NCBI RefSeq assembly: GCF_011684115.1
Contig: NZ_JAADJV010000005.1
Coordinates: 124,001 to 188,000, forward strand
Source of the DNA: Rahnella aceris
Lineage (GTDB): Bacteria > Pseudomonadota > Gammaproteobacteria > Enterobacterales > Enterobacteriaceae
Reading direction: 5' to 3'
DNA length: 64,000 nt
The notes below the pieces were generated by a model. That model was given only the letters and a program-made list of their open reading frames with translations. It was not told the DNA's origin and ran no database searches. Made by a program: the position numbers and the translations under genes. Below are positions 1-64,000 of the stretch, piece by piece. Each line of letters opens with the position of its first letter. Positions within the stretch are counted from its first letter, which is position 1.

Positions 1-1290
1 TAACCAGAAAGCATCCATCATCACCGCGTGAGAACGGGCCGAATCCTCCCAGGCGTGTTGCTGCTGAACGATGGCCTGTTGCAGATCGGCCCAGCCGGCA
101 ATATACGCGGCAACGTCTTTTTCAGGGTAAGCACCGGCCAGCAAATGGAAGGTAATGATCTGGCGTTTAAGGCGCGCCAGTTGGTCACGATAACCTTCTT
201 CCGTCAGCGGCTGTGCAAAGGCTTCTTTCAGATCGGCGGCAGTGCGGCCGAGCATGATGTCAGCAAAGCGCTTGAAGGAACCGTCCATTTTTTTCGCAGA
301 TTTATCATCAATAAACGGCGCCCAGCCTGATGTTGCCAGCCAGGAAGTAAGCACTAACTTGCATTTCAGATATGCCGCGCTGTAACAGATTTCCTGTGCA
401 TCCGCCGATTTCTGTTCCAGAACCGGCACCAGATCAGTAAGTAAGGTACGCAGCTCAGAAGAGGCTTTACGCGGCACGAGTCCGCCGAACAGCACCAGAA
501 CCTGACGCACCGTTTCCACGGCCTGCAACACAGTCAGGCGCGCAGTTTTGTCGCCGCGAACCCACAATTCTTCATGATATTGCCAGTGATCCAGCGCCAG
601 TTCGAACATCGCAGACATAGCCTGCTCAACCGTAGCTTTCGGTTTCGCTTTAAACACCGGCAGCGGTTTGATGTCACGGGCAGGATTGCCCTTTGCAAGA
701 TGATAACCACGAGCCGCCTTGCTGAAACCACCCTGCCGCAAGCCGCCGTGCGCGCCAATTTCAGCCGCCAGCGCCAGTAAATCAGCGGTGTTACCTTTTT
801 TCAGCTCAAGTTCAATTTCAGCCAGTGGTTCGTTTAATTCGCCAGCCACCACTTCGCCCTGATCTAACCCAAGTTCAATCTCGCTTTCGCCGTAAGTGAT
901 CACCCACTTCTCGCGGGTGAAATCCGTGCGGAAGAGCGGAGCGAGTTCTTTCTGCAATGCAGCGGGTTTGCACCCTTCCGGCCAGATATCTTTCGGGAAC
1001 GCGCTCAGTTTCAACACCGGCTTTTTCAGCTCAACGTTGTATTCAGGGCGCTGATGTAAACCCCCCACCACTTTGCCACCGATTTTGATGGTCATTTCAT
1101 ACTGATCGTCAAAACCACGGATCCGCAGACCCATGTCATGCGAACGTAAATAGTTTTCCGCAGTCTCAAAATAGATGTTGGTCAGTTTCGAAGGCGCGGT
1201 GTGCTCGCTGTTAAAACCAGCGAGTTGCGAAGGTAATTCGGCGATTGCGGCCGGGGTGGCGATAAATTTTAATTCTATTTCTACGGTCAT
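1..1290 (-). CDS. ygiF: Inorganic triphosphatase YgiF (CYTH-CHAD), 3' end cut by window
   Basis: The minus-strand frame opens with ATG at 1290 and stays open for 430 codons to base 1, so only the last few residues and the stop lie outside (E. coli YgiF is 433 residues). The N-terminus reads MTVEIELKF, the ExExK signature of CYTH tunnel phosphatases, and the C-terminal half is a helical CHAD domain rich in basic residues. The family hydrolyses inorganic triphosphate with a divalent metal. It is divergent from ygiM, and in E. coli glnE follows it. Family assignment comes from recalled sequence similarity; function is inferred from the family. Confidence 0.93.
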   Translation of the reverse strand, partial: MTVEIELKFIATPAAIAELPSQLAGFNSEHTAPSKLTNIYFETAENYLRSHDMGLRIRGFDDQYEMTIKIGGKVVGGLHQRPEYNVELKKPVLKLSAFPKDIWPEGCKPAALQKELAPLFRTDFTREKWVITYGESEIELGLDQGEVVAGELNEPLAEIELELKKGNTADLLALAAEIGAHGGLRQGGFSKAARGYHLAKGNPARDIKPLPVFKAKPKATVEQAMSAMFELALDHWQYHEELWVRGDKTARLTVLQAVETVRQVLVLFGGLVPRKASSELRTLLTDLVPVLEQKSADAQEICYSAAYLKCKLVLTSWLATSGWAPFIDDKSAKKMDGSFKRFADIMLGRTAADLKEAFAQPLTEEGYRDQLARLKRQIITFHLLAGAYPEKDVAAYIAGWADLQQAIVQQQHAWEDSARSHAVMMDAFWL

Positions 1291-1570
1291 ATGAGTCTTC
1301 ACACCGATTCTTTGCTGCCAAAAGGGATTAACGCGTCGCTGCCAATTCTATCATAAGCACAGCGCGCAAGCCGCATGTTGCGGGATTGTAAGATAGTTCT
1401 CATTCCGGTTTATACATTGCGTCGTCACACTGTTGCCCTTACTATCGGTCTCCAACTTTTAGTACTTATATGAGTGCAATGGCCGGACAGTGGCGGTTGC
1501 CAGAAGACGTATCCTGATAAAACGGATCCACACTTCACGTTCCCTAAATTCACAAAGAAACGATGAAATA
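1291..1570. other. Divergent intergenic region ygiF/ygiM
   Basis: These 280 bases separate two divergently transcribed genes and must hold both promoters. I see no strong -35/-10 pair, operator palindrome or small ORF with a convincing ribosome binding site. Confidence 0.5.
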
Positions 1571-2191
1571 ATGCAGAAATTACGCCTAATTGGTTTCGCT
1601 TTGCTTGGTTTAAGCATGACATGGGGCGCTCACGCTGATGAGAAGCGCTATATCTCCGACGATTTGATTACCTATATCCACAGTGGTCCAGGTAATCAGT
1701 ATCGCATCGTTGGCACCCTGAATGCCGGTGAAGAAGTCACCCTGCGCAGTGTCAACGACAGCACGAAATACGGTGAGATTGTTGATTCAAAAGGTAAAAC
1801 AGCCTGGATCCCGCTTGATCAGTTAAGCAATGTGCCGAGCTTGCGTACCCGCGTTCCGGATCTGGAACAACAGGTGAAAACGCTGACCGACAAGCTGACC
1901 AATATTGATTCCAGCTGGAACCAGCGCACGGCAGAAATGCAGGCCAAAGTCTCTTCCAGTGACGGCATCATCAACGGCCTGAAGAAAGAAAATCAGGATT
2001 TGAAAAATCAGCTGATCGTGGCGAAGAAGAAGGTTGACGCGGTCAATGTGCAGCTCGACGACAAACAAAGAACCATTATTTTACAATGGTTTATGTATGG
2101 CGGCGGTGTCGCGGGTGTCGGTCTGGTGCTGGGTCTGCTGTTGCCACATCTCATCCCACGTCGCAGGAAAAAAGATCGCTGGATGAGCTGA
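1571..2191 (+). CDS. ygiM: YgiM family SH3-domain membrane protein
   Basis: 206 residues. An in-frame ORF extends upstream to 1490, but the ATG at 1571 begins a clear signal peptide (MQKLRLIGFALLGLSMTWGAHA) and is the family start. After cleavage comes a bacterial SH3 domain (about residues 25-90, with YISDDL and HSGPGNQYRIVG), then a coiled-coil stretch (about 95-165), and one C-terminal membrane span (about 170-192) followed by a basic RRRKKD tail. It is a cell-envelope protein of unknown precise role. It lies upstream of cca but is separated from it by a terminator at 2218-2237. Confidence 0.9.
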   Translation: MQKLRLIGFALLGLSMTWGAHADEKRYISDDLITYIHSGPGNQYRIVGTLNAGEEVTLRSVNDSTKYGEIVDSKGKTAWIPLDQLSNVPSLRTRVPDLEQQVKTLTDKLTNIDSSWNQRTAEMQAKVSSSDGIINGLKKENQDLKNQLIVAKKKVDAVNVQLDDKQRTIILQWFMYGGGVAGVGLVLGLLLPHLIPRRRKKDRWMS

Positions 2192-2217
2192 CAGCTCAGC
2201 ATCCTGATCGTTTCCCT

Positions 2218-2237
2218 AAGGCACTTCGGTGCCTTTT
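2218..2237 (+). terminator. Intrinsic terminator after ygiM
   Basis: A 7-bp stem (AAGGCAC / GTGCCTT) with a TTCG tetraloop is followed by a short T run. It sits 26 bases after the ygiM stop and before the cca ribosome binding site. Confidence 0.75.
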
Positions 2238-2321
2238 CGTGTTTCCATCAGTCAGGAAATCTTCAGCGCAACTTTGCTATGATGAAGACAGAGTCCTTTG
2301 GCTAATTTCAGGAGTTATCGC

Positions 2322-3557
2322 GTGGAGATTTACCTGGTCGGCGGCGCAGTCCGAGACAGTTTATTAAACCTGCCTGTGTCTGAACACGATTGGGTGGTAG
2401 TGGGCGCGACGCCTGAATATATGCTCGAAAATGGCTATCAGCAGGTCGGTAAAGATTTTCCGGTCTTCCTGCATCCGGTCACTCACGATGAATATGCGCT
2501 GGCCCGTACTGAGCGGAAATCTGGCTCCGGTTATAACGGCTTTACCTGTTATGCCGCACCGGATGTCACGCTGGAACAAGATCTGATGCGTCGGGATCTG
2601 ACCATTAATGCCATCGCCAAAAGCAACGATGGCGAACTTTTCGATCCCTATCACGGTCAGCGTGATATCGAACAACGCCTTTTGCGCCACGTTTCCGATG
2701 CTTTCGGCGAAGATCCGCTGCGGGTTCTGCGCGTTGCCCGCTTTGCTGCACGCTTCGCGCATTTAGATTTCACGGTCGCCCCGGAAACGCAGGCGCTGAT
2801 GCAACAGATGGCGGAAAGCGGTGAGCTGGAAGCCCTCACACCTGAACGTGTGTGGAAAGAAACTGAGAAAGCGTTACAAACGCAGGATCCGCAGGTCTAT
2901 TTCCAGGTGCTGCGCGATTGTGGCGCCCTGAAAGTGCTGTTTCCTGAAATCGATGCATTATTTGGCGTGCCTGCACCGGCGAAATGGCATCCGGAAATTG
3001 ATACCGGCATACATACGCTGATGACGCTGAAAATCGCCAGCACCCTGACGCCTGACGTCGATGTGCGTTTTTCGGCGCTTTGCCATGATTTGGGTAAGGC
3101 TCTGACGCCGCCGCAATTCTGGCCTGCCCATCACGGTCATGGCCCGGCGGGCGTGAAACTGGTGGAGGAACTCTGCCAGCGGCTGAAAGTGCCGACGCAC
3201 ATTCGTGATTTAGCGAAACTGGTCGCGGAGTTCCATGACCTGATCCACACCGTCAATAAACTGCGTCCGGAAACCTTGTTAAAACTGTTCGACACCATTG
3301 ATGTCTGGCGTAAACCGCAGCGTCTTGAGCAGATGATCATGACCAGTGAAGCCGATGCGCGCGGGCGTACGACATTTGAAAATAATCCCTATCCGCAAGG
3401 CGATTACCTGCGTGAAGCCTTTGCAGTCGCCAGCAGCGTTTCAAATAAAGAGGTGCTGGATGCGGGTTTCCAGGGTATGGCTATCCGTGATGAACTGAAG
3501 AAACGCCGTACTCAGGCGCTCGCCGACTGGAAACAAACTCAGGACGTGGCGATTTAA
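2322..3557 (+). CDS. cca: Multifunctional CCA-adding tRNA nucleotidyltransferase
   Basis: 411 residues, against 412 in E. coli. I chose the GTG at 2322, because CAGGAG lies 8 bases upstream (2309-2314) and the protein then starts [12 protein letters not shown] like the family; an earlier in-frame ATG at 2298 adds eight unrelated residues. Class II nucleotidyltransferase fold: GGAVRD at 7-12, then E21-x-D23 where E. coli has D21-x-D23 (conservative). A C-terminal HD phosphohydrolase domain is present (CHDLGK). The enzyme builds and repairs the 3' CCA of tRNAs and has 2',3'-cyclic phosphodiesterase and phosphatase activity. Confidence 0.96.
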
Positions 3558-3576
3558 ACGCTGGCTTTATTCATAA

Positions 3577-3616
3577 GAAAAGCCCCGCCGGTGATTCACC
3601 GTGCGGGGCTTTTTAT
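3577..3616. terminator. Bidirectional terminator between cca and uppP
   Basis: AAAAGCCCCGC and GCGGGGCTTTTT flank a short loop between two convergent genes. There are A's on one side and T's on the other, so it can stop transcription from both. Confidence 0.9.
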
Positions 3617-3635
3617 TGCCTCAGGGAAGCAAAAA

Positions 3636-4463
3636 TCAGGCGATAAACACAAAATACACGGCAATTGCCACGAAGAAACGGTAAATCGCAAACGGGATAA
3701 ACGAAATACGTTTAATCACCGCCAGGAAGGTTTTAATTGCGATCAACGCAACAATGAACGCAGAGACAAACCCTGTGGCAAACATCGGTAAATCCGCCAT
3801 ATTCAGGAAGCTGTAGCTCTTGTACAAATCCAGAGCCGTCGCGCCCATCATCATCGGCACCGCCAGCAGGAAAGAGAACTCAGATGCCGCAAAACGGCTG
3901 ATCCCCATTAACATCCCCCCACTGATGGTTGCCCCTGAGCGGGAGAACCCGGGCCAGAGCGCCAGACACTGAAAAACACCAATCATAAACGCCTGCACGT
4001 AGGTGATGTCATCCAGTCCCTCGGCACGCGGTTTTTTAGGTTTCAGCAACTCGGCAGCAATCAGCAAAATACCGCCGACCACCAGTGCATACATGACATA
4101 TTTTGGCTCGAACAACGCTTTGATTTGAGAGTGCAGAAGCAGCCCCAGTACCGTTGCCGGAATCATCCCCAAAATAATATGCAATAAATTTAAACGACGA
4201 GAACCCGAGCCTTCATGAACCGGCGGTTTACCAAAATGCAAACCTATCATGTTGAACAAACGACGCCAGAACATCACGACCACGGCCAGAATTGAACCTA
4301 ACTGGATAACCACTTCAAATGATTTTGAGGTATCTCCCGTAAAGCCAAGAAGATTGCCGACAATAATCAAATGACCGGTAGAAGAAACAGGCAAAAACTC
4401 GGTGAGTCCTTCAACCACCCCCAAAATAGCCGCAACAAGCAAAGAATGACTTTCGACGATCAT
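3636..4463 (-). CDS. uppP: Undecaprenyl-diphosphatase (bacitracin resistance protein BacA)
   Basis: 275 residues, an integral inner-membrane protein with about eight hydrophobic segments. Both family signatures are visible: [14 protein letters not shown] near residue 18-31, and [14 protein letters not shown] in the middle. It dephosphorylates undecaprenyl diphosphate to recycle the lipid carrier for peptidoglycan and other wall polymers. It is transcribed away from folB, with a folB terminator between the two, so it probably has its own promoter. Confidence 0.97.
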
Positions 4464-4521
4464 TATCGCACCCTACCCTTTAAAAGATCCGCTGATGGGA
4501 AATATGCTTACAATACACACA

Positions 4522-4552
4522 ATAAAAAAGCGGCATCATGCTGAGCCGCTTC
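4522..4552 (-). terminator. Terminator after folB
   Basis: On the minus strand GCGGCTCAGCATGATGCCGC forms a stem-loop followed by TTTTTTATT, between the folB stop and the uppP start. Confidence 0.75.
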
Positions 4553-4646
4553 AGTAAAGAAAACCCGGCAACCCGGACTTTCCTTTTAACGCTTCTTTAT
4601 GACATTCAATAGACAAGCGTTTTCTAAATTGTATCCATAACAGGAT

Positions 4647-5003
4647 TTAAAAACGCTTTCCACGCTCGATAATCACGCCGACATTCGCTGCCTGAGCAAC
4701 AGCGCCCGGTTTGCTGAGCTTAATCCGAACCCACGGAGAATTAAACCGGCTCAGCAGCAATGTCGCCACCTCTTCCGCTACGCGTTCAACCAGCGCAAAA
4801 TTTTGTGAAGAAACATGCCCGATCACCGCATCACTGACATCAGCATAGCTTAAACAGTCATTCACATCGTCAGTGGCGGCGGACTTTTGGTTATCCCAGG
4901 CCATTTCGATATCGAATACCAGTTTCTGTTTAATGGTCTGTTCCCATTCGTAAGCGCCAATGGTAGTGATTACATTTAGTTGCTCAATAAATACGATATC
5001 CAT
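4647..5003 (-). CDS. folB: Dihydroneopterin aldolase
   Basis: 118 residues. The ATG at 5003 is preferred over the GTG one codon upstream because the family begins MDIVFIEQL. Conserved stretches include the N-terminal Glu-containing EQL, the central DCLSYADV, and [17 protein letters not shown]. It converts 7,8-dihydroneopterin to 6-hydroxymethyl-dihydropterin in folate synthesis, in the cytoplasm. It is divergent from plsY with about 107 bases between. Confidence 0.96.
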
Positions 5004-5110
5004 CACGTGATTCTCTGTTTTTGGCCCAGCCGGATACCACTTCCAGCAGAAAATGCGTATTATCCATGGATGTTGCGATTAAAACGACCCTTATTAGACG
5101 GAACGGCTTT

Positions 5111-5740
5111 ATGAGTGCTACCGCGCTTGGAATGATTATTTTCGCCTACCTCTGCGGCTCGATTTCCAGTGCTATTCTGGTCTGCCGGGTAGCCCGTTTA
5201 CCCGATCCGCGCACAGCGGGCTCAGGTAATCCCGGCGCCACCAACGTTTTACGCCTGGGTGGCCGTCTGGCCGCTGCCGCTGTTCTGATTTTCGATGTCC
5301 TCAAAGGCATGCTGCCGGTCTGGCTGGCATACCGTCTGAACATTCCGCCTATGTATCTTGGCCTGACGGCCATCGCGGCATGTCTTGGCCATATCTATCC
5401 GGTCTTTTTCCGCTTTAAAGGCGGCAAAGGTGTTGCCACGGCGTTTGGTGCTATCGCCCCCATCGGCTGGGACCTGACCGGCCTGATGACCGGCACATGG
5501 CTCCTGACCGTGCTGCTGAGCGGCTATTCGTCACTGGGTGCGATCGTCAGCGCACTGATTGCGCCATTTTATGTCTGGTGGTTCAAACCGGAGTTCACCT
5601 TCCCGGTCGCCATGCTTTCCTGTCTGATCCTGTTGCGTCATCACGATAATATTCAGCGCCTGTGGCGTGGTCAGGAAGGAAAAATCTGGGATAAGCTGAA
5701 GAAAAAACGTAAAGCGGCGAAAGAAGATAAGACCGAATAG
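5111..5740 (+). CDS. plsY: Acyl-phosphate:glycerol-3-phosphate acyltransferase PlsY
   Basis: 209 residues from the ATG at 5111 ([20 protein letters not shown]); a longer in-frame ORF back to 5021 is not supported by the family. It is an inner-membrane protein with about five spans. Family motifs are [21 protein letters not shown], and a lysine-rich cytoplasmic tail. It acylates glycerol-3-phosphate from acyl-phosphate in the first step of phospholipid synthesis. A bidirectional terminator separates it from convergent tsaD. Confidence 0.95.
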
Positions 5741-5764
5741 TCAGTAAAATGCAGATTGCAGACA

Positions 5765-5799
5765 TAAAAAAACGACCTCAGGCGGGTCGTTTTTTATTG
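5765..5799. terminator. Bidirectional terminator between plsY and tsaD
   Basis: AAAAAACGACC, loop TCAGGC, GGGTCGTTTTTT. It has A and T tracts on opposite sides, between convergent genes. Confidence 0.85.
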
Positions 5800-5924
5800 G
5801 TTTTTTTCAGCTCAGCCAGCCTGACTGAGCGGGAGCGAGACAAGGCGTCAGGAGACCTGAAAGCGCAGCATAATTGAGTATGTGAGCATTTCGGGTCGAT
5901 GCAACAACGCAGTCGCAGCCCCAC

Positions 5925-6938
5925 TCAGACTGGCGGAAGCTCCGCTAACGGCCAGCGAGGGCGAACGGTCACACCGAGATCAGGAGTTGCACCGCTTTTC
6001 AGCCGCACCATGCCTGCATACGCGATCATCGCACCGTTATCGGTACAGAATTCAGGACGCGCATAAAATACCTGACCGCCACGTTTTGCCATCACCTCAG
6101 CCAGTTTGGCGCGTAATGTGCGGTTCGCGCTGACACCACCGGCCATTACCAGCTGTTTAAAACCCGTCTGATCCAGTGCACGTTTGCATTTTATGGCCAG
6201 CGTATCCACCACCGCATCTTCAAAAGCGCGGGCAATGTCGGCATGTGTCTGCGGGTCGCTGTCATTGCCACGAATGGTATTCGCTGCGAAAGTTTTGAGG
6301 CCGGAGAAACTGAAATCCAGCCCCGGCCGGTCTGTCATCGGGCGCGGGAAGGTAAAACGTCCGGCAACGCCCTGAGAAGCCATTTTCGACAGCAACGGCC
6401 CCCCCGGATAATCAAGGCCGAGCAATTTAGCTGTTTTATCAAAGGCTTCACCGGCAGCATCATCAATGGATTCGCCGAGCAAGGTATATTCGCCAATTCC
6501 GGTGACGCTGATTAACTGCGTATGTCCGCCGGAAACCAGCAGCGCCACAAACGGGAAATCCGGCGGATTATCTTCCAGCATCGGTGCCAGCAAATGGCCT
6601 TCCATGTGATGCACCGGCACGGCAGGCACATCCCACGCAAATGCCAGAGAACGCCCGATGGTTGCGCCCACCAGCAACGCCCCGACCAGACCAGGGCCGG
6701 CGGTGTACGCCACGCCATCGATATCCTGAGCAGTCAGCCCGGCTTCTTTCAGCGCAGCCTGAATCAAGGGTACTGTTTTACGTACATGGTCACGCGATGC
6801 CAGTTCTGGCACCACACCGCCGTAATCTGCATGCAGTTTTACCTGACTATACAGTTGGTTGGCTAACAAACCGGCTTCGCTGTCATAAACTGCAATTCCG
6901 GTTTCATCGCAGGAGGTTTCAATACCCAGTACTCGCAT
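5925..6938 (-). CDS. tsaD: tRNA threonylcarbamoyladenosine transferase subunit TsaD
   Basis: 337 residues from the ATG at 6938 ([14 protein letters not shown]). The upstream in-frame ATG at 6953 would add MMERV, which the family lacks. It is an ASKHA-fold protein. The metal-binding His pair lies in HHMEGH, the glycine-rich loop is SGGHTQL, and [10 protein letters not shown] follows later. With TsaB, TsaE and TsaC it makes t6A37 in ANN-decoding tRNAs. It is divergent from rpsU, as in E. coli. Confidence 0.97.
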
Positions 6939-7154
6939 CACTCTTTCCATCATGTTTTCGCGCTAACTCGCGGCGCGCAGTTTAGCACACAAGCTTCGGC
7001 GGGTGCTGCACCGGAGTGGGAATTCCTCGCTTCGCAGGCCAATTAATGTCGAGCAATTTTGATTGATTGGTATATAATCGCCGCCCGACGCAAAACAAGC
7101 GCACAATGTTGCAGAAGGGTTGCAGAAAGCGCCTGTTTCAATTTGCCGTTATGC

Positions 7155-7184
7155 TTTACAAGACGACGCGAATTGGAGTAAAAT
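7155..7184 (+). promoter_or_regulatory. Candidate sigma-70 promoter for the rpsU-dnaG-rpoD operon
   Basis: TTTACA (7155-7160), an 18-base spacer and TAAAAT (7179-7184) lie about 70 bases before rpsU. A second AT-rich -10-like element (TATAAT at 7073-7078, preceded by TTGG) lies upstream, which agrees with the tandem promoters known for this operon in E. coli. Motif reading only. Confidence 0.55.
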
Positions 7185-7199
7185 TCCGCACCATTTTGA

Positions 7200-7469
<270 letters not shown>

Positions 7470-7537
7470 TCTTCGGGGGCAACCCCAAATCGCGTGATTT
7501 GCAATATTAAGAACGCGCAGACTGCGTAGTAGCATAC

Positions 7538-7577
7538 GAAGGCCGTGCTTTCCGAAAGGAATGCGCGGCTTGTTCTC
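7538..7577 (+). terminator. rpsU-dnaG intercistronic hairpin (T1-type attenuator)
   Basis: An imperfect stem, AAGGCCGTGC...GCGCGGCTT, with TTTCCGAAAGGA in the loop region is followed by a T-rich stretch. It occupies the same place as the T1 terminator of the E. coli operon, which lowers primase output relative to S21. The functional assignment is by analogy. Confidence 0.65.
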
Positions 7578-7604
7578 GTTTATAGGCTAGTGAGTAAGGG
7601 GCTT

Positions 7605-9353
7605 ATGGCTGGGAGAATTCCGCGCGTATTTATCAATGACTTGCTGGCTCGCATCGATATCGTCGATTTGATCGACGCTCGGGTAAAGCTCAAGAAACAG
7701 GGTAAAAATTATCACGCGTGCTGCCCTTTCCACCATGAGAAAACACCCTCATTTACCGTAAATGGCGATAAGCAGTTTTATCACTGTTTCGGCTGTGGTG
7801 CCCACGGCAACGCCGTCGATTTCCTGATGAACTATGACAGGCTTGAGTTTGTCGAAAGCATTGAGGAACTGGCGACAATGCAGGGTTTGGAAGTGCCGTA
7901 CGAAGCAGGCACCGGTCCGAGCCAGATGGAGCGTCATCAGCGTCAAAGCCTCTACCAGTTGATGGCACCGCTTAGCGAGTTCTATCAGCAATCACTTAAA
8001 CAGGCTGCAGGGGCTCCCGCACGGGAATATCTTGCCCGGCGCGGTTTAAGTGAAGACGTCATCAGCCATTTCGCCATTGGTTTCGCCCCACCGGGTTGGG
8101 ACAACGCATTAAAGCGTTTCGGTAAAAATGCCGATGATAAAGCGTCTCTGATTGATGCCGGTATGTTGGTCACCAATGACAATGGCCGCAGCTATGATCG
8201 TTTCCGCGAACGGGTGATGTTTCCTATTCGTGATAAACGTGGCCGCGTAATTGCCTTTGGCGGCAGGGTTCTCGGTGACGGTACGCCGAAATACCTGAAC
8301 TCACCGGAAACCGAAATTTTCCATAAAGGCCGCCAGTTGTATGGCCTGTATGAAGCACAGTTAAAGCACCCGACGCCAGCGCGTTTGCTGGTGGTTGAAG
8401 GGTATATGGATGTCGTCGCACTGGCGCAGTTCGGCATTGATTATGCCGTTGCCTCATTGGGCACGTCCACGACCGCTGATCATATTCAGCTGATGTTCCG
8501 CAGCACAGACAACATCGTTTGCTGTTACGACGGTGACCGCGCGGGACGTGAAGCCGCATGGCGCGCACTGGAAACGGCACTGCCGTATCTTAATGATGGC
8601 CGCCAGCTGCGTTTTATGTTTTTACCCGACGGCGAAGATCCAGACACGCTGGTGCGTAAAGAAGGCAAAGAAGCGTTCGAACAACGTATGGAACAGGCGA
8701 TGCCGCTGTCCACTTTCCTGTTTGATTCGCTGTTGCCGCAGGTAGATTTGAGCAGCCCTGACGGGCGGACCAAATTGAGCATGCTGGCATTGCCGCTGAT
8801 CCGCCAGGTTCCCGGTGAAACGTTACGAATGTATTTGCGTCAGCAGTTAGGGAATAAGCTCGGTATTTTGGATGACAGCCAGCTGGAAAAGCTGATGCCT
8901 AAACAGGCAGAAAGTAGCAATGTCTATCAGGCGCCCCAGCTAAAACGCACAACCATGCGTATACTTATAGGGTTACTGGTACAAAATCCACAACTGGCTA
9001 CACTTATACCCTCACTGCAAGGTTTGGAGCAAGCGAAGCAACCAGGACTGGATCTGTTCAGCGAGTTAGTAACCACTTGCTTAGCCCAGCCGGGGCTGAC
9101 GACGGGCCAGTTACTGGAACTTTATCGCGACAATAAGTTCTACCAGCAGCTTGAAACTCTGGCGACATGGAACCACATGATCGTAGAGGACATGGTCGAG
9201 GAGGAATTTCGCGCCACGTTAGCCAGCCTGTATGACTCGATTTTAGAGCAACGGCTTGAAACTTTGATTGCAAAAGCCAGGACGCATGGCCTGAGTCCGG
9301 AGGAACGGACCGAAGTCAGTTCCCTGAATCAGGTGTTAGCGAGAAAGAGTTAA
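7605..9353 (+). CDS. dnaG: DNA primase
   Basis: 582 residues (E. coli 581). The ATG at 7605 (MAGRIPRVFINDLL) is preceded by AAGGGG; an upstream in-frame ATG at 7545 overlaps the attenuator hairpin and is rejected. The N-terminal CHC2 zinc finger is intact (CPFHHEKTPSF...HCFGCG). It is followed by the RNA polymerase core with the TOPRIM motifs (VVEGYMDV and DGDRAGR), and then the C-terminal DnaB-binding domain. It makes RNA primers at the replication fork. Confidence 0.97.
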   Translation: MAGRIPRVFINDLLARIDIVDLIDARVKLKKQGKNYHACCPFHHEKTPSFTVNGDKQFYHCFGCGAHGNAVDFLMNYDRLEFVESIEELATMQGLEVPYEAGTGPSQMERHQRQSLYQLMAPLSEFYQQSLKQAAGAPAREYLARRGLSEDVISHFAIGFAPPGWDNALKRFGKNADDKASLIDAGMLVTNDNGRSYDRFRERVMFPIRDKRGRVIAFGGRVLGDGTPKYLNSPETEIFHKGRQLYGLYEAQLKHPTPARLLVVEGYMDVVALAQFGIDYAVASLGTSTTADHIQLMFRSTDNIVCCYDGDRAGREAAWRALETALPYLNDGRQLRFMFLPDGEDPDTLVRKEGKEAFEQRMEQAMPLSTFLFDSLLPQVDLSSPDGRTKLSMLALPLIRQVPGETLRMYLRQQLGNKLGILDDSQLEKLMPKQAESSNVYQAPQLKRTTMRILIGLLVQNPQLATLIPSLQGLEQAKQPGLDLFSELVTTCLAQPGLTTGQLLELYRDNKFYQQLETLATWNHMIVEDMVEEEFRATLASLYDSILEQRLETLIAKARTHGLSPEERTEVSSLNQVLARKS

Positions 9354-9555
9354 CAAGTTAAATAACAAGAACATAAAAAGTAATGCGTCAGGCGTTACTA
9401 CTAAAAAACGGCTTAAGTGCCGATATAAAGCGGGGCACGGCCCTGCGCAGAGCCGCCCTGGTGGGCCGCGGCACAATAAACGCCCCTAACGTTATTGTTG
9501 GCGATGTTACCCGACCGACACCAACCCAAATACTCTGAAGTGTGGATACCGTCTT
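9354..9555 (+). other. dnaG-rpoD spacer
   Basis: 202 bases with several small GC-rich inverted repeats (for example around 9436-9472). In E. coli this spacer carries an mRNA processing site. I see no tRNA, small gene or clear promoter here. Confidence 0.4.
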
Positions 9556-11394
9556 ATGGAGCAAAACCCGCAGTCACAGCTTAAGCTACTTGTCACCCGT
9601 GGTAAGGAGCAAGGCTATCTGACCTATGCTGAGGTCAATGACCATCTGCCGGAAGATATCGTCGATTCCGACCAGATCGAAGACATCATCCAGATGATTA
9701 ACGACATGGGCATCCAGGTACTTGAAGAAGCACCGGACGCCGATGATTTGATGCTGGCCGAAAACCGCCCTGATACCGACGAAGACGCTGCAGAAGCGGC
9801 GGCGCAGGTACTTTCCAGCGTTGAATCCGAAATTGGCCGTACCACCGACCCTGTGCGTATGTATATGCGCGAGATGGGTACCGTTGAGTTGCTGACCCGT
9901 GAAGGCGAAATCGACATCGCCAAACGTATCGAAGACGGTATCAACCAGGTTCAGTGCTCCGTTGCTGAATATCCTGAAGCTATCACTTATTTGTTAGAGC
10001 AATATGACCGTGTAGAAGCTGGCGAAGTCCGCCTGTCTGACTTGATCACAGGTTTTGTTGACCCTAACGCCGAAGAAGAAATCGCACCAACTGCGACTCA
10101 CGTGGGTTCTGAACTGACCACCGAAGAGCAGGATGATGATGATGAAGACGAAGATGAAGACGACGATGCTGAAGACGACAACAGCATCGACCCGGAACTG
10201 GCTCGCCAGAAGTTCACCGAACTGCGTGAACAGCATGAAGCGACGCGTCTGGTCATCAAGAAAAACGGCCGTAGCCACAAGAGCGCAGCAGAAGAAATCC
10301 TGAAGCTGTCCGATGTGTTCAAACAATTCCGTTTAGTGCCAAAACAGTTCGATTTCCTGGTTAACAGCATGCGTTCCATGATGGATCGCGTTCGTGCTCA
10401 GGAACGTCTGATCATGAAAGTGTGCGTTGAACAGTGCAAAATGCCGAAGAAAAACTTCGTCAATCTGTTCGCCGGTAACGAAACCAGCGATACCTGGTTT
10501 GATGCTGCTCTGGCAATGGGTAAACCCTGGTCTGAGAAGCTGAAAGAAGTCACCGAAGACGTACAGCGCGGCCTGATGAAGCTGCGTCAGATCGAAGAAG
10601 AAACTGGCCTGACTATCGAACAGGTAAAAGACATCAACCGTCGCATGTCTATCGGCGAAGCGAAAGCCCGTCGCGCGAAGAAAGAGATGGTTGAAGCAAA
10701 CTTACGTCTGGTTATTTCGATCGCGAAGAAATACACCAACCGTGGTCTGCAGTTCCTTGACCTGATCCAGGAAGGTAACATCGGCCTGATGAAAGCCGTT
10801 GATAAGTTTGAATATCGCCGTGGTTATAAGTTCTCAACTTATGCGACCTGGTGGATCCGTCAGGCTATCACCCGCTCCATCGCCGACCAGGCGCGTACCA
10901 TCCGTATCCCGGTACATATGATTGAGACGATCAACAAACTCAACCGTATCTCCCGTCAGATGCTGCAAGAGATGGGCCGCGAGCCGACGCCGGAAGAACT
11001 GGCTGAACGTATGCTGATGCCGGAAGACAAAATCCGCAAAGTGCTGAAAATTGCGAAAGAACCAATCTCCATGGAAACGCCAATCGGCGACGATGAAGAT
11101 TCGCATCTGGGTGATTTCATCGAGGATACCACCCTCGAGCTGCCACTGGATTCTGCAACGTCTGAAAGCCTGCGTTCTGCAACACATGACGTTCTGGCTG
11201 GCCTGACCGCACGTGAAGCTAAAGTTCTGCGTATGCGTTTCGGTATCGATATGAACACTGACCACACGCTGGAAGAAGTGGGCAAACAGTTCGACGTTAC
11301 CCGTGAACGTATCCGTCAGATCGAAGCGAAAGCGTTGCGTAAACTGCGCCACCCAAGCCGCTCCGAAGTGCTGCGCAGCTTCCTGGACGATTAA
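9556..11394 (+). CDS. rpoD: RNA polymerase primary sigma factor sigma-70
   Basis: 612 residues (E. coli 613). Region 1.1 is at the N-terminus ([20 protein letters not shown]). Next comes the long non-conserved insert with a run of Asp/Glu (10130-10185), then region 2 ([20 protein letters not shown]), region 3, and region 4 with the helix-turn-helix [22 protein letters not shown]. It is the housekeeping sigma factor. A strong terminator follows at 11423-11457. Confidence 0.99.
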
Positions 11395-11422
11395 TCGTCC
11401 TCTGGTTGTCAGTCACGAACAG

Positions 11423-11457
11423 AAAAGCCCCGGCAGAAATGCCGGGGCTTTTTATTA
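11423..11457. terminator. Terminator after rpoD, shared with the convergent accessory gene
   Basis: AAAAGCCCCGGC, loop AGAAAT, GCCGGGGCTTTTT. It is flanked by A's and T's and reaches the stop codon of the convergent gene at 11455, so it serves both sides. Confidence 0.92.
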
Positions 11458-11922
11458 CTGGTTTTCTAAACTGACATTCACCCAGGCAGTATTATCCGGT
11501 AATGGAATAAGCCCGCTGCTGACACCCGTCAAACCAAATACTTTCGAGGCCGGCGAATCAGCATGCAATTCCAGATAAAACGTCTGAGCAAAACTGAGTA
11601 AAACTTCCGTACTGTCTGCTGACTCGCAGGCATCAATATAAACGTTACCCGTATAACCCGGTGGGAAAATACTTTTCACGTTTAAATAAAGCGTATCACC
11701 ATTAACATAAAAGGCCTGGGCTTTATCACCGATGACCGGCCGGTCATTATCCCCCTGAAAAGCACCGTGGGAGATAATAAACAGATTTTCATTCTGTTCC
11801 AGTAACCGCAACTCAGAATGAAATATTTTGTAACTCGACTTAAAGACTGACTGGTACTGCGCCATTGAAGCACTGGCAACATGTTCCAGTTCCGGATCAT
11901 CGGTACAGACGATAAGAATCAT
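11455..11922 (-). CDS. Small putative caspase-like (clan CD-type) protein, function unknown
   Basis: 155 residues, ATG at 11922 with GGAG seven bases upstream. I do not recognise a named family. Visible features are a hydrophobic beta strand ending in His52-Gly53 (LFIISHG) and a second strand ending in Asp97-Ala98-Cys99-Glu100-Ser101 (VYIDACES). That His-Gly and Asp-x-Cys pair is the spacing and context of the catalytic dyad in caspase-fold (clan CD) peptidases, though this protein is shorter than a usual p20 domain. There is no signal peptide or membrane span. It is the last gene of a three-gene operon, 33 bases after a RhiA-like gene. Peptidase activity is an inference; a non-catalytic caspase-like fold or an unrelated Rossmann-like protein is possible. 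Confidence 0.55.
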   Translation of the reverse strand: MILIVCTDDPELEHVASASMAQYQSVFKSSYKIFHSELRLLEQNENLFIISHGAFQGDNDRPVIGDKAQAFYVNGDTLYLNVKSIFPPGYTGNVYIDACESADSTEVLLSFAQTFYLELHADSPASKVFGLTGVSSGLIPLPDNTAWVNVSLENQ

Positions 11923-11955
11923 AATATTACTCCGTAAGTAAATTAAACTGATGAC

Positions 11956-12558
11956 TCAGCCAACAGACCAGGTGTTATCATTTTTCAGCTGAACATTCAG
12001 GTTGTAAGTATTCGGCGCAAACTCAAGCTGCTGCTTATTGGTAATCTGACCAATATCAAGCACCTGACCCGGCGTATAATTACCAAAAGTGATCCAATAA
12101 GTTGGATGCGGCGTGAAGGTCAGGTTGATGTTCGGCTGTGCCTGAACAACAAAGGTACCCGCCCCCGACATACCGACCCCGACAGAGGCCTGATTCAGCG
12201 GTAAACTGCTGTCGTTCGTGACATACAACGTACCGTTCTTTCCGCCGGTGGTCTGTTGTTCGAATTCAAACGCCCCCTCGGAATAGCTCAGCGTCACCTG
12301 ATTATTGTTCGTCAGGCTGGCAGGAAGGGTTTGAGAGGCATCGAATTTCACACCGGGGATCAGCACACCGGTTTCATCCCAAACAAAACTGTAATCAATT
12401 CCCCAGTCAAACTGCACTTTGGTTTTTGGATGTGCCACTTTGGAGAACCACGCCAGTGACATCACTTTGGGATCGGTGATATCCGGAGAGGTTTGATAAA
12501 TACAAATTGCGCCGGTATTTACAGAGTTGTTTGCTACAGTGACAGAATATTGAGTCAT
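11956..12558 (-). CDS. RhiA-like beta-rich protein
   Basis: 200 residues, ATG at 12558 with AAGG upstream. There is no signal peptide and only one cysteine; it is rich in Thr, Asn and Val and predicted by eye to be all-beta. The opening QYSVTVANNS and the block FTPHPTYWITFGNYTPGQV resemble, from memory, the RhiA family first described as a quorum-controlled rhizosphere protein of Rhizobium leguminosarum; its biochemical role is unknown. It is the middle gene of the operon, 80 bases after the possible regulator and 33 bases before the caspase-like gene. The family assignment is tentative; the reading frame is firm. Confidence 0.6.
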   Translation of the reverse strand: MTQYSVTVANNSVNTGAICIYQTSPDITDPKVMSLAWFSKVAHPKTKVQFDWGIDYSFVWDETGVLIPGVKFDASQTLPASLTNNNQVTLSYSEGAFEFEQQTTGGKNGTLYVTNDSSLPLNQASVGVGMSGAGTFVVQAQPNINLTFTPHPTYWITFGNYTPGQVLDIGQITNKQQLEFAPNTYNLNVQLKNDNTWSVG

Positions 12559-12638
12559 AATATTTACCTTTTATATTAAAATGAATGAGAAAATAATTGT
12601 GTGTAGTCTTTGCCTTCTCTTAACTTCCTCGACCTCCT

Positions 12639-13130
12639 TTACAGACACGCGTTACGTGATTTAATTAGCCGGATACTTCGCATCGTAATACCAAAAGTTT
12701 GTGTGAGTAGTTTTGCCGGAATATCTTCTTTCATCGCCACTTGCATTGCTGCCCGGCGAATAGCGATAAACACCCCCCAGTTGGATGGCGTATCCAGATA
12801 TCCAGAAGAATCAATTTTTTTATAAATTCTGTTATATTTATTTTGCGGGATATTAATCCCGTAGATCTGATAAAACTTCTCTGCCTCTTTGGGCATGTAT
12901 ATTTTTCTCCCTCCATGGAGATGAATAAAATGAAATAATCCGGCGAAACCACCATGTTCAGCAAATTCCGATGCTATCCAGGGCATCACCGACATGATGC
13001 AGACGCTGTTTTTTTCACAAAAGCTGATTAATCTTGCTTCTCTTTCTGAATGCCGGAGCGGTAGTCCTGAAAATAGTTCGAACCATTCCTCCAGATTTTC
13101 CTGTCTTTCTTCGGTTTCAACATTAGCCAT
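12639..13130 (-). CDS. Hypothetical protein, possible Mor-like DNA-binding regulator
   Basis: 163 residues from the ATG at 13130, which has AGGAG eight bases upstream; a GTG at 13178 would add 16 residues. I do not recognise it with confidence. Residues 73-81 (GGRKIYMPK) recall the GGxxIYIPK strand of Mor/C-type phage activators. The end, about 138-158 (PAKLLTQTFGITMRSIRLIKS), looks like the helix-turn-helix that follows it there, but a longer insert separates the two. The coding sequence is visibly AT-richer than its neighbours, which suggests transfer. It is the first gene of the three-gene unit between rpoD and mug. Confidence 0.5.
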   Translation of the reverse strand: MANVETEERQENLEEWFELFSGLPLRHSEREARLISFCEKNSVCIMSVMPWIASEFAEHGGFAGLFHFIHLHGGRKIYMPKEAEKFYQIYGINIPQNKYNRIYKKIDSSGYLDTPSNWGVFIAIRRAAMQVAMKEDIPAKLLTQTFGITMRSIRLIKSRNACL

Positions 13131-13408
13131 ATCTCCTGCTCCTGAAGAATCAAACTGCCTGACTACTTTGCTGCTCACCCCGAATGAGGCGATGGAATAA
13201 GTTTTAGTTCAGTTGAGCGCATTCACACGGGGGAAGCATTCCTCTTACATTAAATATGCAAATGTATTCAGGTGGGGTTCAGAGAGTATAAAGCTGCTTT
13301 AATAGCGAAATAATTTGGTAAATCAACCAAAACCAAGACGATTATTAATAAAATAATCATCATGGCGAGATTTTATATCTGAGGGAATAATAAGAGGAGG
13401 TGACGGGA
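13131..13408. other. AT-rich intergenic region upstream of the accessory operon
   Basis: 278 bases, clearly richer in A+T than the surrounding core genes. It must hold the minus-strand promoter of the accessory operon. I cannot name a convincing -35/-10 pair, and I see no tRNA, integrase remnant or direct repeat that would mark an attachment site. Confidence 0.45.
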
Positions 13409-13912
13409 TTATGCTGTGTTTTCTAATGATAAGAATAGTTCACGGTATGCGGATACCAGTTCATCCAGCGTCGCCCGGTTCAGGCCGCTTGGGTTAGGCA
13501 GCACCCAAACTTCCGTGTCACCGATTTTCAACGCCTGACGTCCCCAGTTCACCTTACTGATGCCAAACGCTTTACTGAATGCCTGTTTGCCTAAAACAGC
13601 CAGCGCACGCGGCTGATAGTATTCAATTTTTGCCATCAACGCTGCGCCCCCTTCGCGCAACTCATCGCGAACCAGCTCCGTTGCCTCAACGGTCGGACGT
13701 TCCACCAGCATGGTGATCCCGCAATCTGTATCCAGCAAATGCTGTTCTTCTTCAGGCTTAAGTAAACGCCCGGTAAAACCCGCCTGATAGATAACCTTCC
13801 AGAAGCGGTTATTGGCATTAGCGAAATGGAAACCATGATGAGCAGTGGATAAGCCGGGATTGATGCCGCAAAACACGACAGAAAGATCCCGGGCGATAAT
13901 ATCTGTAATCAT
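13409..13912 (-). CDS. mug: G/U mismatch-specific uracil-DNA glycosylase
   Basis: 167 residues (E. coli 168). The active-site motif GINPG is at residues 16-20 with its catalytic Asn, and the C-terminal NPSGLN inserts into the DNA minor groove. It removes uracil and 3,N4-ethenocytosine opposite G. In E. coli mug directly follows rpoD; here the accessory operon lies between them. Confidence 0.95.
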
Positions 13913-14013
13913 TATTATCCCTTAAGATGTATTTACCTGAGTTATAGGTAAAAACGCAGTGAACACAACAGACTAAAACTGTGCACAAAACGCGCATACA
14001 AACCGAAGACATA

Positions 14014-14043
14014 TAGACCTGTAAGCAGAGTTTACCGTATAAT
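14014..14043 (+). promoter_or_regulatory. Candidate promoter for tRNA-Ile2
   Basis: A perfect TATAAT (14038-14043) is followed by a GC-rich discriminator. A weak TAGACC (14014-14019) lies at an 18-base spacing. The GC-rich discriminator is typical of stringently controlled tRNA promoters. Confidence 0.6.
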
Positions 14044-14053
14044 CCCGCACCTC

Positions 14054-14130
14054 GGCCCTTTAGCTCAGTTGGTTAGAGCACGCGACTCATAATCGCTTGG
14101 TCGCTGGTTCAAGTCCAGCAAGGGCCACCA
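14054..14130 (+). tRNA. ileX: tRNA-Ile2 with CAU anticodon (lysidine-modified), CCA encoded
   Basis: 77 nucleotides folding into a full cloverleaf: acceptor GGCCCTT pairs with AAGGGCC, the T arm contains GGTTCAAGTCC, and CCA is encoded. The anticodon loop is CTCATAA. The sequence is nearly that of E. coli ileX, next to mug, so this is the isoleucine tRNA whose C34 becomes lysidine to read AUA rather than a methionine tRNA. A terminator follows at 14157-14184. Confidence 0.93.
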
Positions 14131-14156
14131 GATTTTAGTTTGAGATTCAAACGATT

Positions 14157-14184
14157 AAGCCACTTCATACGGAGTGGCTTTTTT
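14157..14184 (+). terminator. Terminator after tRNA-Ile2
   Basis: An 8-bp stem (AAGCCACT / AGTGGCTT), an 8-base loop, then a run of T's. Confidence 0.85.
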
Positions 14185-14263
14185 GTTGCGTGAATACCTG
14201 TCTTCCCCTGACTTTTCCACGGATTGAACCTCTCTCGTCATTGACCCCATACGCCCTGCATAT

Positions 14264-14282
14264 AATAATGATAACCATTAAC
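14264..14282 (+). promoter_or_regulatory. Fur box upstream of fepB
   Basis: AATAATGATAACCATTAAC matches 16 of 19 positions of the Fur consensus. It lies 24 bases before the fepB start, where Fur-Fe2+ would block transcription of the whole fepBDGC unit under iron sufficiency. Confidence 0.85.
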
Positions 14283-14306
14283 ATTAAAGAATCAGGAATG
14301 GATCCA

Positions 14307-15275
14307 ATGACAAGGGCTGGTTTTCGCCGTTTTTCAGGGATGGTTGCGCTGTTGTTATCGCTGCTTGTCGCCACGCAGGCTTTCGCAGAAGGCTGGCCAC
14401 GGCAAGTTATGACCTCAAAGGGAAGCATCACATTACAACAGCCGCCGCAGCGGATTGTCTCCACCAGCGTCACCGTCACCGGCACATTGCTGGCGATTAA
14501 TGCGCCGGTTATCGCCAGCGGAGCGACTGCGCCCAATAATCGGGTTTCCGATGCTCAGGGCTTTTTCCGCCAGTGGGGCGATGTCGCGAAACAACGCGGT
14601 GTGCAGCGGCTTTATATCGGCGAACCGAATGCTGAAGCCATTGCCGGACAGGCACCGGATCTCATCATTATTGCCGCCACAGGCGGGGATTCCGCACTGA
14701 AACTCTATGATCAGCTGTCGGCCATTGCGCCGGTCATGGTGGTCAATTACGACGATAAAAGCTGGCAGGAACTCGCCACCGAATTAGGCCGGGCGACGGG
14801 TAAAGAAACCGATGCCGCCAAGGTTATCGCGCAGTTTTCAGCCCGTGAAGACAGTCTGAAAAAAGCGATACATTTGCCACCGCAGCCGGTGTCCGCGCTG
14901 GTTTATGGATCAGATGGCAAAAGCGCCAATCTGTGGACGCCCGCGTCACCGCAAGGTCAGTTGCTCCGGCAGTTAGGATTCAGCCTCGCGCCGGTTCCGC
15001 TGAATTTAGCCGCCAGTTACAGTCAGGGCAAACGCCATGACATCATCCAGCTTGCCGGTGAGAAAATGCCGGAGGCGATGAACGGCCAGACGCTGCTGTT
15101 ATTTTCCGCCAGTCAGCCTGATGCACAACGGCTGCTGACCAATCCTTTTCTGGCGAAGTTACCTGCCGTGCAGGCCGGGCGCGTGTATGCCATGGGTGAC
15201 GACACGTTCAGACTCGATTATTACAGCGCCAGCAACATGCTGAATCAGCTTGAAAAACTGTTCGTAACTCACTGA
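14307..15275 (+). CDS. fepB: Ferric catecholate (enterobactin) periplasmic binding protein
   Basis: 322 residues. The ATG at 14307 has AGGA at a 10-base spacing; the ATG at 14298 lies almost on top of that site, and longer in-frame starts run back through the Fur box. A signal peptide ends in TQAFA. The mature protein has two lobes with [10 protein letters not shown] near the start and the class III fold of siderophore-binding proteins. It carries ferric enterobactin-type chelates from FepA to FepDGC. Its stop overlaps the fepD start (TGATG). The specificity is inferred from the linked fepA and fes. Confidence 0.9.
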
Positions 15276-16276
15276 TGTCCCGCTCAATAAAAAATCTCAC
15301 AGCGCTGTTGGTTGCCTTGTTTTTGCTCTGCCTGATGATGGCGCTGAGTCTGGTGCTGGGCGAGAAATCGCTTGCGTCCGGCACCGTGATGTCAGCGCTT
15401 AACGGCCAGTGCACTGGGGCGGACTGCGTGATTGTCACCGATGCCCGTGTGCCGCGCACGCTGGCCGGTTTGCTGGCAGGGATGGCGCTCGGATTATCCG
15501 GTGCGCTGATGCAAATCCTCACCCGCAATCCGCTGGCTGATCCCGGTATTCTTGGCGTTAATGCGGGTGCGGCTTTCGCGGTGGTTATCGGTATCGCCTT
15601 TTTTGGCGCAACGGATGTCAGCCACTATTTGTGGTTCGCGTTTGCCGGTGCCTTACTGGCAACATTGCTGGTCGCCATGATCGGCGCGCTGGGACGCGGA
15701 AAGCTGGATCCGGTACGCTTAACTCTGGCGGGCGTCGCGCTCGGCGCTGTGCTGGAAGGCATGTCTTCGGGGATTTCCCTGCTCAACCCGACCGTCTACG
15801 ATCAGTTGCGATTCTGGCAGGCTGGCTCGCTGGATATCCGCAATATTACCGTGATTAAAACCATCACACCGCCGGTGACTTTTGCGGTTGTCCTGAGCTT
15901 ACTGATGGCCCGCTCCCTGAATAATCTGACGATGGGCAGCGAACTGGCGACGGCGCTCGGCACCAAAATCGCGACCACGCAGTTGCTGGGATTACTGGCG
16001 ATTACGTTGTTGTGCGGCAGCGCCACAGCGGCTGTCGGCCCCATCGCCTTTGTCGGCCTGATGGTGCCGCATATGGCGCGCTGGATCTGTCGTGCGGATC
16101 CGCGCTGGATGCTGCCGTGGACGCTGGTGTTAACCCCGACGCTGTTGCTGGCAGCCGATATCGCCGGGCGTTTTCTGGTTACCGGAGAATTGCGGGTTTC
16201 CGTGGTGGTCGCCTTTATCGGCGCGCCGGTGCTTATTTTCCTGGTACGCCGTCCCGGTGGATTACACAGAGGTTAA
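15275..16276 (+). CDS. fepD: Ferric enterobactin ABC permease FepD
   Basis: 333 residues, with about nine to ten membrane spans. It belongs to the FecCD/BtuC permease family: ARVPRTLAGLLAGMALGLSGALMQ and NPLADPGILG near the N-terminus, and the coupling-helix region around ALGTKI. It forms the inner-membrane channel with FepG, powered by FepC. It is translationally coupled to fepB by a one-base overlap and followed two bases later by fepG. Confidence 0.92.
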   Translation: MSRSIKNLTALLVALFLLCLMMALSLVLGEKSLASGTVMSALNGQCTGADCVIVTDARVPRTLAGLLAGMALGLSGALMQILTRNPLADPGILGVNAGAAFAVVIGIAFFGATDVSHYLWFAFAGALLATLLVAMIGALGRGKLDPVRLTLAGVALGAVLEGMSSGISLLNPTVYDQLRFWQAGSLDIRNITVIKTITPPVTFAVVLSLLMARSLNNLTMGSELATALGTKIATTQLLGLLAITLLCGSATAAVGPIAFVGLMVPHMARWICRADPRWMLPWTLVLTPTLLLAADIAGRFLVTGELRVSVVVAFIGAPVLIFLVRRPGGLHRG

Positions 16277-16278
16277 CC

Positions 16279-17307
16279 ATGAGCCAGACTCTTACAGAAC
16301 CTCGCCCGCTGAAAAAACCTTTGCTGCTGTCGCGCCCCTTTCTGACCGCCTGCGGACTGGTGTTATGCCTGATCCTGCTGGCGGTTTACGCGCTGGGTAG
16401 CGGAACACTGGCACTGACGCCGTCGCAGGTTGTCAGCGCCCTGCTCGGCGACGGGCCGAAAAACCTGAGCATTATTGTCACGCAATGGCGTCTGCCGCGC
16501 GTGGTGATGGCGATGATTCTCGGTGCCGCACTCGGCATCAGCGGCGCGATTTTTCAGTCGCTGCTGCGCAATCCATTGGGAAGTCCGGACGTTATCGGTT
16601 TTAACACCGGCGCGTATACCGGCGTTCTGCTGATTATCGTGTTGTTCAATGGCGCTGCGGGCGACCTTCTCCCCGGCGCGATGGCAGGCGGCGTCGTGAC
16701 CGCACTGGTGGTATACGCCCTGGCGTGGCGTCAGGGCATCGAAACGTTCCGCCTGATTATCGTCGGTATCGGCGTACGGGCGCTGCTGATTGCGGTCAAT
16801 ACCTGGCTGATTATTCACGCCTCGCTGGAATCGGCGCTGACGGCTGGCTTGTGGAATGCTGGTTCGCTCAATGGCATCACATGGGAGAAAAGCCTGCCGG
16901 CGACCGGGATGATTATCGTCGCCTGCATGCTGGCGCGTTGCTTATCCGCTCCGATGCGGTTGCTCGAAATGGGCGATGATGCCGCCTGTGCGCTGGGCGT
17001 ACCGGTGACGCGTTCACGTTTATTGCTGATGCTGGCGGGCGTGGCGTTGACCGCCGCAGCCACCGCGCTGGCCGGGCCAATTTCCTTTATTGCGCTGGTG
17101 TCACCGCAAATTTCGCGTCGTCTTTGCGCCAGCCAGCAGCACGCTTTATTTTTCGCGGCGCTGACCGGCGCGCTGCTGTTGCTCGCCGCCGATGTCACTG
17201 CACAACGGCTGTTCACGCCCTATCAGTTACCCGTGGGCGTGCTGACCGTCAGTCTGGGCGGCATTTATCTGATTGGGTTGCTGATCCGGGAGTCGCGACG
17301 CTCATGA
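16279..17307 (+). CDS. fepG: Ferric enterobactin ABC permease FepG
   Basis: 342 residues from the ATG at 16279 (MSQTLTEPRPLKKPLLLS). A much longer in-frame ORF from 16012 overlaps fepD and is not real coding upstream. It belongs to the FecCD family: RLPRVVMAMILGAALGISGAIFQ, NPLGSPDVIGFNTGAYTG, and ALGVPVTRSRLL near the coupling helix. It is the partner of FepD. It ends in an ATGA overlap with fepC. Confidence 0.93.
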   Translation: MSQTLTEPRPLKKPLLLSRPFLTACGLVLCLILLAVYALGSGTLALTPSQVVSALLGDGPKNLSIIVTQWRLPRVVMAMILGAALGISGAIFQSLLRNPLGSPDVIGFNTGAYTGVLLIIVLFNGAAGDLLPGAMAGGVVTALVVYALAWRQGIETFRLIIVGIGVRALLIAVNTWLIIHASLESALTAGLWNAGSLNGITWEKSLPATGMIIVACMLARCLSAPMRLLEMGDDAACALGVPVTRSRLLLMLAGVALTAAATALAGPISFIALVSPQISRRLCASQQHALFFAALTGALLLLAADVTAQRLFTPYQLPVGVLTVSLGGIYLIGLLIRESRRS

Positions 17308-18101
17308 ATACTGAACACTCTTCCCCTTTGTACGCGAAAGATCTGACGCTGGGCTACGATAAAAAAATCGTCGCCCGCGAACTCTCCGTCTCTATCCCTC
17401 AGGGAAAACTCACCGTGATTATCGGGCCGAATGCCTGCGGTAAATCCACATTATTGCGCACGCTCAGCCGCCTGATGCCGCCGCAATCCGGCACGGTATT
17501 TCTGGACGGCAAACTGATCGGTGATTACGGCACCAGAGACGTCGCGAAACGTCTGGGTTTACTGCCGCAAAGTTCAACGGCGCCGGGCGATATCAGTGTG
17601 GCGGATCTGGTGGCCCGCGGGCGTTACCCGCATCAGAGCCTGTTCAGCCGCTGGACAGCGCAAGATACGCTGGCGGTGAACGACGCCATGCACGCGACGG
17701 GAGTATTCGAACTGGCGGAAAGCACGGTGAATTCACTTTCCGGCGGACAGCGCCAGCGGGTGTGGATAGCCATGGTGCTGGCGCAACAAACGCCGTTGTT
17801 ATTGCTGGATGAACCGACAACCTGGCTGGATATCGCGCATCAGATTGATTTGATGGAACTGATGTGTCGCCTGAATCAGGAAAACGGCCGCACGCTGGTG
17901 GTGGTGTTGCACGACCTGAATCAGGCATGTCGTTACGCCGGGCATCTGATTGCCATGCGCGATGGAAAAATACTGGCTGAGGGCGCACCGGCAGACATCG
18001 TCACACCGGCACTGATCGAACAGGTTTTCGGGCTACGCTGCGCCATTATCGACTGTCCGGTTTCGCATACACCGTTAATTATCCCGCTGGGTAACGGTTG
18101 A
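17304..18101 (+). CDS. fepC: Ferric enterobactin ABC transporter ATPase FepC
   Basis: 265 residues, starting at the ATG that overlaps the fepG stop. It is a complete ABC ATPase: Walker A GPNACGKST, signature [13 protein letters not shown], Walker B LLLLDEPTTWLD, and the switch His in VLHDLN. The [19 protein letters not shown] stretch is typical of siderophore importers. Its 3' end overlaps the 3' end of the convergent fes gene by 27 bases. Confidence 0.95.
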   Translation: MNTEHSSPLYAKDLTLGYDKKIVARELSVSIPQGKLTVIIGPNACGKSTLLRTLSRLMPPQSGTVFLDGKLIGDYGTRDVAKRLGLLPQSSTAPGDISVADLVARGRYPHQSLFSRWTAQDTLAVNDAMHATGVFELAESTVNSLSGGQRQRVWIAMVLAQQTPLLLLDEPTTWLDIAHQIDLMELMCRLNQENGRTLVVVLHDLNQACRYAGHLIAMRDGKILAEGAPADIVTPALIEQVFGLRCAIIDCPVSHTPLIIPLGNG

Positions 18102-19418
18102 ATCTCCGGTGCTCCATGGCTCTTCGTTCCACAGGTATTGAAGGCCATCGGCTAATCCGCCGCGCCAGCTCAGCGCATCGTGACCGGCATCGACCACGCG
18201 ATAACGCACGCTGTTTTTGGTGCCGCTCAGCAGTTCATCCATCTGATTATTCACCTGATAAATCAGTCGCTCATTGCTGCCCGCTTCCATGAAAATTTTC
18301 AGATGGCTGGCAGCCCCCAGCCCGTTACTCACCGCACGCAGTAACAAATCCGCCTCGTCAGGATTTTCATCCTGCTGCGATTTATTACGTCGCGGCCACC
18401 AGAAAGAACCGGACTGACTGAGTACCAGACCGAAGCGCTGCGGCCAGTGCAAACCGGCGTACAACGCTGACAGCCCGCCAAAGCTCTGCCCCGCCACCAC
18501 TGTTTTGTTCGCATCGCTGCTGTGCGGTGCGAGCGTCGCCACGGCGGGCAATAACTCCTCCTGAACGGCCAGCCAGAAATCTGCATTACAGGTCAGTTCG
18601 CGGCTGCGGGTCTGTGTATCGATCACATCAATCAGCACGTAGACGGCCTGCGGCAATGTGCCTTCCTGCGTCAGTTGCATCAGCGGCTGCCAGACCGGCA
18701 TCTGCTGCGCCCAGAACTGGCCGTCGAGCAACAGCGCCAGCGGGCGCGATGCCGGATCCTGGCTTTCGCCGGTAGTGTAGATCCAGACCTTGCGCCGGTT
18801 GCCCAGACGCGCACTGTTCCACTGATAGGTTTGCAGTTTTGCCGGTTTCTGTGGCAACGCGGCACCGTGGAGATCAAACTCCCGCCAGGCAGGCTGCGGC
18901 AATGCGTCGGGCATATGCAAAGGCGACAGCGCGTGAGATTTCGCCCCCGGCCACGGCTGATTCGGATTCAGCGGGTCATAAATCGCATGGGCGAACATAT
19001 CTTTCCACCATTCCCGCGCAGCCAGCATGGCGGTATAGGCATCGGGATCCTGCGGGAACTCTCTGCCGGGCCTGGTGCGCGGGATCAGGCTGTAACTGCC
19101 GCGCCAGCCGGAGCGCAGCGTAATACTCAGCGACCAGACATCGGTTCCCGCAAGTCTTTGCAGGCTTTGCGGCGGTAAAGACTGATGGTGATCGGTGATG
19201 CCGTTGATGTTGATCCACACCCGCTGGAAATCCGATGTCGCCTCACTGCCCTGCGGATCCCGCCAGAAGAACGTTACGTTGCATACATCATCGTTCAGCC
19301 GTTCGATCAAGGGTGAACCCTGCGCTTTAATGTCTTTCCACCATTCGGCACTTCCCGCCTGAGAGCTTGCTAACATCGCCTGCGCGGTGGGTTTTTCCGG
19401 AAACTGCGATTTCATCAT
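18075..19418 (-). CDS. fes: Enterochelin (ferric enterobactin) esterase Fes
   Basis: 447 residues, somewhat longer than E. coli Fes. The N-terminal domain is a beta-sandwich; the C-terminal alpha/beta-hydrolase domain carries the nucleophile elbow GQSFGG and a late AGHDALSW with the catalytic His. In the cytoplasm it cuts imported ferric enterobactin-type trilactones so iron can be released. Two adjacent ATGs (19418 and 19415) are possible starts. It is divergent from fepA, sharing a Fur-type control region, and tail-overlaps fepC. No entA-F, entS or fepE genes are in the window. Confidence 0.93.
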   Translation of the reverse strand: MMKSQFPEKPTAQAMLASSQAGSAEWWKDIKAQGSPLIERLNDDVCNVTFFWRDPQGSEATSDFQRVWININGITDHHQSLPPQSLQRLAGTDVWSLSITLRSGWRGSYSLIPRTRPGREFPQDPDAYTAMLAAREWWKDMFAHAIYDPLNPNQPWPGAKSHALSPLHMPDALPQPAWREFDLHGAALPQKPAKLQTYQWNSARLGNRRKVWIYTTGESQDPASRPLALLLDGQFWAQQMPVWQPLMQLTQEGTLPQAVYVLIDVIDTQTRSRELTCNADFWLAVQEELLPAVATLAPHSSDANKTVVAGQSFGGLSALYAGLHWPQRFGLVLSQSGSFWWPRRNKSQQDENPDEADLLLRAVSNGLGAASHLKIFMEAGSNERLIYQVNNQMDELLSGTKNSVRYRVVDAGHDALSWRGGLADGLQYLWNEEPWSTGDSTVTQRDN

Positions 19419-19509
19419 GTTTACGCTTTACAGTCTTTTGGCAGTGAGAGAAGGCATAATTTGCAGAATAATTGACCTGCTTCCTGCAAATTATGAATGG
19501 GAATCGTAT

Positions 19510-19530
19510 TGATAATTGTTTGCATTTGCA
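19510..19530 (+). promoter_or_regulatory. Possible Fur site between fes and fepA
   Basis: TGATAATTGTTTGCATTTGCA matches about 12 of 19 positions of the Fur consensus and sits in the 225-base divergent fes/fepA region, where E. coli also has overlapping Fur-controlled promoters. It is weaker than the fepB site. Confidence 0.45.
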
Positions 19531-19643
19531 ATAGTGTGTTACCGCCCGTAAACGGGACGATAAAAATACACACACAACAGGCCATCCTCCTGTTCACTAA
19601 ATCTGTTTTGCAGGAACGGATGGATTTCAGGGCAGAATCCACT

Positions 19644-21914
19644 ATGAAAAGCAGGCTACCACACTATTCTCTGGCAACCTTAATCGGGCTGGGATCAGCA
19701 CTTTCTTTGCCCGTCAGCGCGGCAGAAAGCACCACAACCCGCACAACAGACGCCAGCCAGAACACCGCAGAAACACAGGAAGACACCAGCGACACACTGG
19801 TTGTCACCGCCGCACAGCAAAACCTTCAGGCTCCCGGCGTTTCCACCATCACTTCTGATGAAATCCAAAAACGCCCTCCGGCACGCGACATCAACGAACT
19901 TATCCGCACCATGCCCGGCGTAAACCTGACCGGCAACTCTACCAGCGGCCAGCGCGGTAATAACCGCCAGATCGACATCCGGGGTATGGGCCCGGAAAAT
20001 ACCTTAATCCTGATCGACGGTAAGCCGGTGAACAGCCGCAACTCAGTGCGTCAGGGCTGGCGCGGTGAGCGTGATACCCGCGGCGACACAAGCTGGGTTC
20101 CGCCCGATATGATCGAGCGCATCGAAGTGATCCGCGGCCCGGCGGCGGCGCGTTACGGTAACGGCGCGGCGGGTGGCGTGGTGAACATCATCACTAAAAA
20201 AGACACTCAGGAGTGGCACGGTTCCTGGAATACCTATCTGAACGCACCACAACATAAGGACGAAGGCTCGACCAAACGTACCGATTTCAGCCTCTCCGGC
20301 CCGCTCAACGATCAGTTCAGTTTCCGCCTGTTCGGTGGCTACAGCAAAACGCAGGCTGACGCGCAATATATCAACGAGGGTCATCAGTCTGAGCGTACCG
20401 GCACCTATGCCGACACCGTTCCGGCAGGTCGCGAAGGCGTGATCGATAAGAATATCGACGCCCTGTTGCACTGGGATTTTGCCCGTATGCAGTCGCTGGA
20501 ATTTGAAGTGTCCAACAGCCGTCAGGGCAACCTGTACGCAGGCGACACGCAGAACACCAACACCAGTGATTTGGTGAAAAGCATGTACGGTGAAGAGACT
20601 AACCGCATTTACCGCCAGTCCTACTCGGTGACCTACAAAGGCGCGTGGGATAACGGTGTGACCACCAACAACTACGTGCAGTACGAAAAAACCCGTAACT
20701 CGCGCATGGATGAAGGGCTGGCGGGCGGTACCGAAGGCATCTTCTCTGACGAAGACTTCAACACCATCGCACTGGGCGACATTCTGGCGCACAGCGAAGT
20801 CAGTATTCCGTTTGAACTGGGCGTGCCGCAAACCGCGACGTTCGGCACGGAATGGAACCAGCAGAAGATGAAAGATCCGTCTTCCAACACGCAGGCTATG
20901 CTCGGCGGCGCGATTGCCGGTACCGACAGCACCAACCGCAGCCCCTATTCTCAGGCAGAGATTTTCTCGCTGTTTGCCGAAGATAATATTGAGCTGACCG
21001 ACAGCACCATGCTGGTGCCGGGTCTGCGTTTCGACCATCACTCCATTGTCGGCAATAACTGGAGCCCGTCGCTGAACCTGTCTCAGGAACTGGGCGACGA
21101 TTTCACCCTGAAAATGGGTATCGCCCGCGCCTATAAAGCGCCGAGCCTGTATCAGACCAACCCGAACTACGTGCTGTACAGTAAAGGCCAGGGTTGTGCG
21201 GCCAGCGGCGGCGGTTGTTATCTGGTGGGGAATAAAGATCTGGATGCGGAAACCAGCGTTAACAAAGAGATCGGACTGGAATTCCACCGCAACGGTTATC
21301 AGGCGGGCGTGACCTATTTCCGCAACGATTATCGCAACAAAATCGAATCCGGTTATCTGCCAACCGGCACGTCCTCCACCGGCACAACTGATGTATATAA
21401 ATGGGAAAACGTGCCGAAAGCCGTGGTTCAGGGGCTGGAGGGCACGCTGAATATTCCGGTCAGCAGCACCGTTTCCTGGAATAACAACGGCACGTACATG
21501 ATTGAAAGTAAAAACAAAGAGACCGGCGATTATCTGTCGATCATCCCGGAATTTACCATCAACTCCACGCTGAGCTGGCAGGCGACGGAAGATCTCTCTC
21601 TGCAATCTACCCTGACCTGGTATGGCCGTCAGAAGCCGAAGAAATACAACTACAAAGGTGAAGCCGTCACCGGCAGTGAGAAGAATGAAGTCAGCCCGTA
21701 TTCTGTGGTCGGCATGAGCGGCACCTACACCGCGACCAAAAATGTCAGCGTCACGGCGGGTATTGATAACGTCTTCGACAAACGCCAGTTCCGTGCGGGT
21801 AATGCCCAGACCGTGGGTAATGCCACCACCGGCGCCTATATGTACGGCGCAGGCGCGGCAACCTACAACGAGCCGGGCCGCACGTTCTATATGAGCCTGA
21901 ATACGCACTTCTGA
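19644..21914 (+). CDS. fepA: TonB-dependent ferric enterobactin receptor FepA
   Basis: 756 residues from the ATG at 19644. The ATG at 19620 (AGGAACGG just upstream) is an alternative adding eight residues. Signal peptide to about PVSAAES. The TonB box reads SDTLVVTA. The plug domain contains IDIRGMGPENTLILIDGKPV and RIEVIRGPAAARYG. The 22-strand barrel contains a Cys-containing loop (GCAASGGGC, 21194-21220) and ends in aromatic-terminated SLNTHF. It imports ferric enterobactin or similar catecholates across the outer membrane. Regulated with fes by Fur. Confidence 0.93.
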   Translation: MKSRLPHYSLATLIGLGSALSLPVSAAESTTTRTTDASQNTAETQEDTSDTLVVTAAQQNLQAPGVSTITSDEIQKRPPARDINELIRTMPGVNLTGNSTSGQRGNNRQIDIRGMGPENTLILIDGKPVNSRNSVRQGWRGERDTRGDTSWVPPDMIERIEVIRGPAAARYGNGAAGGVVNIITKKDTQEWHGSWNTYLNAPQHKDEGSTKRTDFSLSGPLNDQFSFRLFGGYSKTQADAQYINEGHQSERTGTYADTVPAGREGVIDKNIDALLHWDFARMQSLEFEVSNSRQGNLYAGDTQNTNTSDLVKSMYGEETNRIYRQSYSVTYKGAWDNGVTTNNYVQYEKTRNSRMDEGLAGGTEGIFSDEDFNTIALGDILAHSEVSIPFELGVPQTATFGTEWNQQKMKDPSSNTQAMLGGAIAGTDSTNRSPYSQAEIFSLFAEDNIELTDSTMLVPGLRFDHHSIVGNNWSPSLNLSQELGDDFTLKMGIARAYKAPSLYQTNPNYVLYSKGQGCAASGGGCYLVGNKDLDAETSVNKEIGLEFHRNGYQAGVTYFRNDYRNKIESGYLPTGTSSTGTTDVYKWENVPKAVVQGLEGTLNIPVSSTVSWNNNGTYMIESKNKETGDYLSIIPEFTINSTLSWQATEDLSLQSTLTWYGRQKPKKYNYKGEAVTGSEKNEVSPYSVVGMSGTYTATKNVSVTAGIDNVFDKRQFRAGNAQTVGNATTGAYMYGAGAATYNEPGRTFYMSLNTHF

Positions 21915-21930
21915 GTATGTTGCCCACATA

Positions 21931-21960
21931 AAAAAAGCCACCTGCAAAGGTGGCTTTGTT
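21931..21960. terminator. Bidirectional terminator between fepA and gdhA
   Basis: AAAAAAAGCCACCT, loop GCAA, AGGTGGCTTTG. It lies between convergent genes. Confidence 0.85.
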
Positions 21961-21983
21961 GTGTCTGAAACCTGACTTTGGGC

Positions 21984-23327
21984 TTACAGCACGCCCTGCG
22001 CCAGCATGGCATCAGCGACTTTGACGAAGCCGGCGATATTTGCGCCACGGACATACTGCGTCTGCTGGCTTTTGCCGCCGTATTCGACACACGACTGGTG
22101 AATATCCAGCATGATGTGACGCAAACGCGCATCCACTTCTTCGGCTTTCCAGCTCAGACGCGCAGCGTTCTGCGCCATCTCCAGCCCTGACGTTGCCACG
22201 CCACCGGCGTTCGCCGCTTTGCCCGGTGCGAACAACACGCCCGCGTCGGTGAACAAATCCGTCGCTTCAATCGTGGTTGGCATATTCGCGCCTTCGGCTA
22301 CCGCTTTCACGCCATTGGCGATCAGCACGCGTGCCGCATCCGCATCCAGTTCATTTTGCGTGGCGCAAGGCAGCGCGATATCCACCGGCACGTTCCAAGG
22401 CTGCTGCCCTTCAAGATACGTCAGCCCGAGTTTTTGCGCGTAATCCGCCACGCGACCATCGCGGCTGGCTTTGATTTCGGTCAGCAGCGCCAGTTTCTCA
22501 GGAGTAAAGCCTGCTTCATCGACGACAGTACCGTTAGAATCTGACGCCGTAATCACCCGTGCGCCCAGTGACATGGCTTTTTCAATTGCATATTGTGCGA
22601 CGTTACCGGAACCAGACACCGCCACGCGCATACCTTCGAAATCCAGGCCATGGCGTTTAAGCATCGATTCAGTGAAATAGATCAGGCCATAACCTGTGGC
22701 TTCCGGGCGGATCAGGCTGCCGCCGAACGACAACCCTTTGCCGGTGAACACGCTGGCAGTGTTGTTGGAGAGTTTTTTCATCATCCCCGCCATATAGCCG
22801 ACTTCACGCCCGCCGACGCCGATATCCCCCGCAGGCACATCAGTATCCGGGCCGAGATGACGGTAAAGTTCCAGCATCAGCGCCTGACAGAAACGCATGA
22901 TCTCGCCTTCGCTTTTGCCTTTCGGATTGAAATCACTGCCGCCCTTTCCGCCGCCCATTGGCAACGTGGTCAGGGCATTTTTAAAGGTCTGCTCAAAACC
23001 AAGGAATTTGAGAATCGATAAATTGACCGACGGATGGAAACGCATGCCGCCTTTATACGGGCCAATCGCCGAGCTGAACTGTACACGCCAGCCACGGTTC
23101 ACCTGCACCTGATTTTTGTCATCCACCCACGCGATACGGAACTGAATGACACGTTCCGGCTCCACCAGACGTTCGAGTAAAGCAGAACGGCGGTATTGCG
23201 GATTTTGTTCGAGGAAAGGCCATAGCGTGGTCATAACTTCACGTACGGCCTGGGAGAATTCGACCTGATGCGGGTCGCGTTGCTGAACTGAGGATAAGAA
23301 CTGTTCGAGGGATTGAATCTGATCCAT
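21984..23327 (-). CDS. gdhA: NADP-specific glutamate dehydrogenase
   Basis: 447 residues, identical in length to E. coli GdhA and very similar throughout. The glutamate-binding and catalytic segment PMGGGKGGSDF contains the active-site Lys. The Rossmann motif VSGSGNVAQYA binds NADPH. It makes glutamate from 2-oxoglutarate and ammonium at high ammonium. It is a single-gene unit with its own upstream space (23328-23439). Confidence 0.98.
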   Translation of the reverse strand: MDQIQSLEQFLSSVQQRDPHQVEFSQAVREVMTTLWPFLEQNPQYRRSALLERLVEPERVIQFRIAWVDDKNQVQVNRGWRVQFSSAIGPYKGGMRFHPSVNLSILKFLGFEQTFKNALTTLPMGGGKGGSDFNPKGKSEGEIMRFCQALMLELYRHLGPDTDVPAGDIGVGGREVGYMAGMMKKLSNNTASVFTGKGLSFGGSLIRPEATGYGLIYFTESMLKRHGLDFEGMRVAVSGSGNVAQYAIEKAMSLGARVITASDSNGTVVDEAGFTPEKLALLTEIKASRDGRVADYAQKLGLTYLEGQQPWNVPVDIALPCATQNELDADAARVLIANGVKAVAEGANMPTTIEATDLFTDAGVLFAPGKAANAGGVATSGLEMAQNAARLSWKAEEVDARLRHIMLDIHQSCVEYGGKSQQTQYVRGANIAGFVKVADAMLAQGVL

Positions 23328-23439
23328 TAAGGTAAAACTCCGTTTGTAAGTGATGTTGTCTTTTTTATTTACTGCTTATTTTTTGACTATGCATCGACTG
23401 ACAAGCGGACATCAAGCAATTTATTTCCCAATAAAAACC

Positions 23440-23925
23440 CTAAGATTTACGACCTTCCAGCTTCAGTAACAACAACTTGTTGTCCAGCCCGCCAGCAAAG
23501 CCGGTTAATTTCCCGGAAGCACCAATCACCCGGTGACACGGCGCCACGATAGAAATCGGGTTGCGGCCATTGGCCGCGCCCACGGCACGAACCGCTTTCG
23601 GGCGACCGATACGACGGGCGATCTCGCCGTAGCTGCGCGTTTCACCAAACGGAATTTCCAGCAACGCCGCCCAGACTTCTTTCTGGAATTCGGTGCCGGT
23701 GAAATCGAGTTCCAGCTCAAAACGGGTACGCTTACCGGCAAAATATTCGTTCAGCTGTTGTTCGGTTTTCAGCAAGATCGGAAACGACGGGTCTTCAATC
23801 ATATCGCCCAACGGCACGCGCCCGTCGATTTCACATTCCCACAAAATAGCGGTCAGCTTATCGCCTTTCGCCGCCAGTGTGAGTAACCCGACTGGCGATG
23901 CCATCCGCTTGAATCTGTTTTCCAT
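23440..23925 (-). CDS. ogt: O6-alkylguanine-DNA alkyltransferase (Ogt type)
   Basis: 161 residues from the ATG at 23925, which follows AGGAAGGGA; an in-frame ATG six codons earlier contains that ribosome binding site and is rejected. The acceptor motif PCHRV is present, preceded by the helix-turn-helix RPKAVRAVGAANGRNP. It transfers the alkyl group from O6-alkylguanine or O4-alkylthymine to its own Cys in a suicide reaction. The short N-terminal domain without the Ada metal-binding Cys box fits Ogt rather than Ada. Confidence 0.93.
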   Translation of the reverse strand: MENRFKRMASPVGLLTLAAKGDKLTAILWECEIDGRVPLGDMIEDPSFPILLKTEQQLNEYFAGKRTRFELELDFTGTEFQKEVWAALLEIPFGETRSYGEIARRIGRPKAVRAVGAANGRNPISIVAPCHRVIGASGKLTGFAGGLDNKLLLLKLEGRKS

Positions 23926-23988
23926 CAGTCCCTTCCTCTGCAAGTTTTACGCCCCACACTTTACCGGAAAGGCAGGAACTGACGAAAA

Positions 23989-24687
23989 TTATTTCAGGCC
24001 CAACTGTGCGCGAAGTTCCGCTTTCGCCGCGTCGAATTCGGTTTTGAAATCTGGCTGTTCTTCCATTTTTTGCGCGATCAGTGCAGCACCGGTGCGACTC
24101 ATCACGGTATCAGAACGGTAATGGAAACCTGCTACCAGACGGTTTTCGGCGTAACCGGCCGCCCGGGTGAACAGCGCGTTGCGTTTTTCCGGCACCATTT
24201 CGCCCAGCACCGTCGCCATCAGATAGCCGATAGTAGAATGACCGGAAGGCCATGAGCCGGATTTGGATTTTTTCAGCAGCGGATGAATTTGTTCATCGAG
24301 CATATAAGGACGCGGGCGGTTAAAGGCTTTCTTGGCGTGATCGTCCACCACGTCTTCGGTCGCCACAATACGATCAAACAGCGCAGCGGTTTTCGGCAGT
24401 TTCGCAGCATCAAAGTCCGGCCCCATCACATCGGCAAAACGCCAGACGTTTTCTTCAGCATCAGCAATCGCCGCTTTTTCCTGCTCCGGCGTACGGGTGG
24501 CCTGAATTTCCAGCAATTCTTTCAGTTCCGCTTTGGTCTGCGCCGAATCATCCGCCGGTGGCGCGGGCAGATATTTCGTCAGATCCAGTTCCTGGCTGGT
24601 GATAAAGGGTTTGGCTTCGTCAGCCGCCTGAACGACAAAAGTGGAACCGAGGGTGAAAAGCAGCAGAGCAACGAGGGACTTACGCAC
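23989..24687 (-). CDS. Class A non-specific acid phosphatase (PhoN/PAP2 family), periplasmic
   Basis: 232 residues, starting at GTG 24687 with AGGAG seven bases upstream. A signal peptide ends around VVQA-A21. The PAP2 signature is complete: K120-x6-RP region (KKAFNRPRP, 119-127), PSGH at 147-150 with the general-acid His150, and R183-x5-H189-x3-D193 with nucleophile His189. Class A enzymes remove phosphate from many organic monoesters at acid pH in the periplasm. It could equally be called phoN or phoC; I leave the symbol empty. It stands alone between ogt and the DUF2000-like gene. Confidence 0.88.
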   Translation of the reverse strand: MRKSLVALLLFTLGSTFVVQAADEAKPFITSQELDLTKYLPAPPADDSAQTKAELKELLEIQATRTPEQEKAAIADAEENVWRFADVMGPDFDAAKLPKTAALFDRIVATEDVVDDHAKKAFNRPRPYMLDEQIHPLLKKSKSGSWPSGHSTIGYLMATVLGEMVPEKRNALFTRAAGYAENRLVAGFHYRSDTVMSRTGAALIAQKMEEQPDFKTEFDAAKAELRAQLGLK

Positions 24688-24757
24688 GGGAAAACTCCTG
24701 ATATTAGTTTGAATATCAGGAGAGTAGAGAACAAGTGTGACGCTTAAATGACAAACA

Positions 24758-25195
24758 TCAGCCGAGCAAACCGAGTTTTCCGGTCAGCTTGCGCACCACT
24801 TTCTTTTTACCCGCCAGCGCAATGCCCAGCAGTTGCAGGTTGTCCGTCGGCACAACAGACACCGCTTCGCGAAACGCGGCGTAATCCGTGGTTTGCTGTC
24901 CTTCGACCGGAAAAATAATTCCGTCCATTTCGTCATCATGAAGCAGGTGCTGATGAAGGTGCGTGAGCTGTTCGCTGTCGGCAACCAGCACGCTGATGCC
25001 AATCGGGATCAGCCCCGGATGCACGCGGTTATCAGCGTCAATCAGCGGCTCGCCCACCAGCGACGGATGGCGTTGCCCGAGCGTCAGGGCCAGAACGGCG
25101 GCGGCATTGGCGGCATGTCCGGCGGCAAGTTGCTGGTTGATGACAATCACGCAGCGTTCCGGTGACGAAGGCAGAATGGTTGCAGGCGTATTCAT
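24758..25195 (-). CDS. DUF2000-like protein
   Basis: 145 residues. The N-terminal block ERCVIVINQQLAAGHAANAAAVLALTLG matches, from memory, the DUF2000 family, a small cytoplasmic fold of unknown function (ILVAD and AVSVVPTDNLQLLGIALAG follow the same pattern). There is no signal peptide or membrane span. It lies 51 bases downstream of the AraC-type gene on the same strand and is probably cotranscribed with or controlled by it, an arrangement I recall as common for this family. Confidence 0.7.
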   Translation of the reverse strand: MNTPATILPSSPERCVIVINQQLAAGHAANAAAVLALTLGQRHPSLVGEPLIDADNRVHPGLIPIGISVLVADSEQLTHLHQHLLHDDEMDGIIFPVEGQQTTDYAAFREAVSVVPTDNLQLLGIALAGKKKVVRKLTGKLGLLG

Positions 25196-25246
25196 GATGG
25201 CAGGCTCCGGTTCAGTTGAAACATGAGCTTAACCCGTCACTTTTTC

Positions 25247-26086
25247 TCAATCTGGAAGATTTGTGCACAGACGCCGGTAATGTGCTGGCGTGAGCTGATA
25301 GGCGCGGCGGAACCAGCGCCCGAGATGGCTCTGATCAGCAAAACCTAAATCAGCCGCCACGTCAGCCGGTGTGCGCCCGAGCGCCAGCCCTTCACGGGCG
25401 CGGGTCAGTTTCAGCTGAATAAGATAGGCGTGCGGCGGCAATCCGAATTCAGCTTTAAACGCACGGCTGACCACAAAGCGGCTTTCGCCGGTCGCCGCTG
25501 CCAGTTGTTCGAGGCCGATGTCTTCGTGCAAGTGGGCATGCAGATATTCCCGCGCCTGATGCGCCAACCGCGACCAGGGCGCATGCCCCTGAAGTCGCGG
25601 CGGCTGCCAGGTGAGATGGCCGCCCAGTGCACAGAGCAAGCCGTCGAGCGCGGTCTGGCGGACAATGCGCAGGTCTTTGCCGTGCAGCGCCTGAAAAGCC
25701 CGTGACGTCGCCTGCGCCAGTTGCGGATCCTGCGCTAAGGTATTTTCGAAACTCGGATCACCGGCCGGAGAAAGGGAATCGCGCCGTGCCGCCAGCTCGC
25801 GGCTCAGCCATTGCGGATCGAGATACAGCATGTGATAGGTAAAACCGCCGGGCTGCACCGCATCGCCGTCATGGATTTCGCCCGGTTCGAGCATAAAGAC
25901 TTTGCCCGGCAGGCTTTGATGTTTCTGGCGGCGACAACTGAACTGCTGCAAACCGTACTGAGTGACACCGACCAGATAACTGTCATGCCAGTGGGGATCG
26001 TAAGCATGGCCTTCGAAATGGGCGTGGATCGTCTCGATCCCGCTGTCTTTATCTTTCGATAAATCGACCCAGTTTGCAGACGCCAT
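25247..26086 (-). CDS. AraC-family transcriptional regulator
   Basis: 279 residues. The N-terminal half is an AraC-type cupin (HWHDSYLVGVTQYG, LEPGEIHDGDAVQPGGFTY). The C-terminal half has the paired helix-turn-helix: HLHEDIGLEQLAAATGESRF and PADVAADLGFADQSHLGRWF with the closing RRAYQLTPAHYRR. A GEIHDG-type cupin suggests a small-molecule effector. The likely target is the adjacent DUF2000-like gene; the ligand is unknown. Confidence 0.85.
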   Translation of the reverse strand: MASANWVDLSKDKDSGIETIHAHFEGHAYDPHWHDSYLVGVTQYGLQQFSCRRQKHQSLPGKVFMLEPGEIHDGDAVQPGGFTYHMLYLDPQWLSRELAARRDSLSPAGDPSFENTLAQDPQLAQATSRAFQALHGKDLRIVRQTALDGLLCALGGHLTWQPPRLQGHAPWSRLAHQAREYLHAHLHEDIGLEQLAAATGESRFVVSRAFKAEFGLPPHAYLIQLKLTRAREGLALGRTPADVAADLGFADQSHLGRWFRRAYQLTPAHYRRLCTNLPD

Positions 26087-26149
26087 ACATCCCCCGCTGA
26101 ATGAATTAACAACAGGGTAACAAATAGGCGGAGTGAATAAAACTCGGTG

Positions 26150-26237
26150 GGTTTAAAACCCCCTCCCGGCCTCCCCCTTCGCAGGGGGAGGAGCTGAAAA
26201 AACTGCCAGCTTTTTCTCGGGGGAGGCGCTGAAAAAC
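26150..26237. repeat. GC-rich palindromic intergenic element after malM
   Basis: CCTCCCCC (26170-26177), loop TTCGCA and GGGGGAGG (26184-26191) make a perfect 8-bp stem. It is followed by imperfect copies of the arms (GGGGGAGGCGCTG at 26220-26232, CCCCCTCCCGG at 26159-26169). On the minus strand the outer stem runs into TTTTAAA, so it may terminate malM transcripts. It looks like a dispersed intergenic repeat; the family is unproven from one window. Confidence 0.6.
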
Positions 26238-27134
26238 TTAGTGCTTCACGCTTTCAATAAAGGTTTTACGGGCGGTTTTGGAACCCAGACGTTCGGCTTC
26301 GTCCAGCAATTTCAGGGCTTTATCGACGTCCCCTGCTTTCACTGCTTTCTTAATCGCATCGTTAAAGTAGGTTTCTGAATCGCTGAGCATTGGCTCGCTC
26401 GGTTTAGCCGGAGCCGCCGCAGGTGCAGGCGCTTGTGTGCTGCCGACCACCACGGGTGCAGCGGCTGCCGGTGCGGAAGACGGGAAGATCTGACCAATCA
26501 TCACGTTACCGGTTTTCTGCTCGGCAGTGACTTTCAGACTCAGTGTGCCGGTCGGGGTATGACGGGCAATCGGATCCGGGATATCCGGCACCGCGTTACC
26601 CACGCCAGCGGCGAAGGCTTTCGCCGGGTTCACCATCTGCGTGGTCTCAGCTAAGTCCTGACGGGTGGTGTACACCAGCAGATAAATTTGTTTCTGACCC
26701 AGTGCCGGCGTCAGTTTCAGTGTGCCTTCCAGACGATCGCTCGAGACGATACCTGGTTTCTGATACGGGAAATAGCTGGAAGGGTAAAACGCAGCCGGAC
26801 GCATCTGCTCATCCAGCACCAGAACATTTGGCGCATACACGGTTTTACCGGTCGCGATACTGGTCAGCGTAATTTCAAGCGAACCCCGGTCAGCAGGTAA
26901 AGCGAAAGCCCCGACGGCGCCCTGAATCTCACCCTGATTGATTTCAACACTGGACGTCCCCAGCGTTACATCCTGCGTCACTGGCGGAACCAGCGGCGTC
27001 CATGAAAGGTTGCGTAAGGTCTGGCTGGAAATAGCCGGTGCAGTATTCGCATCATTTTGCGCAGCGTTCACCACCGCAGGGGCAGCAGCCAACAGGCTCA
27101 GCGACAGACACAGTGACAGCAGATTCTTTTTCAT
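26238..27134 (-). CDS. malM: Maltose regulon periplasmic protein MalM
   Basis: 298 residues from the ATG at 27134 (AAGGAAA six bases upstream); the ORF can be read back to 27158. A signal peptide ends near VVNAAQ. The beta-rich body carries LSWTPLVPP and FPYQKPGIVSSDRLEGTLKLTP, and an Ala/Pro-rich linker leads to a C-terminal helical pair (YFNDAIKKAVKAGDVDKALKLLDEAERLG). It is the last gene of malK-lamB-malM, with unknown biochemical role. An ERIC element separates it from lamB. Confidence 0.93.
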   Translation of the reverse strand: MKKNLLSLCLSLSLLAAAPAVVNAAQNDANTAPAISSQTLRNLSWTPLVPPVTQDVTLGTSSVEINQGEIQGAVGAFALPADRGSLEITLTSIATGKTVYAPNVLVLDEQMRPAAFYPSSYFPYQKPGIVSSDRLEGTLKLTPALGQKQIYLLVYTTRQDLAETTQMVNPAKAFAAGVGNAVPDIPDPIARHTPTGTLSLKVTAEQKTGNVMIGQIFPSSAPAAAAPVVVGSTQAPAPAAAPAKPSEPMLSDSETYFNDAIKKAVKAGDVDKALKLLDEAERLGSKTARKTFIESVKH

Positions 27135-27235
27135 TATTGTTTCCTTTGAAATCACCATGAAGGCTGGCGGTCATCAGCGATAATCCGCCAGCCAGCACAT
27201 CTTCTTTACTGCGTTTTTTTAAAGCTTACATTGCC

Positions 27236-27363
27236 ATTTTTCCAAACTCTTTCGGGTTGCCGGAAGGCGGCAAGCGTCCAAGTCCCCGGGAGCGTAGACA
27301 ACTACGTGACCGGGGCGAGGACGCGCAGCCAACGCATCGGCAGCGCGAAGGAGGAAGGAAAAA
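27236..27363. repeat. ERIC (IRU) element between lamB and malM
   Basis: About 128 bases with the size and internal order of enterobacterial repetitive intergenic consensus elements. The centre is a near-perfect palindrome with arms GTCC, CCCCGG, CGTAG and CTACG, CCGGGG, GGAC. The right half contains CTACGTGACCGGGGCGAGG, close to the ERIC2 primer sequence, and GCAGCCAACGCA. The ends are imperfect inverted repeats (TTTTTCC...CTCTTTCG against its complement). It abuts the lamB stop codon and would be transcribed into the mRNA as a long hairpin. Confidence 0.87.
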
Positions 27364-27364
27364 A

Positions 27365-29799
<2,435 letters not shown>

Positions 29800-29896
29800 C
29801 CTGAACTCCTGTACTTGCTGCCAGCGAGAAAACTCAATGCAACGAAGAGTGAAGGATTAGCCGGTAACCGTAATCATCCGTAACAAAGTTTTTCAT

Positions 29897-30076
29897 GGGG
29901 GAGGAGCAGGGAGGATGACGATTCACCGCAACCGGATGAAAGTTCACAGCAAAAATCAAATTCGTGATCTGAATGGCAAAAAACGAACCATATTTTTGAG
30001 TGATGAACCACATAACGCCTGAGAGTGTCGGTGGGATCACATTCTGAGAGGTGGGGGCGTAGAGGGGGGGATGATG
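29897..30076. promoter_or_regulatory. malK/malE divergent control region with MalT-box and CRP-like motifs
   Basis: Several copies of the MalT-box core lie on the plus strand: GGGGGAGGAG at 29897-29906, GGGAGGATGA at 29909-29918, and GGGGGATGATGA ending at 30077. TGTCG-N6-TCACA at 30026-30041 matches nine of ten CRP half-site bases. The layout (MalT boxes near both promoters, CRP between) is that of the E. coli malEp/malKp region. I read the motifs by eye and did not fix transcription starts. Confidence 0.7.
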
Positions 30077-30165
30077 AAGCTGTGACAGGTTAAATCCACA
30101 CTGGCGTCGTACCCTGTCTTTTCCGTCTCAGACGATAAAAAAACCGACTACAAAAGGATTGGATT

Positions 30166-31365
30166 ATGACCCTCAGCATTAAAAAGATTGTTAAACACAC
30201 ACTGGCACTCTCGGCGCTGGCTACGCTGGTGTTGTCATCTTCCGCGTTCGCCAAAATAGAAGAAGGAAAGCTGGTCATCTGGATCAACGGTGACAAGGGC
30301 TATAACGGCCTGGCGGAAGTCGGTAAGAAATTTGAAAAAGACACCGGCATTAAAGTCACGGTAGAACATCCGGACAAGCTGGAAGAAAAATACCCGCAAG
30401 TGGCAGCCACAGGCGGCGGCCCTGACATCATCTTCTGGGCGCATGACCGTTTTGGCGGCTACGCACAATCCGGTCTGCTGGCTGAAATCAGCCCGGACCA
30501 GACCTTCAAAGACAAACTGTTCCCGTTCACCTGGGATGCGGTCACCTTCAACGGCAAGCTGATCGGCTATCCGGTCGCGGTTGAAGCGCTGTCACTGATT
30601 TACAATAAAGACATCATTAAAGAAGCGCCAAAAACCTGGGAAGAAATCCCGGCGCTGGACAAAGAGCTGCGCGCCACAGGCAAGAGCGCCATCATGTGGA
30701 ACCTGCAGGAACCGTACTTCACCTGGCCAATCATCGCCGCTGACGGCGGTTATGCGTTCAAGTATGAAAACGGCAAATACAACATCAAAGACACCGGCGT
30801 GAATAACGCAGGTTCACAGGCTGGCCTGCAATTCATCATCGATCTGGTGAAAAACAAACACATCAACGCCGACACCGATTACTCCATCGCTGAAGCCGCC
30901 TTTAACAAAGGCCAGACCGCAATGACTATCGACGGTCCGTGGGCGTGGTCAAACCTCGACAAGAGCAAAATCAACTACGGCGTGACGTTGCTGCCAACGT
31001 TCCACGGCAAGCCGTCTAAACCGTTCGTCGGCGTGCTGACAGCCGGTATCAACGCCGCCAGCCCGAACAAAGAGCTGGCGAAAGAGTTCCTGGAAAACTA
31101 CCTGATCACCGACGACGGTCTGGCCGTCGTGAATAAGGACAAACCGCTGGGTGCCGTGGCGCTGAAGTCTTATCAGGAGAAACTGGAAAAAGACCCGCGC
31201 ATTGCTGCCACCATGGCGAACTCGAAGAACGGTGAAATCATGCCAAACATCCCGCAGATGAGCGCCTTCTGGTACGCAGAACGCAGCGCCATCATCAACG
31301 CGGTGAATGGCCGTCAGACCGTTCCGCAAGCACTGAAAGATGTAGAAACCCGCATTACCAAGTAA
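30166..31365 (+). CDS. malE: Maltose/maltodextrin-binding periplasmic protein MalE
   Basis: 399 residues. Signal peptide [20 protein letters not shown]... ends in SSAFA before [20 protein letters not shown], the classical mature start. Sugar-binding aromatics and charged residues (for example [32 protein letters not shown]) are retained. It delivers maltodextrins to MalFGK2. It is the first gene of malEFG. Confidence 0.98.
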
Positions 31366-31389
31366 TGCCTGCGTTTTAGCTCAATGAAC

Positions 31390-31415
31390 GGTACGGAGCC
31401 AACCTGCTCCGTACC
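31390..31415 (+). repeat. Perfect hairpin between malE and malF
   Basis: GGTACGGAGC, loop CAACCT, GCTCCGTACC is a 10-bp perfect stem with no T run after it. It is in the position where E. coli has REP elements that protect malE mRNA. It probably raises MalE relative to MalF by blocking 3' decay or partially terminating transcription. Confidence 0.8.
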
Positions 31416-31436
31416 GCCACTACAAGGATTGTCCCT

Positions 31437-32981
31437 ATGCCAGTAGCCAAAAAAAGGCCGTTCAGCAATGCGCTTAAGTGGCTGATCATCGCCCTGCTCG
31501 CCTGCTTTACCGGTTATCTGATCGTGCTGATGTATGCGCAGGGTGAATACCTCTTTGCCGTTCTAACCCTGATCCTATCCGGTGTCGGCTTATACATTTA
31601 TGGCAACCGCCGCGCGTATTCGTGGCGCTACGTGTACCCCGGTCTGGCCGGGATGTCGTTATTTGTGTTGTTTCCGCTGATCTGCACCATCGCGATTGCC
31701 TTCACTAACTACAGCAGCACCAACCAGCTGACCTTTGAACGTGCGCAGTCCGTTCTCATGGGACGTGAATTCCAGGGCGGCAAGGTGCTGAATTTCGCAC
31801 TCTTCCCTGCGGGCGATAGATGGCAACTGGCACTGACGTCGGCGGATAACAGCGAGACGCTGGTTTCCCCGCCTTTTGCTTTCAACGCTTCCGCGCCGCA
31901 AACGCTGGACATGCTGCCGCAAACCGCGCCATCGGCTGAAAAAGCCGGGTTGCGGGTAGTGACACAAAACCGTCTGGCCCTCGGTCAGATCTCAGCGAAA
32001 TTACCCGACGGCGAAACGCTGCGCATGAGTTCCCTGCGCCAGTTCTCCGGCACTCAGCCGCTGTACAAACTCGGTGAAGATAAGAAGCAGCTGACCAATG
32101 TGCAAACCGGCACGATTTACCGCCCGAACATGGACACCGGCTTCTATCAGGCAGTGAACGCTCAGGGCGAATGGCAGGCAGAAAAACTCAGCCCCGGCTT
32201 TACCGTCGGCATCGGCTGGGGCAACTTCCTTCGCGTGTTACATGACGAAGGGATCCAGAAACCGTTCCTGTCGATTTTCGTCTGGACCGTTGTATTCGCC
32301 CTGCTGACCGTGGTGCTCACCGTGGCTGTCGGTATGGTGCTGGCCTGCGTGGTCCAGTGGGAAGAACTGAAAGGGAAAGCGGCGTACCGCATCCTGCTGA
32401 TCCTGCCCTACGCCGTGCCTGCGTTTATTTCGATTCTTATTTTCAAAGGGTTATTCAACCAGAGTTTTGGTGAGATCAACCTGATGCTCAGCGCGCTGTT
32501 TGGCATCAAACCGGCGTGGTTCAGCGATCCATGGACGGCCAAAAGCATGATCATCATCGTCAACACCTGGCTCGGTTATCCGTACATGATGATCCTGTGC
32601 ATGGGCCTGCTGAAAGCGATCCCGGACGATCTTTACGAAGCATCCGCTATGGACGGCGCGACGCCGATGCAGAACTTCTTCCGCATCACGCTGCCGCTTT
32701 TGATCAAACCGCTGACGCCACTGATGATCGCCAGCTTCGCGTTTAACTTTAATAACTTCGTGCTGATCCAGTTGCTGACCAACGGCGGGCCGGACATGCT
32801 CGGCACCACCACGCCAGCGGGTCATACCGATTTGCTGGTCAGCTACACCTATCGCATCGCCTTTGAAGGCGGCGGCGGGCAGGACTTCGGGCTGGCGGCA
32901 GCGATTGCCACGCTAATCTTCCTGCTGGTGGGAGCGCTGGCTGTCGTGAACCTGAAAGCATCACGTATGAAATTCGACTGA
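31437..32981 (+). CDS. malF: Maltose ABC transporter permease MalF
   Basis: 514 residues with eight membrane spans and the large periplasmic P2 loop after span three (about residues 95-275) that contacts MalE. The EAA coupling motif ([23 protein letters not shown]) near the C-terminus docks on MalK. The ATG at 31437 has AAGGA upstream. malG follows after 13 bases. Confidence 0.97.
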
Positions 32982-32994
32982 GGAGAAACAAACA

Positions 32995-33885
32995 ATGCCT
33001 ATGGTTAAACCGAAGTCGCAGAAAGTCAGATTGCTGGTCACACACCTGCTGTTGCTGTGCTTTCTGGCGCTGATCCTGTTCCCGTTGCTGATGGTGTTCG
33101 CCATCTCGCTGCGTCCGGGTAACTTCGCCACCGGCAGCCTGATCCCGGATCAGGTCTCGTGGGATCACTGGAAACTGGCGCTCGGCATTGCCGTCAACAA
33201 CAGCGACGGCAGCGTTACGCCACCGCCGTTCCCGGTGATGCTGTGGCTGTGGAATTCGATCAAGATCGCCGTGATCACCGCCGTCGGCATCGTCGCGCTT
33301 TCCACCACCTGCGCCTATGCCTTTGCCCGCATGAAATTCCGCGGTAAAAGTTCGCTGCTTAAAGGGATGCTGATTTTTCAGATGTTCCCGGCGGTGCTGT
33401 CGCTGGTGGCGCTATACGCCCTGTTCGACCGTCTCGGCATGTACGTGCCCTTCCTCGGGCTGAACACCCACGGCGGCGTGATTTTCGCCTATATGGGCGG
33501 CATCGCCCTGCACGTCTGGACGATCAAAGGCTATTTCGAAACCATCGACGGTTCGCTGGAAGAAGCCGCTGCGCTGGACGGCGCCAGCCCGTGGCAGGCA
33601 TTCCGTCTGGTTCTGCTGCCGCTGTCTGTGCCAATTCTGGCAGTGGTGTTCATTCTGTCGTTCATTGCGGCCATCACCGAAGTGCCGGTGGCGTCGTTAC
33701 TGCTGCGTGACGTCAACAGCTACACCCTGGCGGTCGGTATGCAGCAATATCTGAACCCGCAAAATTACCTGTGGGGTGATTTCGCGGCGGCAGCCATATT
33801 GTCGGCTATCCCGATTACGGCGGTGTTCCTGATTGCTCAACGCTGGCTGGTCGGCGGCTTAACGGCAGGCGGTGTGAAAGGTTAA
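32995..33885 (+). CDS. malG: Maltose ABC transporter permease MalG
   Basis: 296 residues, [21 protein letters not shown], six spans. The EAA motif is [23 protein letters not shown]. The C-terminus GGVKG projects toward the sugar site in MalF-MalG. AGGAG overlaps the malF stop and serves as ribosome binding site. A terminator follows at 33934-33961. Confidence 0.97.
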
Positions 33886-33933
33886 CTGTAAGGCTAATGC
33901 GCTTTGTAATACTTGATCAATTCCCTGTGTCTT

Positions 33934-33961
33934 GGGCGGCTGAATAAGCCGCCTTTTTTTA
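33934..33961 (+). terminator. Terminator after malEFG
   Basis: GGCGGC, loop TGAATAA, GCCGCC and seven or more T's. Confidence 0.9.
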
Positions 33962-34101
33962 TGCAATGGAGGGATCGGGAATAACCAAATAGTCGGTGCA
34001 AAGGTATCAGCGAGCTCACAAGAGGCAATGGACTGTATAGCGATCACCAGACCACCTTAGGATTCATATACAGGCCATCCGATCCCAACGGTTGCCCATA
34101 A

Positions 34102-34136
34102 AAAAGGGGTCCTGCCCTAAGGCAGAACCCCTTTTC
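34102..34136. terminator. Terminator after malQ (bidirectional)
   Basis: AAAAGGGGTCCTGCC / GGCAGAACCCCTTTT with a small loop, with A's and T's on the two sides. It follows the malQ stop on the minus strand. Confidence 0.85.
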
Positions 34137-34154
34137 ACTTCCTTCCTTTCAGCT

Positions 34155-36245
34155 TCAGCTCACCGATACTTTCCGGCGGCGTTTATCGAGGTCTTTAATC
34201 AGCTTATTCACCTGCTCGTCGGCAAACATCTCTTCGAGCGTATGGGAGAGCTTACGGCGCCAGTTCGGATATTCATCGCTGGTACCGGGCACGTTAACCG
34301 GTGCGCCCATGTCCAGCCAGTCTTCCGGTTGCAGGCCGAGCAAGGCACAGGCACTGTCAGCAACGTAACGTTGCAGACCACGGTTGAGTATTGGCGTCAT
34401 TTCCATCAGTGCGGCTTTATGCCCGGTTTTCTTCGGGATGCAGCCGTAATGATGCAGACCATCAAGCAACCCCTGACGTGCGCGGGCGCGGTCGGCGTAC
34501 AGCTCCTGTAAAACAGCCTCGTCGCGGTACAAACCGAGGGATTTTCCCAGCGCCAGATCGTCGCTTTGCCAGTAGCCGCGCAGCGTCGGCAGGTCGTGCG
34601 TAGTAATCGTGGCCATCGCCTGAACCGGATAGGACTGCGGCGCGCGGAAGTTGTTTTCCTCGTCGCGCTCGAAATACAGCACTTTGTAGGAATACACGCC
34701 GCTTTCGCGCAGTTTGCTGACGATCTCGACCGGTACGGTGCCCAGATCTTCGCCGATCACCATGCAACGGTGACGCTGGCTTTCCAGGGCTAAAATGGCC
34801 AGCAGATCATCCACCGGATATTGCACGTACGCACCTTTATCCGCCGTTTCACCCGCCGGGATCCACCACAGGCGCAGTAACGCCATCACATGATCGATGC
34901 GCAACGCGCCGCAACTCGTCATGTTGGAACGCAGAAGATCGATAAAAGGCTGATAGCCGCGCCTCACCATCACATGCGGATCCATCGGGCGCAGATCCCA
35001 GTTCTGACCGAGCGGGCCGAGAATATCCGGCGGTGCACCCACTGAAGCTTTCAGGCAATACAGTTCGCCGTCGCCCCAGGTTTCGGATCCGCCTGCCACC
35101 ACGCCGACCGCCAGATCACGGTAAAGCCCCATCGGCATCTCGTGCCGCTGGCTGGTGTGATAGCACTGCGTAAACTGGGTTTCCGCCAGCCATTGCAGCC
35201 ACAGATAAAACTCCACATCCTGCGCATGTTGTTCGCAGAACGCCCGCACGGCCGGGCCACGGGCATCATGATATTTTTCAGGCCAGCGGTTCCAGCCAAG
35301 TGCCACATCACTTTCTTTCGCCAGATGCTCGTAAAGCGCATCAAACGCAGCCTGCAGATACAGGCTTTCACCGCCCTGTTTGACGAAGTTGCGCAGGGAT
35401 TTCACCTGCGGATCCTGCGCCTTACGTCCCTGAAAATGCGCGTAAGCCAGCCGTAATCCTTCTAATTTCAGCGGCATAACGCTGGCGTAATCCACCCAGT
35501 CATTGGCGCGCACCGCCTGCAAACGTTGCTGCGTCAGCGGCTGATGCCACCACTGTTGCGCCGCATCGCTCTGCCGGAAATCATCTACCGCGCCGACGTC
35601 GATATAAATCACGTTTAGCCAGCGGCGGGATGACGGACTGTAAGGGCTGGCGGCCACCGGATTCGCCGGATACAGCGCGTGGATCGGATTGAGCCCGACA
35701 AACGCGCCGCCGCGTTCGGCGACGTTTTTCAGCATCAGATTGAGATCGCCAAAATCACCGATGCCCCAGTTATTTTCCGAGCGCAATGTATAAAGCTGCA
35801 CGCAGGCGCCCCACAGTTTTTTACCGGCCAGCAGCGCATCCGGTTCGTAACAGCGTTTCGGCGCGACAATGACCCGACACTCCCACTGTTGCGCGTCCTG
35901 CGTCAACGTCAGCTGGTGATAACCGGCAGGAATTTTACCCGGGAGTGCCAGCGTCATTTTGCCGCTGATCCGCCCCTTTTGGGTCACGCCGCTTTCCAGT
36001 TTCAGAGTCCAGGCATATTCGCCTTCACCGCCGACCGGCAATGCCAGACGGCTGCCGGTGACAAACACTTTGACCGACGGCACCGGCGTGGCAACCGGGC
36101 GGCGGCTGCCCGCCACCCAGCCCATCGCCGATAACAGTTCACGCTTGGTCTCGGAAGCGATTGCCTGTTGTTTGCCGTGCGCATTAATAAAACCAGAAGC
36201 AATCCCCGCCTCCCTGGCGGCCTGCTCCAGTGCTTTGTTCTCCAT
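34155..36245 (-). CDS. malQ: 4-alpha-glucanotransferase (amylomaltase) MalQ
   Basis: 696 residues, glycoside hydrolase family 77. Active-site regions: LRIDHVMALLRLWWIP with the nucleophile Asp, VIGEDLGTVP with the acid/base Glu, and ATITTHDLPTLRGYW with the third carboxylate. It transfers dextrinyl groups between maltodextrins, releasing glucose, in the cytoplasm. It starts 9 bases after the malP stop, in one malPQ unit. Confidence 0.97.
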   Translation of the reverse strand: MENKALEQAAREAGIASGFINAHGKQQAIASETKRELLSAMGWVAGSRRPVATPVPSVKVFVTGSRLALPVGGEGEYAWTLKLESGVTQKGRISGKMTLALPGKIPAGYHQLTLTQDAQQWECRVIVAPKRCYEPDALLAGKKLWGACVQLYTLRSENNWGIGDFGDLNLMLKNVAERGGAFVGLNPIHALYPANPVAASPYSPSSRRWLNVIYIDVGAVDDFRQSDAAQQWWHQPLTQQRLQAVRANDWVDYASVMPLKLEGLRLAYAHFQGRKAQDPQVKSLRNFVKQGGESLYLQAAFDALYEHLAKESDVALGWNRWPEKYHDARGPAVRAFCEQHAQDVEFYLWLQWLAETQFTQCYHTSQRHEMPMGLYRDLAVGVVAGGSETWGDGELYCLKASVGAPPDILGPLGQNWDLRPMDPHVMVRRGYQPFIDLLRSNMTSCGALRIDHVMALLRLWWIPAGETADKGAYVQYPVDDLLAILALESQRHRCMVIGEDLGTVPVEIVSKLRESGVYSYKVLYFERDEENNFRAPQSYPVQAMATITTHDLPTLRGYWQSDDLALGKSLGLYRDEAVLQELYADRARARQGLLDGLHHYGCIPKKTGHKAALMEMTPILNRGLQRYVADSACALLGLQPEDWLDMGAPVNVPGTSDEYPNWRRKLSHTLEEMFADEQVNKLIKDLDKRRRKVSVS

Positions 36246-36254
36246 GCGGGCTCC

Positions 36255-38657
36255 TTATCGCTTCGCCTGCCAGATCCGTTGCTGATAATCGCGGATCGAG
36301 CGGTCGGAACTGAACATCCCTACGCGGGCCGTGTTGAGGATAGTTTTACGGGTCCACTCGTCCTGGTCGCGATACAACGCGTCGACTTTTTGCTGTGCCG
36401 CGCAGTAATCGGCAAAGTCAGCCAGCACCAGATATGGGTCGCCGCCGCCAAGCAAACTGTCGAGCATCAGGCTGAAGGCCTGTTTGTCGCCATTGCTGAA
36501 GAAGCCGTTTTCCAGTTCTTTGAGGATCTTATCCAGGTGCTTGTCTTTCTTGCGAATTTTAAGCGGATCGTAGCCCTTCGCCTGCAAGGCTTTGACCTGA
36601 TCGACGGTGTTACCAAAGATGAAGATATTGTCTTCCCCGACCTCTTCAGCAATCTCAACGTTCGCGCCGTCGAGTGTGCCGACGGTCAGCGCGCCGTTCA
36701 GTGCCAGTTTCATGTTGCCGGTGCCGGAAGCTTCTTTACCAGCGGTAGAAATTTGCTCGGAAACATCAGCCGCCGGGATCATCAGTTCAGCCACGGACAC
36801 GCGGTAATCCGGAATAAACACCACTTTGATGCGGTCACGCACCAGCGGATCGTTATTCACTTTTTCCGCGACTTTGTTGATGGCATAGATGATGTTTTTC
36901 GCCAGGTAATAACCCGGTGCCGCTTTCGCGCCGAACAGGAACACACGCGGCACCATGTCCATTTCCGGGTTATCACGCAACTGACGGTACAACGACAAAA
37001 TGTGCAGCAGATTCAGATGCTGGCGTTTGTATTCATGCAGACGTTTGATCTGTACGTCGAAAATGGCATCAGGGTTGAGGGTCAGCCCCATCACCTGTTT
37101 CACGTAATGCGCCAGTTTGATTTTGTTCTCACGCTTAATGGCCTGATAACGCTGACGGAATTTTTTATTATCCGCAGAACTTTCCAGCCCTTTCAGCGCG
37201 TCCAGGTCATTCACCCATTCGGTTTTCAGGGTGTCATCAATCAGCGATGACAGCGCCGGGTTACACTGTTTCAGCCAGCGGCGCGGTGTGATGCCGTTGG
37301 TCACGTTGTGGAATTTATTCGGCCATAACAGGTGATATTCCGGGAACAGGTCTTTGACCACCAGTTCGGAATGCAACGCCGCCACGCCGTTCACCGCAAA
37401 ACCACTGACCACGCACAGATTTGCCATCCGCACTTGTTTGTTCTGATGGACAGACAGTTTTTCCCAGACAGCTTTGTCACCCGGCCACTGTTTTTCGACC
37501 ACTTTTTTGAAGCGGGCGTTGATGGCTTTGATCAGCGAGAAATGGCGCGGCAGCAGGCTGCGCACCAGTTTTTCATCCCAGCACTCCAGCGCTTCCGGCA
37601 TCAGCGTGTGGTTGGTGTACGCGAACGTCTGGCGGGTGATCGCCCAGGCGGCGTCCCATTCAAGCTGGTGTTCGTCGAGCAAAATACGCAACAGCTCAGG
37701 AATGGCAATGGTCGGGTGCGTGTCATTGAGCTGGATGACTTCAAATTTCGGTAAATCCTCAATTTTACGGCCAAGGAAGTGATGGCGGCGCAGGATATCG
37801 GCCACCGAGCAGGCGCACTGGAAATACTGCTGCATCAGGCGCAGGCGTTTACCGGCGTCGTGATTGTCATTCGGATACAGCACTTTGGTGAGTTTTGCCG
37901 CATCAATGCCTTTTTGCTCGGCTTTAAGAAATTCACCGTCATTGAACAGCGTCAGATCGAACGGATGCACGTCAGTGGCCTGCCACAGACGCAGCGGCTG
38001 GGTAACGCCATTTTTGTACCCGACCACCGGCAGATCCCAGGCTTCACCGCGCAGGGTAAACGCCGGATGCCACTGTTCAGCGCCCTTTTCGTTTTTTGTC
38101 AGTTTGCCACCAAACGCCACATCGACGGACAGTGAGCTGTTGTGGCTGAACCACGGATAGCATTCGCGATGCCAGTTATCCGGCGCTTCCTGTTGTTTGC
38201 CTTCGCTGAACGACTGGCGGAAAAGACCGTACTGATAGTTCAGACCGTAGCCGGTGGCCGGTTGCCCGACGGTCGCCATGGAATCGAGGAAACAGGCAGC
38301 CAGACGGCCTAATCCGCCATTGCCCAGCGCCGGATCGGTTTCCTGCTCCAGTACGTCGGCCAGCTCGACACCCTGCTCTTTCAGCGCCTGACTGACCGTG
38401 TCGTACCAGCCGAGATTGATCAGATTATTCGCGGTCAGGCGCCCGATCAGGAATTCCATCGAAATATAGTTAACGTGCCGTTGCGGCTGTTTCGCCGCCG
38501 CCGGTGCCGGTTGCGCGCTCAGTTGTTCAGATAATGCGGCACTGGTGGCCTGCCACCACTGGTGCGGTGTCATATCCTGTGCCTGCTGCAAACCGAACCC
38601 TTGCCACTGGCGTTTCAGCGCGGCTAAAAACTGCGTCTTATCTAAAGTCACCTGCAT
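36255..38657 (-). CDS. malP: Maltodextrin phosphorylase MalP
   Basis: 800 residues, glycogen phosphorylase family. The ATG at 38657 follows AGAGG; the GTG one codon before is an alternative. The pyridoxal-phosphate Lys lies in [17 protein letters not shown]. The substrate loops [15 protein letters not shown] and [11 protein letters not shown] are conserved. It releases glucose-1-phosphate from maltodextrins. It is divergent from malT and controlled by MalT-box-like elements upstream. Confidence 0.97.
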
Positions 38658-38979
38658 CACATGCCTCTTTATCCGGAAATTTGTAGGGAAAGTCTGGTGT
38701 TGATTATCACTATGCTGACGCGTATGTCGGTGAGCGGCATCCTCCCGTAAAAGATTAGGCAGGGAGGAGAAACGGGGCGTAGCCGGAGGAGACGGAGGTT
38801 CAGGGCAGATGCCTGAAAATTTGTATTAAGAAGTGTGATGCAGAGCAACTTAACGGCATGTAAAAACGTAACATTCTTGCAATCAATGTTTCAAAGGAGG
38901 ACTTTAGAAAAAGTGATTAATTACACGCTGTGAAATAAATAACGTCCCCTCTGTCCTTCTGTCAAAAGAATCGAAAAAA
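38658..38979. promoter_or_regulatory. malP/malT divergent control region
   Basis: 322 bases. MalT-box-like cores occur at 38737-38746 (minus strand GGGAGGATGC) and on the plus strand at 38762-38770 (GGGAGGAGA) and 38785-38792. Two partial CRP half-sites (TGTGATGCAG near 38834, CTGTGAAATA near 38928) lie nearer malT. An isolated AAAGGAGGA (38893-38901) has no convincing gene after it. Confidence 0.5.
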
Positions 38980-41706
38980 ATGCTGATCCCTTCAAAATTG
39001 AGCCGCCCGGTGCGGCAGCAAAATACAGTGGTTCGGGAACGTCTGCTGACGAAGCTCTCGACTGCGCCAAATTATCGTCTGACCCTGGTCGCCAGTCCGG
39101 CGGGTTATGGGAAAACGACGCTGGTGGCGCACTGGGCTGCAGGTAAAAGCGATCTGGGCTGGTATTCTCTTGATGAAAGCGACAATCAGCCGGAGCGCTT
39201 TGCCAGCTATCTGATTGCTGCTGTGCAGCAGGCCTGCGGCGGGCATTGCATCAAAAGCGAAGCGCTGAGTCTCAAGCATCAGTACGCCAGTTTACCTGCG
39301 CTGTTTGCCCAGCTTTTTGTGGAGCTTTCCGACTGGCACAGCCCGCTGCTGCTGGTGATCGACGATTACCATCTGATTTCCAATGACGCCATTCATGAAG
39401 GGATGCGTTTTTTCCTGCGCCATCAGCCGGAAAACCTGTCACTGGTGGTGCTTTCACGCACCCTGCCACCGCTGGGCATCGCCAATATGCGTGTGCGGGA
39501 TCAACTGCTGGAACTCAACGCCTCGCATCTGGCCTTTACGCATCCGGAAACACAGCAATTTTTCGACAACCGGCTGAAAGACCCGATTGATCAGGCAGAC
39601 AGCAGCCGGCTGTGCGACGAAGTCGCGGGCTGGGCCACCGCCTTGCAACTAATTGCGTTATCGGCGCGGCAGTCTTCTCACCCTTCACAGCATTCGACGC
39701 AGCAGTCCGCACGCAAACTGGCCGGGCTGAATGCCAGCCATCTTTCTGAATATCTGGTGGATGAAGTGCTGGATCGCGTTGATGCCCCGACGCGTGATTT
39801 TCTCCTGCGCTGCTCGCTGTTGCGCTCAATGAACGATGCGCTGATTGTGCGCCTGACCGGCAGCGAAAATGGTCAGCAACGGCTGGAAGAACTGGAACGT
39901 CAGGGATTATTCATCAACCGTATGGATGACAGCGGCGAATGGTTTAACTTCCACCCGCTGTTTGCCACATTCCTGCGTCAGCGTTGTCAGTGGGAACTGG
40001 CATCTGAGCTGCCTGCCATTCACCGCGCTGCCGCCGAAGGCTGGCTGGCACAAGGTTTTCCGGCCGAAGCCATTCATCATGCGCTGGGTGCCGAAGACAC
40101 CAATCTGCTGCGCGATATTCTGCTGCAACATGCCTGGGCCCTGTTTAATCAAAGCGAGCTGGCGTTGCTGGAAGAATGTCTTGCCGCTCTGCCTTATGAC
40201 CGGCTGATTCAGAATCCTAAACTGGTGTTGTTGCAGGCATGGCTCGCACAAAGTCAGCACCGTTATGCTGAAGTCGAGGTGTTGCTGGCCCGCGCTGAAA
40301 GCGAAATGAAACAGCATAATATTGTGATGGAACAGGCACTGGCGGCCGAGTTTGATGCCCTGCGGGCACAGGTGGCTATCAACGACGGACGTCAGGATGA
40401 GGCGGAAAAACTGGCCACTGAGGCGCTGCGCTATCTGCCTTATGAAAGCTATTACAGCCGCATTGTGGCCACGTCCGTGACCGGTGAAATCCAGCACTGC
40501 AAAGGGGATCTCACCCGCGCACTGCCGCTGATGCAGCAGACCGAGCAAATCGCCCGCCGTTATGAAGCCTATCACTACGCCTTATGGGCGCTGCTGCAAC
40601 AGAGTGAAATTCTGATTGCTCAGGGCTTTTTGCAGGCCGCGTTTGAGATGCAGGATCGCGCTTTTGAACTGGTGCGCGAACAGCATCTTGAACAGTTGCC
40701 GATGCACGAATTTTTATTGCGTTTACGTTCCCAGCTGCTGTGGTCATGGTCGCGGCTCGATGATGCAGAAGAAGCTGCGCGTGAAGGGCTTAATGTGCTG
40801 AGCAATTTCCAGCCACAACAGCAGTTGCAATGCCTGGCAATGTTGGCGAAATGTTCGCTGGCACGCGGTCAGCTCGACAACGCCCATCACCATTTACAGC
40901 GCTGTGAAGCGTTGCTGAAAACCGGTCAGTATCACATTGACTGGCTGACCAATACCGATAAGCCGCGGGTGATTTACTGGCAGATGATTGGCGATAAAAA
41001 CGCTGCACGCCAGTGGCTGCAACAGGCGCGTAAACCGGACATGGCAGATAACCATTTCCAGCAAGGCCAGTGGCGAAATATTGCCCGCGTACAGATTTTG
41101 CTGGAACAGTTTGATGAAGCTGAAGTGGTGCTCGATGAACTGAATCAGAATGCCCGGCAGTTGCGCCTGACCAGCGATCTGAACCGCAATTTGCTGCTGA
41201 GTAACTTACTTTACTGGCAAACCGGGCGCAAAAGTGACGCCCAAAAAGCATTGATCGAAGCGCTGGCGCTGGCGAACCGTACCGGTTTTGTCAGTCATTT
41301 CGTCATCGAAGGGGAAATGATGGCGCAACAACTGCGCCAGTTGATCCAGCTTAATCTGCTACCGGAACTGGAACAGCGCCGCGCCCAGCAGATTTTGCGC
41401 GAAATTAACCAGCATCACCGTCACAAGTTTGCGCATTTCGACGAAGGCTTTGTGAACAAACTGCTGACCCATCCGCAAGTGCCGGAACTGATCCGTACCA
41501 GTCCGCTGACGCAGCGCGAGTGGCAGGTTCTGGGGCTGATTTACTCCGGCTACAGTAATGACCAGATTGCCGGTGAGCTGGACGTTGCATCAACGACCAT
41601 CAAAACCCATATCCGTAATCTGTATCAGAAGCTGGGGGTTGCGCACCGGCAGGAAGCGGTGCAGCAGGCTCAGCACCTGTTACAAGTGATGGGTTACGGC
41701 GCGTAA
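38980..41706 (+). CDS. malT: Maltose regulon transcriptional activator MalT
   Basis: 908 residues (E. coli 901). It is a STAND-class ATPase: Walker [13 protein letters not shown] near residue 38-50 and Walker [10 protein letters not shown]. The centre is a helical repeat (SUPR-type) sensor for maltotriose. The C-terminus is a LuxR helix-turn-helix: [23 protein letters not shown] followed by [17 protein letters not shown]. It activates malPQ, malEFG and malK-lamB-malM when bound to ATP and maltotriose. The ribosome binding site is poor, as in E. coli. Confidence 0.97.
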
Positions 41707-41744
41707 TTATCTCTTCAAAATACATCACGATTTCTCCGCTTTTC

Positions 41745-41791
41745 ATAACACATCGTCAAAATAAGTTGATGTGTTATGCCTATTTTTTATT
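41745..41791 (+). terminator. Terminator-like inverted repeat after malT
   Basis: A perfect 10-bp repeat (ATAACACATC at 41745-41754, GATGTGTTAT at 41768-41777) with a 13-base loop, then GCCTATTTTTTATT. Confidence 0.7.
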
Positions 41792-41832
41792 AGCGAACAT
41801 TTTTTACTCAAAAATAAAATCCGGTGATATAA

Positions 41833-41848
41833 TGTGACCGTCGTCACA
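41833..41848 (+). promoter_or_regulatory. Perfect-consensus CRP motif upstream of the yjcB-like gene
   Basis: TGTGA-CCGTCG-TCACA, all ten half-site bases matching, centred at 41840.5. It partly overlaps a TATAAT (41828-41833) and lies about 118 bases before the 94-residue gene. A class II activated start near 41882 is possible, with TGTAAA at 41872-41877 as a -10; alternatively CRP bound here could block a promoter using the TATAAT. Confidence 0.75.
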
Positions 41849-41958
41849 TAATTGTAATTCACCATTTCTTCTGTAAAGCCCATTGCCCGCCCGTCGTAGC
41901 AGCCTTCCGGCTGATTTTGGCTTCGTGCAAGTGGCTGTAGTAAGTAAGGATTTTATCG

Positions 41959-42243
41959 ATGGGTACATTAACTGCCGGGATTTTAATGATGCGCTGGGAA
42001 TTGCTGAGCGCTTTTTTGATGTTCTGCACCAGTCAGCTTAATATTGTTTGTCGCCAGTCCAGCCGCAATACCATGGCATTCGTTTGCAGTGGTATCGGCC
42101 TCACCGTGACCTGTTTCTTTGTCATGAGCCTGATGGGCATGAGCTACAACGCCGTTGCCGTCGCGCAATTCTGGGCAAACACCAAAGACGTTTTCTTTGA
42201 TGTCATGAGCAAAACCCCGACCGATATGTCTTACTACTATTAA
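41959..42243 (+). CDS. yjcB: YjcB-like small inner-membrane protein
   Basis: 94 residues with two hydrophobic segments (about 13-27 and 41-63). It starts MGTLTAGILMMRWELLSAFLMF and contains TSQLNIVCRQSS, which parallels the E. coli uncharacterised YjcB (about 93 residues) as I recall it. The ATG at 41959 has AAGGA nine bases upstream. Its function is unknown. It is a monocistronic unit with a CRP motif before it and a good terminator after it. Confidence 0.72.
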   Translation: MGTLTAGILMMRWELLSAFLMFCTSQLNIVCRQSSRNTMAFVCSGIGLTVTCFFVMSLMGMSYNAVAVAQFWANTKDVFFDVMSKTPTDMSYYY

Positions 42244-42276
42244 TCCGATTTCCTTAGCGGATATTCCAGATTATTA

Positions 42277-42309
42277 AAGGGCAGAACCGCATGTTCTGCC
42301 CTTTTTGTT
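42277..42309 (+). terminator. Terminator after the yjcB-like gene
   Basis: AAGGGCAGAAC, loop CGCAT, GTTCTGCCCTTTTT. Confidence 0.9.
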
Positions 42310-42622
42310 ATCCCGCGCTTTCCCCCGTGTTACTTCTGATGATTATTTGTTCAGCCGGATGTCATGTAATCCTAAATATAAAAATTTGCGTGACGCATCG
42401 AATGTCTTTTTGTATCTATCATTCTGATTACCTGTAAATTGCGGGATGTACCGAAAGGTAAAAAGATATTGTGCTGGCGTCTAAACTATTCATTGCTAAT
42501 AGTTGAAGGGACGTATTAGATTCTCACTCTATACTTTTCTTAGAATGATCATTGCTTTGTTTGCTTCAGGCTGCTGAATTTTCTCTGATTTGGCTCCCCT
42601 GCTTATGGTTGAAGGAATTCCG
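42310..42622 (+). other. Upstream region of bglX
   Basis: 313 bases, AT-rich. A TATACT (42530-42535) could be a -10, but no -35 sits at proper spacing. I see no operator palindrome or small coding frame. Confidence 0.35.
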
Positions 42623-44920
42623 ATGAATACGCATCACATGCTTGGCGCGTTAGTGTTACTGGTAAGTTCTGCTTCTTCTCTCGCCGTTGAAACAACGGGC
42701 ATTCCTCAGGATCAGGTGAAAGAGCGCAACGCGTTCATTGCCGATTTGATGAAAAAAATGACCCTTGATGAAAAAATCGGTCAGCTGAATCTGGTCACTG
42801 TGGGGCCTGAGTACCAAAAAGAAGCCATCATGGCTGACATCCGCGCCGGTAAAGTCGGTGGCGTGTTTAACACGGTAACTAAGCCCGATATCCGCCGTAT
42901 GCAGGATCAGGTGCAGTACAGCCGCCTGAAAATTCCTCCGTTTTATGCCTATGACGTGGTGCATGGGCAGCGCACGATTTTCCCTATCAGCCTCGGTCTG
43001 GCGGCGAGCTGGGATATGCAGGCGGTGGCGACCAGCGCACGTATTTCAGCCCAGGAAACGGCAGCTGATGGCCTGAACATGACGTTCTCACCGATGGTCG
43101 ATATCACCCGTGATCCGCGCTGGGGCCGTGTTTCTGAAGGTTTCGGCGAAGATACCTATCTGACCTCGCGCCTCGCGCATGAAATGGTTACCGGTTATCA
43201 GGGCAAAGACCCGTCTGCCCCTGACGCCGTCATGGCAAACGTCAAACACTATGCGTTGTACGGTGCTGTCGAAGGCGGCCGCGAATACAACACTGTGGAC
43301 ATGAGCCTGACCCGCATGTTCAACGATTACATGCCACCTTATAAAGCGGCAGTCGATGCGGGTGCCGGCGGTGTGATGGTGGCACTGAACAGCGTTAACG
43401 GTATTCCTGCCACCTCGAATACCTGGCTGCTGAAAGATATTCTGCGCGATGACTGGCAGTTCAAGGGCCTGACTGTCAGCGACCACGGCGCCATTGGCGG
43501 GCTGGTCAAACATGGCGTAGCCGAAGACGATCGTCAGGCGGCCGCGATGGCGCTGAAAGCCGGTGTCGATATGGACATGGCTGACAATATGTACGGTAAG
43601 TACCTGAAAGGGTTACTTGCCGACGGCATGGTGAGCCAGAAAGACATTGATCGCGCCGTTCGCGATGTTCTGGCCGCGAAATGGGATATGGGGCTGTTTG
43701 TTGATGAATATCGTCATTTAGGCCCGCAGTCGAGCGATCCGGCTGACACCAACGCCGAAAGCCGTCTGCATCGTCAGGAGGCGCGCGAAGTGGCACGGAC
43801 CTCGCTGGTGCTGTTGAAAAATAACAATCAAACGTTACCGTTAAACAAAAAAGGCACGATTGCCGTCGTTGGCGCGCTGGCTGACAGCAAGCGTGATGTG
43901 ATGGGCAGTTGGTCGGCAGCCGGTAAGGCAGCGCAGGCAGTCACTGTGTTGCAGGGGATGAAAGATGTGCTCGGTGATAAAGGCACTATCCTCTATGCCC
44001 GCGGTGCCAACGTCACCAACGATCAGGCTCTGGTCGATTTCCTGAACTCTTACGAGAAACAGGTGATCAACGATCCACGCAAACCGCAGGATATGATCGA
44101 CGAAGCGGTGAAAACAGCAGAAAAAGCTGACGTTGTGGTCGCCGTAGTCGGCGAAGCACAAGGCATGGCGCACGAAGCGTCCAGCCGTTCCGAAATTAAC
44201 ATTCCGCAAAGCCAGCGTGACCTGCTCAAGGCATTGAAAGCCACCGGTAAACCGCTGGTTGTCGTGTTAATGAATGGCCGTCCGCTGACCCTGTCGTGGG
44301 AAAACGAAATTTCTGATGCCATGCTGGAAACCTGGTTCAGCGGCACCGAAGGCGGACATGCGATTGCCGACGTTCTGTTTGGAGACTACAATCCATCAGG
44401 CAAACTGCCGATGACCTTCCCACGCTCAGTCGGGCAAATTCCTTTGTACAATAGCGTGCTCAATACCGGCCGTCCGTTTAATCCTCAGCATCCAGATAAA
44501 TACACCACCCGTTATTTTGATATCACCAACGGCCCGCTGTTCCCGTTCGGTTATGGCCTGAGCTACACCAGCTTCGGTGTGTCTGACGTGAGTTTGTCAT
44601 CCACCACGATGGATGCCGGACACCCGCTCACCGCCAGCGTGACGGTGAAAAACACCGGCAAAGTCAGCGGTGCGACGATCGTCCAGATGTACCTGCAGGA
44701 TGTCACGGCATCGATCAGTCGTCCGGTTAAAGAGTTGAAGAATTTTGAGAAAATCAACCTGCAGCCGGGCGAAGAGAAAGTTGTTACCTTTACGATCACC
44801 GAAAAAGATTTACGCTTCTACAACGATAAATTGAAATGGGCTTCAGAGCCTGGAAAGTTCAATGTATTCGTGGGGTTAGATTCTCAGGATGTGAAACAAA
44901 CCAGTTTCCTGCTGAAATAA
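42623..44920 (+). CDS. bglX: Periplasmic beta-glucosidase BglX
   Basis: 765 residues, the same length as E. coli BglX, from the ATG at 42623 (GAAGGA six bases upstream). Signal peptide to about SLAVE. Glycoside hydrolase family 3: N-terminal barrel with the nucleophile Asp in LTVSDHGAI, the KHYALYGAVEGG loop, then the C-terminal alpha/beta sandwich (GEAQGMAHEASSRS) and a fibronectin III-like domain at the end. It hydrolyses beta-glucosides in the periplasm. An 11-bp inverted repeat follows. Confidence 0.96.
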   Translation: MNTHHMLGALVLLVSSASSLAVETTGIPQDQVKERNAFIADLMKKMTLDEKIGQLNLVTVGPEYQKEAIMADIRAGKVGGVFNTVTKPDIRRMQDQVQYSRLKIPPFYAYDVVHGQRTIFPISLGLAASWDMQAVATSARISAQETAADGLNMTFSPMVDITRDPRWGRVSEGFGEDTYLTSRLAHEMVTGYQGKDPSAPDAVMANVKHYALYGAVEGGREYNTVDMSLTRMFNDYMPPYKAAVDAGAGGVMVALNSVNGIPATSNTWLLKDILRDDWQFKGLTVSDHGAIGGLVKHGVAEDDRQAAAMALKAGVDMDMADNMYGKYLKGLLADGMVSQKDIDRAVRDVLAAKWDMGLFVDEYRHLGPQSSDPADTNAESRLHRQEAREVARTSLVLLKNNNQTLPLNKKGTIAVVGALADSKRDVMGSWSAAGKAAQAVTVLQGMKDVLGDKGTILYARGANVTNDQALVDFLNSYEKQVINDPRKPQDMIDEAVKTAEKADVVVAVVGEAQGMAHEASSRSEINIPQSQRDLLKALKATGKPLVVVLMNGRPLTLSWENEISDAMLETWFSGTEGGHAIADVLFGDYNPSGKLPMTFPRSVGQIPLYNSVLNTGRPFNPQHPDKYTTRYFDITNGPLFPFGYGLSYTSFGVSDVSLSSTTMDAGHPLTASVTVKNTGKVSGATIVQMYLQDVTASISRPVKELKNFEKINLQPGEEKVVTFTITEKDLRFYNDKLKWASEPGKFNVFVGLDSQDVKQTSFLLK

Positions 44921-44922
44921 CT

Positions 44923-44948
44923 TTCCGGGCCTGACATCAGGCCCGGAA
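44923..44948 (+). terminator. Perfect 11-bp inverted repeat after bglX
   Basis: TTCCGGGCCTG, loop ACAT, CAGGCCCGGAA. There is no strong T run, so it may be a weak terminator or 3'-end stabiliser. A second stem (CAGGCGGT / ACCGCCTG, 44971-45001) follows at once. Confidence 0.65.
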
Positions 44949-45202
44949 GAGAATCAAAAACCTTCTCTCTCAGGCGGTATTCCGGTAACGGAGACCGCCT
45001 GTTCTGAGCAGTAATTTCTGTCCGGTAACTGGATATATAACTGGCAGTGGCTAACCTTAAATTCAATGTGTTACGCCATTCCGCCCTTGTCCGTTTTTTT
45101 ACGGAACGTGGCGAATGTGCTGAACAGAGTAAGCTCCGTCTGTGCTGACTGTCGCCCGTCGCCACACTGGCGGCGTATAGCGTTCTTTGCGGAGAAACAT
45201 TC

Positions 45203-47221
45203 ATGGTCGACTCTCAAGATGCTTCCCTCCTGTACCTGCACTTTGGTACACCACGCCCATATTGGCGACTGGGTTCAGACAGCAATGCCCTGGAGTTATC
45301 CGCAGAGAAAGGCGTCGTCAATATTGCTATCTCTCTGACGCAGTGGCAGGCAGGGAAAATAAGGCAACTCACCGGGATCACCTCGAGTTTTACCCTGGAT
45401 ATCACGCTATTCGGATCCCCTGCGCGTTTGTATCTTGTCGGGCGAAAAATCGACAGTAAAGCCTGGGCCGGTACGGCCTCCGCCTATCAGGACACTGAGT
45501 CTGTCGCCCATGACCTTGAAGTCGGTCTGACCTTTGCTGAGCAGGTGGTTTCTGAAGCCAACTCCGTGATCGTGATTATCGATCAGGAAGGCAAAATCCA
45601 TCGTTTTAACCGTCTGAGCGAGGAATATACCGGCCTGCGCGAAGAAGATGTTATCGGACGCAGCGCCTATGACCTTTTTATGTCGATGGAAGAAGGCCTG
45701 GCCTCACGTCAGAATATCAATGGTTTTTTCCAGCATCAGCAATCTTATGAAGTGGAACGCTGGATCAACACCGTCAAAGGCCAGCGCCTGTTCCTGTTTC
45801 GCAATAAATTCGTCCACAGCGGCAGCGGCAAACAGCAAAAATATCTGATTTGCTCCGGCTCTGACATCACTGACGAACGCAAGGCGCAGGAGCGTTTGCG
45901 CGTGCTGGCAAATACTGATCTGGTCACCGGTTTCGCTAACCGTAATGCCTTGCAGGAGTCCCTTGCCCGAGCACTTATCGAGCGTGGTGAAAACAACGTC
46001 GGGCTGATTTATCTGGATCTGGATAACTTCAAAAAAGTTAACGACGCCTACGGACATATGTTTGGTGATCACCTGCTGCGCGCGGTGTCTGATGCCATTC
46101 AGGATTGCCTGTCGCCCAACGATAAACTGGCGCGGCTCGGCGGGGATGAATTCATTATTCTCAGCACGCATGCTGAAATAAAAGCGCTGGAAGCGCTGAG
46201 TCAGCGCGTTTTGCGCAGGCTCAGTTTGCCATTCCGCATCGGGCTGATTGAAGTGTATACCGGCTGTTCAGCAGGTATCGCGATTTGCCCGGAACACGGT
46301 ACCGACGGCGATATACTGTTGCAAAACGCCGATACTGCCATGTATGCAGCCAAGGAAAAGGGCAAAAATGTACACTGTGTTTTCTCACCAGAGATGAATG
46401 AGAAAGCCTCTGAATACATGTGGTTAGATACACATTTACGCAAAGCCTTGTCTGAGAAAGATCAGCTGGTCTTACACTATCAGCCGAAAGTATCGCTTTA
46501 TGGTACCGTGCAAAGCGTGGAGGCACTGCTGCGCTGGAATTCTCCGGAACGCGGTCTGATCCAACCTCAGAGCTTTATTCCCTATGCCGAAGAATCCGGT
46601 CTCATCACGCCAGTCGGTAAATGGGTGATCGAAACCGCCACCCGTCAGGCGACGGAATGGCAGAAAAAAGGGCTGAATTTGCGGGTGGCGGTAAACCTCT
46701 CCGGACGACAGCTTAACAATAGTTCATTCATCACGACGTTGTCGGATGCCATGAAAAATGCCGGCATGAAAGGCTGCCTGCTGGATTTCGAACTGACAGA
46801 AAGTTGCCTGGTGGAAGACGAAGGTGCAGCGATCACCATGATTAACCAGTTGCATAAACTGGGCGCACAGGTACATCTGGATGATTTCGGCACCGGTTAT
46901 TCTTCACTGTCACAACTGGCGAGAATCCCCCTCGACTGCATCAAGCTGGATCAAAGCTTTATTCGTGGAATCAATGATAATCCGGTGTCTCAGGCGCTGG
47001 TACGGGCGATTGTGGCGGTGGCCAAAACGCTGCAACTGACAGTGGTCGCGGAAGGTGTGGAAACGGCGGAAGAAGAGAAGCTGATTGACGAAATCGGTGT
47101 GGACAGCAAACAGGGATTTTTATATGCCAAGCCAATGCCAGCAAATGAACTGGAGCACTGGCTTGAGGAAAAAATGATTGCTTCACCCAATGTTTTTAAA
47201 CATAAAGCAAAACAGAAATAG
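45203..47221 (+). CDS. rpfR: RpfR-type cis-2-fatty-acid receptor with PAS, GGDEF and EAL domains
   Basis: 672 residues, no membrane span. The N-terminal domain (about 1-95) corresponds to the RpfF-interacting domain seen in RpfR. A PAS domain follows (about 110-225), the expected BDSF-binding site. GGDEF is intact at 313-317, but there is no RxxD inhibitory site just upstream. The EAL domain has EALLR at 440-444 and DDFGTGYSS at 560-568. In the family, fatty-acid binding raises cyclic-di-GMP hydrolysis. It is tail-to-tail with rpfF, 29 bases apart, which separates it from the related E. coli PdeR. Confidence 0.85.
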   Translation: MVDSQDASLLYLHFGTPRPYWRLGSDSNALELSAEKGVVNIAISLTQWQAGKIRQLTGITSSFTLDITLFGSPARLYLVGRKIDSKAWAGTASAYQDTESVAHDLEVGLTFAEQVVSEANSVIVIIDQEGKIHRFNRLSEEYTGLREEDVIGRSAYDLFMSMEEGLASRQNINGFFQHQQSYEVERWINTVKGQRLFLFRNKFVHSGSGKQQKYLICSGSDITDERKAQERLRVLANTDLVTGFANRNALQESLARALIERGENNVGLIYLDLDNFKKVNDAYGHMFGDHLLRAVSDAIQDCLSPNDKLARLGGDEFIILSTHAEIKALEALSQRVLRRLSLPFRIGLIEVYTGCSAGIAICPEHGTDGDILLQNADTAMYAAKEKGKNVHCVFSPEMNEKASEYMWLDTHLRKALSEKDQLVLHYQPKVSLYGTVQSVEALLRWNSPERGLIQPQSFIPYAEESGLITPVGKWVIETATRQATEWQKKGLNLRVAVNLSGRQLNNSSFITTLSDAMKNAGMKGCLLDFELTESCLVEDEGAAITMINQLHKLGAQVHLDDFGTGYSSLSQLARIPLDCIKLDQSFIRGINDNPVSQALVRAIVAVAKTLQLTVVAEGVETAEEEKLIDEIGVDSKQGFLYAKPMPANELEHWLEEKMIASPNVFKHKAKQK

Positions 47222-47250
47222 CGCCAGTCACGGGCTGCTTCTGCCTGCTG

Positions 47251-48117
47251 CTAGCCGGTTTTACGCAATGACGCCGTATGCCGGTTTTGCAGCATGACCA
47301 GACGCTCCATATAACTCAGGTCTTTCTCCTCCAGCGTAAACGCTGCATCCACCCAATCCTCCGTAATATCCATCAGTTCTGAACGTGATAATTGCAGCAC
47401 ACGCTGACGTGCGCGGATCATCGCCCGGATGCCGTTGAGTTTTGGTCGCAAAACATCCATGAACGTTCGCGTGGCGGTGAATGCTTCCCCCGGCTGGAAT
47501 AACACGTCCACCAGCCCGCGGCTTTCAAACCATTCGGCGGTATGCGACTCCCCGGTGGAAATCAGTTCCTCCGCCAGCTTCATCCCCGCTTTGCGTGATA
47601 CCAGCGAATAACCGCCCATTCCCGGGAAAAGGTTAAATGCGATTTCAGGGAACCCCATCCGGGCGGTGTTCTGCGCCAGCACGTAATGGTGTGCCAGTGC
47701 GGCTTCAAAGCCGCCGCCCAGTGCCGTGCCTTCTATCATCGATAAACTGATCGCGCCTACGTCAAAACCACGCGCGGCAGCGTGAACGCAATCCACGCAG
47801 GCTCTGGCGTAAGCACGTAACGCTTCGCGTTTATTATTGACGATGGAATCAACAAAGAAGCTCAGATCACCGCCGACATTATACATATTGGGCACCAAAG
47901 AGCCGGTGACCCAAAAATCAAAACGCAGACCGGATGCCTTCGCGGCATACATCAGCGTCATAATGTCTTCGATAAGCTCCTGATTAAAACAGGGACGTGG
48001 ATAAGACCTGAGCATCATCCACATGACGTTACGACCCTCTTCATAATAGGCTGCAATCTGGGACAAATGCCCGGCTTCGGTGAACGGGCGGCAGGCTGTA
48101 TGGTCAATAAGATTCAT
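47251..48117 (-). CDS. rpfF: RpfF-type cis-2-unsaturated fatty acid (DSF/BDSF) synthase
   Basis: 288 residues from the ATG at 48117; a TTG at 48159 would add 14 residues. Crotonase fold: the oxyanion loop region is IEGTALGGGFEAALA, with Glu138, and MGFPEIAFNLFPGMGG carries Glu158. These match the two catalytic glutamates of Xanthomonas RpfF (E141, E161). The family dehydrates 3-hydroxyacyl-ACP and releases the free cis-2 acid by its thioesterase activity. The convergent rpfR neighbour supports RpfF over a catabolic enoyl-CoA hydratase. Chain length of the product is not readable from the sequence. Confidence 0.88.
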   Translation of the reverse strand: MNLIDHTACRPFTEAGHLSQIAAYYEEGRNVMWMMLRSYPRPCFNQELIEDIMTLMYAAKASGLRFDFWVTGSLVPNMYNVGGDLSFFVDSIVNNKREALRAYARACVDCVHAAARGFDVGAISLSMIEGTALGGGFEAALAHHYVLAQNTARMGFPEIAFNLFPGMGGYSLVSRKAGMKLAEELISTGESHTAEWFESRGLVDVLFQPGEAFTATRTFMDVLRPKLNGIRAMIRARQRVLQLSRSELMDITEDWVDAAFTLEEKDLSYMERLVMLQNRHTASLRKTG

Positions 48118-50550
<2,433 letters not shown>

Positions 50551-50576
50551 AAAACTATTTCAGAAACCGACAGACG

Positions 50577-50606
50577 AAAAAAAAGCCGCGATAAGCGGCT
50601 TTTTCA
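50577..50606. terminator. Bidirectional terminator between fadH and rlmG
   Basis: AAAAAAAAGCCGC, loop GATAA, GCGGCTTTTT. Confidence 0.85.
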
Positions 50607-50633
50607 TTTCAGCACTTCAGACTAATTCAGCTA

Positions 50634-51785
50634 TCAATGATGTGCAGCCGTTTTCACGGCACGCAAAATCACGAATTTCTGATTGGTGGCGATCGTCGTG
50701 CAGTTGCCGAACAGGCGACGCAGCTTCTGGTAGTAATCCAGATGACGGTTGCCGACGATACGCAGCTCGCCGCCGGTTTGCAGGCAGCGTTTGGCATCGC
50801 AGAACATGCGCCACGCGGTGTCATCGCTGATGACCGTGCCCTGATGGAACGGCGGGTTACACAGCACGGCGTGCAGTGTTTCGCGCTCGACACCGGCCAG
50901 CATATTGTTCACTTCGAAATGACAGCGGCTGACATCCTGCGGCAAATTGTTTTCGACGTTAATACGGCTCGATTCTACCGCCATATAAGATTCATCGACG
51001 AACAGCATTTCCGCATCGGGGTTCAGCGCCAGTGCGGTCATGCCGATCACGCCGTTACCACACCCCAAATCCGCCATGCGCCCTTCGATGCCTTCCGGCA
51101 GATGTTGCATGAAAAAGCGAGCGCCGACATCCAGACCGCCGCGTGAGAACACGTTCGCGTGGTTGGAAATACGGAATTCACTGTCATCCAGCGCCCACTC
51201 AGAAATCACCGGCTCTGCGGTTTGCGCAGGCAAGGTGGCTTCACAATGGATCAGACGGGCTTTTTTCCACGCCAGACTGGTTTTGGTCGGTCCGAGGATT
51301 TTCTCGAACAGTTGCAACGTTGACGTGTGAATATCACGGGCTTTCGCGCCGGCGATAATCTGCGTGTCCGGCGTCACCACTTCACGCAGCGCCAGCAGTT
51401 GTTGTTCCAGCAGTGCCAGCGTTTTTGGCACTTTGATGATCACCAGACCCGGATTGATCGGCAACGGCACCAGGCTGCTTTGCGCCGCCACGCTGTCTTC
51501 GTCAAAACCGTTAAGGCGCAGGTTGTGGCGCATCGCCAGCTGACTCATAAAGGAGTCGTTGACGCTGGTCGGGTTGTGCGGCTGCAAGGCGCAGGCCAGC
51601 GTGCCGAAAGCATCGTTGAAAATCAGCAGCGGACGGCCGTTGAGCGCGTCGGTGTTCAGGTTTTGCAGCAGATATTCATCGGCCGCTTCCCATGCCTGTA
51701 ACTGCGTTGCCGCTTCTTCCAGCGGATAACGTTCCAGACGCAGTTGCAATAACTGACCACCGGTTTCGGTTTCAAATTGGCTCAT
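50634..51785 (-). CDS. rlmG: 23S rRNA (guanine-1835-N2) methyltransferase RlmG
   Basis: 383 residues. The N-terminal half is a degenerate duplicated methyltransferase domain. The C-terminal half holds the SAM motif [13 protein letters not shown] and catalytic NPPFHQG. It methylates G1835 of 23S rRNA. It is next to fadH on one side and divergent from ygjP on the other, as in E. coli. Confidence 0.95.
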
Positions 51786-51955
51786 TGGCCCTCCTCATAT
51801 TCAATTTGCGCTGTTTATCCCTTAATTTGGTCTATCAGTAAAACGTTTTTTCAGTTAAAAAGGGGTTTATCTGCCGGATCGACGCGATCGTGGTAAAAAC
51901 CCCGCACCCCGTTTCGGCATCTTTTCCCCGGCAATAAGAGACAAAGCAAACAGTT

Positions 51956-52462
51956 ATGCCTGAATTGACCTATCTGCAAGGCTATCCGGAGTCGCTTCAG
52001 GCTCAGGTGCGTCAGTTAATCGACCAGGAACGTTTAGGTAAAGTCTTGCTGACGCGATATCCCGAACCGCACGAGCTGACCACTGACAAATCGCTCTATC
52101 AGTATACGCTGGACCTGAAAAATCAGTTTTTGCGCAGTTCATCGCCGTTAAGCAAAGTGGCTTACGACAATAAAATCCACGTGATGAAGCACGCGCTGGG
52201 GCTGCATACGGCAATATCCCGTATTCAGGGCGGCAAGCTAAAAGCCAAAGCGGAAATCCGCGTGGCAACGGTGTTTAAAAGCGCGCCGGAAGCGTTTCTG
52301 AAAATGATCGTGGTGCATGAACTCGCGCACCTGAAAGAAAAAGAACACAACAAAGCATTCTACAGCCTGTGCTGTCATATGACGCCCGACTATCATCAGT
52401 TAGAATTCGACACGCGCATGTATCTGACGCATCTGGAAATATTCGGTAAGTTGTATCAATAA
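51956..52462 (+). CDS. ygjP: YgjP-like metal-dependent hydrolase
   Basis: 168 residues. A zinc-protease-like motif HELAHLKEKEHNKAF (HExxH-type, HELAH with a third His five residues on) lies at about 121-135. This matches the YgjP/UTP-pyrophosphatase-associated metallopeptidase-like family, whose physiological substrate is not settled. It is cytoplasmic, with no signal peptide. ygjR begins 22 bases downstream, so the two are probably cotranscribed. Confidence 0.9.
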   Translation: MPELTYLQGYPESLQAQVRQLIDQERLGKVLLTRYPEPHELTTDKSLYQYTLDLKNQFLRSSSPLSKVAYDNKIHVMKHALGLHTAISRIQGGKLKAKAEIRVATVFKSAPEAFLKMIVVHELAHLKEKEHNKAFYSLCCHMTPDYHQLEFDTRMYLTHLEIFGKLYQ

Positions 52463-52484
52463 TAATTAACTATAGGGATTTCTC

Positions 52485-53471
52485 ATGATTCGTATTGGCG
52501 TTGTGGGCACCAACTGGATCACCCAGCGTTTTATTGATGCCGCCCACGAGAGCGGTAAAATGAAGCTGACCGCGATTTATTCCCGCACGCTGGAAGGCGC
52601 TAAAAAGCTCGGCGAGGATTATCCGGTTGAACATTACTTTGATTCCCTTGAAGCAATGGCCGCCTCTGATCTGATTGATGCGGTCTATATTGCCAGCCCG
52701 AACTCCCTGCATTACCCGCAGTCGCTGTTGTTCCTCAGCAATAAAAAGCACGTGATTTGCGAAAAGCCGCTGGCTTCCAATCTGCGTGAAGCGGAAAGCC
52801 TGATCGCATGCGCAAAAGAAAACAACGTGGTGCTGTTCGAGGCGTTTAAAACCGCGTATCTGCCCAACTTCCTGCACATGAAAGGCGCGCTGAACCGCAT
52901 CGGTAAACTGCGTAAAGCCATTCTGAATTACTGCCAGTATTCCTCACGTTATCCGCGCTATCTGGCCGGTGAAAACCCGAATACCTTTAACCCGGCGTTT
53001 TCCAATGGCTCGATCATGGATATCGGTTATTACTGTCTGGCGAGTGCTATTTCGTTGTTTGGCGAACCGGAATCGGTGAAAGCCACGGCAACCCTGCTGG
53101 AAAGCGGCGTTGACGGTCAGGGCACGGTGATCTTGTCTTATGCGGATGATTTCGAAGTGGTTATCAACCATTCGAAAATCAGCGACTCCCTGTTACCCAG
53201 TGAGATCCAGGGCGAAGACGGCACCTTGCAGATGGAAAAGCTGTCTGAATGCCAGACGCTCAGCCTGACGCCACGCGGCAGCCAGAAGCTGGATCTGACG
53301 CAGCCCCAGCACATCAACACCATGCTGTATGAAGCAGAAACTTTTGCGATTCTGGTCGACAGCCAGTTTGTCGCGCACCCCGGGCTGGAAGTCTCGCGTA
53401 TCACGGCCAAAGTGCTGACGGAAATCCGTCGTCAGACCGGCGTGGTATTCCCGGCCGATAACCAGCCTTAA
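52485..53471 (+). CDS. ygjR: Gfo/Idh/MocA-family oxidoreductase YgjR
   Basis: 328 residues. The N-terminal Rossmann motif is RIGVVGTNWITQRF, and the family catalytic block EKPLASN (with Lys) is followed by a C-terminal GFO/IDH substrate domain. The substrate is unknown. It lies between ygjP and a glutamine amidotransferase gene starting 26 bases later. Confidence 0.9.
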   Translation: MIRIGVVGTNWITQRFIDAAHESGKMKLTAIYSRTLEGAKKLGEDYPVEHYFDSLEAMAASDLIDAVYIASPNSLHYPQSLLFLSNKKHVICEKPLASNLREAESLIACAKENNVVLFEAFKTAYLPNFLHMKGALNRIGKLRKAILNYCQYSSRYPRYLAGENPNTFNPAFSNGSIMDIGYYCLASAISLFGEPESVKATATLLESGVDGQGTVILSYADDFEVVINHSKISDSLLPSEIQGEDGTLQMEKLSECQTLSLTPRGSQKLDLTQPQHINTMLYEAETFAILVDSQFVAHPGLEVSRITAKVLTEIRRQTGVVFPADNQP

Positions 53472-53497
53472 TATTAAGTAAAAATCGGGAGTAACAG

Positions 53498-54244
53498 ATG
53501 ATTGCACCCAGCCAGAAATCGCTGTTGATTTTACAGACCGGCCACGCGCCGGAACCTATCCGTCGTGCGCACGACAACTTTCCGCAGATGTTTATCCGTC
53601 AGGGCGATATCGACGCGCAGCAGGTGGTGATTGTGGATTTGCAGGCGGGTGAACGCCCGCTGCCGCCGGAAAACTATTGCGGTGCGATCATTACCGGTTC
53701 GCGCAGCATGGTCACCGAGCATCTGGCGTGGAGCGAAGAAGCGGCGGACTGGGTGCGGCTGGGCATGTTGCAGGAATTACCCATGTTTGGTGCCTGCTAC
53801 GGTCATCAGCTGATGGCATACGCGCTGGGTGGCGAGGTGGATTACCATCCGCAAGGCATTGAAGTCGGTACGCACGAGGTGACGCTGACGCCGGACGGGC
53901 ATCTTGATCCGCTGGTATCGCAGCTTCCCGCACAGTTCGCAGCCAATCTGATCCACCTGCAAACCGTCATTACGCCGCCTGCGACAGCGACGGTGCTGGC
54001 GAAAACGCGGCACGATCCGCATCAGATCCTGCGCTACGGCCCGAATGCCATCAGCACGCAGTTCCATCCGGAATTCAGTCTGGCGGTAATGAAGACGTAT
54101 CTGTCATGGCTGGGCTCTATCGCCGAAGACGATACGATAGATTTTGCGCATCAGGCTCAGCAACTTAGCGAAACACCCCTCAGCCGTAGCCTGCTGCTGG
54201 CCTTCGTCGGCGCACTCGGCAAACGTCAGGCACTGGCGGGTTAA
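53498..54244 (+). CDS. Class I glutamine amidotransferase-like protein (YfeJ type)
   Basis: 248 residues, GGGAG upstream of the ATG. The triad is visible: nucleophile Cys in FGACYGHQLM, then His and Glu in TQFHPEFS. The domain is free-standing with no synthetase attached, like E. coli YfeJ and other GuaA-amidotransferase-like proteins. Its partner or acceptor is unknown. It is the third gene after ygjP-ygjR; the alx leader RNA begins right behind it. Confidence 0.85.
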   Translation: MIAPSQKSLLILQTGHAPEPIRRAHDNFPQMFIRQGDIDAQQVVIVDLQAGERPLPPENYCGAIITGSRSMVTEHLAWSEEAADWVRLGMLQELPMFGACYGHQLMAYALGGEVDYHPQGIEVGTHEVTLTPDGHLDPLVSQLPAQFAANLIHLQTVITPPATATVLAKTRHDPHQILRYGPNAISTQFHPEFSLAVMKTYLSWLGSIAEDDTIDFAHQAQQLSETPLSRSLLLAFVGALGKRQALAG

Positions 54245-54302
54245 TGCTCCATAATGTTTCTGAATGTTTGACACCGGACACATTTTGCATTAATTTGCGA
54301 AC

Positions 54303-54520
54303 TGCAAAGGGGAGTAACTTCTTCGTCGGATAATCGTCATTACGGTGTCTGGACCCGCGCTCATGCAGCGCCGTCTCAGCCACCCGGTTACCGGGGCAAA
54401 GATAAGCATTCACAAGATGAATACTTATCTTTGTAAGTGAGACCTTGCCGGAAGGCGAGGTTTGCTCACAGCTCAAAAAATGAGCGGCTAACGTCTTCCG
54501 ACGCTGGCCGTTTTTTTTTG
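54303..54520 (+). ncRNA. alx leader RNA (PRE / SraF, yybP-ykoY manganese riboswitch class)
   Basis: A long structured leader upstream of alx. It has the conserved GGGGAGTAAC (54309-54318), GACCCGCGCTCATGCAGCGCCG and ACCCGGTTACCGGGG hairpins, a long AAGATAAGCATTC/GAATACTTATCTT stem, ACCTTGCCGGAAGGCGAGGT followed by TGCTCAC, and an intrinsic terminator at the end. This is the layout of the E. coli alx pH-responsive element. In the family it binds Mn2+ and, with alkaline pH, changes transcription pausing and ribosome access. Confidence 0.88.
54484..54520 (+). terminator. Intrinsic terminator inside the alx leader
   Basis: CGGCTAACGTC, loop TTCC, GACGCTGGCCG then nine T's. It ends 22 bases before the alx start and is the expression platform of the leader. 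Confidence 0.85.
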
Positions 54521-54542
54521 ATGTTTTTTCGAGGATATCGCA

Positions 54543-55517
54543 ATGATGAACTCCGTAGGCAACCCGATGTTGTGGGGCTCCTTTGCCGTGGTAGTGATAA
54601 TTATGCTCGCGTTCGACCTGCTGTTGCAGGGTCGAAAAGGCGCGCAAACCATGAGTATGAAAAGTGCCGCGATGTGGTCGCTGGTGTGGATAGGCCTGTC
54701 GTTGCTGTTCAACTTCGGCTTCTGGTGGTATCTCAACGGCGAGTTTGGCCGTGAAGTGGCCGACGCCAAGGCCACCATGTTCCTGACCGGCTATCTGCTG
54801 GAAAAAGCGCTGGCGGTGGATAACGTCTTCGTCTGGCTGATCCTGTTCAGTTACTTCTCTATTCCTGCCAGCCTGCAACGCCGCGTACTGGTCTACGGCG
54901 TGCTCGGCGCCATCGTCCTGCGTACCGGCATGATTTTCGCCGGTAGCTGGCTGGTGGGGCAATTTAGCTGGATTTTGTACGTGTTCGGCGCCTTCCTGCT
55001 GTTCACCGGTATCAAGATGGCGCTGGCGAAAGAAGACGACGGTGAGGTTGGCGAGAAGCCGATGATCCGCTGGCTGCGCAGCAAAATGCGCATGACCGAT
55101 GAGTTGCAGGGTGAGAAGTTCTTTGTGCGCCGTAACGGTATTTTGTTCGCTACTCCGTTGTTGCTGGTGCTGATTATGGTGGAACTGAGCGACGTGATTT
55201 TCGCGGTCGACAGTATTCCGGCTATCTTTGCGGTAACCACCGACCCGTTCATCGTCCTGACCTCTAACCTGTTTGCGATCCTCGGCCTGCGCGCGATGTA
55301 CTTCCTGCTGGCGGGCGTGGCAGAACGTTTCTCGATGCTGAAATACGGTCTGGCGGTGATCCTGATTTTCATCGGTATCAAAATGCTGCTGCTCGACGTG
55401 TTCCACATTCCGGTGGGGATTTCGCTGGGCGTGATTGCGTCGATTCTGATCATCACCCTGCTGATTAACACCTGGGTGAACCGTCGTAACGATCGCCAGA
55501 ACAACGCGCAGTCGTAA
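54543..55517 (+). CDS. alx: Alx, TerC-family membrane protein (manganese export, alkali-inducible)
   Basis: 324 residues with about nine membrane spans. TerC family acidic motifs are kept: [10 protein letters not shown] and [23 protein letters not shown]. ATGs at 54543 and 54546 are both possible; GAGG favours the first. It exports Mn2+ in E. coli and is induced by alkaline pH through its leader RNA. A terminator follows at 55538-55572. Confidence 0.95.
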
Positions 55518-55537
55518 TATTTCGAACTGATTAATGC

Positions 55538-55572
55538 AAAGCGCGGCCGCTTCACCGGTCGCGCTTTTTAGC
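55538..55572. terminator. Terminator between alx and mgtA
   Basis: AAAGCGCGGCC, loop GCTTCACC, GGTCGCGCTTTTT. It lies between convergent genes. Confidence 0.8.
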
Positions 55573-55594
55573 ATTCAGGATAGAATTTTAAAGA

Positions 55595-58297
55595 TTACTG
55601 CCAGCCGTAACGGCGCACGAACCAGCCTTTCACGCACTGCGTCAGCACCATGTAGCCCGCAAGAATCGCGATCAGCCACGGGAAATAGCTCAGCGGCAGC
55701 GCCTGCAATTGCAGGAATCCGGCAACCGGCGAGTAGATCAGTGCGATACCGGTGATCACCACCATCAGCGTCATGATGCACAGCGGCCAGGACGCGCGGC
55801 TCTGAATAAACGGCACTTTGCGGGTGCGGATCATGTGCACGATCAGCGTCTGCGACAGCAGCCCTTCAATGAACCAGCCGGACTGGAACAACGTCTGCGC
55901 CTCCACCGTATTGGCTTTAAACACCCACCACATCAGGCTGAAAGTCAGAATGTCGAAGACGGAACTGATCGGTCCGAAGAACACCATAAAGCGGCCAATA
56001 TCCCCGGCGTTCCAGCGCTGCGGTTTCGCCAGTTGCTCTTCATCCACGTTATCAAACGGGATCGCCACCTGAGACACATCGTAAATCAGGTTCTGAATCA
56101 GCAGATGCAGCGGCAACATTGGCAGGAACGGCAGAAAGGCGCTGGCGACCAGCACGCTGAACACGTTACCAAAGTTGGAACTGGCAGTCATTTTGATGTA
56201 TTTCAGCATGTTGGCGAAAGTTCTGCGCCCTTCCGTCACGCCCTGCTCCAGCACCATCAGGCTTTTTTCCAGCAGAATAATATCGGCCGCTTCTTTGGCG
56301 ATATCCACCGCAGAATCCACGGAAATCCCAATGTCAGCCGCACGCAGCGCAGGCGCGTCGTTGATGCCGTCACCCATAAAGCCAACCACATGCCCTTCAC
56401 CGCGCAGTACGCGCACAATGCGTTCTTTGTGCATCGGTGTCAGTTTGGCAAATACCGTGGTTTCGCGGGCGACGTTCAGCAGTTGCACATCGTCAAGCGC
56501 ATCGATATCGCTGCCGATCACGACGTTATCGGCCTGTAATCCGACATCTTTGCAGACTTTACGCGCCACCAGCGGATTGTCGCCGGTGAGGATTTTCACC
56601 GTCACGCCTTTGCGTTGCAGTGCATCCAGCGCCGGTGCGGTGCTTTCTTTTGGCGGATCGAGGAATGCGATATACCCGGCCAGGATCAGGCCGGACTCAT
56701 CGGTCACGCCGTAGCCCTGCGTGCGCGATGGCATCACTTTATGCGCCACGGCTACCACGCGCAGCCCCTGCTGATTGAGATCGTCAGTAATGCGGCGGAT
56801 GCGCGCCAGCAGCACATCGGTCAGCGGCACAATCTCACCGTTGAGCTGCACCAGCGTACAAATCGACAGCATTTCTTCCAGCGCGCCTTTGCAAATCAGG
56901 CGGTGATTCTGGTCGTTTTCGGCGACGACGACAGACATACGGCGACGGTCGAAGTCAAACGGAATTTCATCCACTTTCAGCGAGTTATGCGCCGGACCGG
57001 CATCGCCTGCTTCCAGCACCGCAACATCCAGCAGGTTTTTCAGGCCGGTTTGATAATGGCTGTTCAGCCACGCCAGATGCAGCACCTCATCACTGGTCAC
57101 GCCCAGCACATCGGTGTGGCGCTCGAGCACGATTTTATCCTGCGTCAGCGTGCCGGTTTTATCCGTGCAGAGGATATCCATTGCGCCGAAGTTCTGTATC
57201 GCATCCAGACGTTTGACGATCACCTTCTGGCGGGAGAGTTTTACCGCGCCTTTGGCCAGCGTGGAAGTCACAATCATCGGCAGCATTTCCGGCGTCAACC
57301 CGACCGCCACGGAGAGCGCAAACAGTGCGGCTTCCCACCAGTCGCCTTTGGTGTAACCGTTGATCACCAGCACCACAGGTGTCATTACCATCATAAAGCG
57401 GATCAGCAGCCAGCTGACTTTGCTGATCCCGGCCTGGAACGCGTTTGGCTGTGTATCTTCCTGTACCACACGTTCGGCAAGCTGACCGAACCAGGTTTTG
57501 CTGCCGGTGGCGATCACCATCGCAATCGCCGTGCCGCTCACCACGTTGGTGCCCATAAAACACAGGGTGTTCAGTTCAAGCGGATCAGCCGCAACCGGTT
57601 TTTTCTCGCAGGCATGTTTTTCCACCGGCAGGGATTCACCGGTCAGCGCCGCCTGGCTGATAAACAAGTCCTTGGCCGAAAGAATGCGCAGGTCTGCCGG
57701 GATCATATCGCCCGCTGACAATTTGATCAGGTCACCCGGCACCAGTTGGCTGATCGGGATTTCCACTGTTTCGCTGCGTCCGGTTTGCGCGTCACTGCGC
57801 AGCACGGTCGCGGTGTTGCTGACCATCGCTTTCAGCGCATCGGCGGCTTTATTGGAACGCGCCTCCTGAATGAAATGCATGAAAGTAGAAATAAACACCA
57901 TCGCGCCAATCACCAGCGCTGCCGTTAAATCGTCGGTGGCGTAAGACACCAGCCCGAGCACGGTCAGCAGCAGATTGAACGGATTGCGGTAGCAGTGCCA
58001 CAGATGCAGCCACCAGGGTGCCGGTTGCTGATCGCCGGTCTGATTCAGGCCGGAAACTTCGCGGATTGCATCGGCTTCCTGCGCAGTCAGCCCTTCCGGA
58101 TGACTGGCAAATTGCAGGTAAAGCTGGTCTTCGGTGGCGCGGGCACAGGCCTGACAATGCGCCGACATAGCGGCAGGGATGGCCTGCACTGCACGGGCAG
58201 ATACGTTTTCCAGCATCGGATCGCGGCGGACTAAGCGGCGCGGTAAATTACGGCTGAGCGCACTGAGCAGCCGGGAAGTGAAATTTTTGAACATCAT
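55595..58297 (-). CDS. mgtA: Mg2+-importing P-type ATPase MgtA
   Basis: 900 residues (E. coli 898). ATGs at 58297 and 58294 are possible, after AAGG; the ORF runs further to 58318. P-type ATPase elements: TGESLP actuator loop, phosphorylation site DKTGTLTQD, TGDNPLVA, and the hinge GDGINDAPALRAADIG. It has ten membrane spans and a P3B-type C-terminus ending RRYGWQ. It imports Mg2+ when external Mg2+ is low. It is preceded by an mgtL leader ORF. Confidence 0.96.
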   Translation of the reverse strand: MMFKNFTSRLLSALSRNLPRRLVRRDPMLENVSARAVQAIPAAMSAHCQACARATEDQLYLQFASHPEGLTAQEADAIREVSGLNQTGDQQPAPWWLHLWHCYRNPFNLLLTVLGLVSYATDDLTAALVIGAMVFISTFMHFIQEARSNKAADALKAMVSNTATVLRSDAQTGRSETVEIPISQLVPGDLIKLSAGDMIPADLRILSAKDLFISQAALTGESLPVEKHACEKKPVAADPLELNTLCFMGTNVVSGTAIAMVIATGSKTWFGQLAERVVQEDTQPNAFQAGISKVSWLLIRFMMVMTPVVLVINGYTKGDWWEAALFALSVAVGLTPEMLPMIVTSTLAKGAVKLSRQKVIVKRLDAIQNFGAMDILCTDKTGTLTQDKIVLERHTDVLGVTSDEVLHLAWLNSHYQTGLKNLLDVAVLEAGDAGPAHNSLKVDEIPFDFDRRRMSVVVAENDQNHRLICKGALEEMLSICTLVQLNGEIVPLTDVLLARIRRITDDLNQQGLRVVAVAHKVMPSRTQGYGVTDESGLILAGYIAFLDPPKESTAPALDALQRKGVTVKILTGDNPLVARKVCKDVGLQADNVVIGSDIDALDDVQLLNVARETTVFAKLTPMHKERIVRVLRGEGHVVGFMGDGINDAPALRAADIGISVDSAVDIAKEAADIILLEKSLMVLEQGVTEGRRTFANMLKYIKMTASSNFGNVFSVLVASAFLPFLPMLPLHLLIQNLIYDVSQVAIPFDNVDEEQLAKPQRWNAGDIGRFMVFFGPISSVFDILTFSLMWWVFKANTVEAQTLFQSGWFIEGLLSQTLIVHMIRTRKVPFIQSRASWPLCIMTLMVVITGIALIYSPVAGFLQLQALPLSYFPWLIAILAGYMVLTQCVKGWFVRRYGWQ

Positions 58298-58440
58298 TCG
58301 CACCTTTGTTGCGCCCACAGCGAAGCCGCCATGAGCATGGCAAAAGGGTTGTTAAAAACAGGGCGAACGAAAAGACGTGCGCCACTGCCTGCCAGGTAAA
58401 GTCACGGCAAGCAGCGGCAAAAATGCGGGTGCTTACCGGA

Positions 58441-58476
58441 TCACAACGGACCTACAGAATTGGGGTCGGGTTCCAT
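58441..58476 (-). CDS. mgtL: MgtL leader peptide of mgtA
   Basis: An 11-codon ORF, MEPDPNSVGPL, with GGAGGTG eight bases upstream. E. coli MgtL begins with the same MEPDP and is 17 residues. In E. coli, ribosome stalling or drop-off at the Glu/Asp/Pro codons under low Mg2+ or low proline exposes RNA that keeps transcription going into mgtA. Here it stands about 145 bases before the mgtA start, with room for the switching hairpins. The tail is shorter and different from E. coli, and the second pair of basic residues is absent. Confidence 0.85.
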   Translation of the reverse strand: MEPDPNSVGPL

Positions 58477-58641
58477 GGGTTTTCACCTCCGGTAAGGAAC
58501 GGTTTGGAAATTCATACGCATCGGGTATAAAAATCCGTTAGGGTAACGGCACGGGATGACGCGTACATCATCTCCGGCGAGCGCAGTATACGCCGGTTAA
58601 CTACAACCAATTTTAAACCTGACCCTCATTCACCTTAAAAC

Positions 58642-59598
58642 ATGACCCAGCAAAATCGCCTGACCATTAATGATATTGCCCGCCTGAGCGGTGTCGGAAA
58701 ATCCACGGTTTCCCGCGTTTTGAATAACGAAGGCAACGTCAGCCCGCAAACCCGCGAACGGGTGTTGCAGGTGATTGAACAACAGCATTTCAGTCCGTCG
58801 AAATCGGCGCGGGCCATGCGCGGGTTTAGCGACAAAATTGTGGCGATCATCGTGTCGCGTCTCGACTCTCCTTCGGAAAATCTGGCCGTACGCGCCATGT
58901 TGCCGCTGTTTTATCAGCAAGGGTATGACCCGATTGTGCTGGAAAGTCAGTTCAGCGCAGAGCGCGTGAAAGAGCATTTGCAGGTGCTGAAACAGCGCAA
59001 TATCGATGGCATTGTGCTGTTTGGTTTCACCGGACTTTCAGCCCAAATGCTGACGCCCTGGCAGGATAAAATGGTGGTGCTGGCACGCGATATGCCGGGG
59101 CTATCTTCGGTGTGTTATGACGATGCGGGTGCGGTGCAACTGCTGATGCAAAAACTGCTGGCGCAGAACATACGGGAGATTGGCTTTATCGGTGTGTCGC
59201 CGCAGGACACCACCACCGGCCAGCGCCGCAGCGCGGCCTTCCGGACTTTTTGTAAAGAGCATGGTCTGACACCGCACATTGCGCTGGGCGAACTGACCTA
59301 TCAGAGCGGCTTCGACCTGATCCCGCAGTTGCTGAAAAATAACATTCAGGCCGTCGTCTGCGCGTCCGACACCATTGCCATCGGCGCACAAAAATACCTG
59401 CAACAACAGCAAATCCGTGGCGTGCAGGTATGCGGTATCGGCAACAACCCGCTGCTGCATTTCCTGTTCCCGGAATCGTATTCCGTAGAGCTCGGCTATG
59501 GCGCGGGCGGCGAAGCAGCGGCGAAGCAACTGCTGGCGCAGCTCAGCGGTTCCACGACGGTGCGGCAGCTGATTATCCCCGGAAAGCTTGCTTTCTGA
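58642..59598 (+). CDS. treR: Trehalose operon repressor TreR
   Basis: 318 residues, LacI family. The N-terminal helix-turn-helix is LTINDIARLSGVGKSTVSRVLN; the ligand domain is of the periplasmic-binding type, for trehalose-6-phosphate. There is no clear ribosome binding site before the ATG at 58642. It is followed after 152 bases by treBC, whose operator palindrome it should bind, and is divergent from mgtL-mgtA. Confidence 0.95.
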   Translation: MTQQNRLTINDIARLSGVGKSTVSRVLNNEGNVSPQTRERVLQVIEQQHFSPSKSARAMRGFSDKIVAIIVSRLDSPSENLAVRAMLPLFYQQGYDPIVLESQFSAERVKEHLQVLKQRNIDGIVLFGFTGLSAQMLTPWQDKMVVLARDMPGLSSVCYDDAGAVQLLMQKLLAQNIREIGFIGVSPQDTTTGQRRSAAFRTFCKEHGLTPHIALGELTYQSGFDLIPQLLKNNIQAVVCASDTIAIGAQKYLQQQQIRGVQVCGIGNNPLLHFLFPESYSVELGYGAGGEAAAKQLLAQLSGSTTVRQLIIPGKLAF

Positions 59599-59662
59599 AT
59601 CCCCCGCCTTTCTGACCTTTGACTTTCTAAAAAGCAGAAACTTTGTGATCGTCCCGGCAAAA

Positions 59663-59678
59663 CCGGGAACGTTCCCGG
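59663..59678 (+). promoter_or_regulatory. TreR operator-like palindrome upstream of treB
   Basis: CCGGGAACGTTCCCGG, a perfect 16-bp palindrome about 75 bases before the treB start. GTTCCC recurs just after (59684-59688) as part of a half-site. The central CG-symmetric form fits a LacI-family operator. TGTGATCG just upstream (59644-59651) could be a CRP half-site. Confidence 0.75.
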
Positions 59679-59750
59679 ACAAGTTCCCACTGCCTTCGCT
59701 ATGCTTGAACCGTACCCTACACTCTTACGCAAAATCACAGGCCACTTCCC

Positions 59751-61169
59751 ATGAGCAAAGTTAAGCAACAGGATGTTGATCAGCTGATCGCCCTCGTTGG
59801 CGGCAGCGACAATATCGCGATGGTGACTCACTGCATTACGCGTCTTCGTTTTGTCCTCAATGACCCGTCCAAAGCCGACCCGAAAGGTCTCGAAGCCCTG
59901 CCGATGGTCAAAGGCTGCTTCACCAACGCCGGTCAGTTCCAGGTGGTTATCGGGCCGGAAGTGGATGATTACTACAAAGTTCTGATCGCCAGCACCGGTA
60001 AAAGTGCGGCCGGAAAAGAACAGGCAAAAGTTGCCGCCCGCCAGAATATGAGCTGGTTTGAGCGCAGCATTTCTCACTTTGCGGAAATCTTTTTCCCGCT
60101 GTTACCGGCGCTGATCAGCGGCGGTTTAATTCTCGGTTTCCGCAATGTTATCGGCGAAATTCCGATGAGCGGCGGCCAGACGCTGGCGCAGATGCACCCG
60201 CTGTGGCAATCCATTTACGACTTCCTCTGGCTGCTTGGCGAAGCCGTGTTTATGTTCCTGCCGGTGGCGGTGTGCTGGTCGACGGTCAGAAAAATGGGCG
60301 GCACCGAAATCCTCGGGATTGTGCTTGGCATAACGCTGGTATCGCCGCAACTGATGAACTCCTACAACCTCGGGCAGCAAATCCCTGAAGTGTGGAATTT
60401 CGGCTGGTTCACCATCGAAAAGGTCGGTTATCAGGCGCAGGTTATTCCTTCCGTTCTCGCCGGTATGGCGCTGGCGATGATCGAAAATGGCCTGAAACGC
60501 ATCGTGCCTAATTATCTGTATCTGGTGATTGTGCCCGTCAGCTCGCTGATTATTGCCGTATTCCTGGCGCACACGCTGATCGGGCCGTTTGGCCGCATGG
60601 TGGGCGACGGCGTGGCTTTCGCGGTGAAATTCATCATGACCGGCAGCCTCGCACCCATCGGTGCCGCGCTGTTTGGTTTCCTCTATGCGCCACTGGTCAT
60701 CACCGGCGTGCATCAGACCACCCTTGCCATCGACATGCAGATGGTGCAAAGCACCGGCGGAACCCCGGTGTGGCCGCTGATCGCCCTGTCCAATATTGCG
60801 CAAGCCGCTGCGGTCGTCGGCGTGATTATCGTCAGCCGCAAACATAATGAGCGCGAGATCTCCGTGCCCGCAGCGATATCCGCGTTCCTCGGCGTAACCG
60901 AACCGGCGATGTACGGTATCAACCTGAAATACCGCTTCCCGATGCTGTGCGCAATGATTGGCTCGGCCGGTGCCGGCCTGATTTGCGGCCTGTTCCACGT
61001 CACGGCCAACGGCATCGGCGTCGGCGGCTTACCGGGTATTTTGTCCATCAAACCGCAGTTCTGGAGTATTTACGCACTGGCCATGCTGGTGGCGATCGTG
61101 GTGCCGATTATCCTGACCGTGCTGGTTTATCAGCGGAAAGCCCGCCGGGGTGAACTGGCAGTGGTGTAA
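59751..61169 (+). CDS. treB: PTS trehalose-specific EIIBC component TreB
   Basis: 472 residues. The N-terminal EIIB domain has the phosphorylated Cys in MVTHCITRLRF (about residue 28), and the EIIC domain has about ten spans and the family motif VTEPAMYGINL. No EIIA domain is attached, so it relies on EIIA-Glc as in E. coli. It imports trehalose as trehalose-6-phosphate. treC follows after 22 bases. Confidence 0.96.
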   Translation: MSKVKQQDVDQLIALVGGSDNIAMVTHCITRLRFVLNDPSKADPKGLEALPMVKGCFTNAGQFQVVIGPEVDDYYKVLIASTGKSAAGKEQAKVAARQNMSWFERSISHFAEIFFPLLPALISGGLILGFRNVIGEIPMSGGQTLAQMHPLWQSIYDFLWLLGEAVFMFLPVAVCWSTVRKMGGTEILGIVLGITLVSPQLMNSYNLGQQIPEVWNFGWFTIEKVGYQAQVIPSVLAGMALAMIENGLKRIVPNYLYLVIVPVSSLIIAVFLAHTLIGPFGRMVGDGVAFAVKFIMTGSLAPIGAALFGFLYAPLVITGVHQTTLAIDMQMVQSTGGTPVWPLIALSNIAQAAAVVGVIIVSRKHNEREISVPAAISAFLGVTEPAMYGINLKYRFPMLCAMIGSAGAGLICGLFHVTANGIGVGGLPGILSIKPQFWSIYALAMLVAIVVPIILTVLVYQRKARRGELAVV

Positions 61170-61191
61170 GACATTCAAGAAGGAAAATGGA

Positions 61192-62835
61192 ATGAACAGC
61201 GAATTGCCGTGGTGGAAAAACGGTGTGATTTACCAGATTTATCCCAAGAGTTTTCAGGACACCACGGGCAGCGGCACCGGTGATATCAACGGCATCACAC
61301 AGCGCCTGGATTACCTGAAAACCCTTGGCGTTGATGCGATATGGCTGACACCGCTGTACCTGTCGCCGCAGATTGATAACGGCTACGACGTGGCCGATTA
61401 CTGCGAGATTGACCCGGCTTACGGCACGCTCGAAGACTTTGAACGGCTGACTGCAGAAGCGCATCAGCGTGGGATCCGCATCGTGATGGATATGGTGTTT
61501 AATCATACCTCGACGCATCACGAGTGGTTCCGCCAGTCGCAGGATGCGGGCAGCCCGTTCCGGCCTTTCTATATCTGGCGTGATGGGGCAACGGAGGGCG
61601 GACCGCCGAATAACTGGCGATCCAAATTCGGTGGCGGTGCCTGGCAATGGCACGAAACCAGCGGCCAGTATTACCTGCATCTGTTCGCCACCGAGCAGGC
61701 CGATCTGAACTGGGAATACCCGCCAGTGCGCGAGGCGCTGAAAAAAGTCTGCCAGTTCTGGGCGGATAAGGGCGTCGACGGGCTGCGTCTGGACGTGATC
61801 AATCTGGTGTCGAAACAACAGGATTTCCCGACCGACGATGCCGGTGATGGCCGGCGCTTTTACACTGACGGTCCGCGTATTCATGAGTTCTTACAGGAAT
61901 TCAGCCGTGACGTATTTAAGCCGCTGGGGCTGATGACCGTCGGCGAAATGTCTTCAACAAAGCTGGAGCATTGTCGCCGCTACGCCGCCAATGACGGCAG
62001 CGAACTGTCGATGACCTTTAACTTCCATCACCTGAAAGTCGATTATCCGAACGGTGAAAAATGGGCCGATGCACCGCCGGATTTCGTGCAGCTCAAGCAG
62101 ATTTTCCGCGAGTGGCAGCAGGGAATGCACGGTCACGCCTGGAATGCGCTGTTCTGGTGTAATCACGATCAGCCGCGCATTGTGTCGCGCTTTGGCGATG
62201 AAGGCGCGCTGCGCACGACGTCTGCCAAAATGCTGGCAATGGTGCTGCACGGCCTGCAGGGTACGCCGTATATTTATCAGGGCGAGGAAATCGGCATGAC
62301 CAATCCGGGCTTTGAACATCTCGAACAATATCGCGATGTGGAAAGCCTGAATATGTTTGCCGAACTGAAAACTGACGGGCGCAGCAACGAAGAGCTGTTG
62401 CGCATTCTGGCGAGGAAATCACGGGACAACTCACGTACGCCGATGCAGTGGAATGCCGGGGAACAGGCCGGATTTACTTCCGGCACGCCGTGGATTTCCG
62501 TCAGCCACAACGCGCAGGACATCAATACCGAACAGGCACTGGCGGATAAAGACTCGGTATTTTATCTGTATCAGCAACTGATCCGCCTGCGCAAAACGCT
62601 GCCGGTTCTGACCGATGGCGATTATCAGGATTTGCTGCCGGAACATCCGCAGCTGTGGTGTTATACCCGTCAGGCGTCAGGCAAAACCTTGCGCGTGGTG
62701 GCAAACCTGAGCGGGCAGGAGCAGACACTTACGCTGGCAGAATTAGATGGCAACACGCTGCTGAGTAATTACGCCTCGCCTGCCATTTCCGGCACGCTTC
62801 GTCCGTACGAATGTCTCTGGCAACTCGCCCGATAG
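61192..62835 (+). CDS. treC: Trehalose-6-phosphate hydrolase TreC
   Basis: 547 residues (E. coli 551) from the ATG at 61192, after AAGGAAAA; an in-frame ATG at 61150 lies inside treB. Glycoside hydrolase family 13: VMDMVFNHTS, GLRLDVINLVS with the nucleophile Asp, VGEMSS with the acid Glu, and WCNHDQPRIVSRFG. It splits trehalose-6-phosphate to glucose and glucose-6-phosphate. It ends the treBC unit; terminator at 62855-62890. Confidence 0.96.
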   Translation: MNSELPWWKNGVIYQIYPKSFQDTTGSGTGDINGITQRLDYLKTLGVDAIWLTPLYLSPQIDNGYDVADYCEIDPAYGTLEDFERLTAEAHQRGIRIVMDMVFNHTSTHHEWFRQSQDAGSPFRPFYIWRDGATEGGPPNNWRSKFGGGAWQWHETSGQYYLHLFATEQADLNWEYPPVREALKKVCQFWADKGVDGLRLDVINLVSKQQDFPTDDAGDGRRFYTDGPRIHEFLQEFSRDVFKPLGLMTVGEMSSTKLEHCRRYAANDGSELSMTFNFHHLKVDYPNGEKWADAPPDFVQLKQIFREWQQGMHGHAWNALFWCNHDQPRIVSRFGDEGALRTTSAKMLAMVLHGLQGTPYIYQGEEIGMTNPGFEHLEQYRDVESLNMFAELKTDGRSNEELLRILARKSRDNSRTPMQWNAGEQAGFTSGTPWISVSHNAQDINTEQALADKDSVFYLYQQLIRLRKTLPVLTDGDYQDLLPEHPQLWCYTRQASGKTLRVVANLSGQEQTLTLAELDGNTLLSNYASPAISGTLRPYECLWQLAR

Positions 62836-62854
62836 TCTGAATTTCCCCTTATGT

Positions 62855-62890
62855 CGGGTCGGTCACAGTCGTGGCTGACCCGTTTATTTT
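62855..62890 (+). terminator. Terminator after treBC
   Basis: CGGGTCGGTCAC, loop AGTC, GTGGCTGACCCG then TTTATTTT. Confidence 0.85.
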
Positions 62891-62973
62891 GTATGCATCC
62901 CCTTATAAAACAACAGGCAAAATTCAGGCCAGAATTTACATTTGGTCATCAATTCCTCCGCCGAAAAAATTCT

Positions 62974-62987
62974 TTGTTTCAGGTCAA
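62974..62987 (+). promoter_or_regulatory. FNR-like site upstream of nrdD
   Basis: TTGTT-TCAG-GTCAA matches eight of ten bases of the FNR consensus. It is 41.5 bases upstream of about 63022, the right place to activate a promoter for this anaerobic gene. Confidence 0.55.
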
Positions 62988-63013
62988 TAAAATGAGAATT
63001 AACGCTCGCGTAG

Positions 63014-63061
63014 ATCCTACATCTAGTGTGTATAGTACACACCCAACCCAATATATAGCGG
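63014..63061 (+). promoter_or_regulatory. Paired NrdR boxes upstream of nrdD
   Basis: Box 1 ATCCTACATCTAGTGT (63014-63029, about 12 of 16) and box 2 ACCCAATATATAGCGG (63046-63061, about 13 of 16) are spaced 32 bases start to start, three helical turns. That pairing is the hallmark of NrdR-repressed ribonucleotide reductase genes. A TATAGT -10-like element lies between them. Confidence 0.75.
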
Positions 63062-63133
63062 TTTACCGCGAATGCCACACAACCGGCCTGTAAGCCTTGT
63101 GGGGCGCGGGATCCGCCCAAAAGGAGTATCATT

Positions 63134-64000
63134 GTGAAGGCAGACAGACAGGAAACCGTACCCGCAAAATCCACCAAAATGCAGCCCATCGTGATTAAGC
63201 GGGATGGTTGTCAGGTCCCTTTCGATGAAGTTCTGATCAAACAAGCGGTGCAACGCGCAGCCGAAGCCGCCGGTATCGACAGCATTGGTTATTGCGCGCA
63301 GGTTGCCCGTATTGTGGCAGAGAATCTGCAAGATCAGGCGCGCGTCGATATCCATGAAATTCAGGATGCGGTTGAAAACCAGCTGATGGCGGGGCCGCAC
63401 AAGAAACTGGCGCGTGCCTATATTGAATACCGCCATGACCGCGACGTGAAACGCGAAATGCGCGGACGCCTGAATCAGGAAATCCGTGGTCTGGTTGAGC
63501 AAAGCAATATGGCGCTGCTCAACGAAAACGCCAACAAAGACAGCAAAGTTATCCCGACCCAGCGCGATTTACTCGCCGGGATTGTGGCCAAGCATTACGC
63601 CAAACAGCATATTTTACCCCGTGACGTGGTGCTGGCGCATGAACGCGGGGAAATTCACTATCATGATCTGGATTATTCGCCGTTCTTCCCGATGTTTAAC
63701 TGCATGTTGATCGACCTGAAAGGCATGCTGAATCACGGTTTCAAAATGGGCAATGCCGAAATTGACACGCCAAAGTCGATTTCAACGGCAACCGCCGTCA
63801 CCGCACAGATTATCGCGCAGGTCGCCAGCCACATTTACGGCGGCACCACCATTAACCGCATCGACGAAGTGCTGGCGCCGTTTGTTACCGCCAGCTTCAA
63901 CAAACATCGTCAGACCGCTGAAGAATGGCAGATTGCCGATGCCGAAGCGTTCGCCCGTAACCGTACCGAGAAAGAGTGTTATGACGCATTCCAGTCGCTG
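63134..64000 (+). CDS. nrdD: Anaerobic ribonucleoside-triphosphate reductase NrdD, N-terminal part
   Basis: 289 codons, open to the window end (E. coli NrdD is 712). I chose GTG 63134 because AAGGAG lies seven bases upstream; an ATG at 63179 is possible but lacks such a site. The ATP-cone domain comes first (IVIKRDGCQVPFDEVLI through YIEYRHDRD), and then the reductase barrel (HYHDLDYSPFFPMFNCMLIDL and SISTATAVTAQIIAQVASHIYGG). It makes dNTPs anaerobically with a glycyl radical from NrdG; the radical Gly and the zinc site are outside this window. Confidence 0.96.
   Translation, partial: MKADRQETVPAKSTKMQPIVIKRDGCQVPFDEVLIKQAVQRAAEAAGIDSIGYCAQVARIVAENLQDQARVDIHEIQDAVENQLMAGPHKKLARAYIEYRHDRDVKREMRGRLNQEIRGLVEQSNMALLNENANKDSKVIPTQRDLLAGIVAKHYAKQHILPRDVVLAHERGEIHYHDLDYSPFFPMFNCMLIDLKGMLNHGFKMGNAEIDTPKSISTATAVTAQIIAQVASHIYGGTTINRIDEVLAPFVTASFNKHRQTAEEWQIADAEAFARNRTEKECYDAFQSL

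Follow-up and report, generated by a model that had tools for sequence, protein, structure and literature searches.

RhiA of Rhizobium leguminosarum is described as rhizosphere-expressed and as ranking among the most abundant proteins of this bacterium in the rhizosphere. One report presents it as cytoplasmic, strongly expressed and of unknown function, and gives its failure to be detected in the supernatant as data not shown (PMC2275737), whereas another paper tabulates it as extracellular (PMC7900000). In R. leguminosarum the gene heads the rhiABC operon, where it is followed by those for RhiB, which has a collar domain, and RhiC, and is accompanied by a gene for the LuxR-type RhiR. For several proteins resembling the cysteine-protease domains (CPD) of toxins, a role as injected effector has been reported or proposed: Tce1 and Tce2 of the Pseudomonas aeruginosa H3-T6SS, and the type III proteins OspB and VPA1380, the latter described as needing its IP6-pocket residues. 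The passages describing these four proteins mention no Mor-RhiA operon. In phage Mu, the inverted repeats bound by a Mor dimer are reported to have their centre at -43.5 and to stand in for the -35 element (PMC4390567).

The window analysed here, a stretch of 64,000 nucleotides from Rahnella aceris, contains an operon with a member or predicted relative of each of these groups, flanked by the convergent genes rpoD (9556-11394, plus strand) and mug (13409-13912, minus strand):

12639-13130, minus strand: Mor/C-family transcription activator gene, 163 amino acids counted from the ATG at 13130
11956-12558, minus strand: rhiA homologue, 200 amino acids, all-beta in the predicted model, signal peptide absent by eye
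11455-11922, minus strand: gene for a small, predicted clan-CD (C80-like) cysteine peptidase, 155 amino acids
11423-11452, no strand assigned: perfect 13-bp stem (I2), ending 2 bases before the last stop codon of the operon

The open reading frame coordinates bear out the initial annotation, which had described three genes on the same strand, with gaps of 80 bases between the regulator and rhiA and 33 bases between rhiA and the peptidase gene. The operon had also been described as AT-richer than both sides. This is clearly so in relation to rpoD but only slightly so in relation to mug, because windowed GC is 0.49-0.53 in rpoD, 0.39-0.50 in the operon, 0.45-0.48 in mug and above 0.54 beyond mug; GC for the rpoD-mug interval is 0.431. 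Met1 of the regulator is common to all 15 rows of its alignment, with a GTG at 13178 as a possible alternative start. The stem I2 is probably a terminator serving both rpoD on the plus strand and the operon on the minus strand, and it is not among the terminators listed by the terminator scan. The whole genome holds a single RhiA match and a single peptidase match. The parts of the operon belong to known families or clans, and no description of the three-gene combination, of a D-A-C peptidase without the flap or of Mor-type control over it was found in one open-access literature library. A predicted Mor-type operator, a fixed enteric site and an apparently replaced peptidase allele are additions to what was annotated initially.

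The same three-gene order between mug and rpoD is present in eight enteric loci. This recurrence, together with dN/dS ratios of 0.02-0.12 for all three genes wherever computable (most pairs are close to saturation at synonymous sites), is more than chance, and because of these ratios all three genes appear to be under constraint. In Serratia fonticola, gene names point to a likely further case at locus tags FHU10_2692 to 2694, which are consecutive. A DNA-level search with the operon gave no match in 20,395 Escherichia coli records, and among 295 Enterobacterales genomes (its own included) the peptidase is found in two, both times beside RhiA, and RhiA in five, one of them marginal (E 6.7e-4). 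RhiA occurs in seven of 398 genomes of the same phylum, four of the matches being weak (E 1.1e-7 to 6.7e-4), and among 296 genomes of the phylum of Kutzneria (Kutzneria included) the peptidase is found in one and RhiA in two.

About 24 loci were read in all. RhiA adjoins the peptidase in 10 of the 16 peptidase loci read, namely eight enteric and two actinobacterial ones. These 16 are the window, L001-L011, L021-L023 and L027, with the remnant L012 set aside; L002 and G288 coincide in their coordinates on one contig stretch, L001 and G012 represent a single genome, and each was counted once. RhiA lies upstream of the peptidase in Kutzneria and downstream in Catenulispora, so the suspected linkage of the two genes is also found outside the mug-rpoD locus. 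The six loci in which the peptidase has no RhiA neighbour are from Colwellia, Rheinheimera and four rhizobial plasmids, the latter being four of 22 records. Conversely, the peptidase profile found nothing in seven RhiA loci (L015, L017, L018, L020 and L024-L026), of which L015, L017 and L018 extend only about 1.5 kb to each side.

The tentative naming of the middle gene as RhiA holds at full length: R. johnstonii 3841 RhiA (NC_008381.1) matches with 39.8% identity over 99% (tblastn, E 3e-32), and the precomputed label PF27136 is carried by the 120 matches listed of the 238 homologues found. A Pfam scan of the protein from the window gave no PF27136-type match. The predicted model, from a 36-row alignment, is all-beta with a pLDDT of 90, and a structural search with it found no clear structural relative. 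The genomic setting differs from that of the rhiABC operon. RhiB, RhiC and the LuxR-type RhiR are not encoded beside the homologue in the window, where the neighbours are the Mor-like and peptidase genes, and the rhiABC operon has no peptidase match. A collar-domain protein gene directly follows the RhiA gene in L018 as well as in R. johnstonii. In L017 (1519-3005) RhiA is followed by a 119-residue protein without a Pfam match and then by an opposed Mor-family gene, and because of this arrangement RhiA may pair with other second genes too. A recurrent peptidase neighbour suggests a testable molecular partner for RhiA and turns its function into a direct biochemical question.

The last gene had been called caspase-like on account of an ISHG...DACES motif pair, which is indeed present. 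The residues discussed below are encoded at these positions:

11896-11901, minus strand: codons of the invariant Asp8-Asp9, directly before model helix 10-22
11767-11769, minus strand: codon of the predicted catalytic His52, in model strand 47-56
11626-11628, minus strand: codon of the predicted catalytic Cys99, in D97-A-C99, model strand 94-101

His52 and Cys99 are invariant in all 32 rows of the peptidase alignment (the window and 31 of 32 homologues, the short P0007 being set aside) and in 43 of 43 rows once 11 loci are added. The predicted model of the 155-residue protein does have a clan-CD fold, as the structural check proposed earlier had anticipated, although the nearest folds listed are C80 domains and not caspases. 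Foldseek alone gave no match for the model at E <= 0.001, and the Pfam scan of the 32 rows found no peptidase family except CHAT in one (E 0.11). The model has the overall CPD core, with His52 and Cys99 within core strands 3 and 4 of the clan-CD sheet and, according to DSSP, inside the strands rather than at their extreme ends. It departs from the toxin CPD in being a stand-alone protein of 155 amino acids with D-A-C at the cysteine and without the beta-flap of the InsP6 cleft (strands 5/6), in place of which the model has 15 strandless residues between 128-131 and 147-150. A conserved Lys/Arg InsP6 pocket is likewise missing, as at most 25 of the 43 rows have a basic residue in any one column and the pI is 4.1-6.0. 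A further mark of family C80 is cleavage after Leu. The D-A-C motif and an Asp near helix 1 recall metacaspases (C14B), but the peptidase is much shorter and its model has three helices of at least 4 residues instead of five. Asp8 and Asp9 are found in 43 of 43 rows and Asp97 in 37 of 43, at sequence positions similar to the acidic S1 pocket of metacaspases, which has an Asp on helix 1 and another two residues ahead of the Cys; the proposed S1 pocket of TbMCA2 uses Asp95 and Asp211. Asp8-Asp9 are candidate His-orienting or S1-pocket acids, if they correspond to such published residues. As a predicted relative of toxin cysteine-protease domains without the flap, the peptidase would be useful for asking how the InsP6 switch arose.

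The first gene was initially described as possibly a Mor-like activator, and the name can be kept. Its product has a match to phrog_836 (late transcriptional activator) with E 1e-4, and Pfam Mor matches 12 of the 15 members of the regulator family at E up to 1 (best 5.3e-5), the protein from the window itself being unmatched. Upstream of the gene lie two predicted elements:

13225-13243, minus strand: predicted Mor-type operator, a GGAA-N3-TTCC dyad followed by CCCGTGT
13201-13206, minus strand: predicted -10 element TAAAAC, 31 bases from the centre of the dyad

The dyad, followed by N-CCGTGT, is found upstream of the regulator gene in all eight enteric operons read. With at most one mismatch, the extended pattern occurs a single time in the 5.23-Mb genome (0.01 occurrences expected in the window). 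TAAAAC or TAATAC lies 31-32 bases from the dyad in each of the eight operons, the hexamer having been picked after the dyad was seen. Taking this hexamer as the -10 element would place the centre of the dyad at -43 or -44 in all eight, with both the -10 element and the start site deduced; in the window the start site would be expected near 13194. The conservation of the dyad, its presumed Mu-like position and its single genomic occurrence predict that the operon is under a dedicated, self-activating Mor-type switch. The likeness to the Mor/C activators of Mu-like phages consists of the family matches and of the operator position relative to the presumed -10 element; here, instead, the gene sits in a chromosomal three-gene operon, and no phage structural genes were found in the operon interval. 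The operon would exemplify a phage-type activator serving as the dedicated switch of a bacterial accessory module. In L007, from Enterobacter cloacae, the Mor-like gene is split over two frames (6803-7323) and appears broken, by decay or by sequencing error.

The rpoD-mug gap differs between the 14 Rahnella genomes compared: two have the intact operon, ten are empty (88-96 bp), one has a remnant and one an apparent transposase pair. The constant position combined with patchy occurrence suggests that the locus is old and that its loss, and its exchange by way of the flanks, are frequent. The remnant, in R. perminowiae (L012:4439-5183, in a 1021-bp gap), results from a deletion that joins the start of the regulator to the end of the peptidase; the operator-like site and its dyad are kept, and the -10 hexamer is unmatched. 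The protein record P0155, of 211 residues, contains this regulator-peptidase fusion. In L067 (Rahnella G009; 567-2023, reverse complement, with rpoD on the plus strand) the gap is filled by what, judged by eye, resembles an IS transposase pair.

When the window is compared with R. victoriana, dS is 0.34-0.35 for RhiA and Mor but 2.07 for the peptidase and 1.18 for mug, the latter two being rough values near saturation, and identity falls near 11870, just within the peptidase gene. RhiA is 95.5% identical between the two Rahnella species compared, against 72% for the peptidase. Because of the contrast in dS and the drop in identity, the peptidase allele looks to have been replaced while the regulator and RhiA stayed. 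The identity of mug to that of the window is about 71-77% or 88-94% in the other 13 Rahnella genomes, and these two classes suggest recombination at the rpoD-mug locus. Divergence between the two species extends to mug, so that the replacement may be ordinary recombination in this region.

The explanation favoured here, with a probability of about 0.38, is that the operon is an accessory, self-switched protease-effector module with RhiA as a co-produced partner. The Mor-type activator is predicted from the sequence to bind the dyad at about -43/-44, replace the -35 element and activate its own operon. Soluble RhiA and the small peptidase would then be produced together, as the observed co-direction and tight spacing of the genes suggest. 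With its C80-like core, the peptidase would represent a minimal clan-CD enzyme of the His-Cys type and, because it lacks the InsP6 flap, would have to be activated in another way, most simply through RhiA or something in the target cell. It would act as an effector that cuts a target protein in a host or neighbouring cell, a role reported or proposed for the small CPD-like effectors Tce2, OspB and VPA1380, with RhiA as its carrier, activator or stabiliser and not as a specific inhibitor. Exchange of the peptidase gene between strains, with the regulator and RhiA constant, would be expected if a variable effector is carried by an unchanging chassis. The IP6-pocket residues of VPA1380 have no conserved counterpart in the peptidase. 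A T6SS sheath gene is present in all nine proteobacterial peptidase hosts searched (those other than the genomes of L002 and the four rhizobial loci), among them 7 of 7 enteric hosts, compared with 37 of 99 genomes order-wide, the hosts being related to each other. Tce-type cargo, however, is carried by Hcp and delivered by the T6SS, whereas only the presence of the sheath gene is seen here, and neither of the two actinobacterial hosts has one. No secretion signal was identified in the module, peptidase activity is presumed from the predicted fold, and R. leguminosarum RhiA is reported as cytoplasmic. The loci with one partner only, the broken regulator in L007 and the weak family support from Pfam and Foldseek also speak against a protease-effector module, as does the possibility that the allele replacement may be ordinary recombination. 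A more specific version is possible, if doubtful: RhiA would serve a new clan-CD peptidase family as its dedicated activator, carrier or substrate, the family combining a toxin-CPD core with a metacaspase-like D-A-C and a predicted Arg/Lys cleavage specificity, and the operon would be a phage-type-switched protease weapon or host-association factor in which one enzyme gene replaces another while the regulator and RhiA form the constant chassis.

Clan-CD peptidases are frequently death or processing enzymes, and the peptidase might instead stay in the producer as part of an intracellular regulated-proteolysis or cell-suicide module, where, in line with the hypothesis of the initial annotation, RhiA inhibits it or is cleaved and activated by it, and a stress signal or the phage-type regulator brings about release. 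The absence, by eye, of a signal peptide, the abundant, reportedly cytoplasmic RhiA of R. leguminosarum and the adjoining genes in enterics and two actinobacteria are in line with this. It is rather unlikely all the same, as RhiA is conserved far better than the adjoining peptidase, each gene has loci without the other, and the PADLOC models gave no match. The adjacency of the two genes and the sheath gene in the nine proteobacterial hosts would also suit an antibacterial pair in which the peptidase harms competitors and RhiA confers immunity; PA0256, a T6SS cargo with a DUF4347 domain, is toxic in E. coli according to one report.

Immunity proteins usually co-diverge with their cognate toxin, and a constant RhiA beside a replaced peptidase argues against such a role. 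The six of 16 peptidase loci without RhiA, together with the unequal identities of the two proteins, disfavour any tightly co-evolving pair, whether enzyme and substrate or toxin and immunity protein; RhiA also occurs without the peptidase, and immunity is the most improbable of the explanations considered. That RhiA and the peptidase are co-regulated host-association factors acting separately is unlikely, though less so. RhiA is described as rhizosphere-expressed and precedes a collar-domain protein in R. johnstonii and L018, where the peptidase has no match, and the peptidase of Sinorhizobium meliloti is near an Evf-family gene and has no RhiA neighbour. The adjacency in two actinobacteria, in opposite orders and in a phylum where RhiA is found in 2 of 296 genomes and the peptidase in 1 of 296, speaks against separate action.

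Other arrangements were seen around single members of these families. On the S. meliloti plasmid (L023:1181-4443) an AraC-type gene is followed by the Evf gene (Pfam Evf, E 1.5e-22), a 190-residue gene, the peptidase homologue and a small gene. Near nodD2, an S. mexicanum plasmid carries a similar row (L022:2512-5797), the Evf match having been tested in L023. In these Sinorhizobium plasmid rows the 190-residue gene is labelled glutamate acetyltransferase, and Tyr replaces the Asp ahead of Ala-Cys in the peptidases. One paper treats Evf as a virulence factor that Erwinia carotovora has in Drosophila (PMC7315124). In Rheinheimera (L008:8506-10779) the peptidase is followed by a Mor-family gene of opposite orientation and by two DUF2589 genes. 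Finally, in L062 (Rahnella G001; reverse complement, with rpoD on the plus strand) the rpoD-mug gap is empty, and two tandem divergent RhiA-like genes (2234-2863 and 3042-3746; E 2.3e-26 and 9.4e-16) are found on the other side of mug.
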